Shown in pieces: positions 1 to 64,000 of a DNA stretch of 64,000 bases (positions are counted from its first letter, which is position 1; the number at the start of each line of letters is the position of its first letter). Position numbers and translations under genes: made by a program. Origin of the DNA: Komagataeibacter sp. FNDCR2. Lineage in GTDB: Bacteria > Pseudomonadota > Alphaproteobacteria > Acetobacterales > Acetobacteraceae. The notes under the pieces were generated by a model that searched no databases, was not told the origin of the DNA, and saw only the letters and a program-made list of their open reading frames with translations. The DNA is taken from NCBI RefSeq assembly GCF_021295395.1, contig NZ_JAIWOU010000001.1, positions 871,001 to 935,000 of the forward strand. Direction: 5' to 3'.

Positions 1-958
1 TGGGCAGGATGAAATCCTCATCCACCGGGCAGGGGAAACGCTGGCCGTACAGAATTTCGTTTTCAAGGAAGATGACCGGGTTGGGGTCACGGATCGCGGC
101 CCGCAGCAGGCCCTTCGCATCCGCCGCCGACCACGGCGCGACCACCTTCAGCCCCGGCACATGCCCGTACCAGCTTGCATAGCACTGCGAATGCTGCGCG
201 CCCACGCGGGCGGCCGCGCCGTTGGGGCCACGGAACACGATGGGGCACGACATCTGCCCCCCCGACATATAGCGTGTCTTGGCCGCGGAATTGATGATCT
301 GGTCAATGGCCTGCATGGCGAAGTTCATGGTCATGAACTCCACGATCGGTTTCAGCCCGGTCAGCGCCGCGCCGATGGCCATGCCGGTAAAGCCCTGTTC
401 GGTAATGGGGGTGTCGATCACCCGCTTTTCCCCGAACTCGTCCAGCAACCCCTGCGAGATTTTATAGGCGCCCTGGTACTGCGCCACTTCCTCGCCAATC
501 AGGAACACGTCTTCATCACGGCGCAGTTCGGCGGCCATGGCGTCGCGCAGGGCTTCACGCACCGTGATCTCCGTGCACTCGCCCCAGTCCCGTTCCGGCG
601 GGGCGACGGCCGTGGTCCCGGTCGGGGCCGGCGCCGTGGGCGCGGCGGCGGCGGGGGGAGCGGAAGCGGTCTGCGCCTGCGCCGCCGGTGCGGCGGGCTG
701 GGCGTCGGCGTCCTCATCCTGCGCCAGCAGGATGGCGATGGGGGTGTTGACGGCCACGTTCTCCGTCCCCTCGGGGATCAGGATACGGCCCATGACGCCT
801 TCGTCCACGGCCTCGACTTCCATCGTGGCCTTGTCCGTCTCGATTTCCGCGATCACGTCGCCCGCGGCGACCGCATCCCCCGTCCTGCGCAGCCAGCGCG
901 ACATCTTGCCCTCCGTCATCGTGGGGGACAGGGCGGGCATAAGTATTTCTGTTGCCAT
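1..958 (-). CDS. pdhB: Pyruvate dehydrogenase E1 component, beta subunit with N-terminal lipoyl domain (3' end cut by window edge)
   Basis: This is the beta subunit of the E1 component of the pyruvate dehydrogenase complex, which decarboxylates pyruvate and passes the acetyl group to E2. About 319 residues are visible and the C-terminus lies outside the window. Residues 1-80 form a lipoyl domain with the lipoylatable lysine K43 in ETDKATME. An Ala/Pro-rich linker of about 50 residues follows, then the transketolase-like pyrimidine-binding domain ([41 protein letters not shown]). A lipoyl domain on E1-beta, as well as on E2, is typical of alphaproteobacteria. The ATG lies 6 bp after the pdhA stop, so the two E1 subunits are co-transcribed. 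Identification is clear from the motifs. Confidence 0.95.
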
Positions 959-964
959 CTTCAA

Positions 965-1975
965 TCAGCTTTCCACCAGCACATCTGTCCACAGCTCCGA
1001 CGGATCCGGCTCGGGGCTGGTCTGGGCGAAGGTCGCCGCGTCGGTCACGATGTCACGCACCTTGTCATCCATGGACTTCAATTCGCTCTCGGCCACGCCC
1101 AGTTCCAGCAGTTCGCGGCGCACGCGGTCGATCGGGTCATGGTTCTTGCGCATTTCGTCCACTTCGGCGCGCTGGCGGTACTTTGCCGGGTCCGACATGG
1201 AGTGACCGCGATACCGATAGGTCGCGACCTCCATCAGCACCGGCCCCTTGCCCGCGCGGCAATGGGCTATGGCCTCATGCGCCGCCGCGCGCACCGCGTT
1301 CACGTCCATGCCATCGACATGCATGCCGGGAATGCCCCACGGTTCGCCATTGCGCCACAGTTCCTTTGACGCGGAGGCCCGCTCCACGCTGGTGCCCATG
1401 CCGTAGCGGTTGTTTTCCAGCACGAACAGGCAGGGCAGCTTGTGAAGGGCGGCGAGGTTGAAGCTCTCGTAAACCTGCCCCTGATTGGACGCGCCTTCAC
1501 CATAATAGGTGACCGAAACTTCGTCCGTGCCACGGTACTTGTTGGCGAAGGCCAGCCCGATCCCGAGCGAGACCTGCGCGCCGACAATGCCGTGCCCGCC
1601 ATAGAAATGCTTCTCGGAGGAGAACATGTGCATGGAGCCGCCCTTGCCATGGGAATAGCCCCCCGCGCGCCCGGTCAGTTCCGCCATCACCCCGCGCGGG
1701 TCCATGCCGGCCGCCAGCATCTGCCCATGGTCACGATAGGAGGTGATGATCTTGTCCCCCTGCTTAAGCTCCGCCTGGATCCCGACCACAACCGCTTCCT
1801 GACCGATATAGAGGTGACAGAACCCCCCGATCAGCCCCATGCCGTACAACTGGCCCGCGCGTTCCTCGAACCGGCGGATCAGCACCATCTCGTAATAGGC
1901 CTGCTTCAGGTCGGCTTCGGTCATGGTCCGGCTGTTGTGGCCACCTGACAGGCCGGGATCTGTCTCGTTACTCAT
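965..1975 (-). CDS. pdhA: Pyruvate dehydrogenase E1 component, alpha subunit
   Basis: The alpha subunit pairs with PdhB to bind thiamine diphosphate and decarboxylate pyruvate. The 336-residue length is normal for the alphaproteobacterial two-subunit E1. The ThDP/Mg motif is visible as GEGASNQGQVYESFNLAA, ending in ENNRYGMGTS, and the conserved YRYRGHSMSDPAKYR loop follows. The ATG at 1975 is preceded by AAGGA at 6 nt spacing on the minus strand, which supports this start. It is the first gene of the pdh unit. The 66-bp gap to the upstream moaC could hold its own promoter, but I could not identify convincing -35/-10 boxes. Confidence 0.97.
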   Translation of the reverse strand: MSNETDPGLSGGHNSRTMTEADLKQAYYEMVLIRRFEERAGQLYGMGLIGGFCHLYIGQEAVVVGIQAELKQGDKIITSYRDHGQMLAAGMDPRGVMAELTGRAGGYSHGKGGSMHMFSSEKHFYGGHGIVGAQVSLGIGLAFANKYRGTDEVSVTYYGEGASNQGQVYESFNLAALHKLPCLFVLENNRYGMGTSVERASASKELWRNGEPWGIPGMHVDGMDVNAVRAAAHEAIAHCRAGKGPVLMEVATYRYRGHSMSDPAKYRQRAEVDEMRKNHDPIDRVRRELLELGVAESELKSMDDKVRDIVTDAATFAQTSPEPDPSELWTDVLVES

Positions 1976-2041
1976 CGAAGGTCCTTGCTTCTTGTTGCCA
2001 GCACTGCGGCCGTTACGGGGTCGGAATATAGTCGCGTTCCG

Positions 2042-2533
2042 TCATGGCGGCGCCGCACGGTTATAAGTACCGGAAGCCCCGCCGGATTTGTGGATCACGT
2101 GTATCTGACAGATCTCCATGTCCCGCTCGACGGCCTTGCACATGTCATACAGCGTCAGGGCGGCGACGGAGGCGGCTGTCAGGGCTTCCATTTCCACGCC
2201 GGTCGGCCCGGTGGTACGGACCCGCGCCGTGATCTCCACCCCCAGCCCCGCCGCATCGGGCGCAAGATCCACCCGGACGGAGGAAATGGCCAGCGGATGG
2301 CACAGCGGGATCAGGTCCGATGTTTTCTTGGCCGCCATGATGCCCGCGATGCGCGCGGTGGCCAGCACATCCCCCTTGGGCATCTGGCCGGACAGGATCA
2401 TGGCCAGCGTTTCGGGGCGCATCCTTACCAGCCCGTGCGCCACCGCCTCGCGCCGCGTATCGGGCTTGGCCGAGACATCGACCATGACCGCGTGCCCCGC
2501 CGCGTCCAGATGTGACAGGCGGGGCGATGTCAT
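2042..2533 (-). CDS. moaC: Cyclic pyranopterin monophosphate synthase MoaC
   Basis: MoaC converts the 3',8-cyclo-GTP made by MoaA into cyclic pyranopterin monophosphate in molybdenum cofactor biosynthesis. The 163-residue length is typical. Hallmark segments are the N-terminal [16 protein letters not shown], the [13 protein letters not shown] loop and the C-terminal [15 protein letters not shown] with KSGGASGTY. The start codon overlaps the trpC stop by 4 bp (ATGA), so it is translationally coupled to the tryptophan genes. A trpD-trpC-moaC order is common in alphaproteobacteria, often followed by moeA and lexA; here pdhA follows instead. Confidence 0.97.
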
Positions 2534-3408
2534 GACGCGGTTCCGGTGGCCACCGTGCCAAGCAGGGCATGCACGGCGGCGCCCACGTCTTCGTGCCGCA
2601 GCAGGCTCTCACCCACCAGGAAGCCCGACGCCCCCACCGCGTTGAGCCTGAGCACGTCCGCATGCGTGCGGATGCCGCTTTCGGACACGATGATCCGGTC
2701 CGGCGGCACCAGCGGGGCCAGATCCAGCGTGGTCTGGATATCGGTCTGCAATGTCTTGAGATTGCGGTTGTTGATCCCGATCAGCGAGGTATCGAGCGCC
2801 AGCGCGCGGTTCAGTTCCTGCTCGTCATGCACCTCGACCAGCACGTCCATGTCCAGCCCGCGCGCGATGTCGAGCAGTTCGGCCGCTTCCGCATCGGTCA
2901 GGATCGCCATGATGAGCAGGATGCAGTCCGCCCCGATCAGGCGGCTTTCATGCACCTGCCACGGGTCGATGATGAAATCCTTGCGCAGCAGCGGCAGCTT
3001 GCACGCCTCGCGCACACGGGTCAGGTCTTCCGCGCTGCCATGGAAACACGAGCCTTCGGTCAGGACCGAAATGCAGGCCGCCCCCGCCTTTTCGTATTCG
3101 GCGGCGATGACCGTGGGTTCGTAATCCGGACGCAGGATACCGGCGGAAGGCGAGGCCTTCTTGATTTCCGCGATCAGGCCGATCTGGTGGTCGGCGGTTT
3201 TCTGCTTGAGCGCCTGGCCAAAGCCGCGCGGGGGCGTGTTCACTTCCCGCGCGCGGGACGTGATTTCCTTCAGCGTCATGACTTTCGCGCGCTGCGCCAC
3301 GTCCACCCGGGTCCGTGCACAGATGCGTTCCAGAACATCGGGGATGCCGTCGTCATCCACGGGCTGGACACTACCTGTCTGGGGGGAGGTCATTGGCGTG
3401 TCGTTCAT
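2530..3408 (-). CDS. trpC: Indole-3-glycerol phosphate synthase
   Basis: This TIM-barrel enzyme closes the indole ring by converting carboxyphenylamino-deoxyribulose phosphate to indole-3-glycerol phosphate, the fourth step from chorismate to tryptophan. It has 292 residues, with about 25 extra N-terminal residues before the usual [16 protein letters not shown] start. Visible family motifs are [13 protein letters not shown] (catalytic lysine), [38 protein letters not shown] and GFLVGESLL. No TrpF is fused to it. It lies 3 bp after trpD and overlaps moaC by 4 bp, so it belongs to the trp operon. Confidence 0.97.
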
Positions 3409-3411
3409 TTT

Positions 3412-4527
3412 CTACCCTGTTACTCTGTTAGGCTCATCCGCCCGGAACTTCCGGACAGCCTCCAGCACGGCAAGCACCGCGCCACGATCGAGAACTTCAG
3501 CCGCGACGGCGATGTTCCCGCGCAGGGCGGCATAATCGATCCCGCCGCCCCGGATGATGGTGTCGCCCCGCCCCGCCACATGCAACGCGACCGCCACGTT
3601 GAGCAGCACGGTATCGCGGTAGGCGCCCCGCGCGCCTTCGGCCAGATGGCGCAGCGCGCGGGCGTTATGCGCGGGCGTGCCCCCGGCAATGGCGCTGATC
3701 GGCGCGCAGGCCAGTCCCGTCGCCGCCGGGTCGAGGGCCAGGGTGCGTATCTCCCCGCCCTCCAGCGCGCGGATATGGGTGGGACCGGCGAGGGTCACTT
3801 CATCGATGAACCGCCCCTCCCCGCACGCGCCGCTGACCGCCCAGACGCAACGCGACCCGGCTTCGCGCAGCGTCGTGGCCATGACCTCCAGCCACCGGGG
3901 CGAGAACACGCCCACAAGCTGCCGCGTGACCCCGGCGGGATTGCACAGCGGGCCGACAAGATTGAAAATGGTGCGAAACCCCAGCCCCCGCCGCACCGCG
4001 CCGACATGCCGCATGGCGGGGTGATGGTTGGTCGCGGCGAGGAACGTCACGCCATGGCTGTCCATCATCCGGTGGATGTGGGGGGTGTCCACCGGCAGCG
4101 GCACGTCGAGTTCCAGCAGGACATCCGTCGCCCCGGAGCGCGAAGACAGCGCCCTGTTGCCATGCTTGACCACCGGCACCCCAAGCGCCGCCAGCACGAA
4201 GGCCACGGCAGTGGAGACGTTGAGCGTGCCCAGCCCGTCACCGCCGGTGCCGCATACATCCACCGCATCCGCCGGCATGCCGGGCACCGCGACCATGCGC
4301 GCGCGCATGGCGCGTACGGCGGCATGCAGTTCGGTTACGCTCTCGCCACGCATATGCAGCGCGGTCAGGAACGCGGCCAGCAGTATTTCCCCCACCGCGC
4401 CATCCATGATCGACCCGAACGCCGCCCCCGCCATGGCGGGCGACAGGGGCTGCCGCGCCAGCAATGCCGCAAGGATTTCCCTGAACTCTGCCTGGCGGGC
4501 CGGGGCGGGGTCCGTACTGCTGTTCAT
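3412..4527 (-). CDS. trpD: Anthranilate phosphoribosyltransferase
   Basis: TrpD transfers the phosphoribosyl group from PRPP to anthranilate, the second dedicated step of tryptophan synthesis. The 371 residues include the glycine-rich PRPP loop CGTGGDGLGTLNVSTA and the KHGNRALSSRSGATDVLLEL segment. FNLVGPLCNPAGVTRQLVGV is the characteristic anthranilate-site region. Its start is 6 bp after the trpG stop, and trpC follows 3 bp later. Length is slightly above the usual 340 because of N- and C-terminal extensions. TrpG and TrpD are separate proteins here, unlike the fused enterobacterial form. Confidence 0.97.
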   Translation of the reverse strand: MNSSTDPAPARQAEFREILAALLARQPLSPAMAGAAFGSIMDGAVGEILLAAFLTALHMRGESVTELHAAVRAMRARMVAVPGMPADAVDVCGTGGDGLGTLNVSTAVAFVLAALGVPVVKHGNRALSSRSGATDVLLELDVPLPVDTPHIHRMMDSHGVTFLAATNHHPAMRHVGAVRRGLGFRTIFNLVGPLCNPAGVTRQLVGVFSPRWLEVMATTLREAGSRCVWAVSGACGEGRFIDEVTLAGPTHIRALEGGEIRTLALDPAATGLACAPISAIAGGTPAHNARALRHLAEGARGAYRDTVLLNVAVALHVAGRGDTIIRGGGIDYAALRGNIAVAAEVLDRGAVLAVLEAVRKFRADEPNRVTG

Positions 4528-4533
4528 GGCCGC

Positions 4534-5130
4534 TCAGGCAGCCTTGCACGGTGTGTTCCGGCCCCGCGCAAGGGACAGAAAATTGGCCATGATTTCATGA
4601 CCGTATTCGGATGCGATGCTCTCGGGATGGAACTGTACGCCAAATATCGGCAGGCTGGCATGGCGCAGCCCCATGATCACCCCATCGGACGAACGGGCGG
4701 TGACGGCCAGCGTATCGGGCAGGGTGTCGGGATCAACGGTCAGGCTGTGGTAGCGGGTGGCGTTGAACGGGTCGGGCACACCGGCGAAAATGCCGGAGCC
4801 GTCATGATAGACCGGCGAGACCTTGCCATGCATGGGCACCGGCGCGCGCACCACCCGCCCCCCGAAAACCTGCCCGATGGCCTGATGGCCCAGACAGACG
4901 CCAAAGACCGGCACCCGGCCCGCCGCCTCGGCAATCAGGTCGCAGCAGATCCCGGCCTCATTGGGGGAACAGGGCCCCGGGGAGATGACAATGGCCTCGG
5001 GCCGCAGCGCAAGCGCGTCGGCTACGCTGATCGCATCATTGCGATAGACGTCGCACTTCTCCCCCAGATCCCCCAGGTAATGGACGAGGTTGAAGGTGAA
5101 GCTGTCATAATTATCGATCAGAAGGATCAT
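4534..5130 (-). CDS. trpG: Anthranilate synthase component II (glutamine amidotransferase; may also serve p-aminobenzoate synthesis)
   Basis: This glutaminase subunit supplies ammonia to TrpE for converting chorismate to anthranilate. It has 198 residues, a class I glutamine amidotransferase of normal length. The catalytic cysteine is C79 in FGVCLGHQ, with H168 and E170 in FGVQFHPES. The N-terminal [19 protein letters not shown] is characteristic of the TrpG/PabA family. Placement between trpE and trpD argues for TrpG. Dual use for p-aminobenzoate synthesis is possible in bacteria with one copy, but cannot be judged here. It is separated from trpE by 101 bp containing a hairpin. Confidence 0.95.
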
Positions 5131-5171
5131 GGTCGTATCATGGCTTTTCCGCTGGGCCGGGTCAAACCTTC

Positions 5172-5201
5172 AGGTCCGGCCCGGCATGTCGGACCGGACC
5201 T
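5172..5201 (-). other. Intercistronic stem-loop between trpE and trpG
   Basis: A perfect 8-bp inverted repeat (AGGTCCGG at 5172-5179, CCGGACCT at 5194-5201) flanks a 14-nt loop inside the 101-bp trpE-trpG gap. No T-run follows it on the transcribed strand, so it does not look like a simple intrinsic terminator. It could stabilise mRNA ends or tune expression downstream of trpE. The function is inference; only the symmetry is seen. Confidence 0.5.
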
Positions 5202-5231
5202 TATCATGTCCCCGCCCGCTATAAAATCGCC

Positions 5232-6806
5232 TTATCCGCCCTCACCCGTTGCAAATCGCACCGCTTCCTCCGCCGCGCGGAACAGGGCGCGGGCTTTCTG
5301 GCGGGTTTCCTCATATTCCGCATCGGGAATGCTGTCGGCCACCACGCCGCAGCCCGCCTGCACGTACATCCGGCCATCCTTCACCACCGCCATGCGCAGG
5401 CCGATGCAGGTGTCCATGTCCCCATCGGGGCCGAAATAGCCGATGCACCCGGCATAGGTGGCGCGCCGGGTCGGTTCCACCTCATCAATGATTTCCATGG
5501 CGCGAATCTTGGGCGCGCCGGTCAGCGTGCCGGCGGGGAAGCCGGACATCAGCGCATCGAGCGCCTCCAGCCCGGGGCGCAGCCGCCCCTCCACGTTCGA
5601 GGAAATGTGCATGACATGGCTGAACCGCTCGATCACGAACTGCTCAGTCACCCGGACCGACCCCATCTCGCACACCCGGCCCACATCGTTACGGCCAAGG
5701 TCGATCAGCATCAGGTGCTCGGCGCGTTCCTTGGGGTCGGCTAGCAGTTCAGCCTCCAGCGCCAGATCCTCGGCCACCGTGCCGCCGCGCGGGCGGGTGC
5801 CCGCCAACGGGCGGACCGTCATGGCGCCTTCGCGCAGCCGCACCAGTATCTCGGGGGACGAGCCGACAAGGCTGAACCCGTCAAGGTCCAGATAGAACAG
5901 GAACGGCGCGGGATTGATGCGCCGCAGCGCGCGGTACAGCGCGAAGGGCGGCAGGCTGAACGCGGCGCTGAAGCGCTGGCTCGGCACGATCTGGAACGCA
6001 TCGCCCGCCGCGATATAGTCCTGCAGCCTGCGTACGATCGCACAGAATTCCTCACGCGACAGGTTGGACTGCGGTACGGGTGGCGCGATCTCCCCCCCCG
6101 TGCCGTCCGGCAGTTCCACGGGCGTGGACAGCGCCGCGCGGGCCTGTTGCAGGCGGTCCTGCGCCTCGTCCCACACCGTCTCGGGCGCGACACCGGCCCT
6201 GGGCCGCAGGGGGGCCGCCAGCAGCAGTTCGTCGCGCACCGTGTCGAATATGGCGAACAGGCCGGGACGGATCAGGATGCCTTCGGGCAGGTTCAGGTCA
6301 TCGGCGGGCATGTCCGGCAGGCATTCGACCTGCCGGACCATGTCGTAACCCAGATAGCCGAACACGCCCCCCGTCATGGGCGGCATGCCGTCGGGCAGGG
6401 TCATGCGGCTTTCATGCAGGATGCGCCGCAGGGAAGTCAGTGGCGCATCGTCTTCCGCCACGAATTCATGCACCGCCGCGGCGGGGTCATGGCAGACGCT
6501 GGCGCTTCCGTTATGGCAGCGCCAGATCAGGTCTGGCAGCAGGCCGATCACGGAATAGCGCCCGCGTGAGGTGCCGCCTTCCACGCTTTCCAGCAGGAAC
6601 GCGTTATGCCCGCCATTGCCACCCCCATGGCTGCGCGCCAGCCGCGACAGCCGCAGGAAAGCGGCCACGGGCGTCAGCAGGTCAGCGGGTTCGACGCGCC
6701 ATGCGAGCGCGGCATCCCCCGCGCGCAGGGCGGCAAGGGCCTCCATGCGCTGGGCAGCATCAGGCTGCCGGAAGGAGGGGCGTATGCGCGATGCGTCTGC
6801 TGTCAC
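5232..6806 (-). CDS. trpE: Anthranilate synthase component I
   Basis: TrpE binds chorismate and, with ammonia from TrpG, makes anthranilate; it is normally feedback-inhibited by tryptophan. The 524 residues contain the chorismate-binding motifs GSSPEILVRL, RPLAGTRPRGG, AEHLMLIDLGRNDVGRV and GFPAGTLTGAPKIRAMEII. The N-terminal half has the LLESVEGG segment of the tryptophan-binding region. The start is GTG at 6806, overlapping the ppiD stop by 4 bp (GTGA), so translation is coupled to the upstream folding factor gene. No leader peptide with Trp codons is possible at that junction, so classical attenuation directly before trpE is unlikely. Confidence 0.97.
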   Translation of the reverse strand: MTADASRIRPSFRQPDAAQRMEALAALRAGDAALAWRVEPADLLTPVAAFLRLSRLARSHGGGNGGHNAFLLESVEGGTSRGRYSVIGLLPDLIWRCHNGSASVCHDPAAAVHEFVAEDDAPLTSLRRILHESRMTLPDGMPPMTGGVFGYLGYDMVRQVECLPDMPADDLNLPEGILIRPGLFAIFDTVRDELLLAAPLRPRAGVAPETVWDEAQDRLQQARAALSTPVELPDGTGGEIAPPVPQSNLSREEFCAIVRRLQDYIAAGDAFQIVPSQRFSAAFSLPPFALYRALRRINPAPFLFYLDLDGFSLVGSSPEILVRLREGAMTVRPLAGTRPRGGTVAEDLALEAELLADPKERAEHLMLIDLGRNDVGRVCEMGSVRVTEQFVIERFSHVMHISSNVEGRLRPGLEALDALMSGFPAGTLTGAPKIRAMEIIDEVEPTRRATYAGCIGYFGPDGDMDTCIGLRMAVVKDGRMYVQAGCGVVADSIPDAEYEETRQKARALFRAAEEAVRFATGEGG

Positions 6807-8737
6807 TGTCCTGTTCCCGTGTTTTCTCTGCCCGCAACCTCGGCCATGACCGCGCGAATGGCGGAATTGTTCGGCCTGGGTTTGACAATGCCTTCCAGCG
6901 CATTGCCGTAACTCATTTCAATGTCATCACCCATCGACTGGGTCAGCCCGGCGCGGATCCGGTCATAAAGCGGCTGCTGTGACGCGCGGTCGGGGTGGGT
7001 GATCGCGGTCAGCGTCGCGACCACGTATCCGCCATCCGTCTCGACCATCACGCTCTGCGCCGGATGGTCGAGGCGGAAGATCAGGGCCGCGACCTCACGC
7101 GGGATTTCCGGCGCGGGCTGGACGGGCGAGATCGGCTGGCTGTGTTCCAGCCCGGAAATGGCCGGGCTGACCTGCGCGAGACCGCCCCGCTCCTTCGCCT
7201 GCGTATAGAAGCCGGTGGCCTGCTGGTCGGCCATATGGCGGCGTGCATCGGCCTGCCACGCGGCGGTGACGCGCGCCCCGGCCTCGGCCATGTCCAGGCC
7301 ATGCGCCGCCGTCACGCCATCGACCGAGACGGCGTACCAGACCCCGTCGGGCCCCTGAAGCAGTTCGGGGCTTGCGCCCTTGGGCTGGGAAAAGATACGC
7401 CCGATGATCGCCTGCCGCGCCGCATCGCCACCCGGAATGGGGGCGGGCGTGCCGTCATGCGTCAGGCCGCCCTGATCCAGTTCACCCGATACCGCGACGG
7501 CCCCCAGATCGGCCGGGATGGACTCCAGCCCGCCCCCCGCGATCGCGTCCTGCAGTTTCTGCACCCGATCGCCCATCAGCGCCTGCGCGCGGGCATGGGC
7601 GACCTGATCGTGCAGGGCCTGTTTCACATCGTCGAAAGCCGTGCTGTGGGCGGGCGTGATGGCGGTGACGCGGAAGGTGACCCAGCCGCCCTCGCTCCGG
7701 ACCGGTCCCTGCGTCACATCGGCGGGGGCCGCGAATATCTGCCGCGCCAGGTCAGCGGACGGCACGTCGCTCTGCCGGATCGCGGGCAGTTCCACGGCGG
7801 CGGCGTCCCTGCCTGCCGCCTTCTGCACCTGCGCCCAGCTTCCGCCATCCACCCACTGGGCGCGCAGGGCGGCCGCACGGTCCTGCGTCGGCACGGTCAC
7901 GATCTGCACGGTACGCCGCTCGGGCGTATTGAACGTGCGGGACTGGGCCTGATAGGCGTCGCGCAACGCGGCGTCGGGGATGTCGAGCTGATGGCCGATC
8001 GTGTCCGCCGACAGCACGACAATGCGGGCATGGCGGTATTCAGGGGTCTGGAATTCCCACGGGTGGTTGGCGTAGTAGCGCGCAAGCTGCGCCCCGGTCG
8101 GGGTGGCGGTGACCGGCTGGCTTTCAAAGGGCACGCGCACCAGGTCGATGGTGCGGGTCTGGGCTTCGAAATCAAACAGGCGGCGGGTCATCACATCGGG
8201 CACGCCCACCCCATCACGAATCGGCTGGAGCAGCATGCGCGACGCCTGTTCCTGCCGGACGAGATCGACCAGCCTCCCTTCCGACATGCCGGTACGACGC
8301 AGGCGGTCGTTGAACAGGGCGCGATCGAAATGTCCGTCACGCCCCTTGAACGCGGGGATGGAGAATATCTCCTCCCGCACCGAGGAATCGGGCACGATCA
8401 GGCCATGCCGGTCGGCCGCCAGCGCGATTTCGGCCTGAAGCACCAGACGCTGGAGCACCTGCTGGGCCACCTGCTCACGCGTGGCGGGGGGGATCTGGGA
8501 CGGATCGGGCAGATGCATGGACTGCGCGACCTGCGGCATCTCGGACTGCAGCGCGTTCTGGTAGGTCTGCAACAGGATGGTCTGGCTGCCCACACGGGCC
8601 ACCACATCGGCGCGTTCCGTGCCGATGCCCATCAGCACATCGCCCACGCCCCAGCCGATGAAGGCGAGGAAAAACAGCCCGGCGACGATGCGTCCCACCC
8701 ATGAATCGATAAACACGCGACACAGAAAAGATAGCAT
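6803..8737 (-). CDS. ppiD: PpiD/SurA-like periplasmic folding chaperone (peptidyl-prolyl cis-trans isomerase family)
   Basis: This is a 644-residue inner-membrane-anchored periplasmic protein of the PpiD family, which helps newly secreted proteins fold. After a short cytoplasmic N-terminus comes one membrane segment (roughly residues 13-36, IVAGLFFLAFIGWGVGDVL), followed by a SurA_N-type chaperone region (LLQTYQNALQSEM to about residue 190). A divergent parvulin-like middle and a long helical C-terminus complete it. The start at 8737 was chosen because the membrane anchor follows directly and GCAGG lies upstream; an in-frame start 17 codons earlier exists. The gene is the head of the ppiD-trp-moaC run. 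Catalytic isomerase residues are not obvious, so the activity may be chaperone-only. Confidence 0.85.
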   Translation of the reverse strand: MLSFLCRVFIDSWVGRIVAGLFFLAFIGWGVGDVLMGIGTERADVVARVGSQTILLQTYQNALQSEMPQVAQSMHLPDPSQIPPATREQVAQQVLQRLVLQAEIALAADRHGLIVPDSSVREEIFSIPAFKGRDGHFDRALFNDRLRRTGMSEGRLVDLVRQEQASRMLLQPIRDGVGVPDVMTRRLFDFEAQTRTIDLVRVPFESQPVTATPTGAQLARYYANHPWEFQTPEYRHARIVVLSADTIGHQLDIPDAALRDAYQAQSRTFNTPERRTVQIVTVPTQDRAAALRAQWVDGGSWAQVQKAAGRDAAAVELPAIRQSDVPSADLARQIFAAPADVTQGPVRSEGGWVTFRVTAITPAHSTAFDDVKQALHDQVAHARAQALMGDRVQKLQDAIAGGGLESIPADLGAVAVSGELDQGGLTHDGTPAPIPGGDAARQAIIGRIFSQPKGASPELLQGPDGVWYAVSVDGVTAAHGLDMAEAGARVTAAWQADARRHMADQQATGFYTQAKERGGLAQVSPAISGLEHSQPISPVQPAPEIPREVAALIFRLDHPAQSVMVETDGGYVVATLTAITHPDRASQQPLYDRIRAGLTQSMGDDIEMSYGNALEGIVKPRPNNSAIRAVMAEVAGRENTGTGQ

Positions 8738-8993
8738 GAAAAACCTGCACCAGGACCAAGATAAAGGCGGACGGAAAATGGCATGCACGCAGCGCGCCCC
8801 TGCGGGGCTCCTGTTTTCCGGTCGCGCACCATACGGTCACGCTGGCGGTTTGACCAGCACTACCGTGCTTGCGCACCCGTTGTGCGCGTGGGCGGGTTGC
8901 AACGCCGGGGGCGGCATGGTGTAGGCTGCGCGCCCTGACAGCCATGCCCTGCATAACGCGACAACGCGGACAGACAGGGGCGGGAGTGGAAAC

Positions 8994-9737
8994 ATGAAGC
9001 AGATAATTGTTGGCAACTGGAAAATGAACGGCCTGAGCGCGGAGGCCGACGCCCTGGTGAACGGACTGGCCACGGCGCTGGGCGCCCTGCCCACACGGGC
9101 CGATGTGGTGGTCTGCCCCCCCTTCACGCAGCTTGCCCGGCTGGCCCCCGCCATAAAGCAGGCCGGGATCGCCCTGGGCGCGCAGGACTGCCATCAGGAC
9201 AGGGCCGGCCCCCATACGGGTGACATTTCAGCCCCGATGCTGGTCGATCTGGGGGTGGAGTATGTCATCCTCGGCCATTCCGAACGCCGTGGCGAACATC
9301 ATGAACTGGACGAGACGGTGCGTGAAAAGGCCGTCGCCGCCATGGCGGCGGGGCTGACGCCCATCGTCTGCGTGGGAGAGAACGCCGACCAGCGCGCCGC
9401 CGGCGAATCAGAGGAGACGGTGGGCTGGCAGATACAGGGCTCGCTGCCGCAGGGGTTCCGGGGCATCGTGGCCTATGAGCCGATATGGGCCATCGGCTCC
9501 GGCACGGCGGCGTCGCAGCAGGATATTGCCGATATGTCACGCTTCATCCGCGAGGAACTGGTGCGCCAGTTCGGGGAAGCTGGCAAAACGATCCGAATCC
9601 TTTATGGTGGGTCCGTCAACGAACGCAATGTCACCGATATCCTGCCTGTCGAACACGTGGACGGGGCGCTGGTGGGCAATGCCAGCCTGAAGGCCGAAAC
9701 CTTCGCGCCGCTTGTCCGCGCCGCCCGACCGTCGTGA
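8994..9737 (+). CDS. tpiA: Triosephosphate isomerase
   Basis: TpiA interconverts dihydroxyacetone phosphate and glyceraldehyde 3-phosphate in central carbon metabolism. The 247-residue TIM barrel starts with the canonical VGNWKMNG, has the catalytic histidine in ILGHSERR, the catalytic glutamate in [11 protein letters not shown] and the phosphate loop YGGSVN. GGGAG lies upstream of the ATG. secG follows 37 bp later. It is divergent from ppiD, with 256 bp between the two genes that should hold both promoters. Confidence 0.98.
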
Positions 9738-9774
9738 TTGCCGCGCGGCCAGCGGGGATCAACTGGAAAGACGC

Positions 9775-10071
9775 ATGATCACAGTTCTTCTTTTACTGCA
9801 CCTGTTTGTCACCATCGCGCTGATCGGCACCATCCTGATCCAGCGCAGCGAGGGTGGCGGCCTTGGAATCGGTGGCTCGCAGGGCATGGGCTCCTTCATG
9901 TCCGGGCGCGGCACGGCAACGCTGCTCACGCGCTCCACCGCCGTGCTGGGCACGGCCTTCATGGTGCTGTCGCTCACGCTGGCGGTCATGAACCGCGGGG
10001 CCTCCACCGGCACCGGGCATGACATCCTGGCCCAGCCGCCCGCCCCCTCCAGCCCCGCTGGCGGCAACTGA
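9775..10071 (+). CDS. secG: Protein translocase subunit SecG
   Basis: SecG is the small auxiliary subunit of the SecYEG protein-export channel in the inner membrane. The 98-residue protein has two hydrophobic segments (about residues 2-22 and 54-72) joined by the conserved glycine-rich loop IQRSEGGGLGIGG. The C-terminal tail is Pro/Ala-rich. The ATG at 9775 was preferred over an earlier in-frame codon because the first membrane segment begins there. A tpiA-secG-pyrG-kdsA order is frequent in alphaproteobacteria. An intrinsic terminator follows. Confidence 0.93.
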   Translation: MITVLLLLHLFVTIALIGTILIQRSEGGGLGIGGSQGMGSFMSGRGTATLLTRSTAVLGTAFMVLSLTLAVMNRGASTGTGHDILAQPPAPSSPAGGN

Positions 10072-11829
<1,758 letters not shown>

Positions 11830-12678
11830 ATGGCGACCCACCGTGCTGTAACCATCGGCCCGCTTCAGGTTGGCAACCTCGCCCCTTTCGTACTGATCGC
11901 GGGGCCATGCCAGATTGAATCCGCCGCCCATGCCCTGGAAGTTGCTGATGCGCTGCATGGCATGGCAACCCGGCTTGGCATCGGGCTGATCTATAAAAGC
12001 TCGTTCGACAAGGCGAACCGCACCAGCGTCACGGGCGCGCGTGGCGTGGGCATGGCGCAGGGGCTGGATATTCTGGGCCAGGTGCGTGAACGCTTTGGCG
12101 TTCCCGTGCTGACGGATGTGCATCTGCCCGACCAATGCGCCGCCGTGGCCGAGACGGTGGATGTATTGCAGATCCCGGCCTTCCTGTGTCGCCAGACCGA
12201 CCTGCTTCTGGCGGCGGGTGAGACGGGGGCCGCCATCAACATCAAGAAAGGGCAGTTCCTGGCCCCCTGGGACATGACGAATGTCGCAGCCAAGGTGGCG
12301 TCCACCGGCAATGAGCGGATCATGCTGTGCGAACGGGGCACGTCATTTGGCTACAACACACTGGTCAATGACATGCGCGCCCTGCCCATCATGGCGGGAA
12401 CGGGGTACCCCGTGATCTATGACGCCACCCATTCCGTGCAGCAGCCCGGGGGGCTGGGTTCGGCATCGGGCGGGCAGCGGGTATTTGCCCCCATCCTGGC
12501 GCGCGCGGCGCTGGCGATCGGGGTTGCGGGCCTGTTCATCGAGACCCATCCCGACCCGGATCACGCCCCCAGCGACGGGGCGACCATGCTGCCGCTGGCC
12601 TGCATGGAAGACCTGCTGCGCAGCCTGGTCCGATACGATACCCTGACCAAACAGACCCCGCCGGACGAGATTATCTGA
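11830..12678 (+). CDS. kdsA: 3-deoxy-8-phosphooctulonate (KDO-8-phosphate) synthase
   Basis: KdsA condenses phosphoenolpyruvate with arabinose 5-phosphate to make KDO-8-phosphate, the precursor of the KDO sugar of lipopolysaccharide, so the organism is Gram-negative. The 282-residue TIM barrel carries IAGPCQIES, the YKSSFDKANRTS substrate loop, TDVHLPDQC and the IKKGQFLAPWDM segment. It begins immediately after the pyrG stop. In many alphaproteobacteria eno follows; here the next gene is on the opposite strand. Confidence 0.97.
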   Translation: MATHRAVTIGPLQVGNLAPFVLIAGPCQIESAAHALEVADALHGMATRLGIGLIYKSSFDKANRTSVTGARGVGMAQGLDILGQVRERFGVPVLTDVHLPDQCAAVAETVDVLQIPAFLCRQTDLLLAAGETGAAINIKKGQFLAPWDMTNVAAKVASTGNERIMLCERGTSFGYNTLVNDMRALPIMAGTGYPVIYDATHSVQQPGGLGSASGGQRVFAPILARAALAIGVAGLFIETHPDPDHAPSDGATMLPLACMEDLLRSLVRYDTLTKQTPPDEII

Positions 12679-12704
12679 CACACCTGCCGGCGGGGGCGAT
12701 CATT

Positions 12705-13787
12705 CTACGGCTGGATGTCCGTCATGCGCCGCAGGATATCTCCCCCCGCCTGGGAAAAGGCATGCGGGCTGAAACGCCGCATGACCAGATCGCGCGCGGC
12801 GCGGCCCATATCCGCCAGCCGTTCCGGATGGCGCAGGATCATTTCCAGTGTGGTGGCCAGTTCCTGCGGGTGGTCGGGGTGTATTTTCCATCCTGTCACG
12901 CCCTGTTCAATGGAATGGTTCATCTCACCTACCGTGCTGCCCAGCACGGGTAGCCCCATGTTCATGGCCTCATGCGCGGCAATACAGAACCCTTCCCCGC
13001 GTGAAGGCTGGACATACAGATGGCAGGCCCGCAGAAACGCCGCCGTGTCATTCACGTAACCCGCGAAACGCACGTTCGTCAGGCCATGAAGCTGGCAGAA
13101 TGCGTGCAGCCTTGCGTATTCACGCCCCTCCCCGGCTATTGTGACCTGATACTCCGGCAGTCCCTTCACCGCCCGGAGCAGGATAAGGGCCCGAAAGAGC
13201 GTATCGTACCCCTTGGTGGGATCGAGACGCCCCAGCGAGCCGATCCGCACGACCTCTCCCGGTTTCCATGCCGGGGCGGGCTGGATATCGGAGTGGGTAC
13301 GGAAAATGGGCCAGCAGGCCAGTTGGCTGGATGGCAGGTCAAGCCGTTCGCCCGTAAGGTTGGTCACGTAATCGGAATCACCCACCCATAGCCGGGTCAG
13401 CTTTTTTGTCAGGCGTAGCAGGGTCAGGTTCGCCGGTTTCAAAAACGCGTTATGCTGCCAGCTTACAACCGGAATATCCTGCCATGCGCCGACAAGCTGC
13501 CCCAGCAGGGTCGCGCGTGTCAGGGATGTCCAGATATGGGTCGGCCGCACGGAGCGCACCCACCTGTCAAGTTCGTGCAGGACATGGCGGGAGGACGCTT
13601 TTTCCCCCGCCAGCACCACGCCGTCGATACCCGCCTTGCGCATCGCCTCCATGGCGCGGCCGTTGCGCCGGATCAGGGCGGCGACATGGACCTCATGCCC
13701 GTGCTGACGACAGACCTCAACAATAGCCGGAATAGGTAACGCGGCCCCTCCGCCCTCAAATGTATTGATAACATACGCAATACGCAT
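12705..13787 (-). CDS. Family 4 glycosyltransferase (GT-B), probable surface polysaccharide
   Basis: A 360-residue retaining glycosyltransferase of the GT4 type. The N-terminal domain begins MRIAYVINTFEGGGAALP, and the C-terminal nucleotide-sugar domain has IGSLGRLDPTKGYDTL and the E-x7-E motif in EGFCIAAHEA. The start at 13787 has GGAG at 6 nt spacing; an in-frame codon lies 4 residues upstream. It is followed in convergent orientation by kdsA and preceded by a second transferase on the same strand. The substrate is unknown. The pairing suggests capsule, O-antigen or exopolysaccharide decoration. Confidence 0.8.
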   Translation of the reverse strand: MRIAYVINTFEGGGAALPIPAIVEVCRQHGHEVHVAALIRRNGRAMEAMRKAGIDGVVLAGEKASSRHVLHELDRWVRSVRPTHIWTSLTRATLLGQLVGAWQDIPVVSWQHNAFLKPANLTLLRLTKKLTRLWVGDSDYVTNLTGERLDLPSSQLACWPIFRTHSDIQPAPAWKPGEVVRIGSLGRLDPTKGYDTLFRALILLRAVKGLPEYQVTIAGEGREYARLHAFCQLHGLTNVRFAGYVNDTAAFLRACHLYVQPSRGEGFCIAAHEAMNMGLPVLGSTVGEMNHSIEQGVTGWKIHPDHPQELATTLEMILRHPERLADMGRAARDLVMRRFSPHAFSQAGGDILRRMTDIQP

Positions 13788-13847
13788 ACCTGTCTCCACC
13801 CGATCCCTTCAGGCCGTAGCGATCAAGCGCCATACCCCAACCCGCAT

Positions 13848-15008
13848 TCAGGCCGCGAGCGCTTTATTGTGTGACAAAAAATGGACGATTTCCCGCGCGG
13901 CGCGACTGGCGGCACTTTGTGTGGGGACCGTATGGAACGTAGCCTGAAACGCCTCCTTCTGTCGCTGTGCATAGAACTGCTGCTGTTCCTGCGCCACGGC
14001 CAGCGCATGCGGCAGGGCGCTGACCCGGTCGATCACCTGCCCCATGTTCCAATGGGTATAATTGGGATTGCCCTGCCAGTCAGCCCCATGGGAATTGAGC
14101 AGAATGCATGGGCGCGGCTGATATATCCATTCATAGATCTGGCTGCTGGCATCCCCCAGATAGATATCGGCGGCGAGGGTATAGGACATATCCACGGAAT
14201 ACTGGCTTCCCGTATCAATGCGGATATGGGGCAGGTTACGCAGCCGTTCGGGGATCATCCGGCGCAGACGGATGCGGCGATGTTCGACCGACACATGCAT
14301 TTTGCGACGGAACAGCATGACATGCGGGGCGAAAATAAGGTTGTAGTCGTCCTGCCCCGCGAACCATTCCAGCACATCCAGCCCCATGTCCCACCATGAA
14401 GACAGGATGGGATCGAAATGCGGGTTGTACAGAACGGTTGGCCGGTCATTATCGAAAAAGCGCCTGCGTACCGAAAAATCCACGGTATCGAATTTGGGAT
14501 AACCGACAACCGCATGGCCTTCCGGCCGGATCAACCGTTTTTCCAGCATGCGGTCGCGCGTCTTGGCACCCGGTAGCAGAACCAGATCAAAAAACCGTGT
14601 CACGTTACGAAACCCGATGGACCGGTCACCCGCGCCATGGGGGAAATAGATCAGCTTGATATCCAGTCCGAAATGGCTTTTCAGCAGGGCCGAAGTCGTT
14701 TCCGGCACGACAAGCGCATCCAGCCCGGCGAACAGCCCCACATTTTCATGCAGGTTGGCGATCCGCTGGAATGGCAGGAAAGATCTGGCCACAACATTGA
14801 TGGCCCGGGCCAGACGACCAATGCCGATATGCACAAAGCGTACGCGATCCGAACAGGACGCGATCGTCTTGCGCACATGGGCCTCCTGTTCCGCCGAGGA
14901 AGTCATGACCGTCACATCCTGCTCCAGCGCGACAAGTTCACAGATAATTGGTGCGGTATGTGAAATCTGGTGGATACAGTCGTGATTGAAAAGAAAGCCA
15001 ATCTTCAT
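13848..15008 (-). CDS. GT-B-like transferase resembling CDP-glycerol glycerophosphotransferases
   Basis: A 386-residue protein I recognise only at fold level. It starts MKIGFLFNHDCIHQ, has YFPHGAGDRSIGF near the middle, LLPGAKTRDRMLEKRL and VGYPKFD as in GT-B phosphotransferases, and a C-terminal block with AADIYLGDASSQIYEW. That block matches the D-x-SS-x3-[EF] pattern seen in CDP-glycerol:glycerophosphate transferases of TagF/TagB type. The likely role is adding glycerol-phosphate or a sugar to a surface polymer. It lies 60 bp upstream of the GT4 gene on the same strand. Family assignment is inference from motif pattern, and the donor is unknown. Confidence 0.6.
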   Translation of the reverse strand: MKIGFLFNHDCIHQISHTAPIICELVALEQDVTVMTSSAEQEAHVRKTIASCSDRVRFVHIGIGRLARAINVVARSFLPFQRIANLHENVGLFAGLDALVVPETTSALLKSHFGLDIKLIYFPHGAGDRSIGFRNVTRFFDLVLLPGAKTRDRMLEKRLIRPEGHAVVGYPKFDTVDFSVRRRFFDNDRPTVLYNPHFDPILSSWWDMGLDVLEWFAGQDDYNLIFAPHVMLFRRKMHVSVEHRRIRLRRMIPERLRNLPHIRIDTGSQYSVDMSYTLAADIYLGDASSQIYEWIYQPRPCILLNSHGADWQGNPNYTHWNMGQVIDRVSALPHALAVAQEQQQFYAQRQKEAFQATFHTVPTQSAASRAAREIVHFLSHNKALAA

Positions 15009-15392
15009 ACAGGAAACCTCACATCTCGAATTGTAACATGTTTTTTCCGAAAAATAATAGATGTGGGTTTATCCGCCCCCGCCCGGTTCCTTTCCTCTGT
15101 CGCCCGGTGAATTCTATCACCGTGGGTCACCGGGGACATGACAATTTCGCCCCAAGGCGTACACTACTGTTTATGCGGCAACGCGTGCATGGGCCAGAGG
15201 GTACTTTCCCTGCCCTGCCTTCCCGGCATTGGGGCGGGCTGGCCGCATGTCGGGTTCAGGTGTGGGGAATGGGGCCTCGGGTTAGCCTGCCATTATTGCG
15301 ATCTTTTCTTAATTGCGACAGGATATCAGGGAGAACCATGCGCCATTTCCGGTGTTCATGACCTGAACCCGCGTCGAAAAAGGAAAATCCTT
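15009..15392. promoter_or_regulatory. 384-bp divergent intergenic region with nested inverted repeats upstream of sodC
   Basis: No gene is credible here. An inverted repeat pairs CCCGGTGA (15103-15110) with TCACCGGG (15127-15134). An inner alternative pairs GGTGA (15106-15110) with TCACC (15117-15121), so two mutually exclusive hairpins are possible. The region must hold promoters for the minus-strand transferase and for sodC. A weak sodC candidate is TTGCGA near 15296 with GGATAT about 19 nt downstream. The rest shows nothing recognisable. Confidence 0.4.
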
Positions 15393-15923
15393 ATGCCCTC
15401 GCCTCGCCTTAACCTGTTTGCCGCCCTGGTGCTCAGCCTTGCCCCTTTCTCCTCCATGGCGCATGCGGCCGATACTGCGGTGGGCAACCTGTTGGGCAGC
15501 GATGGGACCGCACGCGGAACCATTCATGTCACGGAAGCCCCGAAGGGCGTTCTGCTGCGCGTTGAGGCCAAAGGGCTGATCCCCGGCTGGCATGGCATCC
15601 ATTTCCATGAAAAAGGGGATTGCGGGGCACCGAAGTTCACCAGCGCCGGTGCGCATGTGCATGCGACATCTCCCGTGGTGCATGGCCTGCTGAACCCGAA
15701 TGCGAATGATGCCGGTGACCTGCCCAATATTTTTGTCGGAACGGATGGAGCGGCCACGGTGGAATTTTATTCCACACTGGTTTCCCTGAACGGAAAGGAC
15801 GGTCGCCCGGCGCTGCTCGATGCCGATGGTTCGGCCCTTGTCATTCATGCCAATCCCGATGACTACCAGACCCAGCCCATCGGTGGCGCGGGGGACCGGG
15901 TTGCCTGCGCGGTGATCCGGTAA
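15393..15923 (+). CDS. sodC: Periplasmic Cu/Zn superoxide dismutase
   Basis: SodC dismutates superoxide in the periplasm. The 176-residue precursor has a signal peptide (about residues 1-25, hydrophobic core LNLFAALVLSLAPF, cleavage likely after AHA). The mature part has the copper-site block HGIHFHEKGDC, the zinc-loop histidines in SAGAHVHATSPVVHG and the C-terminal GDRVACAVI with the second disulfide cysteine. The ATG at 15393 has AGGAAAAT upstream and gives a proper signal peptide; longer in-frame starts do not. It stands alone, ahead of a bidirectional repeat/terminator. Confidence 0.95.
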   Translation: MPSPRLNLFAALVLSLAPFSSMAHAADTAVGNLLGSDGTARGTIHVTEAPKGVLLRVEAKGLIPGWHGIHFHEKGDCGAPKFTSAGAHVHATSPVVHGLLNPNANDAGDLPNIFVGTDGAATVEFYSTLVSLNGKDGRPALLDADGSALVIHANPDDYQTQPIGGAGDRVACAVIR

Positions 15924-15960
15924 GGAGCTGGTTTAATAGAACTCATTTATAAGAAGTAAT

Positions 15961-16040
15961 AAAAGTTTTTGGGTGCCGCCTTTTTTCAAAAAGGCGGCGT
16001 TTCCTGAAGCTTTTTGAAAAAAGCTTCACCAAAAACTTTC
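15961..16040. repeat. Branched inverted repeat (two inner hairpins inside an outer stem), probable dispersed intergenic element and bidirectional terminator
   Basis: An outer stem pairs AAAGTTTTTGG (from 15962) with CCAAAAACTTT (ending 16039). Inside it are two perfect hairpins: GCCGCCTTTTT/AAAAAGGCGGC at 15975-15998 and GAAGCTTTTT/AAAAAGCTTC at 16006-16027. As RNA or cruciform DNA this would form a three-way junction, and it is self-complementary on both strands. It sits between the convergent sodC and acyl-CoA synthetase genes. A decayed relative lies near 29968. I recall similar elements as abundant in Komagataeibacter genomes, but this was not searched. Confidence 0.85.
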
Positions 16041-16060
16041 TTGATGATTCGCGCGATGTT

Positions 16061-17839
16061 TTAAGGGCAGGAAACCATCAGGTGCCTGCGCATGATCTTT
16101 CCGGATACGGTTGTGGGCAGGTGCCTGACGAAGCGGACCTCCCTGAGTCCGATCCATCGGCCAAGCGCCTGATTGACCCGCCCGATGATGTCTTCAGAAG
16201 AAAGTGTGCATTCCGCCCCGGAATCAGTCACCACATAGGCGACAGGCCGCTGCCCTCTCAGTTCGTCCGGAATTGCGACCACAGCACAGGCATGAACGGC
16301 CGGATGGGTGGCGATGATCCTTTCGATCTGCACGCCCGAAATCCGCCGTCCCGCAACCTTGATGACATCATCGGAGCGCCCGAGCATATGCACGGCGCGG
16401 CTGGCCTTGATCATGCCTTCGTCGAAGGTGCGATAATACTGTTTCGTTTCATCAAGATAGGCGGCAGGAACACGGATCGCTCCATCCTTCCATACGCCAG
16501 CCAGACAGCCGGGCGGCAGCGGCAGGGACAGGACAATCTCGCCGCACGGTTCACCCGGCGTGGACGGCACGATGGCCGGGCGGAATCCCGGCGCGGGCCG
16601 CCCGATATCGTTCATGAGCGGGACCGGCTCACGCTCGGGCAGGCCGAAGAAATGGGCGGTGATGCTCCACCCGGTTTCCGTCTGCCACCAGTGATTGACT
16701 ACAGGTTTGCGGAAAAAGGATCGCGCCCAGTCCAGCAATGTCGGGTCCGCATACTCTCCGGCCACGAAAATGCGAGCCAGCGCAGGCAGGATCGCCCCTG
16801 ACAGATGACGGCTTTCCTGCCGCATGAGGCGCATCTGGGTGGGCGTGGTGAACAGGCAGGTCACGGCGTGTTCGTGACAGAGCATGCGGATGGCGGAAGC
16901 GGATGCGCCCCCTTCCACAATCACGCTGGTGCACCCGCTGATCAGTGGCGCATAGACGCCGTAGGAATGACCGACAACCCAGCCCAGATCCGATGTCGTG
17001 AAAAAGGTATCACCGGGTTTGCAGCCATAGATCAGTTCCATGGACAGGGCGAGTGCTACGGCATGCCCGCCATTGTCGCGCACGATGCCTTTCGCATTGC
17101 CCGTCGTGCCGGAGGTATGAAGGATATAGAGGGGATCTTCGGAGCGGAGCATGATTGGCTCTGCCGGTGCGGACTGTTCCAGCATGCGAAAATCATGATC
17201 CCGTACCGGCTGAAGCGATGCCGGACAGGCTTCACGCTGCACGATCACGCAGGCCTGTGGCCTGTGCGTGACTCTGGCCAGTGCCTCATTCAGGGCAGGT
17301 GCGGATGGAATGGGCGTCTGCCCCTGAAAGCTGCAACTGGCAATGATGATGACTTTCGGGGCCACATCATCAATCCGGCGCGCCAGTTCGGGCCCGGCGT
17401 AGCCCGCAAAGACCACCACATGCACGGCCCCGATCCGCGCGCAGGCCAGCATGGCAATGGCCGTCTCGATCATGGTTGGCATGGCGATCAGGACCCGGTC
17501 GCCTTTCTCCACCCCCAGCGAGCGCAGGCCACCGGCAAACCCGGCCACCCTGCCCTGCAACTCCCTGTAGGTTACAACCTGACGTTCCTTGGTCGCGCAG
17601 GAATGCCAGATCAATGCCGCCTGCCCGCCGCGACCATTTTCAACATGCCGGTCGACGGCGTTATGGCAGGTGTTGAGCGTGGCGTCGGGAAACCAGTCAT
17701 GCCAGCCATCCGCCCGCGTTTGGCACGCTGTCACAGGTGCCTGCTTCCATGTGACGCGCTGCGCCGCAGCCAGCCAGAACTGCTCTGGCTGATTCAACGC
17801 CGCATCGTACATCGCCTCGTATGTCATCCATGGAAGCAT
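16061..17839 (-). CDS. PrpE-like short-chain acyl-CoA synthetase appended to the Nit1C cluster
   Basis: An AMP-forming ligase of the acetyl/propionyl-CoA synthetase family (592 residues) that activates a short-chain acid to its CoA thioester. The N-terminus (YDAALNQPEQFW, LNTCHNAVDRHVENG) and the block SDLGWVVGHSYGVYAPL resemble propionate-CoA ligase PrpE. The adenylation loop TSGTTGNAKG is at residues 242-251 and the C-terminal lysine K581 in TVSGKIMRR is present. GGAG at 8 nt supports the ATG at 17839. It starts 14 bp after the flavoprotein gene stop, so it is probably co-transcribed with the nitrilase cluster and may activate an acid made there. Substrate is not determined. Confidence 0.8.
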   Translation of the reverse strand: MLPWMTYEAMYDAALNQPEQFWLAAAQRVTWKQAPVTACQTRADGWHDWFPDATLNTCHNAVDRHVENGRGGQAALIWHSCATKERQVVTYRELQGRVAGFAGGLRSLGVEKGDRVLIAMPTMIETAIAMLACARIGAVHVVVFAGYAGPELARRIDDVAPKVIIIASCSFQGQTPIPSAPALNEALARVTHRPQACVIVQREACPASLQPVRDHDFRMLEQSAPAEPIMLRSEDPLYILHTSGTTGNAKGIVRDNGGHAVALALSMELIYGCKPGDTFFTTSDLGWVVGHSYGVYAPLISGCTSVIVEGGASASAIRMLCHEHAVTCLFTTPTQMRLMRQESRHLSGAILPALARIFVAGEYADPTLLDWARSFFRKPVVNHWWQTETGWSITAHFFGLPEREPVPLMNDIGRPAPGFRPAIVPSTPGEPCGEIVLSLPLPPGCLAGVWKDGAIRVPAAYLDETKQYYRTFDEGMIKASRAVHMLGRSDDVIKVAGRRISGVQIERIIATHPAVHACAVVAIPDELRGQRPVAYVVTDSGAECTLSSEDIIGRVNQALGRWIGLREVRFVRHLPTTVSGKIMRRHLMVSCP

Positions 17840-17853
17840 GGCGCTTACTCCGA

Positions 17854-19101
17854 TCAGGCTACGGGCACATCTTTGCCGGTGATCTGGCTGGCCAGCCACG
17901 CGGCATCGCGCGAAACGCCTGAGAACCGTCCCGATCCCCAAGTGTGCAGCCATGGCAGACCGAGGAAGTAGAAGCCCGGCGCATCGGTCACGCCGCGATG
18001 CCAGACCGGCTTGCCCGCTCCGTTAAAGACGGGCACATCAATCCAGCGATAGCTCGGGCGGAAACCGATGCACCAGACGATCGACGTGATCCCGGCAGCC
18101 TTCAGATCCAGCGGCGTGTTGCTGCTATCGGGCTCCCACACAGGCACATAAGGAGCTTCGGTTGGAGCCGTGATCCCTTCACGGGCGATGTAGGCGTCGA
18201 TGGATTTCTTGATGTCGGCATTTGTCCTGTCCGCATCATCAAGGTTTTCCGCAAGATCCGGCGCGAAGTGCGCCACTTCATCGCGGATTGTCTCCAGCGT
18301 GCCGTGCAGGCCCACGCCTTCCCTTGCAAACAGGCGCAGGTCAAGGTCATGGCCGCCATTTCGGCCCGTGACATAATGATTGGTCTTGTCGCGCGCACCG
18401 TCACGCAGGGGGTGATGATCCACCGTCAGGTCATAGAAGTGCATGTCCGCAAGCCAGTCCACAATGTCACGCCCACGGTAGAAGCGCGAGACGCGCGGGG
18501 CGGAGCCGACGCAGAGATGGACCCGGCGTTTTTCAAGGAACAGATCCTCGACAATCTGCGCACCGGACTGGCCGCTGCCCACGACCAGCACCGCACCCTC
18601 CGGCAACTGGGCCGCATTACGGTAATCCTGCGAGTGGACCTGATGGATGGCGGGGTCGATTGCACTGGCGTAACCGGGGATGACCGCGTCCTGATACGCA
18701 CCTGATGCGATGACCACATGTTTCGCGTGCCAGACGTCACCACCCGCCACCACGCGGTAACCACCAGCTTCATGGCGCGTAATCGAGGTAACAGCCGTGT
18801 GCTCGCGCAGCGGCGGGCTGAAGGAGTCCACAAAACCCTTCACGTAATCGATGATTTCCTGCTTCACCATGAAGCCGTGCGGGTCTTTCCCTTTGTAGGG
18901 ATGACCGGGGAGTTCGCACTGCCAGTTCGGTGTGACCAGGCAGAAATTGTCCCAGCGTTCATCGTCCCACGAATGGCAGGCGGTCTTTGCCTCAAAGACA
19001 ATGTGCTCCACCTTCTCGCGGCAGAGGTACCAGCTCATGGACAGGCCGGCCTGCCCGCCGCCCACGATGATGACGGGGATGGTTTTTTCATTCTGTGTCA
19101 T
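17854..19101 (-). CDS. nitH: MSMEG_0569-family flavin-dependent oxidoreductase (Nit1C cluster)
   Basis: A 415-residue FAD- and NAD(P)H-dependent oxidoreductase resembling flavin-containing monooxygenases. The FAD-binding GGGQAG is at residues 14-19 and the second nucleotide motif GSGQSG at 175-180. The C-terminal block GFYFLGLPWLHTWGSGRFSGV is typical of this small family, which occurs almost only in nitrilase 1 clusters. Start chosen at 19101 (MTQNEKTIPVIIVGG); the longer frame adds 17 unlikely residues. It lies 16 bp after the small MSMEG_0570-family gene and 14 bp before the acyl-CoA synthetase. The substrate is unknown; oxidation of a cluster-specific intermediate is inference. Confidence 0.88.
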   Translation of the reverse strand: MTQNEKTIPVIIVGGGQAGLSMSWYLCREKVEHIVFEAKTACHSWDDERWDNFCLVTPNWQCELPGHPYKGKDPHGFMVKQEIIDYVKGFVDSFSPPLREHTAVTSITRHEAGGYRVVAGGDVWHAKHVVIASGAYQDAVIPGYASAIDPAIHQVHSQDYRNAAQLPEGAVLVVGSGQSGAQIVEDLFLEKRRVHLCVGSAPRVSRFYRGRDIVDWLADMHFYDLTVDHHPLRDGARDKTNHYVTGRNGGHDLDLRLFAREGVGLHGTLETIRDEVAHFAPDLAENLDDADRTNADIKKSIDAYIAREGITAPTEAPYVPVWEPDSSNTPLDLKAAGITSIVWCIGFRPSYRWIDVPVFNGAGKPVWHRGVTDAPGFYFLGLPWLHTWGSGRFSGVSRDAAWLASQITGKDVPVA

Positions 19102-19117
19102 GGTTATTCTTTTCGTC

Positions 19118-19405
19118 TCAATAACTGAAAGACAGGATGCGCACCTGCGCATCGGACTGGTTCAGAAAAGGCGCACCGGCCTGCCTTATGGCCTGAAGCT
19201 GGCCAAGGGCGCGGCTGCACGGGAAGCCATAGCGCGCGCGAACCCGCTCACTGGCTGCCGTCAGGGCCGTGTCTGCTTTTTCAAGGAATTCCCGGATCCG
19301 GTACTCCTGACCGGGCATGAAGTGGTCCCGTATGACCAGCGAGGGGGAGTAACAGTCGGTCTCCTGCCCATCGGGCCAGCGCACGCGAAAGGTCATTTCG
19401 GGCAT
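19118..19405 (-). CDS. nitG: MSMEG_0570-family small protein (nitrogen starvation response; Nit1C cluster)
   Basis: A 95-residue protein with no known activity. It begins MPEMTFRVRWPDGQETDCYSP and has the family-typical segments PGQEYRIREFLEKA and ASERVRARYGFPCSRA. Related proteins sit in the same neighbourhood in mycobacteria, cyanobacteria and proteobacteria. GGAG lies about 10 nt upstream of the ATG, and the start overlaps the end of the glycosyltransferase gene by 13 bp, so it is coupled. A longer open frame upstream is rejected because only this part resembles the family. The biochemical role is unknown. Confidence 0.82.
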   Translation of the reverse strand: MPEMTFRVRWPDGQETDCYSPSLVIRDHFMPGQEYRIREFLEKADTALTAASERVRARYGFPCSRALGQLQAIRQAGAPFLNQSDAQVRILSFSY

Positions 19406-20571
19406 GATGACAAAACTCCAGAAACAGGGGCATCGGCGCGCGACAGGGCGGCCAGACGCCGATATGCGGGAAGGTGTCGAGCGGCGACGCTGCTCCAGTC
19501 GAAACGGCGGGCCGTTGCGGGGCCGCTGATGCGGAAACGGTCGCGATTTTTGACGCTCAGCGCGTCCCGCAAGGCCAGAAACAGGGTGTCGGGGCGCGTC
19601 AGGTCGCACCACAGCGCATCCGCCCGCGAAAGGTGCCCGGTAAAGGGGGCGATTTCCGGCACGATGACTGGCGTGCCACAAGCCAGCGCCTCCAGCGGGC
19701 ACAGGCCAAACCCTTCGGTTATGGACGGATAGGCGAGCACATCCGCCTGCCGGTAGAAGGCAGGCATGTCCTCATCCGCAACCGGCCCGGTTATGGTGAC
19801 ATGACCGGCTGCACCGCTTTCGCGCAGGCGTGCCGCGAACAGGGTGCGGTAGGACGAATGATCCAGCAGCGAGGCCCCGCCCGCCACAACCAGATGCGCA
19901 TCAGGCCGTTCGCGGCGCAGGGCCACAAACGCTTCCAGCAGGTGCAGCGTATTCTTGCGCCGCTCGATCCCGCCTACGGACAGGATCAGGCACTGGCCCG
20001 CAGGCAGGTGATACCGCGCCCGCAACGCGGCATCCCGCGCGCCTGGCATGGGCGAAAAGCGCACGGGATCGACCCCGTTGCCAACAACCGGGGCTTCACG
20101 GCCATGCTCGTTGCGCAGGATGCCTTCCCACAGCGTGCTGACGGTAAACAGTTCCGTCGCTGCCCTGATCCCCCGTTCCTGCCGCGCGGCAAGGACCGGG
20201 TGGGAGAAATGGTCGAGATGGTGGACCGTGCGGGCAAAGCCCGGTATTCGCCCTTCTTCCACCAGTTCGGCCAGTGCATTGGCGCTGATGGGGTCCTGTG
20301 CGTGCAGCACGTCAAATTGCTGCCCACGCAGTGCATCCCTGATCTCGGCAATGCGTCGTTCCACCAGTGTTGGCAGATCGGGCTCGGGCACGGCCGGGAT
20401 GCAGTAGGTCGTACAACGGGGCGTGCGGAAGAAACCGGCCCCGGTCACATCCGGGGCGATCAGCGTCGCGTCGTGGCCTGCGTCACACAGGGCTTCCGCC
20501 AGCGCCATGCCATGCACCACGCCGCCGCGCGGATTGGTGGAGTGGGTCAGGATGCCGATGGACAGGCTCAT
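19393..20571 (-). CDS. MSMEG_0565-family glycosyltransferase (Nit1C cluster)
   Basis: A 392-residue GT-B glycosyltransferase of the GT4 type that occurs in many, not all, nitrilase 1 clusters. The N-terminal MSLSIGILTHSTNPRGGVVH is characteristic. The C-terminal half has LSVGGIERRKNTLHLLEAF and the E-x7-E motif in EGFGLCPLEA. The ATG at 20571 overlaps the upstream AIR-synthase-like gene by 4 bp, and the 3' end overlaps the next gene by 13 bp. Its presence suggests that the cluster product is a glycosylated metabolite; that is inference. Confidence 0.88.
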   Translation of the reverse strand: MSLSIGILTHSTNPRGGVVHGMALAEALCDAGHDATLIAPDVTGAGFFRTPRCTTYCIPAVPEPDLPTLVERRIAEIRDALRGQQFDVLHAQDPISANALAELVEEGRIPGFARTVHHLDHFSHPVLAARQERGIRAATELFTVSTLWEGILRNEHGREAPVVGNGVDPVRFSPMPGARDAALRARYHLPAGQCLILSVGGIERRKNTLHLLEAFVALRRERPDAHLVVAGGASLLDHSSYRTLFAARLRESGAAGHVTITGPVADEDMPAFYRQADVLAYPSITEGFGLCPLEALACGTPVIVPEIAPFTGHLSRADALWCDLTRPDTLFLALRDALSVKNRDRFRISGPATARRFDWSSVAARHLPAYRRLAALSRADAPVSGVLSSCPK

Positions 20572-21542
20572 GGCGCACACCCCATGAGCGGGACCTGCGC
20601 GAGATCCCAGAAGGTCTCTTTCGCGCCGTTCCACATAACGTCCAGCCGCTGCGTGCTGTCACACTGACCGATGACAGAAGCCGCAATGTCACGTCCATGA
20701 AACCGGGCCATGACCGCCTCAGCATCCTCGGGCCGGGCCGTCAGCAGGTAGCCGTAGCTGGGGAACGCGGACAGCCAGCGCTCCATCGGTGCATCGTCGG
20801 GGCGGGGAATGTCATCGAGCGTGATGGTCATGCCGATGCCCGAACATTCAGCCAGCATGAGGGCGGTGCCCAGCAGGCCAGCCATGCTGATGTCCTTGGC
20901 GGCGCGGCTCAGCCCGGCCTCGGCTATGCCGGGCAGCAGGTCGAGATCGCCCCGCAGGCGTGTCGCCTCCCCGGTGCCACACAGGGCTGAACTGGCGTCC
21001 CAGAACGGATGCGGGTCATGCCAGCGCCCGCGCAGGTCGATGGCGGCGATCAGGATCTCACCGGGACGGGCATCGAAACTGGTCAGCAGATGACGGGCAC
21101 GGCCAAGGATCGCGACCGACAGCGAATTATGGGTACTGCGCCTGTTGGTATGGCCACCCACGACAGGCACGCCATAGGTGCGCGCACCGTCATGAAGGCC
21201 GGTCAGGATCATTGCCGCCGCTTCGGACGTATCGCTCCACAACGCATCGACCACGGCTACGGGACGACCGCCCATGGCTGCAATGTCGCTGACATTGACC
21301 ATCACGCCGCAATACCCGGCGAACCACGGCATGGACCGCACGAAGCTGTCCTGAAACCCCTCGCTGGCCAGCAGGAGATAGCCATCGCCATCCGGGATCG
21401 CCGCGCAGTCATCGCCGAGGCGAATGGCCCCTCCCGCGTCATGGCCAAGGATAGCGGCTACCTGCGCAATATCCTGCTTGCCGGCCAGCGCGCGACCGTT
21501 GCGCAGGTGGTCAAGCATGTTGCTCAATGCGTGTGCCATCAT
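20568..21542 (-). CDS. nitF: AIR-synthase-related protein, sll0787 family (Nit1C cluster)
   Basis: A 324-residue relative of PurM/SelD/ThiL-type ATP-dependent enzymes. RLGDDCAAIPDGDGYLLLAS matches the metal/ATP-binding segment of PurM-like folds, and VNVSDIAAMGGRPVAVVDAL the dimer-core motif. VVGGHTNRRS and AAKDISMAGLLGT are further family blocks. In some actinobacteria this domain is fused to the GNAT domain encoded just upstream here. It starts at 21542 as ATGATG overlapping the GNAT stop and ends in a 4-bp overlap with the glycosyltransferase gene. It probably uses ATP to activate an amide- or formyl-type group, but the substrate is unknown. Confidence 0.87.
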   Translation of the reverse strand: MMAHALSNMLDHLRNGRALAGKQDIAQVAAILGHDAGGAIRLGDDCAAIPDGDGYLLLASEGFQDSFVRSMPWFAGYCGVMVNVSDIAAMGGRPVAVVDALWSDTSEAAAMILTGLHDGARTYGVPVVGGHTNRRSTHNSLSVAILGRARHLLTSFDARPGEILIAAIDLRGRWHDPHPFWDASSALCGTGEATRLRGDLDLLPGIAEAGLSRAAKDISMAGLLGTALMLAECSGIGMTITLDDIPRPDDAPMERWLSAFPSYGYLLTARPEDAEAVMARFHGRDIAASVIGQCDSTQRLDVMWNGAKETFWDLAQVPLMGCAP

Positions 21543-22102
21543 GCCACCTGCCGGTTGCGGGGCTGTGGGCGCAGCAGCCATGTCTGGTCATGACCATGCG
21601 GCGGATAGCGCGACAGGTCAGCCTGCATGTCGTGATGCGGCAGGCCGTGCAGGGTTATGGTCCCAAGGCTTTTCCAGTGCAGGCGACGGAAGAACAGCAC
21701 GTTCTGTTCCTGCACCTGCGCCAGGAACCGCGTGGCCCCAAGCCCGTGCGCCGTGCTGACCGCCATGCGGATGAGTTCCGCCCCGATCCGCCCCAGTTTG
21801 CGGTGGTCTTCATGGACGGCCAGACGGGAGCCACGCCAGACACCGGGTTCGGCTTCATGGATACGTACGGCACCGACGATCCGGTCCGGCATGCCCGCCA
21901 TGCAACACGCGGTAATGATGGGAATGGCGGTCGCGTCGATCGCATCGCGGTCATCATCGGCGAACACCTGCTGTTCGGTGCAGAACACGTCGCGGCGCAG
22001 CGCGTGATAGCCCGCGCGTTCCCACGGCGTGCGGGCCAGACGCACGACATATTCCGTAGGGATGAACGGCCTGTCCTCCACGCCTTCGAGCATCGTGCTC
22101 AT
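21539..22102 (-). CDS. nitE: GNAT acetyltransferase, MSMEG_0567 N-terminal family (Nit1C cluster)
   Basis: A 187-residue GCN5-related acyltransferase. The N-terminal segment RPFIPTEYVVRLA leads into ALRRDVFCTEQQVFADDDRD, and the acyl-CoA binding region is around SRLAVHEDHRKLGRIGAELI. The C-terminal HWKSLGTITLHGLPHHDMQADLSRYP (shown here only in part of its context) is a family signature of the nitrilase cluster. The start at 22102 overlaps the radical SAM stop by 4 bp; a second in-frame ATG lies three codons later. Substrate unknown. Confidence 0.86.
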   Translation of the reverse strand: MSTMLEGVEDRPFIPTEYVVRLARTPWERAGYHALRRDVFCTEQQVFADDDRDAIDATAIPIITACCMAGMPDRIVGAVRIHEAEPGVWRGSRLAVHEDHRKLGRIGAELIRMAVSTAHGLGATRFLAQVQEQNVLFFRRLHWKSLGTITLHGLPHHDMQADLSRYPPHGHDQTWLLRPQPRNRQVA

Positions 22103-23208
22103 TGTTCGTAGGCCGAAAGCGAGGAACACGCACCGCACCGGCCGCACCCGGCCCGGATGTCGGTGGACTTCATGTTTGCCTCGCGCAACATCCGCCCAAG
22201 TGGTGCGAGCACGGACTTCATGAAATCACCAGAGGGTGGCGCATGATTTTCCAGCGGTGTGCCCGAGATAGGCACGAACGGCACCACGAAGGGATAGACC
22301 CCGAGCACAATCAGGCGTTCGGCCAGCGCCAGAATATCGCCCGCACTGTCACCAAGCCCCGCCAGAATATAGGTATTGACCTGCCCGCGCCCGAAGATCG
22401 GGGCGGCGGAGGCAAAAGCCTCCATGTAACGATCGACGCTGACCGTGGCCTTGCCGGGCATGATCTTCTCGCGCACCGCCTGAGTTGCGGCTTCGAGATG
22501 CATACCCAGGCTGTCGGCCCCGGCGTCGCGCAGGCGCTGGAACCAGCCGTGATCGCGCGGCGGCTCGCACTGGACCTGAAGCGGCAGATCCACTGCGGCC
22601 CGGATGGCACGGGCTGACTCGGCCAGCACGGCAGCACCCCGGTCCACCACATTGGGCGTGCCGGTGGTCAGCACCATGTCGCGCACGCCGTCCAGTTCAA
22701 CGGCGGCTTTGGCGACCTCGGCCAGTAGTGCTGGCGTCTTGTAGGCAATGGTGCGATCGGCCTCCAGCGACTGGCCAATGGCGCAGAACTGGCAGGACGT
22801 GCGCCGGTCGGCATAGCGGATGCAGGTCTGGTGCACCGTGGTCGCCAACGTGTCGCGCCCGTGCAGCAGGGCGATTTTCCAGTACGGAATGCCCTCCGCC
22901 GTGCTCAGGCCATAAAAGCGCGGGGCGGCCGGGAAATGGATCGTGCCCAGTGTCTGCCCATCGCGTAGCAGCTTGCTCGCCCCGTTCCGGTCCGGCGGGC
23001 TGGCCTGAAACGGAGACCGCCGTGCGCCGGATGTATGGACCGGCACCATTACGGTCTGGCCCGCGATGGTGATCGTCTTGTGATCCGAAGGGCCGGCCCC
23101 GCCCTTGCGGGTCATGCCGCCGGTCTGTGCGCCGATCTGAAGCCCGAAGGATTGCAGGTCGGTAACAAGCTTGCGGTCGGAAAGCGTGCCGAGTGTCGGA
23201 ACGGTCAT
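22099..23208 (-). CDS. nitD: Radical SAM protein, MSMEG_0568 family (Nit1C cluster)
   Basis: A 369-residue biotin-synthase-like radical SAM protein. The cluster-binding cysteines appear as C129, C139 and C142 ([14 protein letters not shown]), a spacing of C-x9-C-x2-C rather than the textbook C-x3-C-x2-C. Three more cysteines at C355, C358 and C361 (CGRCGAC) end the protein and could hold a second Fe-S cluster. [12 protein letters not shown] and [17 protein letters not shown] are further recognisable blocks. The ATG overlaps the nitrilase stop by 4 bp. The chemistry it performs is unknown; a radical rearrangement on a nitrile-derived product is speculation. Confidence 0.9.
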
Positions 23209-24179
23209 GACGCGGCCTCATCTATGGATGTGGGAAACGGATCGGCTTCATCAACGTAATGAACGGTGCGGGCGGGCCGCCGGTCCTGAAGCAGGCTGAG
23301 CAGTTCGGGGCGTGCGTAATGCCCCACGGAATCCATCATCCGCTTGCGCTTGGTGATGAGCGCGAAGTCAAGATCGGCAATCACCATCCCCTCGCCTTCC
23401 GTCAGCGGTTCCCCCAGCAGCTTGCCTTCGGGTGAGACGATGGTCGTGAAGCACCCACCCCGCAGCGGCCCCTCCAGTGCAGGATCACCTGCTATTTCCT
23501 TGATCTGCTCTTCCGTCAGCAAACCCGTGGCGTTCACGACAAAGCAGCCGGATTCCAGCGCGTGATGCCGGATGGTGACTTCCATCTGGTCGGCGAATAT
23601 CTGGCCGACCAGTGAGCCGGGGAACTGGGCGCAGTGGATTTCCTCATGCTGGGTCATCAGCGCGTAGCGGGCGAGCGGATTGTAATGCTCCCAGCAGGCC
23701 AGCGCCCCGATGCGCCCAGCAGCACTGTCCACCACTTTCAGCCCCGCGCCATCCCCCTGCCCCCAGACCATGCGTTCATGATAGGTGGGCGTGATCTTGC
23801 GGCGCTTGAGCAGGATTTCTCCCGTGGCGTCGAAAATGATCTGGGTGTTGTAGAGCGTGCCGAAATCCCGTTCATTCACGCCCAGCACCACGACCATGCC
23901 GGTGTCGCGCGCGGCCTCGGCCACCATGTCGGTAACCGGGCCGGGTATGACGACGGCGCGTTCGTAGAGCGCCAGATGTTCGCCACCAAAGCGGAAGGCG
24001 GGCTGGATGAACGAGAAATAGGGGTAGTACGGCACGAAGGTTTCGGGAAAGACTGCCAGTTTCACGCCTTTTCCGGCGGCGTCGCGGATGGCCTGACAGA
24101 CTTTCCGGGCAGTACCCAGACCGTCGTCACCAAGGACGGGACTGATCTGGATGGCTGCGGCACGAACGATACGGGACAT
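23205..24179 (-). CDS. nitC: Nitrilase, sll0784 / Nit1 family
   Basis: A 324-residue carbon-nitrogen hydrolase expected to hydrolyse a nitrile to acid and ammonia. The catalytic triad is E46 (FPETF), K128 (KRRKITPT) and C162 (ALACWEH), with a second glutamate E135 in [12 protein letters not shown]. Length and these blocks fit the aliphatic nitrilase branch found in Nit1C clusters. A homologue in Pseudomonas has been tied to growth on cyanide as nitrogen source (recalled, not checked). The start at 24179 ([11 protein letters not shown]) was chosen because the domain begins there. It is 25 bp after the nitB stop and overlaps the radical SAM gene by 4 bp. Confidence 0.93.
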
Positions 24180-24204
24180 GGCTTGCGGTCCTTCCCGATA
24201 GTTC

Positions 24205-24687
24205 TCAGACGGTCCAGGTATCGAGGATGAAGGCATTGTCCCGGCGGGCAAGCAGGATCAGGTCCAGCACGTCCTGCGGATTGATGGGCGTGATACCGGG
24301 GATCAGGGACTGCTCGCCATGGCCGTAGAGCGCCTGTAGCGCGAAGCGGCAGGCATAGACCTTGCCGCCTTCCTCAAGGATCTTCGTGATCTGCCTGTTG
24401 CAGTTCATGTGCCCCGGAAAGGCTTCGTCACCCAGACGGGGAAAGCCACGCTGCACGCCAAGGGTGACGCCGGGACCATAGAGCAGGACGGAGGTCTCGA
24501 AGCCCTTGCGGATCAGGCGGGTTGCCTGCAGCAGATTGACGAAGCCGATCGAGCCCTCAAAGGCGACCGTATGGAAGGTGATGAGGGCTTTTTCGCCGGG
24601 TCTGGCTTTGACGTCCTCAAAAACCTTGTTTTCATAATCGACGAAGCAGTCGCCATCCCTGTGGGGGGCGTGTTCGACTTTCGGCAT
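24205..24687 (-). CDS. nitB: MSMEG_0572/sll0783-family nitrogen-starvation response protein (first gene of the Nit1C operon)
   Basis: A 160-residue protein with a DsrE-like pattern: [20 protein letters not shown] followed by [16 protein letters not shown], and a single conserved-looking Cys region [20 protein letters not shown]. The Synechocystis relative sll0783 is induced by nitrogen starvation and affects polyhydroxybutyrate accumulation (established literature, recalled). GGAG at 7 nt supports the ATG at 24687. It is the promoter-proximal gene of the cluster, following a 339-bp AT-richer leader. A sulfur- or intermediate-carrier role is only a guess from the fold. Confidence 0.87.
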
Positions 24688-25026
24688 GGTCTTTCTCCCG
24701 TGTGGTGCGGTGTCCGGCGGGATGCCGGGGTGACCGCTCTGGCGGGAGGAAACGTGGCATGGGATATGTCGGCGGTAAAATTTTGTATGGAACTAACATG
24801 TGGTACAAACAGGGCAAATTAAGGAATACAAACCCTGTCGGCAGTGACATGGGCATACAATAAATCATGCCGCCCCACACAATCTACCCGTTTTTATATA
24901 AACATCTGTTTTTAAAAGGATTTGTTATCACGTATTCGTGAAAACATCCGTATCCTGTTTCCTGAAAAAAGGCATACGGACCTGTGAAATCAGTCTGGCG
25001 CACCGATTCCGGGCGTAACGGCAGGG
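24688..25026. promoter_or_regulatory. 339-bp leader between the MocR gene and the Nit1C operon
   Basis: No credible gene. The stretch is clearly more AT-rich than its neighbours, as expected for a promoter. It contains the TACAAA motif array described separately and a small hairpin TCACG-TATT-CGTGA at 24928-24941. A possible minus-strand promoter is TTGTAC with CAAAAT 17 nt downstream, overlapping the array. No sigma-54 type GGCAC/TTGC pair was found. No clear terminator for the MocR gene is visible, so read-through into nitB is possible. Confidence 0.5.
24782..24833. promoter_or_regulatory. Candidate operator array (TACAAA repeats) in the Nit1C leader
   Basis: TACAAAC occurs twice in direct orientation (24804-24810 and 24827-24833), 23 bp apart, about two helical turns. 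TTTGTA at 24782-24787 forms an inverted pair with the first copy (TTTGTA-N16-TACAAA). MocR/GntR-type regulators commonly bind spaced direct repeats near the promoter they control, and one is encoded immediately upstream. Position about 100-145 bp from the nitB start fits. Function is inference. Confidence 0.45.
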
Positions 25027-26430
25027 TCAGACAATATCGGCAAACCCGGGGGAGCGTCTGTGTTGCAGGACCGACAGGACCCCGTGCAGGGATTCCTCAA
25101 GGCCCGTCGCATCCGGCGCGCTGCCCAGTGCGATGCGCGCACGCTGCGGCGGCTCGCCACTGATGGTGAACACATTGCTGGGCACCAGCGCCAGCCCCCG
25201 CCTGCGCGCATAGGCCACAAAATCCGTACTGCCCCACCAGTCCGGCAGTTTCAGCCAGACATGCGGGCCATCGGGGTTCATGCAGTGCCCTTCCCCCAGC
25301 ACCCTGCGGGCAATGGACTGGCGCAGGCGCAGTTCCTTGCGGATGGCATGCAGGATCGTATGGGCCTGTTCCGTCTGCATCCACCGCGCCGTCAGCGCAC
25401 TGAGAAGACCGGCATTGGTAAGCGCTATGGCCCGGATGGCCGCCGTCACCCGCCGGGTCATGTCGGCATTGGGCAGGGCGACATAGGCGGTACGCAGGCC
25501 CGGGCTCAGCGTCTTGGCGAGTGTGGCCACATAGCTGACACGACTGTGGTCAAGTGCTGCCAGCGCCGGCAGCGGGGTGTCCATAAGCAGGCTATAGGGA
25601 TCATCTTCCGCAATATGCAGGTGATGCCGCTGGGCAACGGCAAGGATATCCTTGCGCCTTTGCAGCGACATCGTGGCCGTGGTGGGATTGTGAATGGTCG
25701 GGATGCAGTAAAGCAGCCGGGGATGGTGTTCGGCGCAGACCCGATCAAGCTGGTCAGGCATCATGCCTTCCATATCGCTATCCACGCCGACCAGAATAAG
25801 GTCGAACTGTGCCGCTATGGTCCGGATGCCGGGATAGGCGATGCGGTCGGTCACAATCACATCACCCGGCTGGGTATGTGTGCTGACAATGGCGGCCAGT
25901 GCGCTCTGGGCGCCGGGAGACACCAGAATTTCGTCCGTTCGCCGCTGGCCGATGACGGGTGCGATCCATTTCGCGCCAAGCTGGCGTTCCTCAACGGTGC
26001 CACCTGTCACGCGATAGGACATGAGACTGTTGAGATCCTGCTGTTTCAGGATGGCCGCAATATCGTTCTGGATGATGCGTTGCAGGGATGGCTCCTGCGG
26101 AATGGGCGGCAGGTTCATGGTCAGGTCAACCACGGCCGGACCGGTATGACGCCAGTGGCTCTGCCCCGCGCCGACACGGATAAAGGTGCCCCGGCCTACC
26201 GTCGCGTCGATCAGGCCACGCCGCCGGGCCTCGCTGAACGCACGCGTCACGGTCGTCAGATTGGTGCCCAGGTGCTCCGCGATCGTTCGCTGTGGAGGCA
26301 GCCTGTCGCCTTCCCGCAGGTCTCCCTTGCGGATGGAGTGCGCCAGGGCATCGGCCAGCGTCAGGTAAATCGCATTCGGGCTCCGGCTGATCTCTTCCTT
26401 CCAGTGAACCAGATAGGGATATGCGGACAT
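25027..26430 (-). CDS. MocR-type transcriptional regulator (GntR winged helix fused to PLP-dependent aminotransferase-like domain)
   Basis: A 467-residue regulator. Residues about 15-85 form the GntR winged helix (LADALAHSIRKGDLREGDRLP, then AEHLGTNLTTVTRAFSEARR). The rest is a fold type I aminotransferase-like effector domain with IPTIHNPTTATMS, AEDDPYSLL and the PLP lysine in LAKTLSPGLRTAYV, so cofactor binding looks intact. The ATG at 26430 was chosen; an in-frame TTG lies 9 codons upstream. It sits directly upstream of the nit operon on the same strand and is the best candidate for its local regulator, sensing an amino compound or PLP. The target is inference. Confidence 0.85.
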   Translation of the reverse strand: MSAYPYLVHWKEEISRSPNAIYLTLADALAHSIRKGDLREGDRLPPQRTIAEHLGTNLTTVTRAFSEARRRGLIDATVGRGTFIRVGAGQSHWRHTGPAVVDLTMNLPPIPQEPSLQRIIQNDIAAILKQQDLNSLMSYRVTGGTVEERQLGAKWIAPVIGQRRTDEILVSPGAQSALAAIVSTHTQPGDVIVTDRIAYPGIRTIAAQFDLILVGVDSDMEGMMPDQLDRVCAEHHPRLLYCIPTIHNPTTATMSLQRRKDILAVAQRHHLHIAEDDPYSLLMDTPLPALAALDHSRVSYVATLAKTLSPGLRTAYVALPNADMTRRVTAAIRAIALTNAGLLSALTARWMQTEQAHTILHAIRKELRLRQSIARRVLGEGHCMNPDGPHVWLKLPDWWGSTDFVAYARRRGLALVPSNVFTISGEPPQRARIALGSAPDATGLEESLHGVLSVLQHRRSPGFADIV

Positions 26431-26567
26431 GACAGAAGGATTCCATATATTCGACAAGAATCCATTCGATCATATCCCATACAATCAGTGCAATGATCCA
26501 CGGCACGGATTATGAATGGAGTGAGGCAGCCCACCAGATGGAACCGGACAATGGGTAAGTCCATCAT

Positions 26568-26918
26568 TCACCCTGCAAGCGGGAGCAACTGCCTGACCTG
26601 CTCCAGCAGGGTTTTCATGCGGAAGGGTTTTTCCAGCAGGGGCAGAGGAGCGTAACCCGCCAGCCGGTCCGGATCGCCGCTCATGACAATAACATGGCTC
26701 CCGTGCGCGCGGGCGGCGGCGATAAAGGCATCCGGCTCACCATCGGGCAGCGTCAGGTCCACCAGCACCAGCGAAAACGCCTGGCCGTCAATCTGTCGCA
26801 TGGCATCCGTCACGCCCCCGCTTATGGTGGCGCGGACGCCGTGCGCTTCAAGCATGGTGGCGACCAGTTCCGCTATTGTCGCTTCATCCTCGACAATCAG
26901 GGCAGAAAACTGGGTCAT
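26568..26918 (-). CDS. Stand-alone response regulator receiver domain
   Basis: A 116-residue single-domain receiver with no output domain. The phosphoacceptor is D54 (LVLVDLTLPDG), the acidic pair is in LIVEDEA, the switch serine is S80 (IVMSGDPD) and the conserved lysine is K97 (LLEKPF). Such proteins act as phosphorelay shuttles or bind a partner. The start overlaps the Nudix gene stop by 4 bp, so they are translated together. No histidine kinase is nearby. The partner is unknown. Confidence 0.85.
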   Translation of the reverse strand: MTQFSALIVEDEATIAELVATMLEAHGVRATISGGVTDAMRQIDGQAFSLVLVDLTLPDGEPDAFIAAARAHGSHVIVMSGDPDRLAGYAPLPLLEKPFRMKTLLEQVRQLLPLAG

Positions 26919-27424
26919 GACAGCATGCTTTCGGTCCGGGGTTCGGGGGTGCTGCCGGGTGTGCGGGTCCGGGGCGCCGCCGGCCATGGGGCAATGCCCC
27001 GGTCGGACAGGGCCAGCGTGCCGAGTTCCAGCAGCCCGGGGCTGAAGGCGGAAGGGCTGGCACGTACCGCCGCCAAATCGAACCAGCCGACATCACAGGC
27101 GTCATCTCCCGCCGCAATCCGGGTCCAGCCATTGTCGTGGCATTTAACGGCGACGATCAGGTAATGGAAACGGATATCTCCGCCCTTATCCCGCTCGATC
27201 AGGTCAAAGGCGGTCAGCGTGCCTTCGGCATGGGTTTCAAAGCCGGTTTCCTCACGCAGTTCGCGCGCCGCCGCATCCAGGTAGCTTTCGCCATATTCGA
27301 TGCGACCGCCGGGAAAACCCCATAAACCCTGATCGGGTGGATTGCGCCTGCAAACCAGCAGCATGCGTCCATCACGGACAATAATGGACAGAACGGCGCC
27401 TGCAAGTGTCATGTTACCAGACAT
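26915..27424 (-). CDS. Nudix hydrolase
   Basis: A 169-residue Nudix protein. The Nudix box is intact: G-x5-E-x7-REL-x-EE-x-G in GRIEYGESYLDAAARELREE followed by TGF. The N-terminal MTLAGAVLSIIVRDGRMLLV and CRRNPPDQGLWGFPGG resemble ADP-ribose/NADH pyrophosphatase-like and mutT-like members that open GDP-mannose or nucleotide substrates, but the substrate cannot be read from sequence. The C-terminal 35 residues are Pro/Arg-rich and probably disordered. Coupled to the receiver gene by a 4-bp overlap. Confidence 0.88.
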   Translation of the reverse strand: MSGNMTLAGAVLSIIVRDGRMLLVCRRNPPDQGLWGFPGGRIEYGESYLDAAARELREETGFETHAEGTLTAFDLIERDKGGDIRFHYLIVAVKCHDNGWTRIAAGDDACDVGWFDLAAVRASPSAFSPGLLELGTLALSDRGIAPWPAAPRTRTPGSTPEPRTESMLS

Positions 27425-27520
27425 GTAGCGACTATATCGGATCGTCGTCGCGCATCCATGCCTGTATCGGACGGAGGTGTTCCCGATTGCGTGAACACCG
27501 GCGCGACGGATGTTCCGGTT

Positions 27521-27904
27521 CTAGCGTTTCAGCACGATATGCGCCCGACAGCGCGGGGTGCCATAGGTGCCGACAATCGTCTCGCCATCCGGGTGGGCTT
27601 CGAACACCATGGGAAAGGGCGCGCCCGATGGCTGCTGGAGCAGGGCCTCGGCATGGTAGTGGGCATGATCCTTTTCCGGCACGCCACGCAGGGCGATCGA
27701 ACCATCCGCCGGGGTGAAGGCGATGCGTTTCGACCCGATCTGGAAGGTGGAGGTATCACGCGTTTCGTCACATGTGCCCTGATCGGTCACGAGCCTGCCA
27801 GTCCACAGCCCGGTGGGATCATGCAGGGCGTCCGCCATGGCCGCGCAGGAAAAAAAACCGGCGAGACAGGCGGCAATCAGTGGTGGAAGGTGGCGTACGG
27901 TCAT
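27521..27904 (-). CDS. Small secreted protein of unknown function
   Basis: A 127-residue protein I do not recognise. It has a clear signal peptide (about residues 1-24: HLPPLIAACLAGFFSCAAMA, cleavage likely before DALHDP). The mature part begins PTGLWTGRLVTDQGTCDE and has two cysteines (TCDET and PRCRAH) that could form a disulfide. The pattern of short beta strands (GLWTGRLV, KRIAFTPADGSIALRG, ETIVGTY) suggests a small beta barrel. It stands alone between the Nudix gene and guaA. Coding nature is supported by the signal peptide and codon use, but no function is assigned. Confidence 0.65.
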   Translation of the reverse strand: MTVRHLPPLIAACLAGFFSCAAMADALHDPTGLWTGRLVTDQGTCDETRDTSTFQIGSKRIAFTPADGSIALRGVPEKDHAHYHAEALLQQPSGAPFPMVFEAHPDGETIVGTYGTPRCRAHIVLKR

Positions 27905-28164
27905 GAAGCAACCCTATAATCCGGCTGGAAGGTATTTTCAAAAGGTTCCGTCCGCGGGCGCGAACACCCCTTCCGGCCACGGCCTGCGGGTGTTTCCCGC
28001 ACTTGGTGCGCAGCGGGTGCCGAGCCGGCACGGGCAGGAAATACCCTCCTGCCTCAAGGCTTATATTGTGCTATCCGGGTGCGAAAGACTATCCCACGCT
28101 TGCACCATGTTCCCGGCTCATGCAGGAAACCTGGTTTATCGATAATGCCGCGACCGAAAGACAC

Positions 28165-29769
28165 ATGATGAACGATACCGTGAATACAGCCTCCCCCCCG
28201 GCAGGGCTTGATGAAACCCTGCACGAGGATCGTATTCTGATCCTGGATTTCGGCAGCCAGGTTACCCAGTTGATTGCCCGGCGTGTGCGCGAAAGCGGGG
28301 TGTATTGCGAGATCTGGCCCTATTCCACCAACCCGGAAAAGATTCGCGCCTTCGCGCCAAAGGGGATCATCCTGTCCGGCAGCCCGGCCAGCGTGCTTGA
28401 CGAGAACGCACCGGCCATACCGGAGGTGGTCTTCGCCCTGAATGTGCCCGTGCTGGGGATCTGCTACGGGCAGCAGGCCATGTGCCGCCAGCTTGGCGGC
28501 ACGGTCGAGACGCATGAGCATCGTGAATTCGGGCGCGCGCATATCGATATCATCAAGGACTGCGCCCTGTTCCGCGGCACCTGGGCGCGGGGTGGGCGCG
28601 AACAGGTGTGGATGAGCCATGGCGACCGCGTGACGAAGCTGCCCCCCGGCTTTCAGGCCGTGGCGGTAAGCGAGGGCGCGCCCTTCGCCATCATCGCCGA
28701 TGAAGGCCGCCGCCTGTATGGCGTGCAGTTCCACCCCGAGGTGGTGCATACCCCGCATGGCGCGACGCTGCTGCGCAACTTTACCCATGATGTGGCCGGT
28801 TGCCGGGGCACGTGGACCATGGCCGGTTTCCGCGACATGGAAATTGCCCGTATCCGCCAGCAGGTCGGCAAGGGGCGTGTGATCTGCGGGCTTTCCGGCG
28901 GGGTTGATTCCTCGGTCGCGGCTGTCCTGATCCATCAGGCCATCGGGGAGCAACTGACCTGTATTTTTGTCGATCCGGGTATCCTGCGCGCGGGTGAGGC
29001 TGACGAGGTCATTCGCACCTTCCGCGACCGTTTCAATATTCACCTGATCCATCGCGATGCCTCGGAACTGTTCCTGACGGCGCTGGAGGGGGTCAGCGAC
29101 CCCGAAATCAAGCGCAAGACCATCGGCCGCCTGTTTATCGAGGTGTTCGAGGAAGAGGCCGCGAAGCTGGGCGGCGCCGAATTCCTGGCGCAGGGCACGC
29201 TGTATCCGGACGTGATCGAGAGCGTCAGCTTTACGGGCGGTCCCTCGGTCACCATCAAGTCGCACCACAATGTCGGCGGCCTGCCCGAGCGGATGAAGAT
29301 GCAACTGGTCGAACCGCTGCGCGAACTGTTCAAGGACGAGGTCCGCGAACTTGGCCGTGAAATGGACATACCGGAGGCCATTGTCGGTCGCCACCCCTTC
29401 CCCGGTCCGGGGCTGGCCATCCGCATCCCCGGTGCGATCACGCGCGAAAAGCTGGATCTGCTGCGGCGGGTTGACTCCATCTTCCTTGAAGAAATCCGTA
29501 CGGCCGGATTGTACGACGCCATCTGGCAGGCCTTCGCGGTCCTGCTGCCCGTACGCACGGTGGGCGTGATGGGGGATGGCCGCACATATGATTACGCCTG
29601 CGCCCTGCGCGCCGTCACCAGCACGGATGGCATGACGGCGGATATCTACCCGTTCGACATGTCCTTCCTTAACCGCGTGGCCGGTCGCATCGTCAACGAA
29701 GTGCGTGGCGTGAACCGTGTAACCTACGACATCACATCCAAGCCGCCGGGAACGATTGAGTGGGAATAG
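28165..29769 (+). CDS. guaA: GMP synthase (glutamine-hydrolysing)
   Basis: GuaA converts XMP to GMP using ATP and glutamine. The 534 residues comprise an N-terminal glutamine amidotransferase domain ([15 protein letters not shown], nucleophile in LGICYGQQ, His/Glu in VQFHPEV), the ATP pyrophosphatase domain ([16 protein letters not shown]) and the C-terminal dimerisation domain with [13 protein letters not shown] and ending KPPGTIEWE. Two adjacent ATGs at 28165 and 28168 are possible starts. A further in-frame extension upstream is ignored because family similarity begins at [11 protein letters not shown] strong terminator follows. Confidence 0.97.
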
Positions 29770-29799
29770 TTTTAAGTAAATAACGTAATTGGTTTTCTT

Positions 29800-29844
29800 C
29801 TTCGGGATGCATGTGCATGGCGCATGCATCCCGAAGGTTTTTTT
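29800..29844 (+). terminator. Strong rho-independent terminator after guaA
   Basis: A perfect 14-bp stem (CTTCGGGATGCATG at 29800-29813 with CATGCATCCCGAAG at 29823-29836) with a 9-nt loop is followed by seven T residues (29838-29844). It is a textbook intrinsic terminator 30 bp downstream of the guaA stop. Confidence 0.95.
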
Positions 29845-29965
29845 AACCTGCCGGAATAGAATGTGCCGAAATCCGGGTCTTCAGGCGGCATGCGGAAGAA
29901 TTCATTACATTCTTCACTCCATCAATTACTGCCCGCAATATTGCGCCCCCTGCATATTGTAAGGA

Positions 29966-30016
29966 CGTTTCTGGTAAAGCTTTTTCCAAAAAGCTTCAGA
30001 AGAACCGCCCCCACCA
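29966..30016. repeat. Decayed copy of the hairpin-rich intergenic repeat
   Basis: GTTTCTGGTAAAGC followed by the perfect hairpin AAGCTTTTT-CC-AAAAAGCTT (29978-29997), then CAGAAGAACCGCCCCCACC. This matches one inner hairpin and part of the flanks of the element at 15961-16040. The second hairpin (GCCGCC/GGCGGC) survives only as a half site. Like the other copy it lies between convergent genes, here guaA and the GT39 gene. Confidence 0.65.
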
Positions 30017-30034
30017 TCTGGTCCTGTTTCCTGC

Positions 30035-31498
30035 CTACCGTTCACCCGGCACGGGCAGACGGGCGATGGCAAGGCGCTGGGGTGTGGACAGGTCATCGCG
30101 CATATGCACGCGGTACAGATCGACAGTCTCCGCCGCCCGGCCATGTCGCCCGCGCACAAGCGTTCCGATCCGTTCGACTGATGTGAATACATCAGGCGCG
30201 AATGTGCGCCGGGGGTTACACACCATAATCCCATCGCCCGACACGCCATGGGGCAGGTCAAACACTGCCCAGCGCGGTTCCATTCCCACAACCACGTGCC
30301 GGGGCAGGACGGTGGCCAGTTCCGCTGCCGTGCCGTAATCACATGCCGCGACGAATTCCCCTGGCCGCGCTGTCGCGGCAATATGCGTGGCAAGTGCGCG
30401 CCACCCCGCCATCTGTCGCAGGGCCACATCCGTATGGGCGGATAAGGGAAGCGGGGCGAACAGCGCCTGTGCGTACACCAGCACGCCCACCGCCAGCCCG
30501 CCACCAACGGCCCACCGCCACCACCGCCATGCCACCAGCGCCGTGCCCGCCGCCAGCATGGGATAGATCACGACCGGCCAGTTCGCCTGCACCCGGTCGC
30601 CCACGGCATGCTGCACGAAAACGCATGCCGGCAGCACGATCATGCACACCAGCAGCGCCGCGCCGGGCACATGGCGCGCGCGCCGCAGCAGGCAGACCAG
30701 TCCCGCCATGAAAAAGGCGGCGATACCCGGCGTCATCAGGCCAAGCTGGCCCAGCAGCAGTTCGCTCAGAAACTGGATGGCGCGACCGGGGTGCCAATCC
30801 GCTGTGCGCCCGCCCTGCCGTACGAAACTGGCCCAGCCATGTGCCGCGTTCCACCACACCACTGGCGTTACACATAATGCCGCCAGACAGACGCCACCAC
30901 CAAGAGCCGCCCACTGCCCGCGCATCCATCCACGCTGCCTGTACAGTTGCAGCCCAAGCCAGAGCGCGATACCGGCAACGGGAAGAACGGCGGTATATTT
31001 ACTGTCACAGGCCAGTCCCGCAACCAGCCCGGCGACCAGCCACCACTGCCATCCCGCCCCCGCCACGATCCGTCCCATGGCCCATGACAGGGCGCATATG
31101 AAGAACAGTACCGGCGTATCCGGTGTTATCACAACAGACTGGATTGCCAGCGCCAGGGTCGCCTGCAGCAGCACACCGGCCCGCCACGCCTGACGCGGCG
31201 CGACACCGGGCAGGAGGTCACGCACCGCCCGTATCAGGAAAAAGGTCTGGCCAACCCCGCCCAGTACCCCGAACAGCCTGACGCCAAGCGCGTTATCGCC
31301 CGCGCACAGCATGCCCAGCCGGATCCACACCGCCACCATGGGCGGATGGTCGAGATAACCCGCGGCGGGTGCGAACGCCCACAGGCGATAATATGCCTCA
31401 TCTGGCGAAAGTGGCAGGAAAGCCGCCACGGCCAGCCGCAGGCAGGCCAGCAGCGCAAGCAGATACAGCCACCCGCGTGGACTGTACCCATTACTCAC
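30035..31498 (-). CDS. GT39/ArnT-like integral membrane glycosyltransferase
   Basis: A 487-residue polytopic inner-membrane protein of the dolichyl-phosphate-mannose/ArnT superfamily, which transfers lipid-linked sugars to acceptors on the periplasmic side. The first periplasmic loop carries the catalytic acidic pair in PLSPDEAYYRLWA, followed by GYLDHPPMVAVWIRLG, a classic signature. About ten further hydrophobic segments follow, then a C-terminal periplasmic domain of about 110 residues. The start is GTG at 31498, overlapping the Lrp gene stop by 4 bp (GTGA). Acceptor (lipid A, protein or glycan) is not determined. Confidence 0.85.
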   Translation of the reverse strand: MSNGYSPRGWLYLLALLACLRLAVAAFLPLSPDEAYYRLWAFAPAAGYLDHPPMVAVWIRLGMLCAGDNALGVRLFGVLGGVGQTFFLIRAVRDLLPGVAPRQAWRAGVLLQATLALAIQSVVITPDTPVLFFICALSWAMGRIVAGAGWQWWLVAGLVAGLACDSKYTAVLPVAGIALWLGLQLYRQRGWMRGQWAALGGGVCLAALCVTPVVWWNAAHGWASFVRQGGRTADWHPGRAIQFLSELLLGQLGLMTPGIAAFFMAGLVCLLRRARHVPGAALLVCMIVLPACVFVQHAVGDRVQANWPVVIYPMLAAGTALVAWRWWRWAVGGGLAVGVLVYAQALFAPLPLSAHTDVALRQMAGWRALATHIAATARPGEFVAACDYGTAAELATVLPRHVVVGMEPRWAVFDLPHGVSGDGIMVCNPRRTFAPDVFTSVERIGTLVRGRHGRAAETVDLYRVHMRDDLSTPQRLAIARLPVPGER

Positions 31499-31965
31499 AC
31501 AGGCACGCCCGGGCGGTTGAGGCTGGTGCGGATGGTCTGCAATGTCTGCACGCGCACCACATGCGGGGCTTCCGTCAGTTGGCGGGTCAGCAGGTTCTCG
31601 TGCGTCGCATCCCGCGCCACGAGCCGGACAAGGAAATCCCCCCCGCCCCGGATCATGTGGCATTCACGCACTTCCGGCCAGGTCGAGACCTGGGCTTCGA
31701 ACGCGGCAAGGATGGCCTCCTTCTGGCTGTCCAGCCCGATCAGGGCGAACAGCGTGATGGACCAGCCAAGCCGCGCGCCGTCCGTATCGGCATGGTAGCC
31801 ACGGATGACATGGTCTTCCTCCAGACGCCGCATGCGGCGCAGGCAGGGCGGCGCGGATATGCCCACACGGCGGGCAAGCTCCACATTCGTCATGCGTCCG
31901 TCCAGCTGAAGTTCGGCCACAATACGACGATCAATCGCATCCAGATCAGCCATCCGCTCCGCCAT
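31495..31965 (-). CDS. Lrp/AsnC family transcriptional regulator
   Basis: A 156-residue Lrp-type regulator. The N-terminal helix-turn-helix is ELQLDGRMTNVELARRVGIS with PPCLRRMRRLEEDHVIRGY, followed by the RAM/AsnC effector domain (ITLFALIGLDSQ, VRECHMIRGGGDFLVRLVA). The ATG at 31965 has GGAA at 7 nt; another ATG lies four codons downstream. It is divergent from trxB with 140 bp between them and coupled to the membrane glycosyltransferase by a 4-bp overlap, an unusual pairing. The ligand, probably an amino acid, is unknown. Confidence 0.9.
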   Translation of the reverse strand: MAERMADLDAIDRRIVAELQLDGRMTNVELARRVGISAPPCLRRMRRLEEDHVIRGYHADTDGARLGWSITLFALIGLDSQKEAILAAFEAQVSTWPEVRECHMIRGGGDFLVRLVARDATHENLLTRQLTEAPHVVRVQTLQTIRTSLNRPGVPV

Positions 31966-32105
31966 GCACGTTCCATCTCTTGAAAACAGGCATCTGTCGC
32001 GCCTGTATGCCGCAATAATGATGCACTTCCTACTCCAACCCTTGCACGGACGCCAGTGGACGATCATACCAAAGGCAATTCTGACAATAGGGTTTTTCTG
32101 ATCTC

Positions 32106-33062
32106 ATGCCCCAGACCTGTTCTACCGATCTGCTTGTCATTGGCGCGGGCCCCGCCGGTTATACCGCCGCCATCTATGCGGCGCGCGCGGATCTTTCCCC
32201 CGTTCTCGTGGCCGGGCTCCAGCCCGGCGGCCAGCTCATGATCACGACCGATGTCGAGAACTATCCCGGCTTCGCCACCGGAATACAGGGGCCGGAACTG
32301 ATGGAGCAGATGGCCGAACAGGCCCGCAATGTCGGCACGCGGCTCATGGATGACATAATCGTATCGTGTGACTTCACCCGAACGGACGGAACCGGGCGCT
32401 TCTACGCCACGGGCGATTCCGGCATGGTGTACGAAGCGCGCAGTGTCGTCATCGCAACCGGCGCGCAGGCGAAATGGCTTGGCATACCGGGCGAGGAGGA
32501 ATTCCGCGGCTCCGGCGTCTCGGCCTGCGCCACGTGCGACGGCTTTTTCTACCGTGGCAAGCGCGTGGCCGTGATCGGCGGCGGCAACACCGCCGTGGAG
32601 GAGGCGCTGTACCTCACCCACCATGCCGCCCATGTAACCCTGATCCATCGCCGGGACACATTGCGCGCGGAACGGATCCTGCAGGACCGGCTGCATGCCA
32701 ACCCCAAGGTCTCGGTCATCTGGAACAGTGAGGTCACGCGCATAACGGGCAGCGGCACGCCGCCTGTGGTGACGGGTGCTGACCTGCGTGACCGCGTAAC
32801 GGGGGCTGAACGGCATATCGATGTGGACGGGGTGTTCGTTGCCATCGGCCACGCCCCCAACACCGCAATTTTCCGTGATGTGGTGGAGATCGACACGGAT
32901 GGCTACATCGTCACGACACCGGGTAGCACACGCACCTCAGTGCCGGGAGTTTTCGCGGCGGGCGACGTGCAGGACAAGATCTATCGCCAGGCCGTAACCG
33001 CCGCCGGAACCGGCTGCATGGCCGCCCTGGAGGCCGAACGCTTCCTGGGTGCGTGCGTGTGA
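32106..33062 (+). CDS. trxB: Thioredoxin-disulfide reductase
   Basis: TrxB uses NADPH and FAD to keep thioredoxin reduced. The 318 residues include the FAD loop VIGAGPAGYTAAIYAARA, the redox-active C141-A-T-C144 in SACATCDGFFY, the NADPH loop IGGGNTAVEEALYL and the C-terminal GVFAAGDVQD. The canonical sequence leaves little doubt. It is divergent from the Lrp regulator and followed 105 bp later by a LysR gene on the same strand, an order I recall from other alphaproteobacteria. Confidence 0.97.
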   Translation: MPQTCSTDLLVIGAGPAGYTAAIYAARADLSPVLVAGLQPGGQLMITTDVENYPGFATGIQGPELMEQMAEQARNVGTRLMDDIIVSCDFTRTDGTGRFYATGDSGMVYEARSVVIATGAQAKWLGIPGEEEFRGSGVSACATCDGFFYRGKRVAVIGGGNTAVEEALYLTHHAAHVTLIHRRDTLRAERILQDRLHANPKVSVIWNSEVTRITGSGTPPVVTGADLRDRVTGAERHIDVDGVFVAIGHAPNTAIFRDVVEIDTDGYIVTTPGSTRTSVPGVFAAGDVQDKIYRQAVTAAGTGCMAALEAERFLGACV

Positions 33063-33167
33063 GGGACTGGAAGAGTCCTTGACCTGCATCAACATTTCCT
33101 TCACCACAACGGAAGTAGTGTCATAACATTTGGCGCGCCCTATCAGATAGCAAAGCGGAGTCAACGC

Positions 33168-34052
33168 GTGGACTGGGATAAACTCCGGATATTTCATGCC
33201 GTAGCCGAGGCGGGGTCCTTCACCCATGCCGGTGACGTGCTTAACCTGAGCCAGTCTGCAGTGTCGCGGCAGATCTCGGCGCTGGAAGAGGCCCTGCAGG
33301 TTCCCCTCTTCCACCGGCACGCCCGGGGGCTGATCCTGACGGAACAGGGTGAAACCCTGAACCAGACGGTTCGGGAAGTTTTCTCCAAGCTGGCCATGAC
33401 GCAGTCCCTGCTGACGGAAAGCAAGGAAAAGGCGGCCGGGCGGCTACGGGTCACGACAACAACGGGCTTTGGCACCTGCTGGCTCACGCCACGGCTGCAC
33501 CGGTTCATGGAAACCAACCCGGATATTTCGATCACCCTGATCCTGGAAGATAACGACCTCGATCTGGGCATGCGTGAAGCCGATGTCGCCGTACGCATGC
33601 ATCCGCCGCGCCAGCCGGACCTGATCCAGCGGCACCTGGCCGACTTCCCGCTGCCTATCTATGCCTCCCAGTCATATCTGAACGACCACGGCACCCCCCG
33701 CACGCTTGAGGAGCTGAATGCCCACAAGCTGGTCCTGTTCGGGGGCTATCACCCGCCCGTGCCGCATATCAACTGGCTGGCCGAGACTGGCGTGCCTTCC
33801 GATGAGCGCCGCCCGGCCCGGCTGGAAGTCAACAGCCTCGCCGCCATGGCGGGTGCGATCGCGGCGGGCATCGGCATCGGGTCGATTCCGCTTTATGCGG
33901 CGTCGCAATACCCGAATCTGGTCAAGATCCTGCCGGAAGTGCCGCTGCCCACGGTCGATGCCTATTTCGTCTATCCCGAAGAGCTGCGCACATCCAAGCG
34001 CGTGGCCGTGTTCCGCGACTTCCTGCTGTCGGAAATCAACGCCCGGCACTGA
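33168..34052 (+). CDS. LysR family transcriptional regulator
   Basis: A 294-residue LysR-type regulator. The N-terminal helix-turn-helix spans about residues 5-62 (LRIFHAVAEAGSFTHAGDVL, then LSQSAVSRQISALEEAL). The substrate-binding domain includes RLRVTTTTGFGTCWLTPRL and ADVAVRMHPP, which places it near the GcvA-like branch. The start is GTG at 33168 with GGAG at 7 nt. It lies downstream of trxB on the same strand, so a redox or thiol role is possible but not shown. Target genes are unknown. Confidence 0.9.
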   Translation: MDWDKLRIFHAVAEAGSFTHAGDVLNLSQSAVSRQISALEEALQVPLFHRHARGLILTEQGETLNQTVREVFSKLAMTQSLLTESKEKAAGRLRVTTTTGFGTCWLTPRLHRFMETNPDISITLILEDNDLDLGMREADVAVRMHPPRQPDLIQRHLADFPLPIYASQSYLNDHGTPRTLEELNAHKLVLFGGYHPPVPHINWLAETGVPSDERRPARLEVNSLAAMAGAIAAGIGIGSIPLYAASQYPNLVKILPEVPLPTVDAYFVYPEELRTSKRVAVFRDFLLSEINARH

Positions 34053-34070
34053 GACAGGCGACAACTTCAA

Positions 34071-34094
34071 CCACGCTGGTAAAAGCCAGCGTGG
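34071..34094. terminator. Perfect stem-loop between convergent lysR and ihfB, probable bidirectional terminator
   Basis: CCACGCTGG (34071-34079) pairs perfectly with CCAGCGTGG (34086-34094) around a 6-nt loop. It lies 18 bp after the lysR stop and 41 bp from the ihfB stop. The T-runs on both sides are poor, so termination efficiency is uncertain. Confidence 0.6.
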
Positions 34095-34134
34095 CGCCTG
34101 CCTGCCATTTTCTGCTTGGTGAAGCCGAAGGCGG

Positions 34135-34431
34135 TCAGTCCGTCCTGTCGGGCGACTGATTGACCCGTTCGCGCAATTCCTTGCCCGCCTTGAAAAACGG
34201 CACCACTTTTTCATCGACCGAGACGGTTTCCCCCGTCCTGGGGTTACGACCGGTACGGGCCTCGCGCTTCTTTACGGTAAAAGCCCCAAAGCCGCGCAGT
34301 TCCACCCGGTCCCCGCGCATCAGGGCATCGCTGATTTCAGCAAAGATGACCTGAACGATACGCTCCACCTCCCGAATGGGAAGATGGGGGCGGGCGGCGG
34401 CAAGCTCGGCGATCAGTTCCGATCTGGTCAT
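34135..34431 (-). CDS. ihfB: Integration host factor subunit beta
   Basis: IhfB pairs with IhfA to bend DNA by about 160 degrees at specific sites and serves transcription, replication and recombination. The 98 residues start [18 protein letters not shown] and contain [18 protein letters not shown] and the DNA-intercalating arm [10 protein letters not shown], where the proline is conserved. The subunit is called beta by comparison with the RGFGSF arm and the short length. It is preceded by sppA on the same strand with 27 bp between them, an order shared with many alphaproteobacteria. Confidence 0.93.
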
Positions 34432-34458
34432 CCTGTTCCCCTTGTTTATACAAGAAAA

Positions 34459-35388
34459 TTAAAGTTTCCAGATCGCAACAGCCCCGTCAAGCGCACTGCT
34501 TTCCTTAATCAGAATTTCTGCACCTGGCACGGCGGATAACAGGCCGGTGATCCAGCGCCGCCAGTTCAGGCGCGTGGCTGTCGGGCCGATATCGGTCACC
34601 GGCGCATCTTCGGGCAAAAGGGCGGTTTTCAGCAGCCATCCGCGGGCATCCGCCAGGGAACCAAGCTGATCCACCAGTCCCAGCCCCAATGCCTGCTGCC
34701 CGGTATAGGGCCGACCATCGGCCAACTGGCGCACACGCTCCACCGGCATGTGTCGCCCATCGGCCACAACAGTGACAAAAAATCCATAAAGATCGGTTAT
34801 GACGCCCTGCAACATCTCCCGCCCCTCGGGTGAAAGTGGCTGGACGACGGAAGGTTGCCCCTTCATCGGCCCGGAAACGAGTTCGTCAACATGCACCCCG
34901 ACCCGGTCCAGCAGCCGCGAAACATCGGGGGACTGTAAAATCACGCCGATCGAGCCGGTCAGGGTGGAGCGATTGGCAAAAATACGGTTGGCCGGTACCG
35001 ACACCATATACCCGGCCGAAGCCGCGACACTGCCCATGGACACGGCCACGGGCTTGCGCCGCGCGAAAGCGGCCACCGCGTCATGCAGCACCTCGCCACC
35101 CGTTACCGCGCCACCGGGGCTGTTCACTTCCAGCAGCAGGCCTTTGACCGTCCTGTCATCGGCGGCCTTGCGGATGGCATCGACATTATCCTGCTCATTG
35201 GCGGAAATTATTCCCGCCAGCCTGAGATGCACGAGATGCGGCTTCTGGCCCGTCCACCCCCCGCCATGGCTGCGGGCAATGGCGACGATGCAGGCCAGAA
35301 CAAAAAATGCCACGGCACCTCCCCGCCAGAGCAGAAGCCGGCGGCGAAGTGATGCGGCATGCAGAACCATATCGGGGTCAGTATCCAT
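34459..35388 (-). CDS. sppA: Signal peptide peptidase SppA (short form)
   Basis: SppA degrades cleaved signal peptides in the inner membrane. The 309-residue single-domain form has one membrane anchor (about residues 22-40, GGAVAFFVLACIVAIA) and a ClpP-like serine protease fold. The probable nucleophile is S124 in GSVAASAGYMVS and the general-base lysine is K176 in SGPMKGQPS, as in the Bacillus-type enzyme. LLLEVNSPGGAVTGGE and GSIGVI are further family blocks. The ribosome-binding site is weak. It lies just upstream of ihfB. Confidence 0.93.
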   Translation of the reverse strand: MDTDPDMVLHAASLRRRLLLWRGGAVAFFVLACIVAIARSHGGGWTGQKPHLVHLRLAGIISANEQDNVDAIRKAADDRTVKGLLLEVNSPGGAVTGGEVLHDAVAAFARRKPVAVSMGSVAASAGYMVSVPANRIFANRSTLTGSIGVILQSPDVSRLLDRVGVHVDELVSGPMKGQPSVVQPLSPEGREMLQGVITDLYGFFVTVVADGRHMPVERVRQLADGRPYTGQQALGLGLVDQLGSLADARGWLLKTALLPEDAPVTDIGPTATRLNWRRWITGLLSAVPGAEILIKESSALDGAVAIWKL

Positions 35389-35453
35389 AATAACGCAATA
35401 TCATGAATACCCCCCACGACGAAGGCGCGACGGACGGCGCGCAGCCTCCGCCT

Positions 35454-35912
35454 TCATCCCCCCTTGCGGCGGCGACCCGGCCTGCCCGATGCGGGTTCGC
35501 CCGCGGAAGCGGCCGTGATCTTGCGCCCCAGCCCGATTTCCCGCGCCAGGCTGGAACGGCGCTCGGCATAATTGGGGGCAACCATGGGGTATTCGGCGGG
35601 CAGGCCCCAGCGTTCGCGGTACTGGTCGGGTGTCAGGCCATAAGCACTCTGCAGGTGGCGCTTGAGCATTTTCAGCTTTTTGCCATCTTCCAGGCAGACG
35701 ATATAGTCGGGAAATACGGACCGTTTGACGGGCACGGCAGGCTGGAGCTTCTGCGGCGCTTCCGCTGGCTGCCCGACGGTGGTCAGCGCCTGATAGACAT
35801 GACGTATCAGATCCGCGAGCGCATCGGCGGCGACAGTGTTATTTGAAACATGCGCCGACACGATCTGCGTCGTCAGTTCCAGACATGTAAAATCCTGCTC
35901 GGTATCAGACAT
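35454..35912 (-). CDS. MucR/Ros family transcriptional regulator
   Basis: A 152-residue member of the prokaryotic zinc-finger regulator family. The core is PVKRSVFPDYIVCLEDGKK followed by LKMLKRHLQSAYGLTPDQYR and WGLPAEYPMVAPNY, the family DNA-binding domain. The usual C2H2 ligand set appears incomplete (one Cys, C73, with KRHL), as in many MucR rather than Ros proteins. The C-terminus is basic. In rhizobia and Brucella MucR represses exopolysaccharide and surface genes; here target genes are unknown. It is a single gene between sppA and the ArsR gene. Confidence 0.9.
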   Translation of the reverse strand: MSDTEQDFTCLELTTQIVSAHVSNNTVAADALADLIRHVYQALTTVGQPAEAPQKLQPAVPVKRSVFPDYIVCLEDGKKLKMLKRHLQSAYGLTPDQYRERWGLPAEYPMVAPNYAERRSSLAREIGLGRKITAASAGEPASGRPGRRRKGG

Positions 35913-36100
35913 ACGTTGTTCCGTGTCTCTCTATCAACTGAAAGCCGCGACATATTCACGAACTGGCGGCACAGGACATATACGATAGCTTAAATAGACA
36001 CAACACATGGGGCATGGATATTCCATGTCTATACGCCCATGACAGCCATTTTTATTATATAGAACGTTTAGTATTAAATACTCCCGCCCTGCAACGTCCT

Positions 36101-36511
36101 TCAGGCCTCCACGCGAATACGGGCGAAGCAGGCCGCCGCGACATTCCGCCCCGCCTGCGCGGGTGCGGCCACGGGTTTTTCACACAGCAGCGCGTTCAGA
36201 TCCTCCACCCCGAAATCCGGGTTGCAGGCGGAACAGATCAGGCGGATTTTCATTTCCTCCATACTATCCCTGATGCTGTAAATGACCTGTCGCGCCTCCT
36301 TGCGGGTGGTAACAATCTCCGCCCGCCGCAGTTCCGCAAGCTGCTGGCTAAGCGTCGGTTGCCCGATGCCGGTCTCGGCCTCGATCTGGCCCACGCTCTT
36401 TTCGCCATCCAGCAGGCAGGCCAGCACCATAAGCCGCTGCGGCTGCGCCAGCAGGCGTAGCCGCAGCACGAGATTATCCGCGCTTTCGCGTGTTCTGGGC
36501 AGATTGGCCAT
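36101..36511 (-). CDS. ArsR-family repressor, probable sulfur-responsive (BigR/SqrR-like)
   Basis: A 136-residue winged-helix repressor. LRLLAQPQRLMVLACLLDGE, then EKSVGQIEAETGIGQPTLSQ, matches the BigR/SqrR/YgaV branch, where a cysteine pair senses persulfides. Cysteines here are C32, C93, C96 and C110; C32 and C96 have about the spacing of the BigR pair. The C-terminal 25 residues are Ala/Arg-rich. The ATG at 36511 has GGGGGAG upstream. It is divergent from a TauE/SafE exporter with 198 bp between, and an AT-rich palindrome lies midway. Sulfide or persulfide sensing is inference from family and neighbour. Confidence 0.8.
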   Translation of the reverse strand: MANLPRTRESADNLVLRLRLLAQPQRLMVLACLLDGEKSVGQIEAETGIGQPTLSQQLAELRRAEIVTTRKEARQVIYSIRDSMEEMKIRLICSACNPDFGVEDLNALLCEKPVAAPAQAGRNVAAACFARIRVEA

Positions 36512-36601
36512 GTATGCTCCCCCTTTGGTCCCTTGCCGGTGCCTGCGTACCATATCCCTGCCCCACGGGACAGCAGGACAGGACTTGATAAAATACATAC
36601 A

Positions 36602-36611
36602 TAATATATTA
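36602..36611. promoter_or_regulatory. AT-rich palindrome between the ArsR repressor and the TauE/SafE exporter
   Basis: TAATATATTA is a perfect 10-bp palindrome inside a very AT-rich island (about 36590-36630) in otherwise GC-rich DNA. It is 91 bp from the repressor start and 99 bp from the exporter start, a symmetrical position for a shared operator/promoter. BigR-type operators are AT-rich palindromes, which fits. Binding is inference. Confidence 0.45.
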
Positions 36612-36709
36612 AATAGATAAACAATTAACTGCCCCAGACCTTGTTGCGCACAGGAACAGCCCCTTGATACACCCGCCCCCTGCCCCGGCCCGCCTGTTCA
36701 TGACCCCGC

Positions 36710-37498
36710 ATGCCTGACCTGGCTTCCATCCTGTCCGGCCTGTGCTGCGGGGGCGTTATCGGCTTTACGCTGGGACTGATCGGTGGGGGCGGCTCGATCC
36801 TGGCGGTGCCGCTCCTGCTTTACGGGGTGGGCCTGACCGACCCGCACCAGGCCATCGGCACCAGCGCCCTGGCCGTGACCATCAATGCGTTCTTCAGCCT
36901 TGCAAGCCATGCCCGGGCGGGGCGCGTGCGGTGGAAATGCGCCGCGCTGTTCGCCTGTTCGGGCATACTGGGCGCGGGGCTGGGCGCGAGCATGGGCAAG
37001 ATCATCGACGGGCAGCGGCTCCTGTTCCTGTTCGCCCTGATCATGCTCGTGGTCGGCGCCCTCATGCTGCGGAGCAGCCGCCACTGTAACGACGCGGCGC
37101 ATGGCCCCGAGCGCACGGCCCCGCTGCCCATTATCCTGTATGGGGTCGTGACCGGATTCTGTTCCGGTTTTTTCGGCATCGGCGGCGGGTTCCTGATCGT
37201 CCCGGCCCTGCTGGCGGCCACCGGCATGCCCATGCTCAACGCCGTGGGCACATCGCTGGTGGCGGTCTGCGCCTTCGGGCTGACCACCTCCGTCAGCTAC
37301 GCCATGGCGGGCATGGTCGACCTGCCCATGGTGGGCCTGCTGGTCGCGGGCGGCGTGGCGGGCAGCATGGGCGGCACCACCGTGGCGCGGCATATGGGCA
37401 GGCGGCCCGAACGCCTGCGCATGTTTTTTGCCTGCCTGGTTTTTATTGTGGCATTCTACATGATGTGGCGCAGCATGCGGGCGATGGGCCTTGCCTGA
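36710..37498 (+). CDS. TauE/SafE (TSUP) family sulfite/anion exporter
   Basis: A 262-residue membrane protein with about eight hydrophobic segments in two homologous halves. Each half begins with the family repeat: GFTLGLIGGGGSILAVPLLL near residue 18 and GFCSGFFGIGGGFLIVPALL near residue 148. TSUP members export sulfite, sulfoacetate or related sulfur anions. Divergence from a probable sulfur-responsive ArsR repressor supports a role in sulfur detoxification, comparable to BigR-regulated operons. The exact substrate is unknown. udgX follows 41 bp later on the same strand. Confidence 0.88.
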   Translation: MPDLASILSGLCCGGVIGFTLGLIGGGGSILAVPLLLYGVGLTDPHQAIGTSALAVTINAFFSLASHARAGRVRWKCAALFACSGILGAGLGASMGKIIDGQRLLFLFALIMLVVGALMLRSSRHCNDAAHGPERTAPLPIILYGVVTGFCSGFFGIGGGFLIVPALLAATGMPMLNAVGTSLVAVCAFGLTTSVSYAMAGMVDLPMVGLLVAGGVAGSMGGTTVARHMGRRPERLRMFFACLVFIVAFYMMWRSMRAMGLA

Positions 37499-37539
37499 CT
37501 GGTGCTGGCCGCCAGCCATCACTGCCGGAATGACCACCC

Positions 37540-38763
37540 ATGCCCCGAACCGTCATCACGCTCGCCCACCCCTTCGACTTCGCGGGATGGCGGATCGCCA
37601 CGCGTGATCTTGCAGGCCGCCACGTGCCGCCGGATACGATCACATGGCAGGTCGCGCCCCCCGGCTCCACCCCACCCGCCCCCACACCGGACGAAAACCG
37701 CCAGCCGTTCTCCATCCCGCGCGATACGATGCAACTGGCCGCCGATGTGCTGCAATCCACGCTGCCGGACCGCTTCACCCTCGCCTACGGGCTGATCTAC
37801 GCCCACGTTACCGGCACGCCACTCGACGCGGCCGACCTTGGCCGGATCAATGAAGCCGCCGAGACGGTCAGCGCGGAAACGCAGCATCTGCGCCAGAACC
37901 TGCCCACCTTCATGAAGCGTGAGGGCGAAGACAGCGAATGGCGCGGCACGCTGGACAGCCGGACCTACGCGCCCGAAAGCAATGCGCGCTTCATCACCTA
38001 CCAGCTTTCGCTCGCCCCCTGGCGGCTTGTCCTGCCGGAGCGCGAGATATGCTGGAACGGCACGAGCCTGTTGCATGGCCCCCATGGCGCGCCCGCACCG
38101 CTGAGCTTTGGCAGCCTGCCGCCCCCCGCCCTGCCGCTGGTGACGGATCTGGACATCGAACGGATCACGTCCCTGCGCGCGGTGGCGCTGGCGGCCAGGA
38201 CGTGCCTGATCTGCCCCATGGCCCGGCAGGCGACACAAACGGTCTTTGGCGAAGGGCGGCCCGGCGCGCGCATGATGTTCGTGGGGGAACAGCCCGGCGA
38301 CCGGGAAGATCTGGCCGGTCGGCCCTTCGTCGGCCCGGCGGGCCAGCTTTTTGATCGCGCGCTGGAGGAAGCGGGCATCCGACGTGAGGATACGTATGTC
38401 ACCAACACGGTCAAACATTTCAAATTCCAGCGCCGTGGCACGCGCCGCATCCATGAAAAGGCCGGTCGGGACGAAATCCGGGCCTGCGCCCCATGGCTCG
38501 CGGCCGAGCGGCGGATCCTGCGCCCGCAGGTGCTGGTCATGCTGGGGGCGACCGCCGCGTCCGCCCTGCTGGGCCGGACCGTCACGATCGGGCGGGAACG
38601 CTCGCGCGCCATCGAACTGGATGACGGCGCGACCGGGCTCGTCACCGTTCACCCGTCCTTTCTGCTGCGCCTGCCCGATGAGGCCGGACGGGCGCGGGAA
38701 TATGCCCGTTTCGTCGCGGATCTGCGCCTTGCCGCAAGCCATGTCATGCCCGTAGGTACATGA
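37540..38763 (+). CDS. UdgX-family uracil-DNA glycosylase with shortened N-terminal DUF4130 domain
   Basis: A 407-residue fusion. Residues 205-400 are UdgX: C222-x2-C225 for the Fe-S cluster, GEQPGDREDLAGRPFVGPAG at 249-268, VKHFKF near 291-296, and the R-loop RRIH ending in H305, the histidine that in UdgX forms a covalent bond with the uracil-derived abasic site. C316 is a further cluster ligand. Residues about 1-200 resemble DUF4130 (RFTLAYGLIYAHVTG, APWRLVLPEREICWNG), but its usual C-terminal portion seems missing. It repairs or marks uracil in DNA. The start at 37540 begins MPRTVITLAHP, close to the usual family start. Confidence 0.87.
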   Translation: MPRTVITLAHPFDFAGWRIATRDLAGRHVPPDTITWQVAPPGSTPPAPTPDENRQPFSIPRDTMQLAADVLQSTLPDRFTLAYGLIYAHVTGTPLDAADLGRINEAAETVSAETQHLRQNLPTFMKREGEDSEWRGTLDSRTYAPESNARFITYQLSLAPWRLVLPEREICWNGTSLLHGPHGAPAPLSFGSLPPPALPLVTDLDIERITSLRAVALAARTCLICPMARQATQTVFGEGRPGARMMFVGEQPGDREDLAGRPFVGPAGQLFDRALEEAGIRREDTYVTNTVKHFKFQRRGTRRIHEKAGRDEIRACAPWLAAERRILRPQVLVMLGATAASALLGRTVTIGRERSRAIELDDGATGLVTVHPSFLLRLPDEAGRAREYARFVADLRLAASHVMPVGT

Positions 38764-38962
38764 TCCGCCACGAGGAAAGCCGATGCCAGATATGCGCTCG
38801 CGACACCGTTACGTGATGCCAAGATGCGTTATTGATTAAGGTGCCCCTTGTCGCCGAAAGCCGTATATCGTGCCCGCAGACCTGCATCTTCTGCCTTCTT
38901 TCCTGAATCGAATTTTTAGTGGGAAGCATTTTCCCACCATCCGCGCCCCCGGCTATGGACGG

Positions 38963-41071
38963 ATGAGTGGCCTGAAATGGCTTTACGCCCCCACGCCCGA
39001 AGCCCTGGGCTTCGCCATACGCACCACGGTGGCAGCCCTCATGGCGCTGACCATCGCAATGTGGATGGAACTTGATGACCCGCCATGGGCCGCCATGACC
39101 GTGTGGATCGTGGCGCAGGGCTCGCGTGGCGAAAGCCTGTCCAAGGCGCGATGGCGCCTGGTCGGCACCGCCATCGGCGCGATCAGCGCGGTCATTATCG
39201 TCTGTTCCTTTCCACAGGCGCCGTGGCTGTTCTTTCCCGCCATCAGCATGTGGATCGGGCTGTGCTGCATGTGCGCGACGCTGGTGCGCAACTTCCGCTC
39301 CTACGCGCTGGTGCTGTCGGGTTACACCTGCGCCATCATCGCCATGGCCGCCACGCGCCAGCCCGACAACATCTTCATGATCACCATGTCCCGCACATCC
39401 TATATCGTGCTGGGAATCACATGCGAGACACTGGTGGCGGTGCTGTTCGCCCATAACCTCGCCGCCTCCGCGCGCCGGAACATGCGCCAGAAAATCCAGC
39501 TGGCGCTAAGCAGCGCCACCGATGCCGTGGCCAACCTGCTGGCGGGGGACGACCAGGCCTTCATACGCTCGCGCGCGCTGTTCGGCACGATCCTGAGCAT
39601 CAACGACCAGATCGAGTTCAGCGAAGTCGAGATGGGCCCCCACGGGCATGAAGGCGACCATGCGCGCGCGGCACTTGCCTCCGTCTCGGTCCTGCTGTCG
39701 CGCGGGCTGGGCATGATGGCGCGCATCAAGGCGCTGGAAACGCGCAACGAGCAGTTTACCGAAACTTCGCTCCTGACGCGCACCTTCCTGCTGGGCGTGC
39801 CGCCCCGGCTGGAAAACGACAGCGACATCGCGCACATCCTGCACGACCTTCAGGATCTGCGCGGGGTCTGCCGCCAGCGCATCATCGACGCCCTGACGCA
39901 GGAAATCGGCGCCACCCCGGGCGACACGGCGGAAATTGACGACCTGCTGAACTGCCGCATCCTGCATAACGCGCTGGATGAACTGCTGGGCGAACTCGAA
40001 CTCGCCGTAAAGGAATTCGACGCCAGCCAGCACGAGATCCGGGGCGATCACTTCCATTTCCGCATAGAGGCGCACCGCGACTTCAAGGAAGCGGCCTATA
40101 ACGGCATCCGCGCCGCCATCGCGATCGGCATGTCCGCGCTGATATGGGAAATAACGGCCTGGCCCAACGGTGTCGGCTTCATCACCATGGTCGCGGTCAC
40201 ATGCGGCCTGTTCGCCACGCGGGAGAACCCGGTGGTCGGCACCATGAGCTTCCTGCGCGGGGCCTGCTGGGCGGTGCTGGTTTCCGGGTTCCTGGTGCTC
40301 CTGTTCCTGCCGCGCCCGGCGGAATTCGAGATGCTGGCCGCCTGCCTCGCCCTGCCCATGATCGCGGGTGGGCTTGCCGCGCGCAATCCGGCCACGGCGG
40401 GGGCCGCCGCGTCCTATTCCCTGTTCCTGCCCAACCTCGTGGGGCCGGGCAACCAGACGCGCCTGAACGAGATCGCCTATTTCAACACCTCGTTCGCGCT
40501 GCTGTGCAGCATCGGCTTCGCCGTGCTGATCTTTCGCGCCGTACTGCCCTTCAACAATGATGAAGAACGCTGGCGCATGCGCAACCGTACCCTGCATGAC
40601 CTGCGCCACCTGGCCGCCGCCCATCCCATGCCCGCCACCCAGTCATGGATCGGTCGCAACACGGACCGCTTCTCGCGCCTGATCCGCCATGCCGGGCCTA
40701 CCCCCACTCCCACCATCGAGGCCTACCTGCAGGGCACGCTGTCGGCCATGACCATCGGGCTGAACATCATCCGCCTGCGCACCGTGCTGGAGCGCGGGCA
40801 ACTGCCCGCCGCGGCCGAGCGGGCCATCGAACTGTTCATGAGCCGGATGTCCGAATTCAGCGGCCGTTACGGGCGCTTTGGCCGCACGGCGCGGGTGGCG
40901 CGCGGGGCCACGCGCAGCCTGCGCCGGCTGGAAGCGCGCGAGGGCAATATCACCTCCCGTATCGAGATCACGCGCGCCATTGCCTATCTGCTGGTCATTT
41001 CCTATGAACTGGGCGCAAACGCAGCCTTTCTGGATGCCTCCCAGCCCTATCGCGTCAGCGACGCCTCATAG
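38963..41071 (+). CDS. FUSC-family inner-membrane protein (aromatic acid exporter-like)
   Basis: A 702-residue membrane protein with the duplicated fusaric-acid-resistance layout. The first membrane block follows LKWLYAPTPEALGFAIRTT with DDPPWAAMTVWIVAQGSRGE, a cytoplasmic helical region spans about residues 170-395, and a second membrane block begins IRAAIAIGMSALIWEITAWP. Such proteins export aromatic or hydroxylated acids, usually with a separate periplasmic adaptor; none is encoded next to it. Start uncertain: ATG at 38963 fits related proteins, and a GTG 31 codons upstream is also open. guaD follows 43 bp later. Confidence 0.85.
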   Translation: MSGLKWLYAPTPEALGFAIRTTVAALMALTIAMWMELDDPPWAAMTVWIVAQGSRGESLSKARWRLVGTAIGAISAVIIVCSFPQAPWLFFPAISMWIGLCCMCATLVRNFRSYALVLSGYTCAIIAMAATRQPDNIFMITMSRTSYIVLGITCETLVAVLFAHNLAASARRNMRQKIQLALSSATDAVANLLAGDDQAFIRSRALFGTILSINDQIEFSEVEMGPHGHEGDHARAALASVSVLLSRGLGMMARIKALETRNEQFTETSLLTRTFLLGVPPRLENDSDIAHILHDLQDLRGVCRQRIIDALTQEIGATPGDTAEIDDLLNCRILHNALDELLGELELAVKEFDASQHEIRGDHFHFRIEAHRDFKEAAYNGIRAAIAIGMSALIWEITAWPNGVGFITMVAVTCGLFATRENPVVGTMSFLRGACWAVLVSGFLVLLFLPRPAEFEMLAACLALPMIAGGLAARNPATAGAAASYSLFLPNLVGPGNQTRLNEIAYFNTSFALLCSIGFAVLIFRAVLPFNNDEERWRMRNRTLHDLRHLAAAHPMPATQSWIGRNTDRFSRLIRHAGPTPTPTIEAYLQGTLSAMTIGLNIIRLRTVLERGQLPAAAERAIELFMSRMSEFSGRYGRFGRTARVARGATRSLRRLEAREGNITSRIEITRAIAYLLVISYELGANAAFLDASQPYRVSDAS

Positions 41072-41114
41072 CGCCGTGGCCTGACACGCGCAGGCCGGGG
41101 GGACGGAGCCGATC

Positions 41115-42455
41115 ATGACCCTTGCCCCCCCGCCCGCCAGCGCCGCCCTGCGCGGCCATATCGTAACCTTCAGCGGCAATCCCTTCCTCATGCCGCCACA
41201 CGATGCGCTGCGGGAGGAACCGGACGGGCTGGTCCTGATCCATGAAGGGCGCATTACCCATGCCGGCCCCTATGACAGCACCATCGCCCACCTGCCCGCG
41301 GGCATGCCGGTCACGGACCATCGCGGCTGCCTGATTTCAGCGGGCTTTGTGGACACGCATGTCCATTACCCGCAACTGCCCATGATCGCGGCCTATGGCG
41401 AACAGTTGCTGGAATGGCTGGAACGCTACACCTTCCCCACCGAGCGCCATTTCGCCGATGCCGGATACGCCACCACCATCGCGCGCCAGTTCCTGCGCAC
41501 GCTGTTAAGCTGCGGCACGACCACGGCGGCGGTGTACTGCACGGTCCACCCGCAATCCGTTGATGCGTTCTTTACGGAATCGACCCGCCTCGGCACGCTC
41601 ATGATCGCGGGCAAGGTGCTCATGGACCGTAACGCGCCCGATTACCTGCGCGACACCGCCCGGCAGGGCTATGACGAATCGCGGCGGCTGATCGAACGCT
41701 GGCACGGGCGCAACCGCCAGCATTATGCCGTGACCCCGCGCTTCGCCCCCACCAGCACGCCGGAGCAGCTTGAACTGGCGGGCGCGCTGCTTGGAACCGA
41801 CGACACCCTGTTCATGCAGACCCACCTGGCGGAAAACCGGGACGAGGTGGCGTGGGTGAGCGAACTGTTTCCCGACAGCCGTTCCTATCTGGATGTTTAC
41901 GACCGCGCCGGGCTGGTGCGCCCGCGCAGCGTGCTGGGCCACGGCATTTATGTGGACGAGACGGATCTGTGCCGCTGCCACGAAAGCGGGTGCGCGCTGG
42001 CGCACTGCCCCACGTCCAACCTGTTCCTGGGCAGCGGCGCTTTCCGCCTGCATGATGTCACATCCCCCCGCCGCCCCGTCCGCACGGGGCTGGGCACCGA
42101 TGTGGGCGCGGGCACCAGCCTGTCCCATCTGCAGACAATGAACGAGGCCTACAAGATCGCCCGGATGAACGGCAACCGCCTGCACCCGGTCCAGGCCTTC
42201 TGGCTGGCCACGGCCGGGGGGGCGCATGCCCTGCATCTGGATGACAGGATCGGTACGATCGCGGCGGGCATGGATGCGGATCTGTGCATTCTCGACCCGC
42301 GCGCGACACCGCTTCAGGCCCTGCGCGCCGAAATGTGCGACAGCACGGCGGACCTGCTGTTCACGCTCATGATGCTGGGCGATGACCGCAGCATCCGCGC
42401 CACCTACGTCAACGGGCGCCTTGCCCATGAACAGGCGCGCGAAACAGCGATTTAA
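41115..42455 (+). CDS. guaD: Guanine deaminase
   Basis: GuaD deaminates guanine to xanthine in purine salvage and nitrogen recovery. The 446-residue amidohydrolase has the metal ligands H82 and H84 in GFVDTHVHYPQ, MQTHLAENRDEV, the LGHGIYVDETDL block and the metal aspartate in GLGTDVGAGTSLS. YPQLPMIAAYGEQLLEWLER is characteristic of guanine deaminase among amidohydrolases. It follows the FUSC gene on the same strand and may share its transcript. A functional link between the two is not evident. Confidence 0.95.
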   Translation: MTLAPPPASAALRGHIVTFSGNPFLMPPHDALREEPDGLVLIHEGRITHAGPYDSTIAHLPAGMPVTDHRGCLISAGFVDTHVHYPQLPMIAAYGEQLLEWLERYTFPTERHFADAGYATTIARQFLRTLLSCGTTTAAVYCTVHPQSVDAFFTESTRLGTLMIAGKVLMDRNAPDYLRDTARQGYDESRRLIERWHGRNRQHYAVTPRFAPTSTPEQLELAGALLGTDDTLFMQTHLAENRDEVAWVSELFPDSRSYLDVYDRAGLVRPRSVLGHGIYVDETDLCRCHESGCALAHCPTSNLFLGSGAFRLHDVTSPRRPVRTGLGTDVGAGTSLSHLQTMNEAYKIARMNGNRLHPVQAFWLATAGGAHALHLDDRIGTIAAGMDADLCILDPRATPLQALRAEMCDSTADLLFTLMMLGDDRSIRATYVNGRLAHEQARETAI

Positions 42456-42480
42456 AGGGGGGATATCACCCGCGATGCAG

Positions 42481-42570
<90 letters not shown>

Positions 42571-42593
42571 ATCTGCACGCGGTGATGCAGCGG

Positions 42594-42622
42594 CTTATAG
42601 GGGGGAGCGATAAGGGGCGCAA
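42594..42622 (-). promoter_or_regulatory. Sigma-70 promoter for tRNA-Ser
   Basis: On the minus strand TTGCGC (42622-42617) and TATAAG (42599-42594) are separated by exactly 17 nt. The expected start point lies about 17 nt before the mature tRNA 5' end. Good match to the housekeeping consensus and correct placement. Confidence 0.7.
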
Positions 42623-42660
42623 GGGGCTTTTTTGGCGCCATGCGGGTGGGCATAAAAATG

Positions 42661-42689
42661 TTGACCTTGCCCGCGCCACCCAGTAAAAG
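42661..42689 (+). promoter_or_regulatory. Sigma-70 promoter for rplU-rpmA
   Basis: TTGACC (42661-42666) and TAAAAG (42684-42689) are separated by 17 nt, giving a start near 42696 and a 5' untranslated leader of about 125 nt before rplU. The leader contains GC-rich repeats but no recognised riboregulator. Confidence 0.65.
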
Positions 42690-42820
42690 CCCGCATTCAC
42701 CCCGCGCGGACGGGGGCGCCGCCGTAAATGGCGGCCAATATAAAAAGCGACTGGGCCGTGTCGCCTGCACCACGCCACGTGGCGCCGCACACGCCAAGAG
42801 ATCGGAAAGACAGAAGAGAC

Positions 42821-43135
42821 ATGTTTGCAGTTATCCGTACCGGCGGGAAGCAGTACCGCGTTTCCAAGGATGCCGTCCTGAAGGTTGAAAAGCTGGAAGC
42901 CGAAGCCGGCGCCACGATCACATTCGATCAGGTTCTGGCCGTTGGCGGCGAAGGTGGCACGACCATCGGCGCGCCCACCGTGGCGGGCGCCACCGTGACC
43001 GCGACCGTGATTGCCCAGGACCGCCTGGCCAAGGTCATCATCTTCAAGAAGCGCCGCCGGCAGAACAGCCGCCGCAAGAATGGCCACCGCCAGCCGGTGA
43101 CCGTGGTGCGCATCTCCGCGATCAACGCCGCCTGA
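42821..43135 (+). CDS. rplU: 50S ribosomal protein L21
   Basis: L21 is a structural protein of the large ribosomal subunit that binds 23S rRNA. The 104 residues begin [14 protein letters not shown], contain [20 protein letters not shown] near the C-terminus (the conserved basic KRRRRN/GHRQ region), and have normal length. The ATG at 42821 follows AGAAGAGAC; a longer frame upstream is not part of the protein. It is co-transcribed with rpmA. Confidence 0.97.
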
Positions 43136-43201
43136 TCCCTGCCCCGGCCCGGAGCCGGACAGGTTCGATCAGAAAGATTTCAGTTTTAAGGAGTTCAGGC
43201 A

Positions 43202-43471
43202 ATGGCACAAAAAAAGGCGGGCGGTTCGTCCCGTAACGGACGCGATAGCGCGGGACGTCGGCTTGGCGTCAAGAAGTTCGGCGGCGAAAGCGTCGTGGCT
43301 GGCAACATCATCGTCCGCCAGCGCGGCACGAAGATGAAGGCCGGCGTGAATGTTGGCGTCGGTCGCGACCACACCCTGTTTTCCCTGGTGGACGGGCAGG
43401 TGAAGTTCGAACGCCGCGCGGAAGGCCGTGTGCACGTTTCGGTGCAGAGCCTGCCGCTGGCGGCGGAATAA
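43202..43471 (+). CDS. rpmA: 50S ribosomal protein L27
   Basis: L27 lies at the peptidyl transferase centre of the large subunit. The 89 residues begin [20 protein letters not shown], where the N-terminal tail reaches the catalytic centre; there is no cleavable leader of the Firmicutes kind. [20 protein letters not shown] and [14 protein letters not shown] complete the signature. AAGGAG precedes the ATG at good spacing. It follows rplU by 66 bp and precedes a terminator and obgE. Confidence 0.97.
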
Positions 43472-43510
43472 GGCACGCGCCTTATCCCGACGGGATTTCC
43501 CGAATTGAAG

Positions 43511-43538
43511 GGGGCGGTCATTCTGGCCGCCCCTTTTT
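43511..43538 (+). terminator. Rho-independent terminator after rpmA
   Basis: GGGGCGG (43511-43517) pairs with CCGCCCC (43527-43533) around a 9-nt loop and is followed by five T residues. It ends the rplU-rpmA transcript. Confidence 0.9.
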
Positions 43539-43545
43539 CGTATGA

Positions 43546-45812
<2,267 letters not shown>

Positions 45813-45829
45813 CGGCGGATGCCCCGCCT

Positions 45830-45855
45830 GGCTTAGTCCGCCCGGCTTAGTCCGC
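45830..45855. repeat. Two-copy tandem 12-bp repeat at the proB 3' junction
   Basis: GGCTTAGTCCGC occurs at 45830-45841 and again at 45844-45855, a 14-bp period. The second copy contains the stop codon of the convergent minus-strand gene. It looks like a local slippage duplication. No function is proposed. Confidence 0.6.
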
Positions 45856-46506
45856 GCGGGGCGGCCAGCGCAGGGTCGGCTCGGTGCGCGACCCGCGCTC
45901 GGGTGGCCATACGGATGCACGTACCGGGCGGTGCATGGGAGCAGGCGGCGCGTCCGCCCCCCTGCGGCTCCATTCGGACAGGCTGGGGGATGGCGCATCG
46001 ACCCCATCCTCATCCCCGGCGCGCGCCTGTCCAGCCGGGTCGGGCCGGGGCGCAACGGGGTTACGCACCACATTACGTGGCGATGGTGGGGTCAGGGGGC
46101 GTTCGTCCCGGCCACGCACGGGTTCCGTGGCCATGGGGCGCGCGGGTGGGACGCGGTTCGGACGGCGTTCATAGGCGGGAATATCGCTCTGCGCCGCATC
46201 CGCCCCATATTCGGGGGCCAGCGGTGCGGCCGGGCGGGCGGGCGGCTCCGGTTCCCACACGGGAACATCCGGTGGCGTGGCCATATCCACCGGGGCGGCT
46301 GGCGGCGCGCTGCCCGGTCCCATCGCCATGACCCGCAACTGGGCCTGAAGTTCATCAAGCTGCACGGCCAGGTTATCAAGCCGCCCCTTTACGCCAAATA
46401 CCGCGAAAGGCACCAGCAGCCACACCAGCGCGAACAGCAGGCCACCCACCACGAGCGCGGCCTGCGCCCAGGGCGGCATCCATTGTGGAAATAGGGACGA
46501 CAGCAT
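45847..46506 (-). CDS. Membrane-anchored Pro/Arg-rich protein of unknown function
   Basis: A 219-residue protein I do not recognise. One hydrophobic segment (about residues 14-38, AQAALVVGGLLFALVWLLVP) anchors it, followed by a short helix that may form a coiled coil (GRLDNLAVQLDELQAQLRVM). The remaining 150 residues are Pro-, Ala- and Arg-rich and probably disordered. The overall design, anchor plus short coiled coil plus disordered tail, resembles envelope or division-associated linker proteins, but that is inference. It lies 69 bp downstream of gapR on the same strand and converges on proB. Confidence 0.6.
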   Translation of the reverse strand: MLSSLFPQWMPPWAQAALVVGGLLFALVWLLVPFAVFGVKGRLDNLAVQLDELQAQLRVMAMGPGSAPPAAPVDMATPPDVPVWEPEPPARPAAPLAPEYGADAAQSDIPAYERRPNRVPPARPMATEPVRGRDERPLTPPSPRNVVRNPVAPRPDPAGQARAGDEDGVDAPSPSLSEWSRRGADAPPAPMHRPVRASVWPPERGSRTEPTLRWPPRAD

Positions 46507-46575
46507 ATCGCGCCACCACCTGAACTGAAGTTGACCCGGCGGCGCGCGACCCGGTACGGCCGCGCCGCCAGGGCG

Positions 46576-46851
46576 TTACATGCCAAGCGCGCGGCGGTAG
46601 ATGTCAAGCAGGGTTTCCTGCTCCTCCACTTCCGCGGGTTCCTGCTTGCGCAGGCGGATGATCTGGCGAATCACCTTTACATCAAAGCCCGCGGACTTGG
46701 CTTCGGTAAAAATGTCCTTTATGTCGCCCGCAAGCGCCTTGCGCTCTTCCTCAAGCCGTTCGACGCGTTCAATGATGCTGCGCAGGCGGTCGGCTGCGAT
46801 ACCGCCGACCGCAGCGGACTTGTCTTCCGCCTCGAAATTGTCAGCATTCAT
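46576..46851 (-). CDS. gapR: GapR-family DNA-binding protein (DUF2312)
   Basis: A 91-residue helical protein of the GapR/DUF2312 family, which in Caulobacter binds overtwisted DNA ahead of replication and transcription and supports topoisomerase action. The core is RLRSIIERVERLEEERKALA followed by DIKDIFTEAKSAGFDVKVIR and QIIRLRKQ, a coiled coil with a basic DNA-binding patch; length matches GapR (about 89). The start at 46851 (MNADNFEAED) is preferred over one 17 codons upstream because similarity begins there. It is common only in alphaproteobacteria, in line with the organism call. Confidence 0.92.
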   Translation of the reverse strand: MNADNFEAEDKSAAVGGIAADRLRSIIERVERLEEERKALAGDIKDIFTEAKSAGFDVKVIRQIIRLRKQEPAEVEEQETLLDIYRRALGM

Positions 46852-46976
46852 GGCAGTTGTCTCCAGATATCGTGATTGTGCCGTTCCGCGCCCGTCGGAC
46901 ATATGAAGGGAATGTCACTAGGCGACAGGGTGGAACGGCGGGATTATCGCGCCGTTGCCCGATGGTCAATGCCAAC

Positions 46977-47006
46977 TTGACAGCGTGAAGAAGCGGGCCG
47001 TAATCG
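46977..47006 (+). promoter_or_regulatory. Candidate sigma-70 promoter for zwf
   Basis: A perfect -35 TTGACA (46977-46982) is followed after 18 nt by TAATCG (47001-47006). The resulting leader would be about 90 nt. The -10 is weak, so the call is tentative. Confidence 0.4.
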
Positions 47007-47102
47007 GGACGGCAACCGGTATGCCGCTTTCATGTCATACCCAATAGGCCGCGTGCCTTCACCGGCGCGCAGGCACCAGATACAGGCAGGAGGCCGAGTT
47101 CC

Positions 47103-48584
47103 ATGGCACATCTTCCCCCCGTTGACGCCTTTGATTACATCGTTTTTGGCGGAACGGGGGATCTGACCATGCGCAAGCTCCTGCCTGCGCTCTATTATCG
47201 CTACCGCGATGGGCAGATCCCCGATGAATCGCGCATTGTCGGCACGGCGCGCTCCCCCCTTTCACGCGCGGACTACCAGCAGCGCGCCCACGCGGCGCTG
47301 AGCACGCACGTCCAGCCCGACGCGCTGGATGACGCCACGGTCCAGCGTTTCCTGAACATGGTTTACTATGTCAGCCTCAACGGGGCGGAGGCCGACAGCA
47401 ACTGGCCAGCCATCCGCGAACTGCTGGGCTCCGCGCCCGCCTCGCGCATCCGGGTCTATTACCTTGCGACCTCGCCCGCGCTGTATGGCCAGATCTGCGA
47501 GAACCTGAGCAGGCAGGAACTGATTACCGAACAGTCGCGCGTGGTGCTGGAAAAGCCGATCGGCACCGACCTCGCCAGCGCGGAAGCGATCAATGACAGC
47601 GTTGGCCGCCACTTCCCGGAAAATCATATTTTCCGCATTGACCATTACCTGGGCAAGGAAACGGTCCAGAACCTGATCGCGCTGCGCTTCGCCAATCCGG
47701 TGTTCGAGCGGCTGTGGTCGTGCGATGCGATCGACTATGTGCAGATCACGGCGGCCGAAACCGTGGGCGTGGAGGGGCGCGGCGCGTATTACGACCGCTC
47801 CGGCGCGCTGCGCGACATGATCCAGAACCACCTGCTGCAGGTGCTGTGCCTTGTGGCGATGGACCCGCCCGTATCGCTGGAAGCCGACAGCGTGCGCAAT
47901 GAAAAGCTCAAGGTGCTGCACGCGCTCAAGCCCATCGCGGCGGATGACGTGGCCATCTATACCTCGCGCGGGCAGTACACGCGCGGCACCATCGGGGGCA
48001 AAACGGTGGGCGGCTACCTGGAGGACCTGGGCGAAGGGGTGACCAGCGAGACGGAAACCTTCGTGGCGCTGAAGGCCGAGATCCTGACATGGCGCTGGGG
48101 CAACGTGCCGTTCTACCTGCGTTCGGGCAAGCGCATGGCGGAAAAGTGCAGCGAGATCGTGATCCAGTTCAAATCCGCGCCGTGGTCGATCTTCAGCAAC
48201 CGGCCCGAACCCAACCGGCTGATCATCCGCATCCAGCCCGATGAGGGGGTGATGCTGTGCGTGTCCACCAAGGATCCGACACCAACCGACAGCCTGACCC
48301 TGCGTGCCGCCGACATCAACATCGAATTCGAAAAAGCCTTCAACATCCGCTACCCCGATGCCTATGAGCGGCTGCTGCTCGATGTGGTACGCGGCGATCC
48401 GATCCTGTTCATCCGCCGTGACGAGGTCGCCGCCGCATGGCGCTGGATCGACCCCATCCTGCAGGGCTGGAAGGAAAACAAGGCCCCGCTCGAACCCTAT
48501 GCCGCTGGCACGTGGGGACCGGAGGGCGCGCGCAACCTGCTCTCGCAATCGGGCCATCTGTGGCACGAGGACATGAAAAAATAA
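47103..48584 (+). CDS. zwf: Glucose-6-phosphate 1-dehydrogenase
   Basis: Zwf oxidises glucose 6-phosphate to 6-phosphogluconolactone and makes NAD(P)H, the entry to the oxidative pentose phosphate route that carries much sugar flux in acetic acid bacteria. The 493 residues have the cofactor loop GGTGDL at residues 16-21 and the active-site block RIDHYLGK at 178-185 with its catalytic histidine. GGAGG lies 10 nt upstream of the ATG. No pgl or edd gene follows; a small membrane protein gene begins 9 bp later. Confidence 0.97.
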   Translation: MAHLPPVDAFDYIVFGGTGDLTMRKLLPALYYRYRDGQIPDESRIVGTARSPLSRADYQQRAHAALSTHVQPDALDDATVQRFLNMVYYVSLNGAEADSNWPAIRELLGSAPASRIRVYYLATSPALYGQICENLSRQELITEQSRVVLEKPIGTDLASAEAINDSVGRHFPENHIFRIDHYLGKETVQNLIALRFANPVFERLWSCDAIDYVQITAAETVGVEGRGAYYDRSGALRDMIQNHLLQVLCLVAMDPPVSLEADSVRNEKLKVLHALKPIAADDVAIYTSRGQYTRGTIGGKTVGGYLEDLGEGVTSETETFVALKAEILTWRWGNVPFYLRSGKRMAEKCSEIVIQFKSAPWSIFSNRPEPNRLIIRIQPDEGVMLCVSTKDPTPTDSLTLRAADINIEFEKAFNIRYPDAYERLLLDVVRGDPILFIRRDEVAAAWRWIDPILQGWKENKAPLEPYAAGTWGPEGARNLLSQSGHLWHEDMKK

Positions 48585-48592
48585 CCGCCCAT

Positions 48593-49051
48593 ATGACCAC
48601 CCCCCCCAACCCGCCCGCCGCGCCGCGCCTGACCCGCAGGCGCGCGCCGCTTACGCTGCGGCGGCGCATCCTGCGCCGCGTGTTCATGATCGTGCCGATG
48701 GCGGCCCTTGTCTTTCTTGTCGGGCGGATGGGCTGGCTGGATCAGGCGGCGGACAAGCTGACGTTTTCGCGCATGAGCTGGTTCGACAATACCGCGCTGG
48801 TCGAACATTTCCGCACTATCGTCACCCATAACGGCATGACATCGGACGCCGGGGACTGCCTGCTGTTCGTCCTGAACGGCAACGACCCGCCGGACGCCAC
48901 CCGCATCGACGTGATGGAAAAACACTCCGGCGCCTGCCCCGGTGACCGCAACACCCTGCCCCACCTGTTCACGTTGCAGATCGACCGCCTGGGCCAGACC
49001 GCGCAGACGGACTGGCAGTCCCCGGGGCTGTTCCACCCCCTGCCCCGTTAG
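48593..49051 (+). CDS. Small membrane-anchored protein of unknown function
   Basis: A 152-residue protein I do not recognise. A basic N-terminus (RLTRRRAPLTLRRRILRR) precedes one membrane segment (about residues 31-46, VFMIVPMAALVFLVGRMG), and a soluble periplasmic part of about 105 residues follows with two cysteines (GDCLLFVLNG and SGACPGDRN). The start is 9 bp after zwf, so co-transcription is likely. Its 3' end overlaps the 3' end of the convergent esterase gene by 83 bp, so one of the two C-termini may be shorter in reality. No function is assigned. Confidence 0.6.
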   Translation: MTTPPNPPAAPRLTRRRAPLTLRRRILRRVFMIVPMAALVFLVGRMGWLDQAADKLTFSRMSWFDNTALVEHFRTIVTHNGMTSDAGDCLLFVLNGNDPPDATRIDVMEKHSGACPGDRNTLPHLFTLQIDRLGQTAQTDWQSPGLFHPLPR

Positions 49052-50018
49052 GCTTGCGCCCTTGCGGGTTTTCCCCCCGCAGCACGCGGCGCAGGGCCTG
49101 CGCGCCATACCGGATCGCGTGCCGCCCCGCCGGGAGGAAGGAATAGAAGTTCAGGAATCCATGCACGGTGCCGCGCCATGTCCGGGTCTCGGCCTGGCTG
49201 CCGGCCTGCTGCATGGCGGCGGCGTAGCCCGTGCCCTCATCATGCAGGGGGTCGCATTGCGCCAGCGCGATCACCGCGGGCGGCAGCCCCGCCAGCGAGG
49301 GGGCGAATATGGGCGCGAGTCGGGGGTCGCGCAGATCGGCGGGCGTGCGGATGTACTGCTCGGCATACCATTCCATAAGCCGGGTCGAGAGCATGTAGCC
49401 GCTGGCATAGGTCTGGCGTGATGGAACCGCCCGCTCCCCGTACAGCGACGGGTAGAACAGCAACTGCATGGTCAGTGCCGGCCCACCCCGGTCGCGCGCC
49501 CGCTGGCTGAGCACCGCCGCCAGCGTGCCGCCGGCGCTGTCGCCCGCCACCGCGATGGGACCGCCCCAGCGATGGGCCTCTCCCGCCAGCCATTGCAGCG
49601 CCTGCCAGCAATCCTCCACCGCATGGGGAAAGCGGTTTTCCGGCGCAAGACTGTAGGACAGGGACAGCACCGCCGCCCCCGACTGCCGCGCCAGCCTGCA
49701 ACATATGCCGTGGTGGGAATTCAGCCCGCAATGCACATAGCCACCCCCATGCATGAACAGCACCACGCCATGCACCCGGCCATGGGGCACGTACAGCCGG
49801 GCAGGCCGCAGGCCGTCATGCCCCGGCACCCGGCAGTCGATCACGCGACGGACCTGCAATGCCGACAGGCCCATGGGAAAACATGGGCGGTCAAGCTTGC
49901 GCCGCAGATCCGCCAGCGTGTGGGGCTCCCCGGCGCGGCGGCGGTTGCCCCATTTCAAGCTGCCCAGCAGCGCGCGCGTCAACAGGCCGACTCCGGTCGG
50001 TGGTGCTGAATCCGGCAT
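48969..50018 (-). CDS. Alpha/beta hydrolase, hormone-sensitive-lipase-type esterase
   Basis: A 349-residue esterase/lipase of the HSL (type IV) family. The oxyanion motif HGGG is at residues 90-93 (LFMHGGGYVHCG), the nucleophile S161 is in VAGDSAGGTL, the acid is in QCDPLHDEG and the histidine in GTVHGFLNFY. It hydrolyses short-chain esters; the natural substrate is unknown. The start at 50018 (MPDSAPPTG) is chosen as the first plausible ATG; upstream in-frame sequence has no domain. The last 40 residues are Pro/Gly-rich and overlap the convergent small membrane protein gene. Confidence 0.85.
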   Translation of the reverse strand: MPDSAPPTGVGLLTRALLGSLKWGNRRRAGEPHTLADLRRKLDRPCFPMGLSALQVRRVIDCRVPGHDGLRPARLYVPHGRVHGVVLFMHGGGYVHCGLNSHHGICCRLARQSGAAVLSLSYSLAPENRFPHAVEDCWQALQWLAGEAHRWGGPIAVAGDSAGGTLAAVLSQRARDRGGPALTMQLLFYPSLYGERAVPSRQTYASGYMLSTRLMEWYAEQYIRTPADLRDPRLAPIFAPSLAGLPPAVIALAQCDPLHDEGTGYAAAMQQAGSQAETRTWRGTVHGFLNFYSFLPAGRHAIRYGAQALRRVLRGENPQGRKPNGAGGGTAPGTASPSARSGPGGRSAT

Positions 50019-50189
50019 CAGGCGCGAACCCTGGCGGGACGTTCGGATGGACCGGCACCACCACATTGCCATAAGCCGGGCTTTTGACCCGGTATGTGGG
50101 CAGGAAATCGGACCGGAAAGGACACAATGGGGACCATGGGCACCAATTATAGCTTGACGCCCCCCCCATGCACCGCCAGTTTCCGCATG

Positions 50190-50599
50190 CCAGACGGTCG
50201 GACGGTCGCTGTCGCATGGTTCACCATGTGATGGAGGAAAGTCCGGGCTCCACGGAAAAACGGTGCCGGCTAACGGCCGGCGGGGGCGACCCCAGGGACA
50301 GTGCCACAGAAAACAGACCGCCCTCACGGCGGTGCCGGTAGCAATACGGGCAGTGTTGGGGGCAAGGGTGAAACGGTGCGGCAAGAGCGCACCGCATCCA
50401 TGGTAACATGGATGGCAGGGTAAACCCCACCGGGAGCAAGACCGAATAGGAACGGCGGATGGGCCGCAAGGCGCCATCAGGGGTTTTTCCGCCCCGTCGT
50501 TCGGGTTGGTCGCGCCAGATGCGCCGCAAGGCCCATCGCAGAGGAATGACCGTCCCGTCCCTTCGGGGGCGGACAGAACCCGGCTTACAGACCGTCTGG
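50190..50599 (+). ncRNA. rnpB: RNase P RNA, bacterial type A
   Basis: The catalytic RNA of ribonuclease P, which matures tRNA 5' ends. The 5' end CCAGACGGTC pairs with the 3' end GACCGTCTGG to form P1. The conserved core GAGGAAAGTCCGGGCTCC follows near 50231, with ACAGTGCCACAGAAAACA near 50299, AGGGTGAAACGGTGCGG near 50366, GTAAACCCCACC near 50420, and the 3' AGAGGAATGACCG and ACAGAACCCGGCTTACAG. A possible promoter is TTGACG at 50154-50159 with CAGTTT 17 nt further, giving a start at about the mature 5' end. It ends the stretch before the dcw cluster. Confidence 0.96.
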
Positions 50600-50796
50600 T
50601 ATTTTACCCCTATCCGCCCGTGCGGCAGCTATTGGCGGTCTGCCGCCAAAAGTTGTTTACAAGTATTAACATAAAGAACAAACCATAAACAGTCCACATT
50701 GCCGCCATATTGTGTCGTGATCGTGCGCTTTACCTGAACACACCGGAAACTGTGCTGAATAATAGCAGTTTCCAGCCATCTTTTGCGCATCTTTAA

Positions 50797-50828
50797 TTGA
50801 CCGCCCATGAAATCCCATGTTATCCCAT
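50797..50828 (+). promoter_or_regulatory. dcw cluster promoter overlapped by three MraZ boxes
   Basis: CCCAT occurs three times with exact 10-bp periodicity (50804-50808, 50814-50818, 50824-50828). On the other strand this reads ATGGG-N5-ATGGG-N5-ATGGG, the direct-repeat operator known for MraZ (TGGGN repeats spaced by 5 nt). A promoter candidate TTGACC (50797-50802) with TTATCC (50820-50825) at 17 nt overlaps the array, so MraZ would block RNA polymerase. It lies about 105-130 bp upstream of mraZ. The rest of the 50600-50931 gap shows a small hairpin GCGGCAG/CTGCCGC near 50622-50646 and no gene. Confidence 0.8.
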
Positions 50829-50931
50829 TTCCCTACCGGGCAGAGGGTGGACGCCAGAATTCAGGCGCGACACCACGCTCTGGATACGGGCGGCTTCTGA
50901 AATTCGTGCCAGAGGGAGGGCATCGCGCAGC

Positions 50932-51405
50932 GTGAGTGTATTCCTGGGCACACACCAGAACCGGCTGGACGCGAAAGGACGGGTTTCCATTCCCTCCGCA
51001 TTCCGCACGGCGCTGCGTGCCAGGGCCAAATCGGGCGAACCGCTGGCTATCCTGCGTCCGTCCCATCTGCATCCCTGCCTGGAGGCATGGCCCGCCGATG
51101 CTTTTGCCGCACTGACCCGCCCGCTGGATGAGATGGATATTTTTTCAGAAGACCACGACGACCTCGCCACCGCGCTCTACGCCGATGCCTATCCATTCGA
51201 AACCGACAGGGAAGGCCGCATTCTGCTGCCCGAGACCCTGCGCGCCCATGCGGGACTGACCGAGCAGGTCACGTTCATGGGGCTGGGCCGCACCTTCCAG
51301 ATCTGGGATCCGCAGGCGGCCGAACAGCGCCGCGCCGCCGCCCGCGCCAGCGCGCGCCGCCTGACCGCGGGCCGCGGCCCCGCCAATGCGGGAGCCACGC
51401 CATGA
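50932..51405 (+). CDS. mraZ: Transcriptional regulator MraZ
   Basis: MraZ is an AbrB-fold octameric DNA-binding protein that represses its own dcw promoter. The 157 residues contain two SpoVT/AbrB-like motifs, [13 protein letters not shown] and [13 protein letters not shown]. The start is GTG at 50932, giving [16 protein letters not shown], which aligns with the usual MSVFLGTHxNxLD start; an upstream open frame is ignored. GGAGG lies upstream but with long spacing (about 11 nt). Its stop overlaps the rsmH start by 4 bp. The matching operator array lies in the upstream gap. Confidence 0.93.
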
Positions 51406-52397
51406 ACGCCCATTTCCCCCCGCACGACCCCGGCCATGTTCCCGTCATGCTGGCCGAGGTGATGGACTACCTCGCCCCGCGCGACGGTGGCCGGTATGTG
51501 GATGGCACGTTTGGCGGCGGGGGATATGCCCGCGCCATCCTCGCCGCCGCCGACTGCCGGTTATGGGGAATCGACCGCGACCCCGCCGCCATCGCCCGTG
51601 GCGATGCGCTGGCCGCCACCTGCCCCGATGGGCGGGGGGGATCCCGGCTGCGCCTGCTCCATGGCGGCTTCGGGGACATGGCGGCCCTGCTGGCGGAAGA
51701 CGGCGTTACGACCGTGGATGGAATCGTGCTGGATCTGGGCGTGTCCTCCTACCAGATCGACGAGGCCGATCGCGGCTTCTCCTTTCGCATGGATGGCCCG
51801 CTGGACATGCGCATGGCCGATACCGGCCCCACGGCGGCCGATGTGGTCAACACCCTGCCCGAGGACGAACTGGCCGACATCATCTACCATTATGGCGAGG
51901 AACGCCTGTCGCGCCGGGTCGCGCGCGCCATCGTGGCCGCCCGCGCCGAATCCCCCCTGCTGCGCACGACGCAACTGGCCGATGTGGTGCGTTCGGTCGT
52001 GCGGCCCGACCGCTCCGGCATCGACCCCGCGACCCGCACGTTCCAGGGCCTGCGCATCCACGTCAACGACGAACTGGGCCAGATCCGGCGGGTGCTGGAG
52101 CAGGCTCCCGCCCTGCTCGCGCCCGGGGGGCGGCTGGTCGTCGTGTCCTTCCACTCGCTGGAGGACAGGCTGGTCAAGCAGGCCATGTCCAGCGCCGCCG
52201 GGCGTATGCCCGCACCCTCGCGCCATGACCCGCGGGCCATGACCGCACGCGCGGCGCCCACGCGCTTTACGCTCCTGACCGGCCGCCCCATCCGGCCCGG
52301 CCCGGCGGAAACCAGCCGCAACCCACGCGCCCGCAGCGCCAGGCTGCGTGCGATGGAATGCATCACCCCCCCTCCAGCATCGGAACCTGCCGCATGA
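51402..52397 (+). CDS. rsmH: 16S rRNA (cytosine-1402-N4)-methyltransferase
   Basis: RsmH (MraW) methylates C1402 of 16S rRNA using S-adenosylmethionine. The 331 residues begin with [19 protein letters not shown] and carry the SAM loop [14 protein letters not shown] and [32 protein letters not shown], the family insertion domain in the middle, and [14 protein letters not shown] complete the signature. 4-bp overlaps join it to mraZ upstream and ftsL downstream. Confidence 0.96.
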
Positions 52398-53152
52398 GTC
52401 GGTTTGTCACGTTATTCTGCGCCATTGTGGCGGCGGTGTCTGGCCTGTTCCTGTATAACAAGAAGCAGCAGACCACCGCGCTGGACCACCAGATTGCCCA
52501 GATCGTGGAGCAGACGGAGCGCACCCGCTCGCAAACCGCCATGCTACGCGCCGAATGGGCCATGCTGAACCAGCCCGACCGACTGAGCGCCCTTGCCAGC
52601 CGCTACGACAAACCCCTGCAATCCGTCATGCCCGCGCAGTTCGTGCAGATGTCGGCGCTCGTCACGCACCTGCCCGCCATCGGCAGCGCGCCGAGCCACC
52701 CCGCGCCCGCGCCCCGTGCCGCGATGGTGGCGACACTGGCCGCCGACCATGTGCCGGCACCGGCTCCTGACACCACGGCCACATCCCAGCCCACGCGCGT
52801 AGCCGCCGCACCGTTCGCCATTGCTCCCGCGCCCCGTGCCGAACATGCGGTAATGGCCGTTCACCATGAAGCGCCTCCCGCCCGCGCGCTGGCGCAGAAC
52901 GAGAGCCGGGTGCCCCCCGTCCATGCCACTCCGGCCGAGCATGTCCGCCCGCCCGAACGGGTCGCCACCGCCGAACCGGCCCCGCCCGCGCCGCTGCGTG
53001 ACACGATCGTCCCCCCCGCTGCCAGCTACCATGCCCGAACGCCGGGCATAGCCGAAGCGGCGTGGCGCCCGGCGGTATCGCATATGGGCACCACATCGCT
53101 GGGCACGCCGCATATCGGCGCCCTGCCCCCACCTGTGCCGGTCAGCAACTGA
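52394..53152 (+). CDS. ftsL: Cell division protein FtsL with long Ala/Pro-rich C-terminal tail
   Basis: FtsL is a bitopic divisome protein that forms a complex with FtsB and FtsQ and activates FtsWI. Position between rsmH and ftsI, one membrane segment (about residues 2-20, [19 protein letters not shown]) and a following helix ([20 protein letters not shown], then [18 protein letters not shown]) match FtsL. The family usually ends near residue 100, but this protein has 252 residues with an Ala-, Pro- and His-rich tail of about 150. It overlaps rsmH by 4 bp. Identity rests on context and short motifs, since FtsL is poorly conserved. Confidence 0.87.
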
Positions 53153-53193
53153 CCTGATTTTCCTTCCTACCGGCTTCCCGGCCCGGAACACGC

Positions 53194-55209
53194 ATGAGCA
53201 ACCCGATCCATGACCGACGCGACGGAGGCGAACAGGCTTCCTTCCCTATGGGGGGCGGCCTGCGCGCGCTCATGGCGCAGGACCGGATGCATGCGCGGCT
53301 GCTGGCGCTGGCCGGGATATTCTGCGTTCTTTTTTCGGCCATCAGCCTCAAGCTGACCCTGGCCACCATCATCCGGCCCATGCCGCCCCAGCAGCAGCAG
53401 ATCGCGCCGCAGGTCCCCCCCATACCCAAAAGCGACCCGAAGGGCATGATCGCGGGGGACATCGCGCTGCCACAGGTGCACCGGGCCTCGGTCATCGACC
53501 GGAACGGACAGGTGCTGGCCATGTCGCTGCCGGTGGCGCAGGTCTATGCCAACCCGCTTGAAATGATCGACACCGCCGATGCGGCCCACAAGCTGAAAAA
53601 GGTGCTGCCCACCCTGAACGAGGAGGAAACGAAGCGCCGCCTGTCGCTGAACAAGCAGTTCGTCTATCTGGCGCGTGACATTTCCCCCGCGCAGGAACTG
53701 GCCATCAACAACCTTGGCATCCCCGGTGTCTATTTCGAACCGGGTGAGCGGCGTCGCTACCCCATGGGGCGGGTGGCCGCCCATATCCTTGGCGGCGTGG
53801 ACATTGACGACCATGGCGTGGCCGGAATCGAGCGGTATTTCGACAGGCGTCTGGACGATGACCGCGCGCCGCTGCGCCTGTCGCTGGATGTGCGCGTGCA
53901 GAACGTGGTGCATGACGAACTGCAGTCCGCCATGGACACATTCCAGGCCATCGGGGCCTGCGCCATTGTCATGGACGTACATTCCGGCGAGATCATCAGC
54001 ATGGTCAGCCTGCCGGATTACGACGCCAACGACTTTGGCCGGGCCGCGCCCGATTCACGCTTCAACCGCGCCGTCACCGGCATGTACGAGCCGGGTTCGA
54101 CCTTCAAGCTCCAGACCACCGCCATGGCGTTGCAAGATGGCGTCGCCCATATATGGGACCGTTTTTCCAGCACGCCCATCAAGATCGGCCGTTTCACCAT
54201 TTCGGACATGAAATCCGACCATTTCGATCCGTGGCTGTCGCTGCCCGAAGTCATGGCCTATTCCTCCAACCCGGCGGCGGCGCATATCGCGCTGGATGCC
54301 GGGGCCGCGCGCCAGCAGGACTGGCTGCGGCGGATGGGTTTTTTCGCGCGCGTGCCGATCGAACTGCCCGAGGCGGGGCGGCCTATCGTGCCCTCCGTGC
54401 ATAACTGGGGCGTTTCCACCACCATGACGGTCGCCTTTGGCCATGGCATGGCGGAGCCACCGCTCTCGATCGTGCGCGGCACGGCGGCCACCGCCAATGG
54501 CGGTTTCCTGCTCAGACCGACACTGATCGCCCATGAAAGCGCGCCCGCCGGCAACGGAACGACGCCCGATGCAAACGCCACCGTTCCCCCCGATGCGGAG
54601 CGCCTGATCTCGGCCGCGAACTCGGACATCCTGCGTCGCATCCTGCGGCTGGATGTGGTCAAGGGCACGGGGCAGAAGGCGGAGTCCGTCGGTTATTATG
54701 TAGGCGGCAAGACCGGAACGGCGGAAAAGATCGGCCCGCATGGCGGCTACCTCAAGCATGTCAACGTCTCCGCCTTTACCGGCATTTTCCCCATGAACGC
54801 GCCGCATTACGCCATCTATGTCATGCTCGACAGCCCCAGGCCCACCGCGCAGACCCATGGCTGGACCACGGCGGGATGGAACGCCGCGCCCACGGCGGCG
54901 CAGATGATTACGCGCATCGCCCCGCTGATGGGCCTGTTCCCCGACACGCAGCATGAAGCGACGATCGAGGCGGATCTCGCCATTCCCATGCGTCCCGCCG
55001 TGCCGCGCGGCTACCGCGCGCTGGGGCCGGGTTACGACCCCGGTACCGAACATCTGCACGAACATGAGCATGAGCCGCCCGCGCCGTCCGCACGCCGCGC
55101 CCATGCCCCACATGGCGCGACGGACACCGCGCAGGTTCCGGCCCATACCCTTCATGTCCGCAACGATGACAGCCACCCGCCCGCGCAGCAGCCAAGCAAC
55201 AGGGGATAA
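53194..55209 (+). CDS. ftsI: Peptidoglycan D,D-transpeptidase FtsI (PBP3)
   Basis: FtsI cross-links septal peptidoglycan during division. The 671 residues have a short cytoplasmic part, one membrane anchor (about residues 36-58), a pedestal domain and the transpeptidase with S302-x-x-K305 (GSTFK), S357-S358-N359 and K506-TG. It is longer than the usual 580 because of a C-terminal tail of about 60 residues rich in His, Pro and Ala (EHLHEHEHEPP). It follows ftsL by 41 bp and precedes murE by 5 bp. Confidence 0.96.
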   Translation: MSNPIHDRRDGGEQASFPMGGGLRALMAQDRMHARLLALAGIFCVLFSAISLKLTLATIIRPMPPQQQQIAPQVPPIPKSDPKGMIAGDIALPQVHRASVIDRNGQVLAMSLPVAQVYANPLEMIDTADAAHKLKKVLPTLNEEETKRRLSLNKQFVYLARDISPAQELAINNLGIPGVYFEPGERRRYPMGRVAAHILGGVDIDDHGVAGIERYFDRRLDDDRAPLRLSLDVRVQNVVHDELQSAMDTFQAIGACAIVMDVHSGEIISMVSLPDYDANDFGRAAPDSRFNRAVTGMYEPGSTFKLQTTAMALQDGVAHIWDRFSSTPIKIGRFTISDMKSDHFDPWLSLPEVMAYSSNPAAAHIALDAGAARQQDWLRRMGFFARVPIELPEAGRPIVPSVHNWGVSTTMTVAFGHGMAEPPLSIVRGTAATANGGFLLRPTLIAHESAPAGNGTTPDANATVPPDAERLISAANSDILRRILRLDVVKGTGQKAESVGYYVGGKTGTAEKIGPHGGYLKHVNVSAFTGIFPMNAPHYAIYVMLDSPRPTAQTHGWTTAGWNAAPTAAQMITRIAPLMGLFPDTQHEATIEADLAIPMRPAVPRGYRALGPGYDPGTEHLHEHEHEPPAPSARRAHAPHGATDTAQVPAHTLHVRNDDSHPPAQQPSNRG

Positions 55210-55214
55210 ACACC

Positions 55215-56687
55215 ATGCGTCTGCCTGAACTCCTGCGCCGCGCGGGCACGGATATAGCGCCGCCCGCCGCGACGGACCGCCTGGACATAACCGGCATTTC
55301 AGCCGACAGCCGCGCCATCCGCCCCGGCATGATCTTCGCGGCGCTGCGCGGCACCCATACCGATGGCAGGGACTACATCACGCAGGCCATCGCCGCCGGG
55401 GCCGCCGCCGTGCTGCTGGAGGCTGATCCGGCCTTTTCCCCGCCCGCGGTGGGGCCGGTCCTGTTCACACATGATGCACGGCGCGCGCTCAGCCTGATCG
55501 CACGCGCCCTGACCCCCCGCCTGCCATCGCGCATCGCCGCCGTGACCGGCACCAACGGCAAGACCAGCACAGTGGAATTCCTGCGCCAGATCTGGACCTT
55601 GCAGGGGTTGAAGGCGGGCACGATCGGCACGCTGGGCGCTGTCGCGCCCTGCCCCCTGCCCGATTGCGGCCCCGTGCTGACCACGCCGGACAGTGTCGGG
55701 CTCATGCGGCTGCTGGGAACCATGGCGCGGGCGGGTGTCGACCATGTGGCGATGGAAGCCTCATCCCACGGGCTGGAGCAGCGCAGGCTGGACGGGCTTA
55801 CGCCCTATGCGGCGGGATTCAGTAACCTGACCCGCGACCATCTGGATTACCATGGCAGCAGCGAAGCCTATCGCGCGGCCAAACTGCGCCTGTTCGACAC
55901 CATCCTGCCCGAAGGCGGCATCGCCGCCATCAATGCGGACATGGATGAGACGACCGGCGCGGCGCTGCGTGAAATCGCGCGGCGTCGCAACCTTGTCATG
56001 CGCACCACCGGCACCCGTGGCGAGACCCTGCGCCTGCTGGCGGCACGGCCGACACCGACCGGGCAGATCCTTGAACTCGTCACCCCTTCGGGCCGACACG
56101 AGGTCGTGGTGCCGCTGGCGGGCCGTTTCCAGGTCGATAACCTGCTGCTGGCCGCCGCCATGGCGGGCGTGGAGGATGAAGCGCCCGACCGCGCGGTCGG
56201 GCAGTTCGAACACCTGCACGGCGTACGGGGGCGGCTGGAACAGGTGGCCGTACTGCCCAACGGGGCGGCGGCCTATGTCGATTACGCCCATACGCCCGAT
56301 GCGATCGAGCGCCTGCTCCAGTCGCTGCGCCCGCATACACGCGGCAGGCTGGTAATCGTGATGGGCGCGGGCGGCGACCGTGACCGGGGCAAGCGCCCCG
56401 TGATGGGGGAAACGGCCACCCGCCTGGCCGACCGGGTGATCGTGACGGATGACAACCCCCGCACGGAAACCCCCGCCGCGATCCGCGCGGAAATACTGGC
56501 CGCCGCCCCCCATGCGCTGGAGGTCGGGGACCGCCGCCACGCCATCGCCACGGGGCTGGACATGCTGGAAGAGGGTGACGTGCTGGTCGTGGCGGGAAAG
56601 GGCCATGAACAGGGACAGATTATCGGCCGCGAGAGCCTGCCATTTGACGACGCCACGGTCATCCGTGGCCTGACGGGGACTGAATGA
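55215..56687 (+). CDS. murE: UDP-MurNAc-L-Ala-D-Glu:meso-diaminopimelate ligase
   Basis: MurE adds meso-diaminopimelate to UDP-MurNAc-dipeptide. The 490 residues include the ATP loop VTGTNGKTSTVE (about residues 110-121), the central EASSHGLEQRRLDGL block, and the substrate-selecting motif DDNPRTE, whose DNPR indicates meso-DAP rather than lysine. VVAGKGHEQGQI ends the C-terminal domain. It follows ftsI by 5 bp and overlaps murF by 4 bp. Confidence 0.97.
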   Translation: MRLPELLRRAGTDIAPPAATDRLDITGISADSRAIRPGMIFAALRGTHTDGRDYITQAIAAGAAAVLLEADPAFSPPAVGPVLFTHDARRALSLIARALTPRLPSRIAAVTGTNGKTSTVEFLRQIWTLQGLKAGTIGTLGAVAPCPLPDCGPVLTTPDSVGLMRLLGTMARAGVDHVAMEASSHGLEQRRLDGLTPYAAGFSNLTRDHLDYHGSSEAYRAAKLRLFDTILPEGGIAAINADMDETTGAALREIARRRNLVMRTTGTRGETLRLLAARPTPTGQILELVTPSGRHEVVVPLAGRFQVDNLLLAAAMAGVEDEAPDRAVGQFEHLHGVRGRLEQVAVLPNGAAAYVDYAHTPDAIERLLQSLRPHTRGRLVIVMGAGGDRDRGKRPVMGETATRLADRVIVTDDNPRTETPAAIRAEILAAAPHALEVGDRRHAIATGLDMLEEGDVLVVAGKGHEQGQIIGRESLPFDDATVIRGLTGTE

Positions 56688-58078
56688 CACTGTTATGGAG
56701 CCGCGCGGACCTTCTGGCCGCGACATCGGGGCGTTTTCCGTCATCCACATCACATAATATCGCGGGTACGGGTGTCTCGATCGACACCCGCACGCTCAAT
56801 GCGGGGGATGTCTTCATCGCCCTGCGGGGTGAACGCAGCAATGGCCATGAACATGTCGCCGCCGCCCTGCATTCTGGCGCCGCCGCCGTGGTGGTGCATG
56901 AACCCTGCGGCATTGATGACCCGCGCATCCTGCACGTGGCCGATACGCTCGACGCCCTGCGTGACATGGCCCGTTTCGCACGCGCGCGCTTCGCCGGGCG
57001 CGTGGTGGGGGTGACGGGCAGCGTGGGCAAGACATCGGTCAAGGACATGCTGCGCCATGCACTGCAGGCCTGCGGGGCGACGCATTACGCCGTGGCGTCC
57101 TACAACAACCACTGGGGCGTGCCGCTCACCCTTGCCCGCCTGCCCGCCGATGCCGCCTATTGCGTGAGCGAGATCGGGATGAACCATGTAGGCGAGATCC
57201 TGCCGCTGGCGCGCATGGTGCGCCCCGATGTGGCGGTGGTGACGACGGTCGCCTCCTCCCATCTCGGGCTTATGGGCAGCATCGACGCCATTGCGCGCGA
57301 AAAGGCGGAAATCCTGCGCGCGCTGCCCGCGGGGGGGACCGGCATCATTCCCGATGGCATTACGGGTGAGGACCATTTCGCGCGCAACGCCGCGCAGGCG
57401 GGCGCCACGCTATGGCGCGCGGGTCATAACGCGGACTGTCCCGTTTACGCAGGCGACGCTACGCATGACGCGCGGGGCAGCCGTTTTGAACTGCGCCTTC
57501 CGGGCTGGCGGGGCGTGGCGCACATCAACGCGCCGGGGCGGCACATGGCTGATAACGCGATGCTGGCGCTGGCGGCGGCTTATGCCTGCGGCGCGGATAT
57601 GGACCACGCCGTGGCGGGTCTGGCCACGTTCGCCCCCGGCGCGGGACGGGGCGCGATGGCGCGTGTGATGCAGGACAAGGTTGCACTGCTGGATGAAAGC
57701 TATAATGCCTCTCCAGCTTCCGTGCGTGCGGCCCTTGACCTGCTTGGGCTTGTCGCCACCGGGCGGCGAGTCGCCGTGCTGGGTGACATGCTTGAACTGG
57801 GCACGTTCGCACGGCATGAACACCAAGCCCTTCTCCCTGCCCTCCGCGCGAACGCGGATATCGTCTTCTGTTGCGGCCCGAATATGAAAACACTTTTCGA
57901 CACCCTGCCTTCTTCCCTACAGGGGGGGTGGACACCCGATTCCGAACAGCTTGCCCCCCTGGTGCGCGCGGCCCTGCGCGCGGGTGACACGGTCATGGTC
58001 AAGGGCAGCCATGGCAGCCGCATGCGCCATGTCGTCACGGCGCTGCAAACGGACGCCGCCCGGGTGGGACCGGCCTGA
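56684..58078 (+). CDS. murF: UDP-MurNAc-tripeptide:D-alanyl-D-alanine ligase
   Basis: MurF adds D-Ala-D-Ala to complete the UDP-MurNAc-pentapeptide. The 464 residues have the N-terminal [19 protein letters not shown] block, the ATP loop [10 protein letters not shown] at 111-120, [16 protein letters not shown], and [15 protein letters not shown]. Overlaps of 4 bp with murE and 1 bp with mraY (TGATG) show tight coupling in the cluster. Confidence 0.97.
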
Positions 58079-59169
58079 TGCTGTATGACCTGTTCCAGCA
58101 CCACACCGCCGCCCATACCTCCGTGCTCAACCTGTTCCGCTACATCACGTTCCGCTCCGGGGCCGCGTGCCTGACCGCGCTGCTGATCAGCCTGTGCCTG
58201 GGCAACCCGCTGATCGCGGAACTGCGCCGCATCCAGCGCGAGGGCCAGCCGATCCGCAAGCTGGGGCCGGAGCGGCACCTGGTGGAAAAGGTCGGCACCC
58301 CCACCATGGGCGGCGTGCTGATCCTGCTCTCGCTTTTCGGTTCGACGCTGCTGTGGGCCGACCTGCATAACGGGTTTGTCTGGGCGGTTATGCTGACCAC
58401 GCTGGCGTTCGGCGCGGTGGGCTTTGCCGATGATTACCTGAAACTGTCGCGCCGCAATACCGATGGCGTTTCAAAGCGCATGCGGCTGGGCTGCGAATTC
58501 GGGGCCTCGCTGATCGGCGGGATCTGGCTGGAAAGCCTGATGCCGCCCGATCTGGCCAATCACCTCGCCTTTCCCTTCGTCAAGGATCTGCTGCTGCCCC
58601 TTGGCTACGCCTTTCCACTTTTCGCCATGATCACGATCACCGGGTTCGGCAACGCCGTGAACTTCACCGACGGGCTGGACGGGCTGGCCATCGTGCCGGT
58701 CATTATCGCGGCCCTTGTCTTCGCGCTGATTTCCTATCTGGTGGGCAACCACATCTTTGCCGACTACCTGCAACTGCACGCGGTGCCCGGCACGGGGGAG
58801 CTGGGGGTGTTCTGTTCGGCGCTGGTGGGGGCGGGGCTTGGCTTCCTGTGGTTCAACGCCCCGCCGGCGGCCGTGTTCATGGGGGATACGGGGTCGCTTG
58901 CGCTGGGCGGCGCGCTGGGCGCCGTGGCGGTGGCGGTCAAGCATGAACTGGTGCTGTGCATTGTCGGCGGCCTGTTCGTGGTGGAAACGTTTTCCGTCAT
59001 CATCCAGGTGTTCTGGTACAAGCGCACCGGGCGGCGCGTGTTCCTGATGGCGCCGCTGCACCACCATTTCGAGAAAAAGGGCTGGGCTGAATCCAAGATC
59101 GTGATCCGCTTCTGGATCGTGTCCATCGTGCTGGGGCTGTGTGGTCTGGCCACGCTGAAACTGCGTTGA
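58078..59169 (+). CDS. mraY: Phospho-MurNAc-pentapeptide translocase MraY
   Basis: MraY links phospho-MurNAc-pentapeptide to undecaprenyl phosphate, making lipid I in the inner membrane. The 363-residue protein has ten hydrophobic segments. Conserved motifs: GTPTMGG region before the second helix, [12 protein letters not shown] (catalytic aspartates), [13 protein letters not shown] and [13 protein letters not shown]. It overlaps murF by one base and murD by 4 bp. Confidence 0.97.
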
Positions 59170-60566
59170 ACGGCGTCTTTCCCCCCACCCTTTTCACCGG
59201 TTTCCACTATGGCGTGGTGGGGCTGGGCCGTAACGGCAACGCCGCCGTGGCGGCCCTGCTGGCCATGGGCGCCACCGTGCAGGCATGGGATGACCGCGAG
59301 ACCACGCGCGCGGCGCTACCGGCCCATCCCCGGCTGAAGGTTGCGCCATTCACCACCATGCTCGGGCTGGCCGGACTGATCCTTTCCCCCGGCATTCCGC
59401 ACCACCTGCCCACGCCCCACCCGCTGGCGACGATGGCGCGCGACGCGGGCGTGCCGATCCTGTCGGATGCGGAAATCCTGTTCCGCGCCGTGCGGGCGGC
59501 GGGCAGCCGCGCGCGTTTCGCGGGGGTCACCGGCACCAACGGCAAATCGACCACTACCGTGCTGCTGGCCCATATGCTGGCGGCCAGTGGCGTGCCGGTG
59601 GCGGCGGGCGGCAATCTCGGCCCCGCCGCCCTGTCGCTGCCGCTGCTGCCCGATGATGGCGTGTACGTGCTGGAAATGTCGTCCTACATGCTGGAACGGC
59701 TGGACCAGTTGCATTTCGATGCCGCCTGCCTGCTCAACCTGAGCGCCGACCATCTGGACCGCCATGGCGACATGGCGGGCTATGCCGCGGCCAAGCTGCA
59801 TGTATTCGACCACCAGCACGCGGGCGACCTGGCGGTGCTGGGTGCCACCCTGCCCGACCTTACGGTCCTGCGCCGGCGGCTTGCGGCGACGGGCGCGGAT
59901 ATTGCCTGCATTAGCGGGGCGGAAACCGTGCAATGCGACCTGTACTGCACGCCGCATGCGCTACGCGACCATCACGGCGTCATTGCCGATCTGGGCGCGG
60001 TCCATGACCTGCCCGGCACCCATAACCGTGAAAACGCAGCCGCCGCCACGGCCATGGCGCTCCATCTGGGCATGCCACGCGGGGCGGTGGAACCGGCGCT
60101 TGTCTCCTTTGCCGCCCTGGACCACCGGCAGAAGCTTGTGGCCAGCATCGGGGGCATCCGCTTCATCAACGACAGCAAGGCCACCAATACGGATGCGGCC
60201 GCGCGCGCGCTGGCCTGCCATGACCGGATGATCTGGATCGCGGGCGGCACGGCCAAGGCGGGCGGGATCGAGGCGCTGGCCCCCTGTTTCGGGCGGATTG
60301 TGCTTGCGCTGCTGATCGGGCGCGACGCCCCGGAACTGGCCCGCACGCTGGCCCATTACGGCATTCCCCACCGCATCGTCCACACACTTGACCGCGCGGT
60401 GCCCGAGGCGCTGGAGGCGGCGCGCGCACTGGAGGCGGATGTAGTGATGCTCTCGCCCGCCTGCGCCAGCTTCGACCAGTTCAGCGGGTTCGAGGAACGT
60501 GGCGCGCGCTTTGCCGCCCTGGTGCGCGACCTTGCGGCCGGTCCGGGGGGAAGCGCGCCCGGATGA
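59166..60566 (+). CDS. murD: UDP-MurNAc-L-alanine:D-glutamate ligase
   Basis: MurD adds D-glutamate to UDP-MurNAc-L-alanine. The 466 residues have [20 protein letters not shown] near the N-terminus, the ATP loop [24 protein letters not shown] and the [15 protein letters not shown] block. The best start is TTG at 59166, which overlaps the mraY stop by 4 bp (TTGA) like the other junctions of the cluster; a GTG nine codons upstream would overlap mraY by 31 bp. No ribosome-binding site decides between them. Confidence 0.94.
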
Positions 60567-61729
60567 GCGGCATGTCGCGCATAAACACATCGCAGGCGGC
60601 GCGATGGTGGCGGAGCATCGACCGGGTCACGCTGATCTGCGTGGGGATCCTGATCGGGTTCGGCTATATCCTGATGCTCGCGGCCAGCCCGGCGGTCGCG
60701 GTGCGTATCGGCGCGTCGCGCGACATGTTCATTTTCAAGCAGGTCTGCTTCCTGATCCTGGCGGCCCTCATCGTTATCGCCACCTCCCTCCTGTCGCTGC
60801 GCGGCGTCAGGCTGGTGGGGTGGATCGGGTTCGTGCTGGCGCTGGGGGCCACGTTCCTGACCCTTGTGCATGGCATCGAGATCAAGGGCGCGCGGCGCTG
60901 GATCGCGTTGCCCATGATGTCGGTCCAGCCCTCGGAATTCCTCAAGCCCTGCTTTGCCGTGGTCACCGCGTGGCTGCTGACCCGGCGCCGGGGGCGAAAA
61001 TATTTTCCCGGCCTGCTGGTCGCGTTCGGGCTGTTCGGGCTTGTGCTGCTGCTGCTCAAGTCGCAGCCCGATATCGGGATGCTCAGCGTCATCACCACCG
61101 TGTTCCTGACCCAGTTGTTCATTGACGGGCTGAGCCTGTTCCTGGTGGGCGCGGGCGCGGCCAGCATGGTCGCGGCGTTTATCGGGGCCTATATGGTGTT
61201 CCCGCATGTGCGCTCACGCGTCGAGCGGTTCCTGCACCCGGCGGTGGGCGACCATTACCAGATCGACACGGCCCTGCGGGCGTTCGGCAATGGCGGCCTG
61301 CTGGGGCGTGGCCCCGGTGAGGGCCGGGTGAAGGATCTTCTGCCCGACGCCCATGCCGACTTCGTATTCGCCGTGGCGGGGGAGGAATTCGGCATGCTGG
61401 TCTGCCTGTTCATCATCGGCGTCTTCGCCACGATGGTGATCCGCACGCTGCTCAAGCTGTTGCATGAGAACGACCCCTTCATCGCGGTGGCGACGGCCGG
61501 GCTCATGACGGGCTTCGGCCTTCAGGCCTTCGTCAACATGGGGTCCACCCTGCACCTGATCCCGACCAAGGGCATGACGCTGCCATTCATTTCCTATGGC
61601 GGGTCGTCAGCCATGTCGGTTGCGCTTACAATCGGCATGGTGCTGGCCCTGACCCGCAACCGGCTGGGCGAAGGCCGGTTCGGATCCTTCGGCACGCCCC
61701 CTTCCCCAACGCGGAAAGCATCATTATGA
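60563..61729 (+). CDS. ftsW: Septal peptidoglycan polymerase FtsW (SEDS family)
   Basis: FtsW polymerises lipid II into septal glycan with FtsI. The 388-residue SEDS protein has about ten membrane segments. GIEIKGARRWIALPMMSVQP is followed by SEFLKP, the family signature, and the extracellular loop has LPDAHADFVFAVAGEEFG, whose aspartate is thought to be catalytic. The C-terminal FISYGGSSAMS is canonical. 4-bp overlaps join it to murD and murG. Confidence 0.97.
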   Translation: MSGMSRINTSQAARWWRSIDRVTLICVGILIGFGYILMLAASPAVAVRIGASRDMFIFKQVCFLILAALIVIATSLLSLRGVRLVGWIGFVLALGATFLTLVHGIEIKGARRWIALPMMSVQPSEFLKPCFAVVTAWLLTRRRGRKYFPGLLVAFGLFGLVLLLLKSQPDIGMLSVITTVFLTQLFIDGLSLFLVGAGAASMVAAFIGAYMVFPHVRSRVERFLHPAVGDHYQIDTALRAFGNGGLLGRGPGEGRVKDLLPDAHADFVFAVAGEEFGMLVCLFIIGVFATMVIRTLLKLLHENDPFIAVATAGLMTGFGLQAFVNMGSTLHLIPTKGMTLPFISYGGSSAMSVALTIGMVLALTRNRLGEGRFGSFGTPPSPTRKASL

Positions 61730-62841
61730 CCCGTCACTGCATTGCTGTCGCGGCCGGAGGAACCGGTGGCCATTTCTTCCCGGCCGAGGCGCTGGCCTGC
61801 GAACTGGTGCGCCGGGGGCATGACATCATCCTCATGACCGACCGCCGCGCGGGCGTGCGCGAAAACGGCATCTTTGCCGGGCGGCAGCAGTTTGTCCTGC
61901 CCGGCGCCGGCATTGCCGGGCGTGGCCCCGTGCGCGCGGCGCGCGCGGCCATGGCGCTGGCGCGCGGCGCGATGCAGGCGCGTCGTATCCTGGGGCGTAT
62001 CCGGCCCTGCGCCATTATCGGGTTTGGCGGCTACCCCTCCGTGCCGCCACTGCTGGGCGGGAGCCTGCTGCCGCGCGGCACCCGGCCGCTCCTGTTCGTG
62101 CATGAGGGCAATGCGGTGCTGGGCAAGGCCAACGGCTTCCTCGCCCCGCGCATGGACGCGATCGCCACGTCCTTTCCCGTCGTGGCGGGCGTGCCCGCGG
62201 CCACCCCCACCACACTGACCGGCATGCCGGTGCGCCCCGACATCACGGCGCTGGCGGGCGAAGGGTACAGCCCCTCCAACGGTGTGATCAACCTGCTGGT
62301 ATGGGGTGGTTCGTTGGGCGCGCGCGTGTTCAGTGACGTGGTGCCCGCGGCCCTTGCCGCGCTGGCCCCAGCCCTGCGCGCGCGGCTTCAGGTAACGCAG
62401 CAGGCCCGGGCGGAGGATGTGGAGCGTGTGGCGGCGGCGTACAGGGCCGCAGGCATTCCCGCACGAATCGCCCCGTTCCTGAATGACGTGCCCGAGCGCC
62501 TGCGCACGGCGCATCTGGTCATTGGCCGGGCGGGGGGATCCTCGGTCGCGGAACTGACGGTGGCGGGCCGCCCGTCGCTGCTGGTGCCGCTTCCCATCGC
62601 CGCGCGCGACGAACAGGGGGCGAATGCCCGCGCACTGGTGGAAGCCGGGGCGGCGTGGATGATCCGCCAGCCCGATTTCACGACACCCGCCCTGACCGAA
62701 CGCCTGACCACCCTGCTGGCTGACCGCGACCTGCTGGCCCGCACGGCGCGGGCCGCCGCCAGCCTTGGCCGCCCCGATGCCGCCGCCCGTCTGGCGGACA
62801 TGATAGAAGCACGCTTGCCTGACCGGCCCCACACCGCTTAA
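61726..62841 (+). CDS. murG: UDP-GlcNAc:lipid I N-acetylglucosaminyltransferase
   Basis: MurG adds GlcNAc to lipid I on the cytoplasmic membrane face, making lipid II. The 371-residue GT-B enzyme has the N-terminal glycine loop [28 protein letters not shown], the [13 protein letters not shown] block and the donor-site loop [11 protein letters not shown] with [17 protein letters not shown]. 4-bp overlap with ftsW; murC follows after 32 bp. Confidence 0.97.
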
Positions 62842-62873
62842 TTCCGCCTGCGCGAACACGGAGATCCGATTGC

Positions 62874-64000
62874 ATGAGAGCCCTGCCCCTTTCCATTGGC
62901 ACCATCCATTTTGTCGGCATCGGCGGAATCGGCATGTCCGGCATCGCCGAAGTGCTGCATATGCTTGGCTATGTGGTGCAGGGTTCCGACATTGCTGAAA
63001 ACGCCAATGTCGTGCGCCTGCGCGCCGCCGGAATTCCGGTCACCATAGGCCATGACGCGGCGAACCTGGGCAATGCGCAGGTCGTGGTGACCTCCACCGC
63101 CGTGCAGCGTGACAACCCCGAGGTCGTGGCCGCCCGCGCGCGGCTGATCCCGGTCGTGCGCCGGGCGGAGATGCTGGCCGAGCTCATGCGCCTGCGCTGG
63201 TCGATCGCTGTGGGCGGCACGCATGGCAAGACCACCACGACCAGCCTCGTCGCCGCCGTGCTGGAAGCGGCGAAGCTGGACCCCACGGTCATCAACGGTG
63301 GCATCATCGAAGCCTACGGCACCAATACCCGCATGGGTTCAGGTGACTGGATGGTGGTCGAGGCCGATGAGAGCGACGGCTCGTTCCTGCGCCTGCCCTC
63401 CGTCATTACGGTCGTGACCAACATGGACCCCGAGCACCTGGACCACTGGGGCACGGAAGAGGCCATGCAGGCGGCGTATGACCAGTTCGTGTCCAACATC
63501 CCGTTCTATGGCTTCGCGGTGCTGTGCATCGACCATCCCGCCGTGCAGCAGATGATCCCGCGCCTGTCGGACCACCGGATCATCACCTACGGCTTCTCGC
63601 CCCAGGCGGATGTGCGGGCCGAAAAGGTCATTACCGACAAGCTGGGCGCCACGTTCGAGGTCGTGATCACCAGCCGCAACCGCAACCGTTCGCGCCGGGC
63701 GGGGCCGTTCCGCCTGCCCATGCTGGGCCACCATAACGTGCAGAACGCGCTGGCCGCCATCGCCGTCGGCACCGAGATGGAGATAGACGACGCCACCATC
63801 CGCTCCGCCTTCGCGGCCTTCCGGGGCGTCAAGCGCCGCTTCACCCGCACGGGGGAGACCGGCGGCATCACCATCATCGACGATTACGGCCACCACCCGG
63901 TGGAAATCGCCGCCGTGCTGAAGGCGGCGCGTCAGGCCGGGGCGGGCAACGTGATCGCGGTGGTGCAGCCGCACCGCTATTCGCGCCTCCAGACCCTGTT
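62874..64000 (+). CDS. murC: UDP-MurNAc:L-alanine ligase (3' end cut by window end)
   Basis: MurC adds L-alanine to UDP-MurNAc, the first amino acid of the stem peptide. About 375 of the expected 470-480 residues are visible. The N-terminal domain has [19 protein letters not shown], the ATP loop is [25 protein letters not shown] and [12 protein letters not shown] follow, and [14 protein letters not shown] with QPHRYSRLQ lies close to the window edge. GGAG 10 nt upstream supports the ATG at 62874. murB, ddl, ftsQ, ftsA and ftsZ would be expected to follow but are outside the window. Confidence 0.96.

Follow-up and report, generated by a model that had tools for sequence, protein, structure and literature searches.

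The window analysed here is a 64,000-nucleotide stretch of Komagataeibacter sp. FNDCR2 DNA, and it carries a complete copy of the already known nitrilase cluster Nit1C. Together with a MocR-type regulator gene and a CoA ligase gene of its own in last place, the cluster makes up a ten-gene MocR-nit unit. An earlier, sequence-only reading had named eight nit genes within 16061-24687, and all eight were located, running in a single direction on the minus strand from 24687 to 17854. In a family-model search, 8/8 proteins scored above the curated NCBIfam cut-offs for Nit1C families with the gene order kept, every model agreed on the Nit1C identity, and internal stops were absent from all eight genes, consistent with the copy having been called complete and intact. 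That reading is incomplete rather than wrong: its range also takes in a ninth gene, the CoA ligase (16061-17839), which went unmentioned, and it missed the MocR/GntR regulator upstream (25027-26457), and it is this ninth gene and the conserved regulator that hold new information. Its guess of an acetic acid bacterium proved apt, as the host shares a genus with a genome whose locus (G184, locus L045) has a nitD stretch identical to nitD of the Komagataeibacter nataicola LMG 1536 locus (L071).

Features of the MocR-nit unit, from high to low coordinate (positions are those of the window).
Feature	Position	Strand	Evidence
TTGTATG element just 5' of the MocR gene, candidate operator	26478..26484	-	sequence
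MocR-type regulator (GntR HTH and aminotransferase-fold)	25027..26457	-	Pfam GntR 50.6 bits, Aminotran_1_2 66.8 bits
TTGTATG element 5' of nitB, candidate MocR half-site	24854..24860	-	sequence
CATACAA (TTGTATG inverted) 5' of nitB	24783..24789	+	sequence
nitB, MSMEG_0572/Sll0783 family, DsrE-like per literature	24205..24687	-	TIGR04044 279.3 bits (cut-off 109.85)
nitC, Nit6803-family nitrilase	23205..24179	-	TIGR04048 561.9 bits (cut-off 502.6); PDB 3wuy 478 bits
nitD, radical SAM protein, CX9CX2C and C-terminal CX2CX2C	22099..23208	-	TIGR04043 577.2 bits (cut-off 303.7)
nitE, GNAT acyltransferase	21539..22102	-	TIGR04045 236 bits (cut-off 68)
nitF, AIR-synthase-like ATP enzyme	20568..21542	-	TIGR04049 431.2 bits (cut-off 321.3)
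GT4 glycosyltransferase (GT), MSMEG_0565 family	19393..20571	-	TIGR04047 440.2 bits (cut-off 259.85)
nitG, MSMEG_0570 family small protein	19118..19405	-	TIGR04042 128 bits (cut-off 80)
nitH, flavin-dependent oxidoreductase, MSMEG_0569 family	17854..19101	-	TIGR04046 664.1 bits (cut-off 498.35)
AMP-forming, PrpE-like CoA ligase, ninth operon gene	16061..17839	-	ACAS_N, AMP-binding, AMP-binding_C domains
Two inverted repeats past the ligase stop, GAAGCTTTTTTCAAAAAGCTTC and GCCGCCTTTTTGAAAAAAGGCGGC, possible operon end	15975..16027	-	sequence read directly

The seven core genes that define Nit1C in the accessible part of PMC1199592 (ORF1, nitrilase, radical SAM, acetyltransferase, AIR synthase, ORF6 and flavoprotein) are present in that order, on a common strand and with little intergenic DNA. 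Successive gaps measure 25 (nitB/C), -4, -4, -4, -4, -13 and 16 nt (0570/nitH). The earlier statement that most junctions are 4-bp overlaps holds narrowly, with exact 4-bp overlaps at four of the seven (nitC/D, D/E, E/F and F/GT); the GT/0570 junction is a 13-bp overlap with a conserved MPEM start. NitC retains intact nitrilase Glu-Lys-Cys motifs, including ACWEH, which we take to carry the catalytic residues. Cys113 of NitB is invariant in an 18-row alignment, as are C129, C139, C142, C355, C358 and C361 of NitD in 15 rows. A PDB sequence search with NitB returned no significant match; NitF matched PurL, ThiL, HypE and PurM, all weakly, and the nearest structures to NitE were SACOL1063 and YjcF. 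The inverted repeats past the ligase stop were not listed by a consensus terminator scan, and across the region both terminator-like matches (9 versus a chance mean of 7.2) and promoter-like matches (2 versus 2.9) stayed within chance.

For comparison, we mapped 165 loci of relatives, the window's own locus excluded, and removed 10 duplicates by nitD sequence, which left 155 distinct loci (134 non-cyanobacterial and 21 cyanobacterial) that are related to one another. Eighty loci from a contig search were the best 80 of at least 581 and are biased towards the window's kin. The window's own genome aside, regions were taken from 25/25 genomes above cut-off in the family search, 15/15 in the phylum search, 7/9 in the class search (G789 and G872 left out) and 42/49 in a search of family f66, probably the beta-proteobacterial Burkholderiaceae. 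Recurrent neighbours among the 155 loci included DUF1348 (10/155) and cytochrome bd (9/155). The genes past nitH or within the cluster in other loci had no recurring theme; globin, glyoxalase, deaminase-like, cytochrome c, ABC transporter and methyltransferase genes were seen there, as well as several without a match.

The regulator gene lies upstream of nitB in the same direction as the nit genes, and its true start is likely near 26430. Its product fuses a GntR DNA-binding domain to an aminotransferase fold (PF00392 and PF00155, both above cut-offs), the architecture of the MocR class; the top NCBIfam model, EhuR, scored 362 bits, under its cut-off of 480. MocR-family proteins bind PLP, and their effectors are amines or amino acids. 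Genes at least 30 percent identical to the window's MocR accompany 129/134 non-cyanobacterial Nit1C loci and 0/21 cyanobacterial ones, weaker matches in two loci (L112, L173) being uncounted. We found no account of MocR as a Nit1C regulator in the open-licence literature. TTGTATG occurs three times in the window versus 2.83 expected by chance, and all three copies lie upstream of mocR or nitB. Of 31 distinct regions upstream of nitB in acetic acid bacteria, counted without regard to kinship, 30 contain the element versus 1.7 expected from mononucleotide shuffles, and 29 contain at least two copies.

The ninth gene starts 14 nt past nitH and, judged by its domains, encodes an AMP-forming CoA ligase. 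Its best NCBIfam matches are the PrpE models, although it fails both curated cut-offs (PRK10524 propionate--CoA ligase, 527 bits versus 955; TIGR02316, 488 versus 827); it also falls under the AcsA cut-off (441 bits). In the PDB it matches 5gxd, which we take to be a PrpE, at 465 bits versus 303 for the best Acs entry, and when the two are aligned they share identical TSGTTG and HWWQTETGW stretches. A beta-proteobacterial counterpart (L105) exceeds the TIGR02316 cut-off (926 versus 827), and for the L052 ligase (scanned as L254) acetate and propionate models score about equally. The product of this extra enzyme in acetic acid bacteria is probably a CoA building block with three carbons, but its substrate could also be acetate or a different small acid, since the window ligase falls below the PrpE and AcsA cut-offs and the L052 ligase is ambiguous.

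In a midpoint-rooted ligase tree of 34 rows with some long branches, all 17 nit-linked ligases (the window's included, drawn from the 36 distinct ligase loci and the window) fell with PrpE-like rows, outside an AcsA clade of 13 rows with 100/100 support. The tree omitted L254-L256, L261, L262 and L264, whose genes were the same as rows already included, and L260, whose extracted sequence ran into a stop where the hit began. Both members scanned from the AcsA clade (L266, L271) pass AcsA, and L263, outside it, passes PrpE. The nit-linked ligases form two separate PrpE-like groups, alpha and beta, which could reflect one old linkage that was lost later. Including duplicates, the ligase lies directly 3' of nitH in 41/42 ligase-bearing loci, and a ligase occupies this place too in three loci from beta or f66 genomes (L105, L223, L240). 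With up to five candidates scored per genome, the 17 best matches to the window ligase in 249 family genomes were all Nit1C-linked. The window genome yielded no second Acs/PrpE-type ligase in a first look that scored 10/10 candidates, the sole other match being 28 percent identical over 258 residues, so general metabolism could depend on this gene as well. In each of seven other family members searched, there were further Acs/PrpE-type genes unlinked to Nit1C. One genome with Nit1C (G226, genus g73; locus L044) gave no ligase match that exceeded 30 percent across 250 residues; it is kin to ligase-bearing genomes and its contig stops just past nitH, and the missing ligase may be an assembly gap.

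In other bacteria, the role of the PrpE-like ligase seems to be filled at the same spot by an unrelated enzyme. The slot past nitH holds the ligase in 36/155 distinct loci (at least 38 percent identity; weaker ligase-like matches in L220, L231 and L241 uncounted) and an LnmK-like methylmalonyl decarboxylase gene in 33/155 (including L220 and L221, where the gene was only partly matched), and the two occur together in 0/155. The LnmK-like gene stands immediately after nitH in 30 of its 33 loci. Neither module was found in 60 of 129 judgeable loci, that is, those with a module or with nitH on the nitB strand and more than 2.2 kb past the cluster. In the f66 sample, a TIGR04099 match was present in 26/249 genomes (23 above cut-off), all among the 49 with Nit1C versus 0/200 others, and in 25/26 the gene was on the nitB contig. 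A genome with no nitB match (G368) has a TIGR04099 protein barely above cut-off (131.9 versus 125). LnmK-like proteins of L120 (the Cupriavidus necator A5-1 locus) and L129 pass both TIGR04098 and TIGR04099. According to the accessible text of PMC9396626, LnmK-type enzymes convert methylmalonyl-CoA to propionyl-ACP; LnmK itself works with a carrier protein, and its sequence match to the LnmK-like protein is weak (34 bits).

A methylmalonyl-CoA mutase gene was found in 18 loci, each of which also has the LnmK-like gene. The two mutases scanned (L120, 976; L126, 1010) pass the methylmalonyl-CoA mutase cut-off of 876, and an 18-row alignment shows Y57, R175 and H212 to be invariant; we equate these with Tyr89, Arg207 and His244 of the P. 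shermanii enzyme. Alignments took only genes with coverage above 0.8 (31 LnmK-like, 18 mutase). For this protein (c58) other B12 mutases, isobutyryl- or hydroxyisobutyryl-CoA mutase, had been considered as ones that would suit the breakdown of acetone cyanohydrin; they were dropped, as both scanned proteins pass the methylmalonyl-CoA mutase cut-off. In single cases, the LnmK-mutase pair adjoins an additional nitE copy (L215), and nitE is relocated beside the ligase (L223). Nothing on an acyl-CoA supply slot of Nit1C was found in the open-licence literature. Going by gene families and positions, it is nearly an even question whether the two modules supply NitE, the GNAT enzyme, with propionyl-CoA or with a propionyl thioester; if propionyl-CoA is the donor, loci with neither module must draw on general metabolism.

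A bolder reading, which we judge rather less likely than not, is that Nit1C makes an N-acylated small molecule with a propionyl group, and that proteobacteria have repeatedly added non-homologous makers of the propionyl thioester. In the mechanism that we favour, at slightly under even odds, MocR would control the operon through the TTGTATG repeats; its signal is probably an amine or an amino acid, and on the bolder reading an amine of the pathway. The PrpE-like ligase, added in alpha- and beta-proteobacteria, would convert a small acid, most likely propionate, to its acyl-CoA; elsewhere in these two groups the supply would fall to the LnmK-like decarboxylase, in beta lineages sometimes with its own adjoining mutase gene. 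NitE, a GNAT fold by model, would move the C3 acyl group onto an amine, and NitF might then activate the N-acyl product with ATP, for ring closure on the bolder reading; the formyltransferase/PurM pair in purine synthesis offers the analogy. Family naming implies that MSMEG_0567 fuses NitF with NitE. Building and trimming the remainder would fall to the radical SAM protein, the nitrilase, the flavoprotein and the glycosyltransferase, with ammonia released by the nitrilase.

It is rather unlikely, in our judgement, that the unit is instead a cyanide or nitrile assimilation operon, in which cyanide and carbonyls would give cyanohydrins, NitC would free ammonia and an acid, and the ligase would return the acid, such as a hydroxy acid or the propionate that propionitrile yields, to central metabolism. 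The accessible text of PMC11049912 and PMC8567248 reports that nit1C is required for cyanide assimilation by Pseudomonas and that Nit1C proteins increase with cyanide residue and 3-cyanoalanine, and cytochrome bd oxidase genes adjoin the cluster in 8/42 distinct Acetobacteraceae loci. Such an operon nevertheless offers no task for the radical SAM, GNAT, AIR-synthase-like and glycosyltransferase proteins, and the LnmK-like decarboxylase, as the alternative slot gene, would oppose propionyl-CoA salvage through methylmalonyl-CoA. A redox or stress system, in which NitB and the flavoprotein would do the work of keeping NADPH balance and peroxide resistance, strikes us as very improbable. It would account for the peroxide sensitivity of an M. 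smegmatis mutant deleted for the homologous cluster and the resistance restored by expression (PMC6039565, accessible text), and for the Synechocystis sll0783 mutant, which under nitrogen starvation had an NADPH/NADP ratio that was not raised and less PHB (PMC3901256, likewise); but such phenotypes can be secondary to an absent metabolite, and the nitrilase, the AIR-synthase-like protein and the acyl-CoA modules are left unexplained.

The ligase might also be an ordinary acetate/propionate-CoA ligase, co-transcribed with Nit1C by chance in acetic acid bacteria and without a role in the pathway. The single Acs/PrpE-type ligase found in the window genome and the genome with Nit1C but no found ligase would both suit such a bystander. 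Its near-constant place after nitH, the linkage of all 17 best family matches, the same position in beta or f66 loci and the unlinked genes of this type that the seven family members also hold argue against it, and we think it improbable.

Earlier work connects Nit1C with growth on cyanide, nitrogen starvation, PHB and resistance to peroxide. If the N-propionyl reading is true, the cyanide growth, PHB and peroxide phenotypes are consequences of the N-acyl metabolite or its nitrile precursor. Two unrelated enzyme systems in one slot, both pointing to a C3 acyl thioester, provide a concrete NitE substrate to test and suggest 13C-propionate as an isotope label for a product search, and the MocR linkage provides a regulator for effector screens. 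The supply slot and the MocR linkage make the old question of the Nit1C product directly testable.

Nit1C was described in 2005 (Podar et al., PMC1199592), and we compared the window with the Pseudomonas nitBCDEFGH, Synechocystis sll0783 and M. smegmatis MSMEG_0565-0572 (gpr) forms. The links to cyanide and nitrogen starvation cited by the sequence-only reading appear in the accessible literature, which gives no reactions for the radical SAM, GNAT and AIR-synthase-like proteins, nor a product, in agreement with the product having been called not known. The core families are all here in the known order, and the glycosyltransferase lies between the AIR-synthase-like and 0570 genes, a position that it shares with its Burkholderia and Rubrivivax counterparts; the beta-proteobacterial gene order and glycosyltransferase position available from Podar et al. 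match the window. That source describes the genes neighbouring Nit1C as not conserved; the window differs by adding the PrpE-like ligase past nitH and the MocR regulator. The Pseudomonas regulator, by the text accessible to us, is the sigma-54-type NitA, confined to that form and absent beside the window cluster, whereas the adjacent regulator here is of MocR type. The pairing that we propose between NitE and the LnmK-like protein resembles E. coli MadA, which, per the available part of PMC8666670, joins a GNAT half reported closest to SACOL1063 with a hot-dog malonyl-ACP decarboxylase that makes an acyl thioester. MadA, however, is a single fused protein of lipid metabolism, its hot-dog family is a different one (Pfam 09500), and its product is acetyl, not propionyl.

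The eight genes that the sequence-only reading had named, from the DsrE-like nitB to the flavoprotein gene nitH, are present in the expected order. Searched against the NCBIfam models, all eight proteins exceeded the curated cut-off for their own Nit1C families, and none of the genes contains an internal stop, in agreement with the claim of an intact cluster. Most junctions had been described as 4-bp overlaps; four of the seven are exactly that, but one is a 13-bp overlap and two are short gaps. The range first assigned to the cluster (16061-24687) does enclose the eight genes, but it also holds a CoA ligase gene that was overlooked, as was a MocR-type regulator gene upstream. The host was rightly taken for an acetic acid bacterium: it shares its genus with a genome (G184) whose locus, L045, has the nitD stretch of the Komagataeibacter nataicola LMG 1536 locus. 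Four other genomes of this genus in the family sample carry the cluster, and 26 of the 249 genomes in that sample, the window's included, encode the radical SAM protein above cut-off.

Features of the window and of Nit1C loci (L-numbers) mapped in other genomes
Feature	Coordinates or loci	Strand or placement	Remark
Eight Nit1C genes, window	24687-17854	minus
AMP-forming CoA ligase gene, window	16061-17839	minus	592 residues; starts 14 bases after nitH
nitD, window	22099-23208	minus	radical SAM
nitG, window	19118-19405	minus	MSMEG_0570 family
Cu/Zn superoxide dismutase gene, window	15138-15923	convergent with operon, downstream	PF00080, 124.9 bits
Response-regulator receiver-domain gene, window	26568-26987	upstream of mocR	PF00072, 32.4 bits
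Cytochrome bd genes	L037, L039, L040, L072	after ligase
Cytochrome bd genes	L047, L058, L060, L061	before mocR
DUF1348 gene	L125 (11513-11944)	between nitC and nitD	cyanobacterial
DUF1348 gene	L047, L060, L061, L086, L087, L107, L130, L133, L218	beside Nit1C
Related inserted gene, Pseudanabaena	L093 (4900-5805), L097 (10012-10917)	between nitF and glycosyltransferase gene	L093 copy a methyltransferase (Pfam)

Propionate--CoA ligase models fit the window ligase better, with 527 and 488 bits, than acetate--CoA ligase models (449 and 441 bits), but it passed the NCBIfam cut-off of none of them. Its best solved relative in the PDB is 5gxd (465 bits), the best acetyl-CoA synthetase entry reaching 303 bits; TSGTTG and HWWQTETGW are identical between the window ligase and 5gxd, and the C-terminal SGKIMRR is kept. 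The enzyme may prefer acetate or another small acid over propionate. The window genome holds no second Acs/PrpE-type ligase, and a search for AcsA-type acetyl-CoA synthetase (E <= 1e-15) gave, besides the nit-linked ligase, only one partial match at 28 percent. Two inverted repeats can be read 3' of the ligase gene; a consensus terminator scan called neither.

Within the family, all 17 proteins closest to the window ligase (this enzyme counted, identity 100 down to 49 percent) are Nit1C-linked, and the 18th, at 47 percent, comes from a genome in which no radical SAM match exceeded the cut-off. Counting against this linkage is G226, whose Nit1C contig stops just past nitH (L044) and whose other contigs lack the ligase beyond a 30 percent partial match. 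In a tree of 34 rows, the 17 nit-linked ligases, the window's among them, form two separate PrpE-like groups, one from the window's family and one from beta or f66 (probably Burkholderiaceae) genomes. The starred branches require at least two changes of the nit-linked label, and the two groups may reflect two recruitments, or a single one with later losses. None of the 13 rows in the AcsA clade is linked to Nit1C, and the two that were scanned exceeded the AcsA cut-off. The beta ligase of L105 scores above the cut-off of the PrpE model TIGR02316, and the ligases of L240 and L223 score below it.

We mapped 165 Nit1C loci from other genomes (25 from the window's family, 80 named loci from a nitB scan [best 80 of 581], 20 from phylum and class samples, and 40 from f66), of which 155 remained after removal of 10 duplicates. 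A PrpE-like ligase gene was found in 36 of these and a gene for an LnmK-like methylmalonyl decarboxylase in 33, never both in one locus (0/155). Sixty of the 129 judgeable loci, that is, those with a module or with nitH on the nitB strand and more than 2.2 kb beyond the cluster, have neither. The ligase gene directly follows nitH in 41 of 42 ligase loci, duplicates included, and the LnmK-like gene follows it within 138 bases in 30/33. Eighteen of the 155 loci (16 from f66, plus Cupriavidus L120 and Methylotenera L126) also encode a methylmalonyl-CoA mutase, and in every one of them the LnmK-like gene is present too. In L120 and L129 the LnmK-like protein exceeds the cut-offs of TIGR04098 and TIGR04099, and the mutases of L120 and L126 both pass PRK09426. 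Within genus g292, L220 and L221 match the LnmK-like gene only partly (38 and 29 percent coverage), which, set against the full copies with mutase in L218 and L222, suggests recent loss of the module.

Within the f66 sample, nitB exceeded its cut-off in 49/249 genomes and a TIGR04099 protein was found in 26/249 (23 over cut-off), all 26 among the 49 and 25 of them with it on the nitB contig (Fisher p about 5e-22, kinship ignored); the two draws were taken as the same genomes because the second brought no new one. Of 200 genomes in the phylum sample, four passed the TIGR04099 cut-off, three being Nit1C genomes and the fourth, G368, a weak exception; two more matches fell below it.

Methylmalonyl-CoA mutase makes the (2R) isomer of methylmalonyl-CoA from succinyl-CoA. 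In our alignments, three mutase residues, which we take to be Tyr89, Arg207 and His244, are invariant in 18/18 rows, and one LnmK-like tyrosine, presumably Tyr62 of LnmK, is kept in 30/31. According to the excerpts available, LnmK-type enzymes load a carrier protein with the methylmalonyl group of methylmalonyl-CoA, which they then decarboxylate to a propionyl thioester (PMC9396626), the LnmK substrate being (2R)-methylmalonyl-CoA by a reference title in PMC8666670. The ligase and LnmK/mutase modules are thus predicted to converge on a C3 acyl thioester; the LnmK-like step may depend on a carrier protein. We regard the two-module pattern as the valuable part of the finding, since it gives the Nit1C pathway a putative acyl donor that can be tested.

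The mocR gene of the window runs in the direction of the operon. Among the 155 distinct loci, a MocR gene accompanies 129/134 non-cyanobacterial clusters (exceptions L084, L099, L121, L127 and L178) and 0/21 cyanobacterial ones. With duplicates included, 133/165 loci have it no more than 1.5 kb upstream of nitB (92 divergent, 41 tandem), and six have it elsewhere in the mapped stretch. TTGTATG occurs in 30 of the 31 distinct nitB upstream regions from acetic acid bacteria, against 1.7 predicted by mononucleotide shuffles (kinship ignored), with at least two copies in 29. The window holds three copies, equal to the chance number, all upstream of nitB or mocR. In the 98 other MocR-bearing upstream regions the top 7-mers were TTGATCG (61; 2.1 expected) and TTGATTG (58; 2.7 expected). 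For P. pseudoalcaligenes, the excerpt available assigns a MocR to the cio cluster.

In 8/42 distinct Acetobacteraceae loci and in one f66 locus (L218), genes for a cytochrome bd oxidase lie next to Nit1C. The sole CydA scanned (L040) matched E. coli-type models far below cut-off, and the sole CydB (L037) passes TIGR00203; the oxidase is possibly of the cyanide-insensitive type, which would suit a cyanide setting. A DUF1348 (NTF2/SnoaL-like) gene adjoins the cluster in 10/155 loci.

Two cysteine motifs of NitD, CX9CX2C and a C-terminal CX2CX2C, are conserved without exception in 15/15 rows; the first departs from the usual radical SAM spacing, CX3CX2C. The C-terminal motif could hold a second cluster, and the NitD profile matched no PDB sequence at E <= 0.001. 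Because NitF matched PurL, ThiL, HypE and PurM entries of the PDB only weakly, ring closure, phosphorylation and nitrile formation are all possible reactions. The confident AlphaFold model of NitG (pLDDT 94) found no fold match in the PDB and could represent an undescribed fold; across 31 aligned rows, one cysteine and an SPS stretch never vary.

The excerpts covered link Nit1C with growth on cyanide for Pseudomonas (PMC11049912, PMC8567248) and with nitrogen starvation for Synechocystis (PMC3901256), as the sequence-only reading had stated. For Synechocystis the same source adds NADPH and PHB; for M. smegmatis the link is with resistance to peroxide (PMC6039565), and for cyanobacteria with niche distribution (PMC9716671, PMC10119275). 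These excerpts give no pathway product. Among the matches listed from open-licence PMC literature, none presents MocR as Nit1C's own regulator or connects the cluster with a PrpE-like ligase or with LnmK and methylmalonyl-CoA mutase, and we consider these three links provisionally novel. The excerpt of Podar et al. reports that neighbouring genes are not conserved outside Nit1C (PMC1199592). The cluster itself is of a known kind, of which the ligase and the MocR regulator make the window copy a variant. Its gene order is that of the beta-proteobacterial form in the same excerpt, with the glycosyltransferase gene likewise between the AIR-synthase-like and 0570 genes (PMC1199592).
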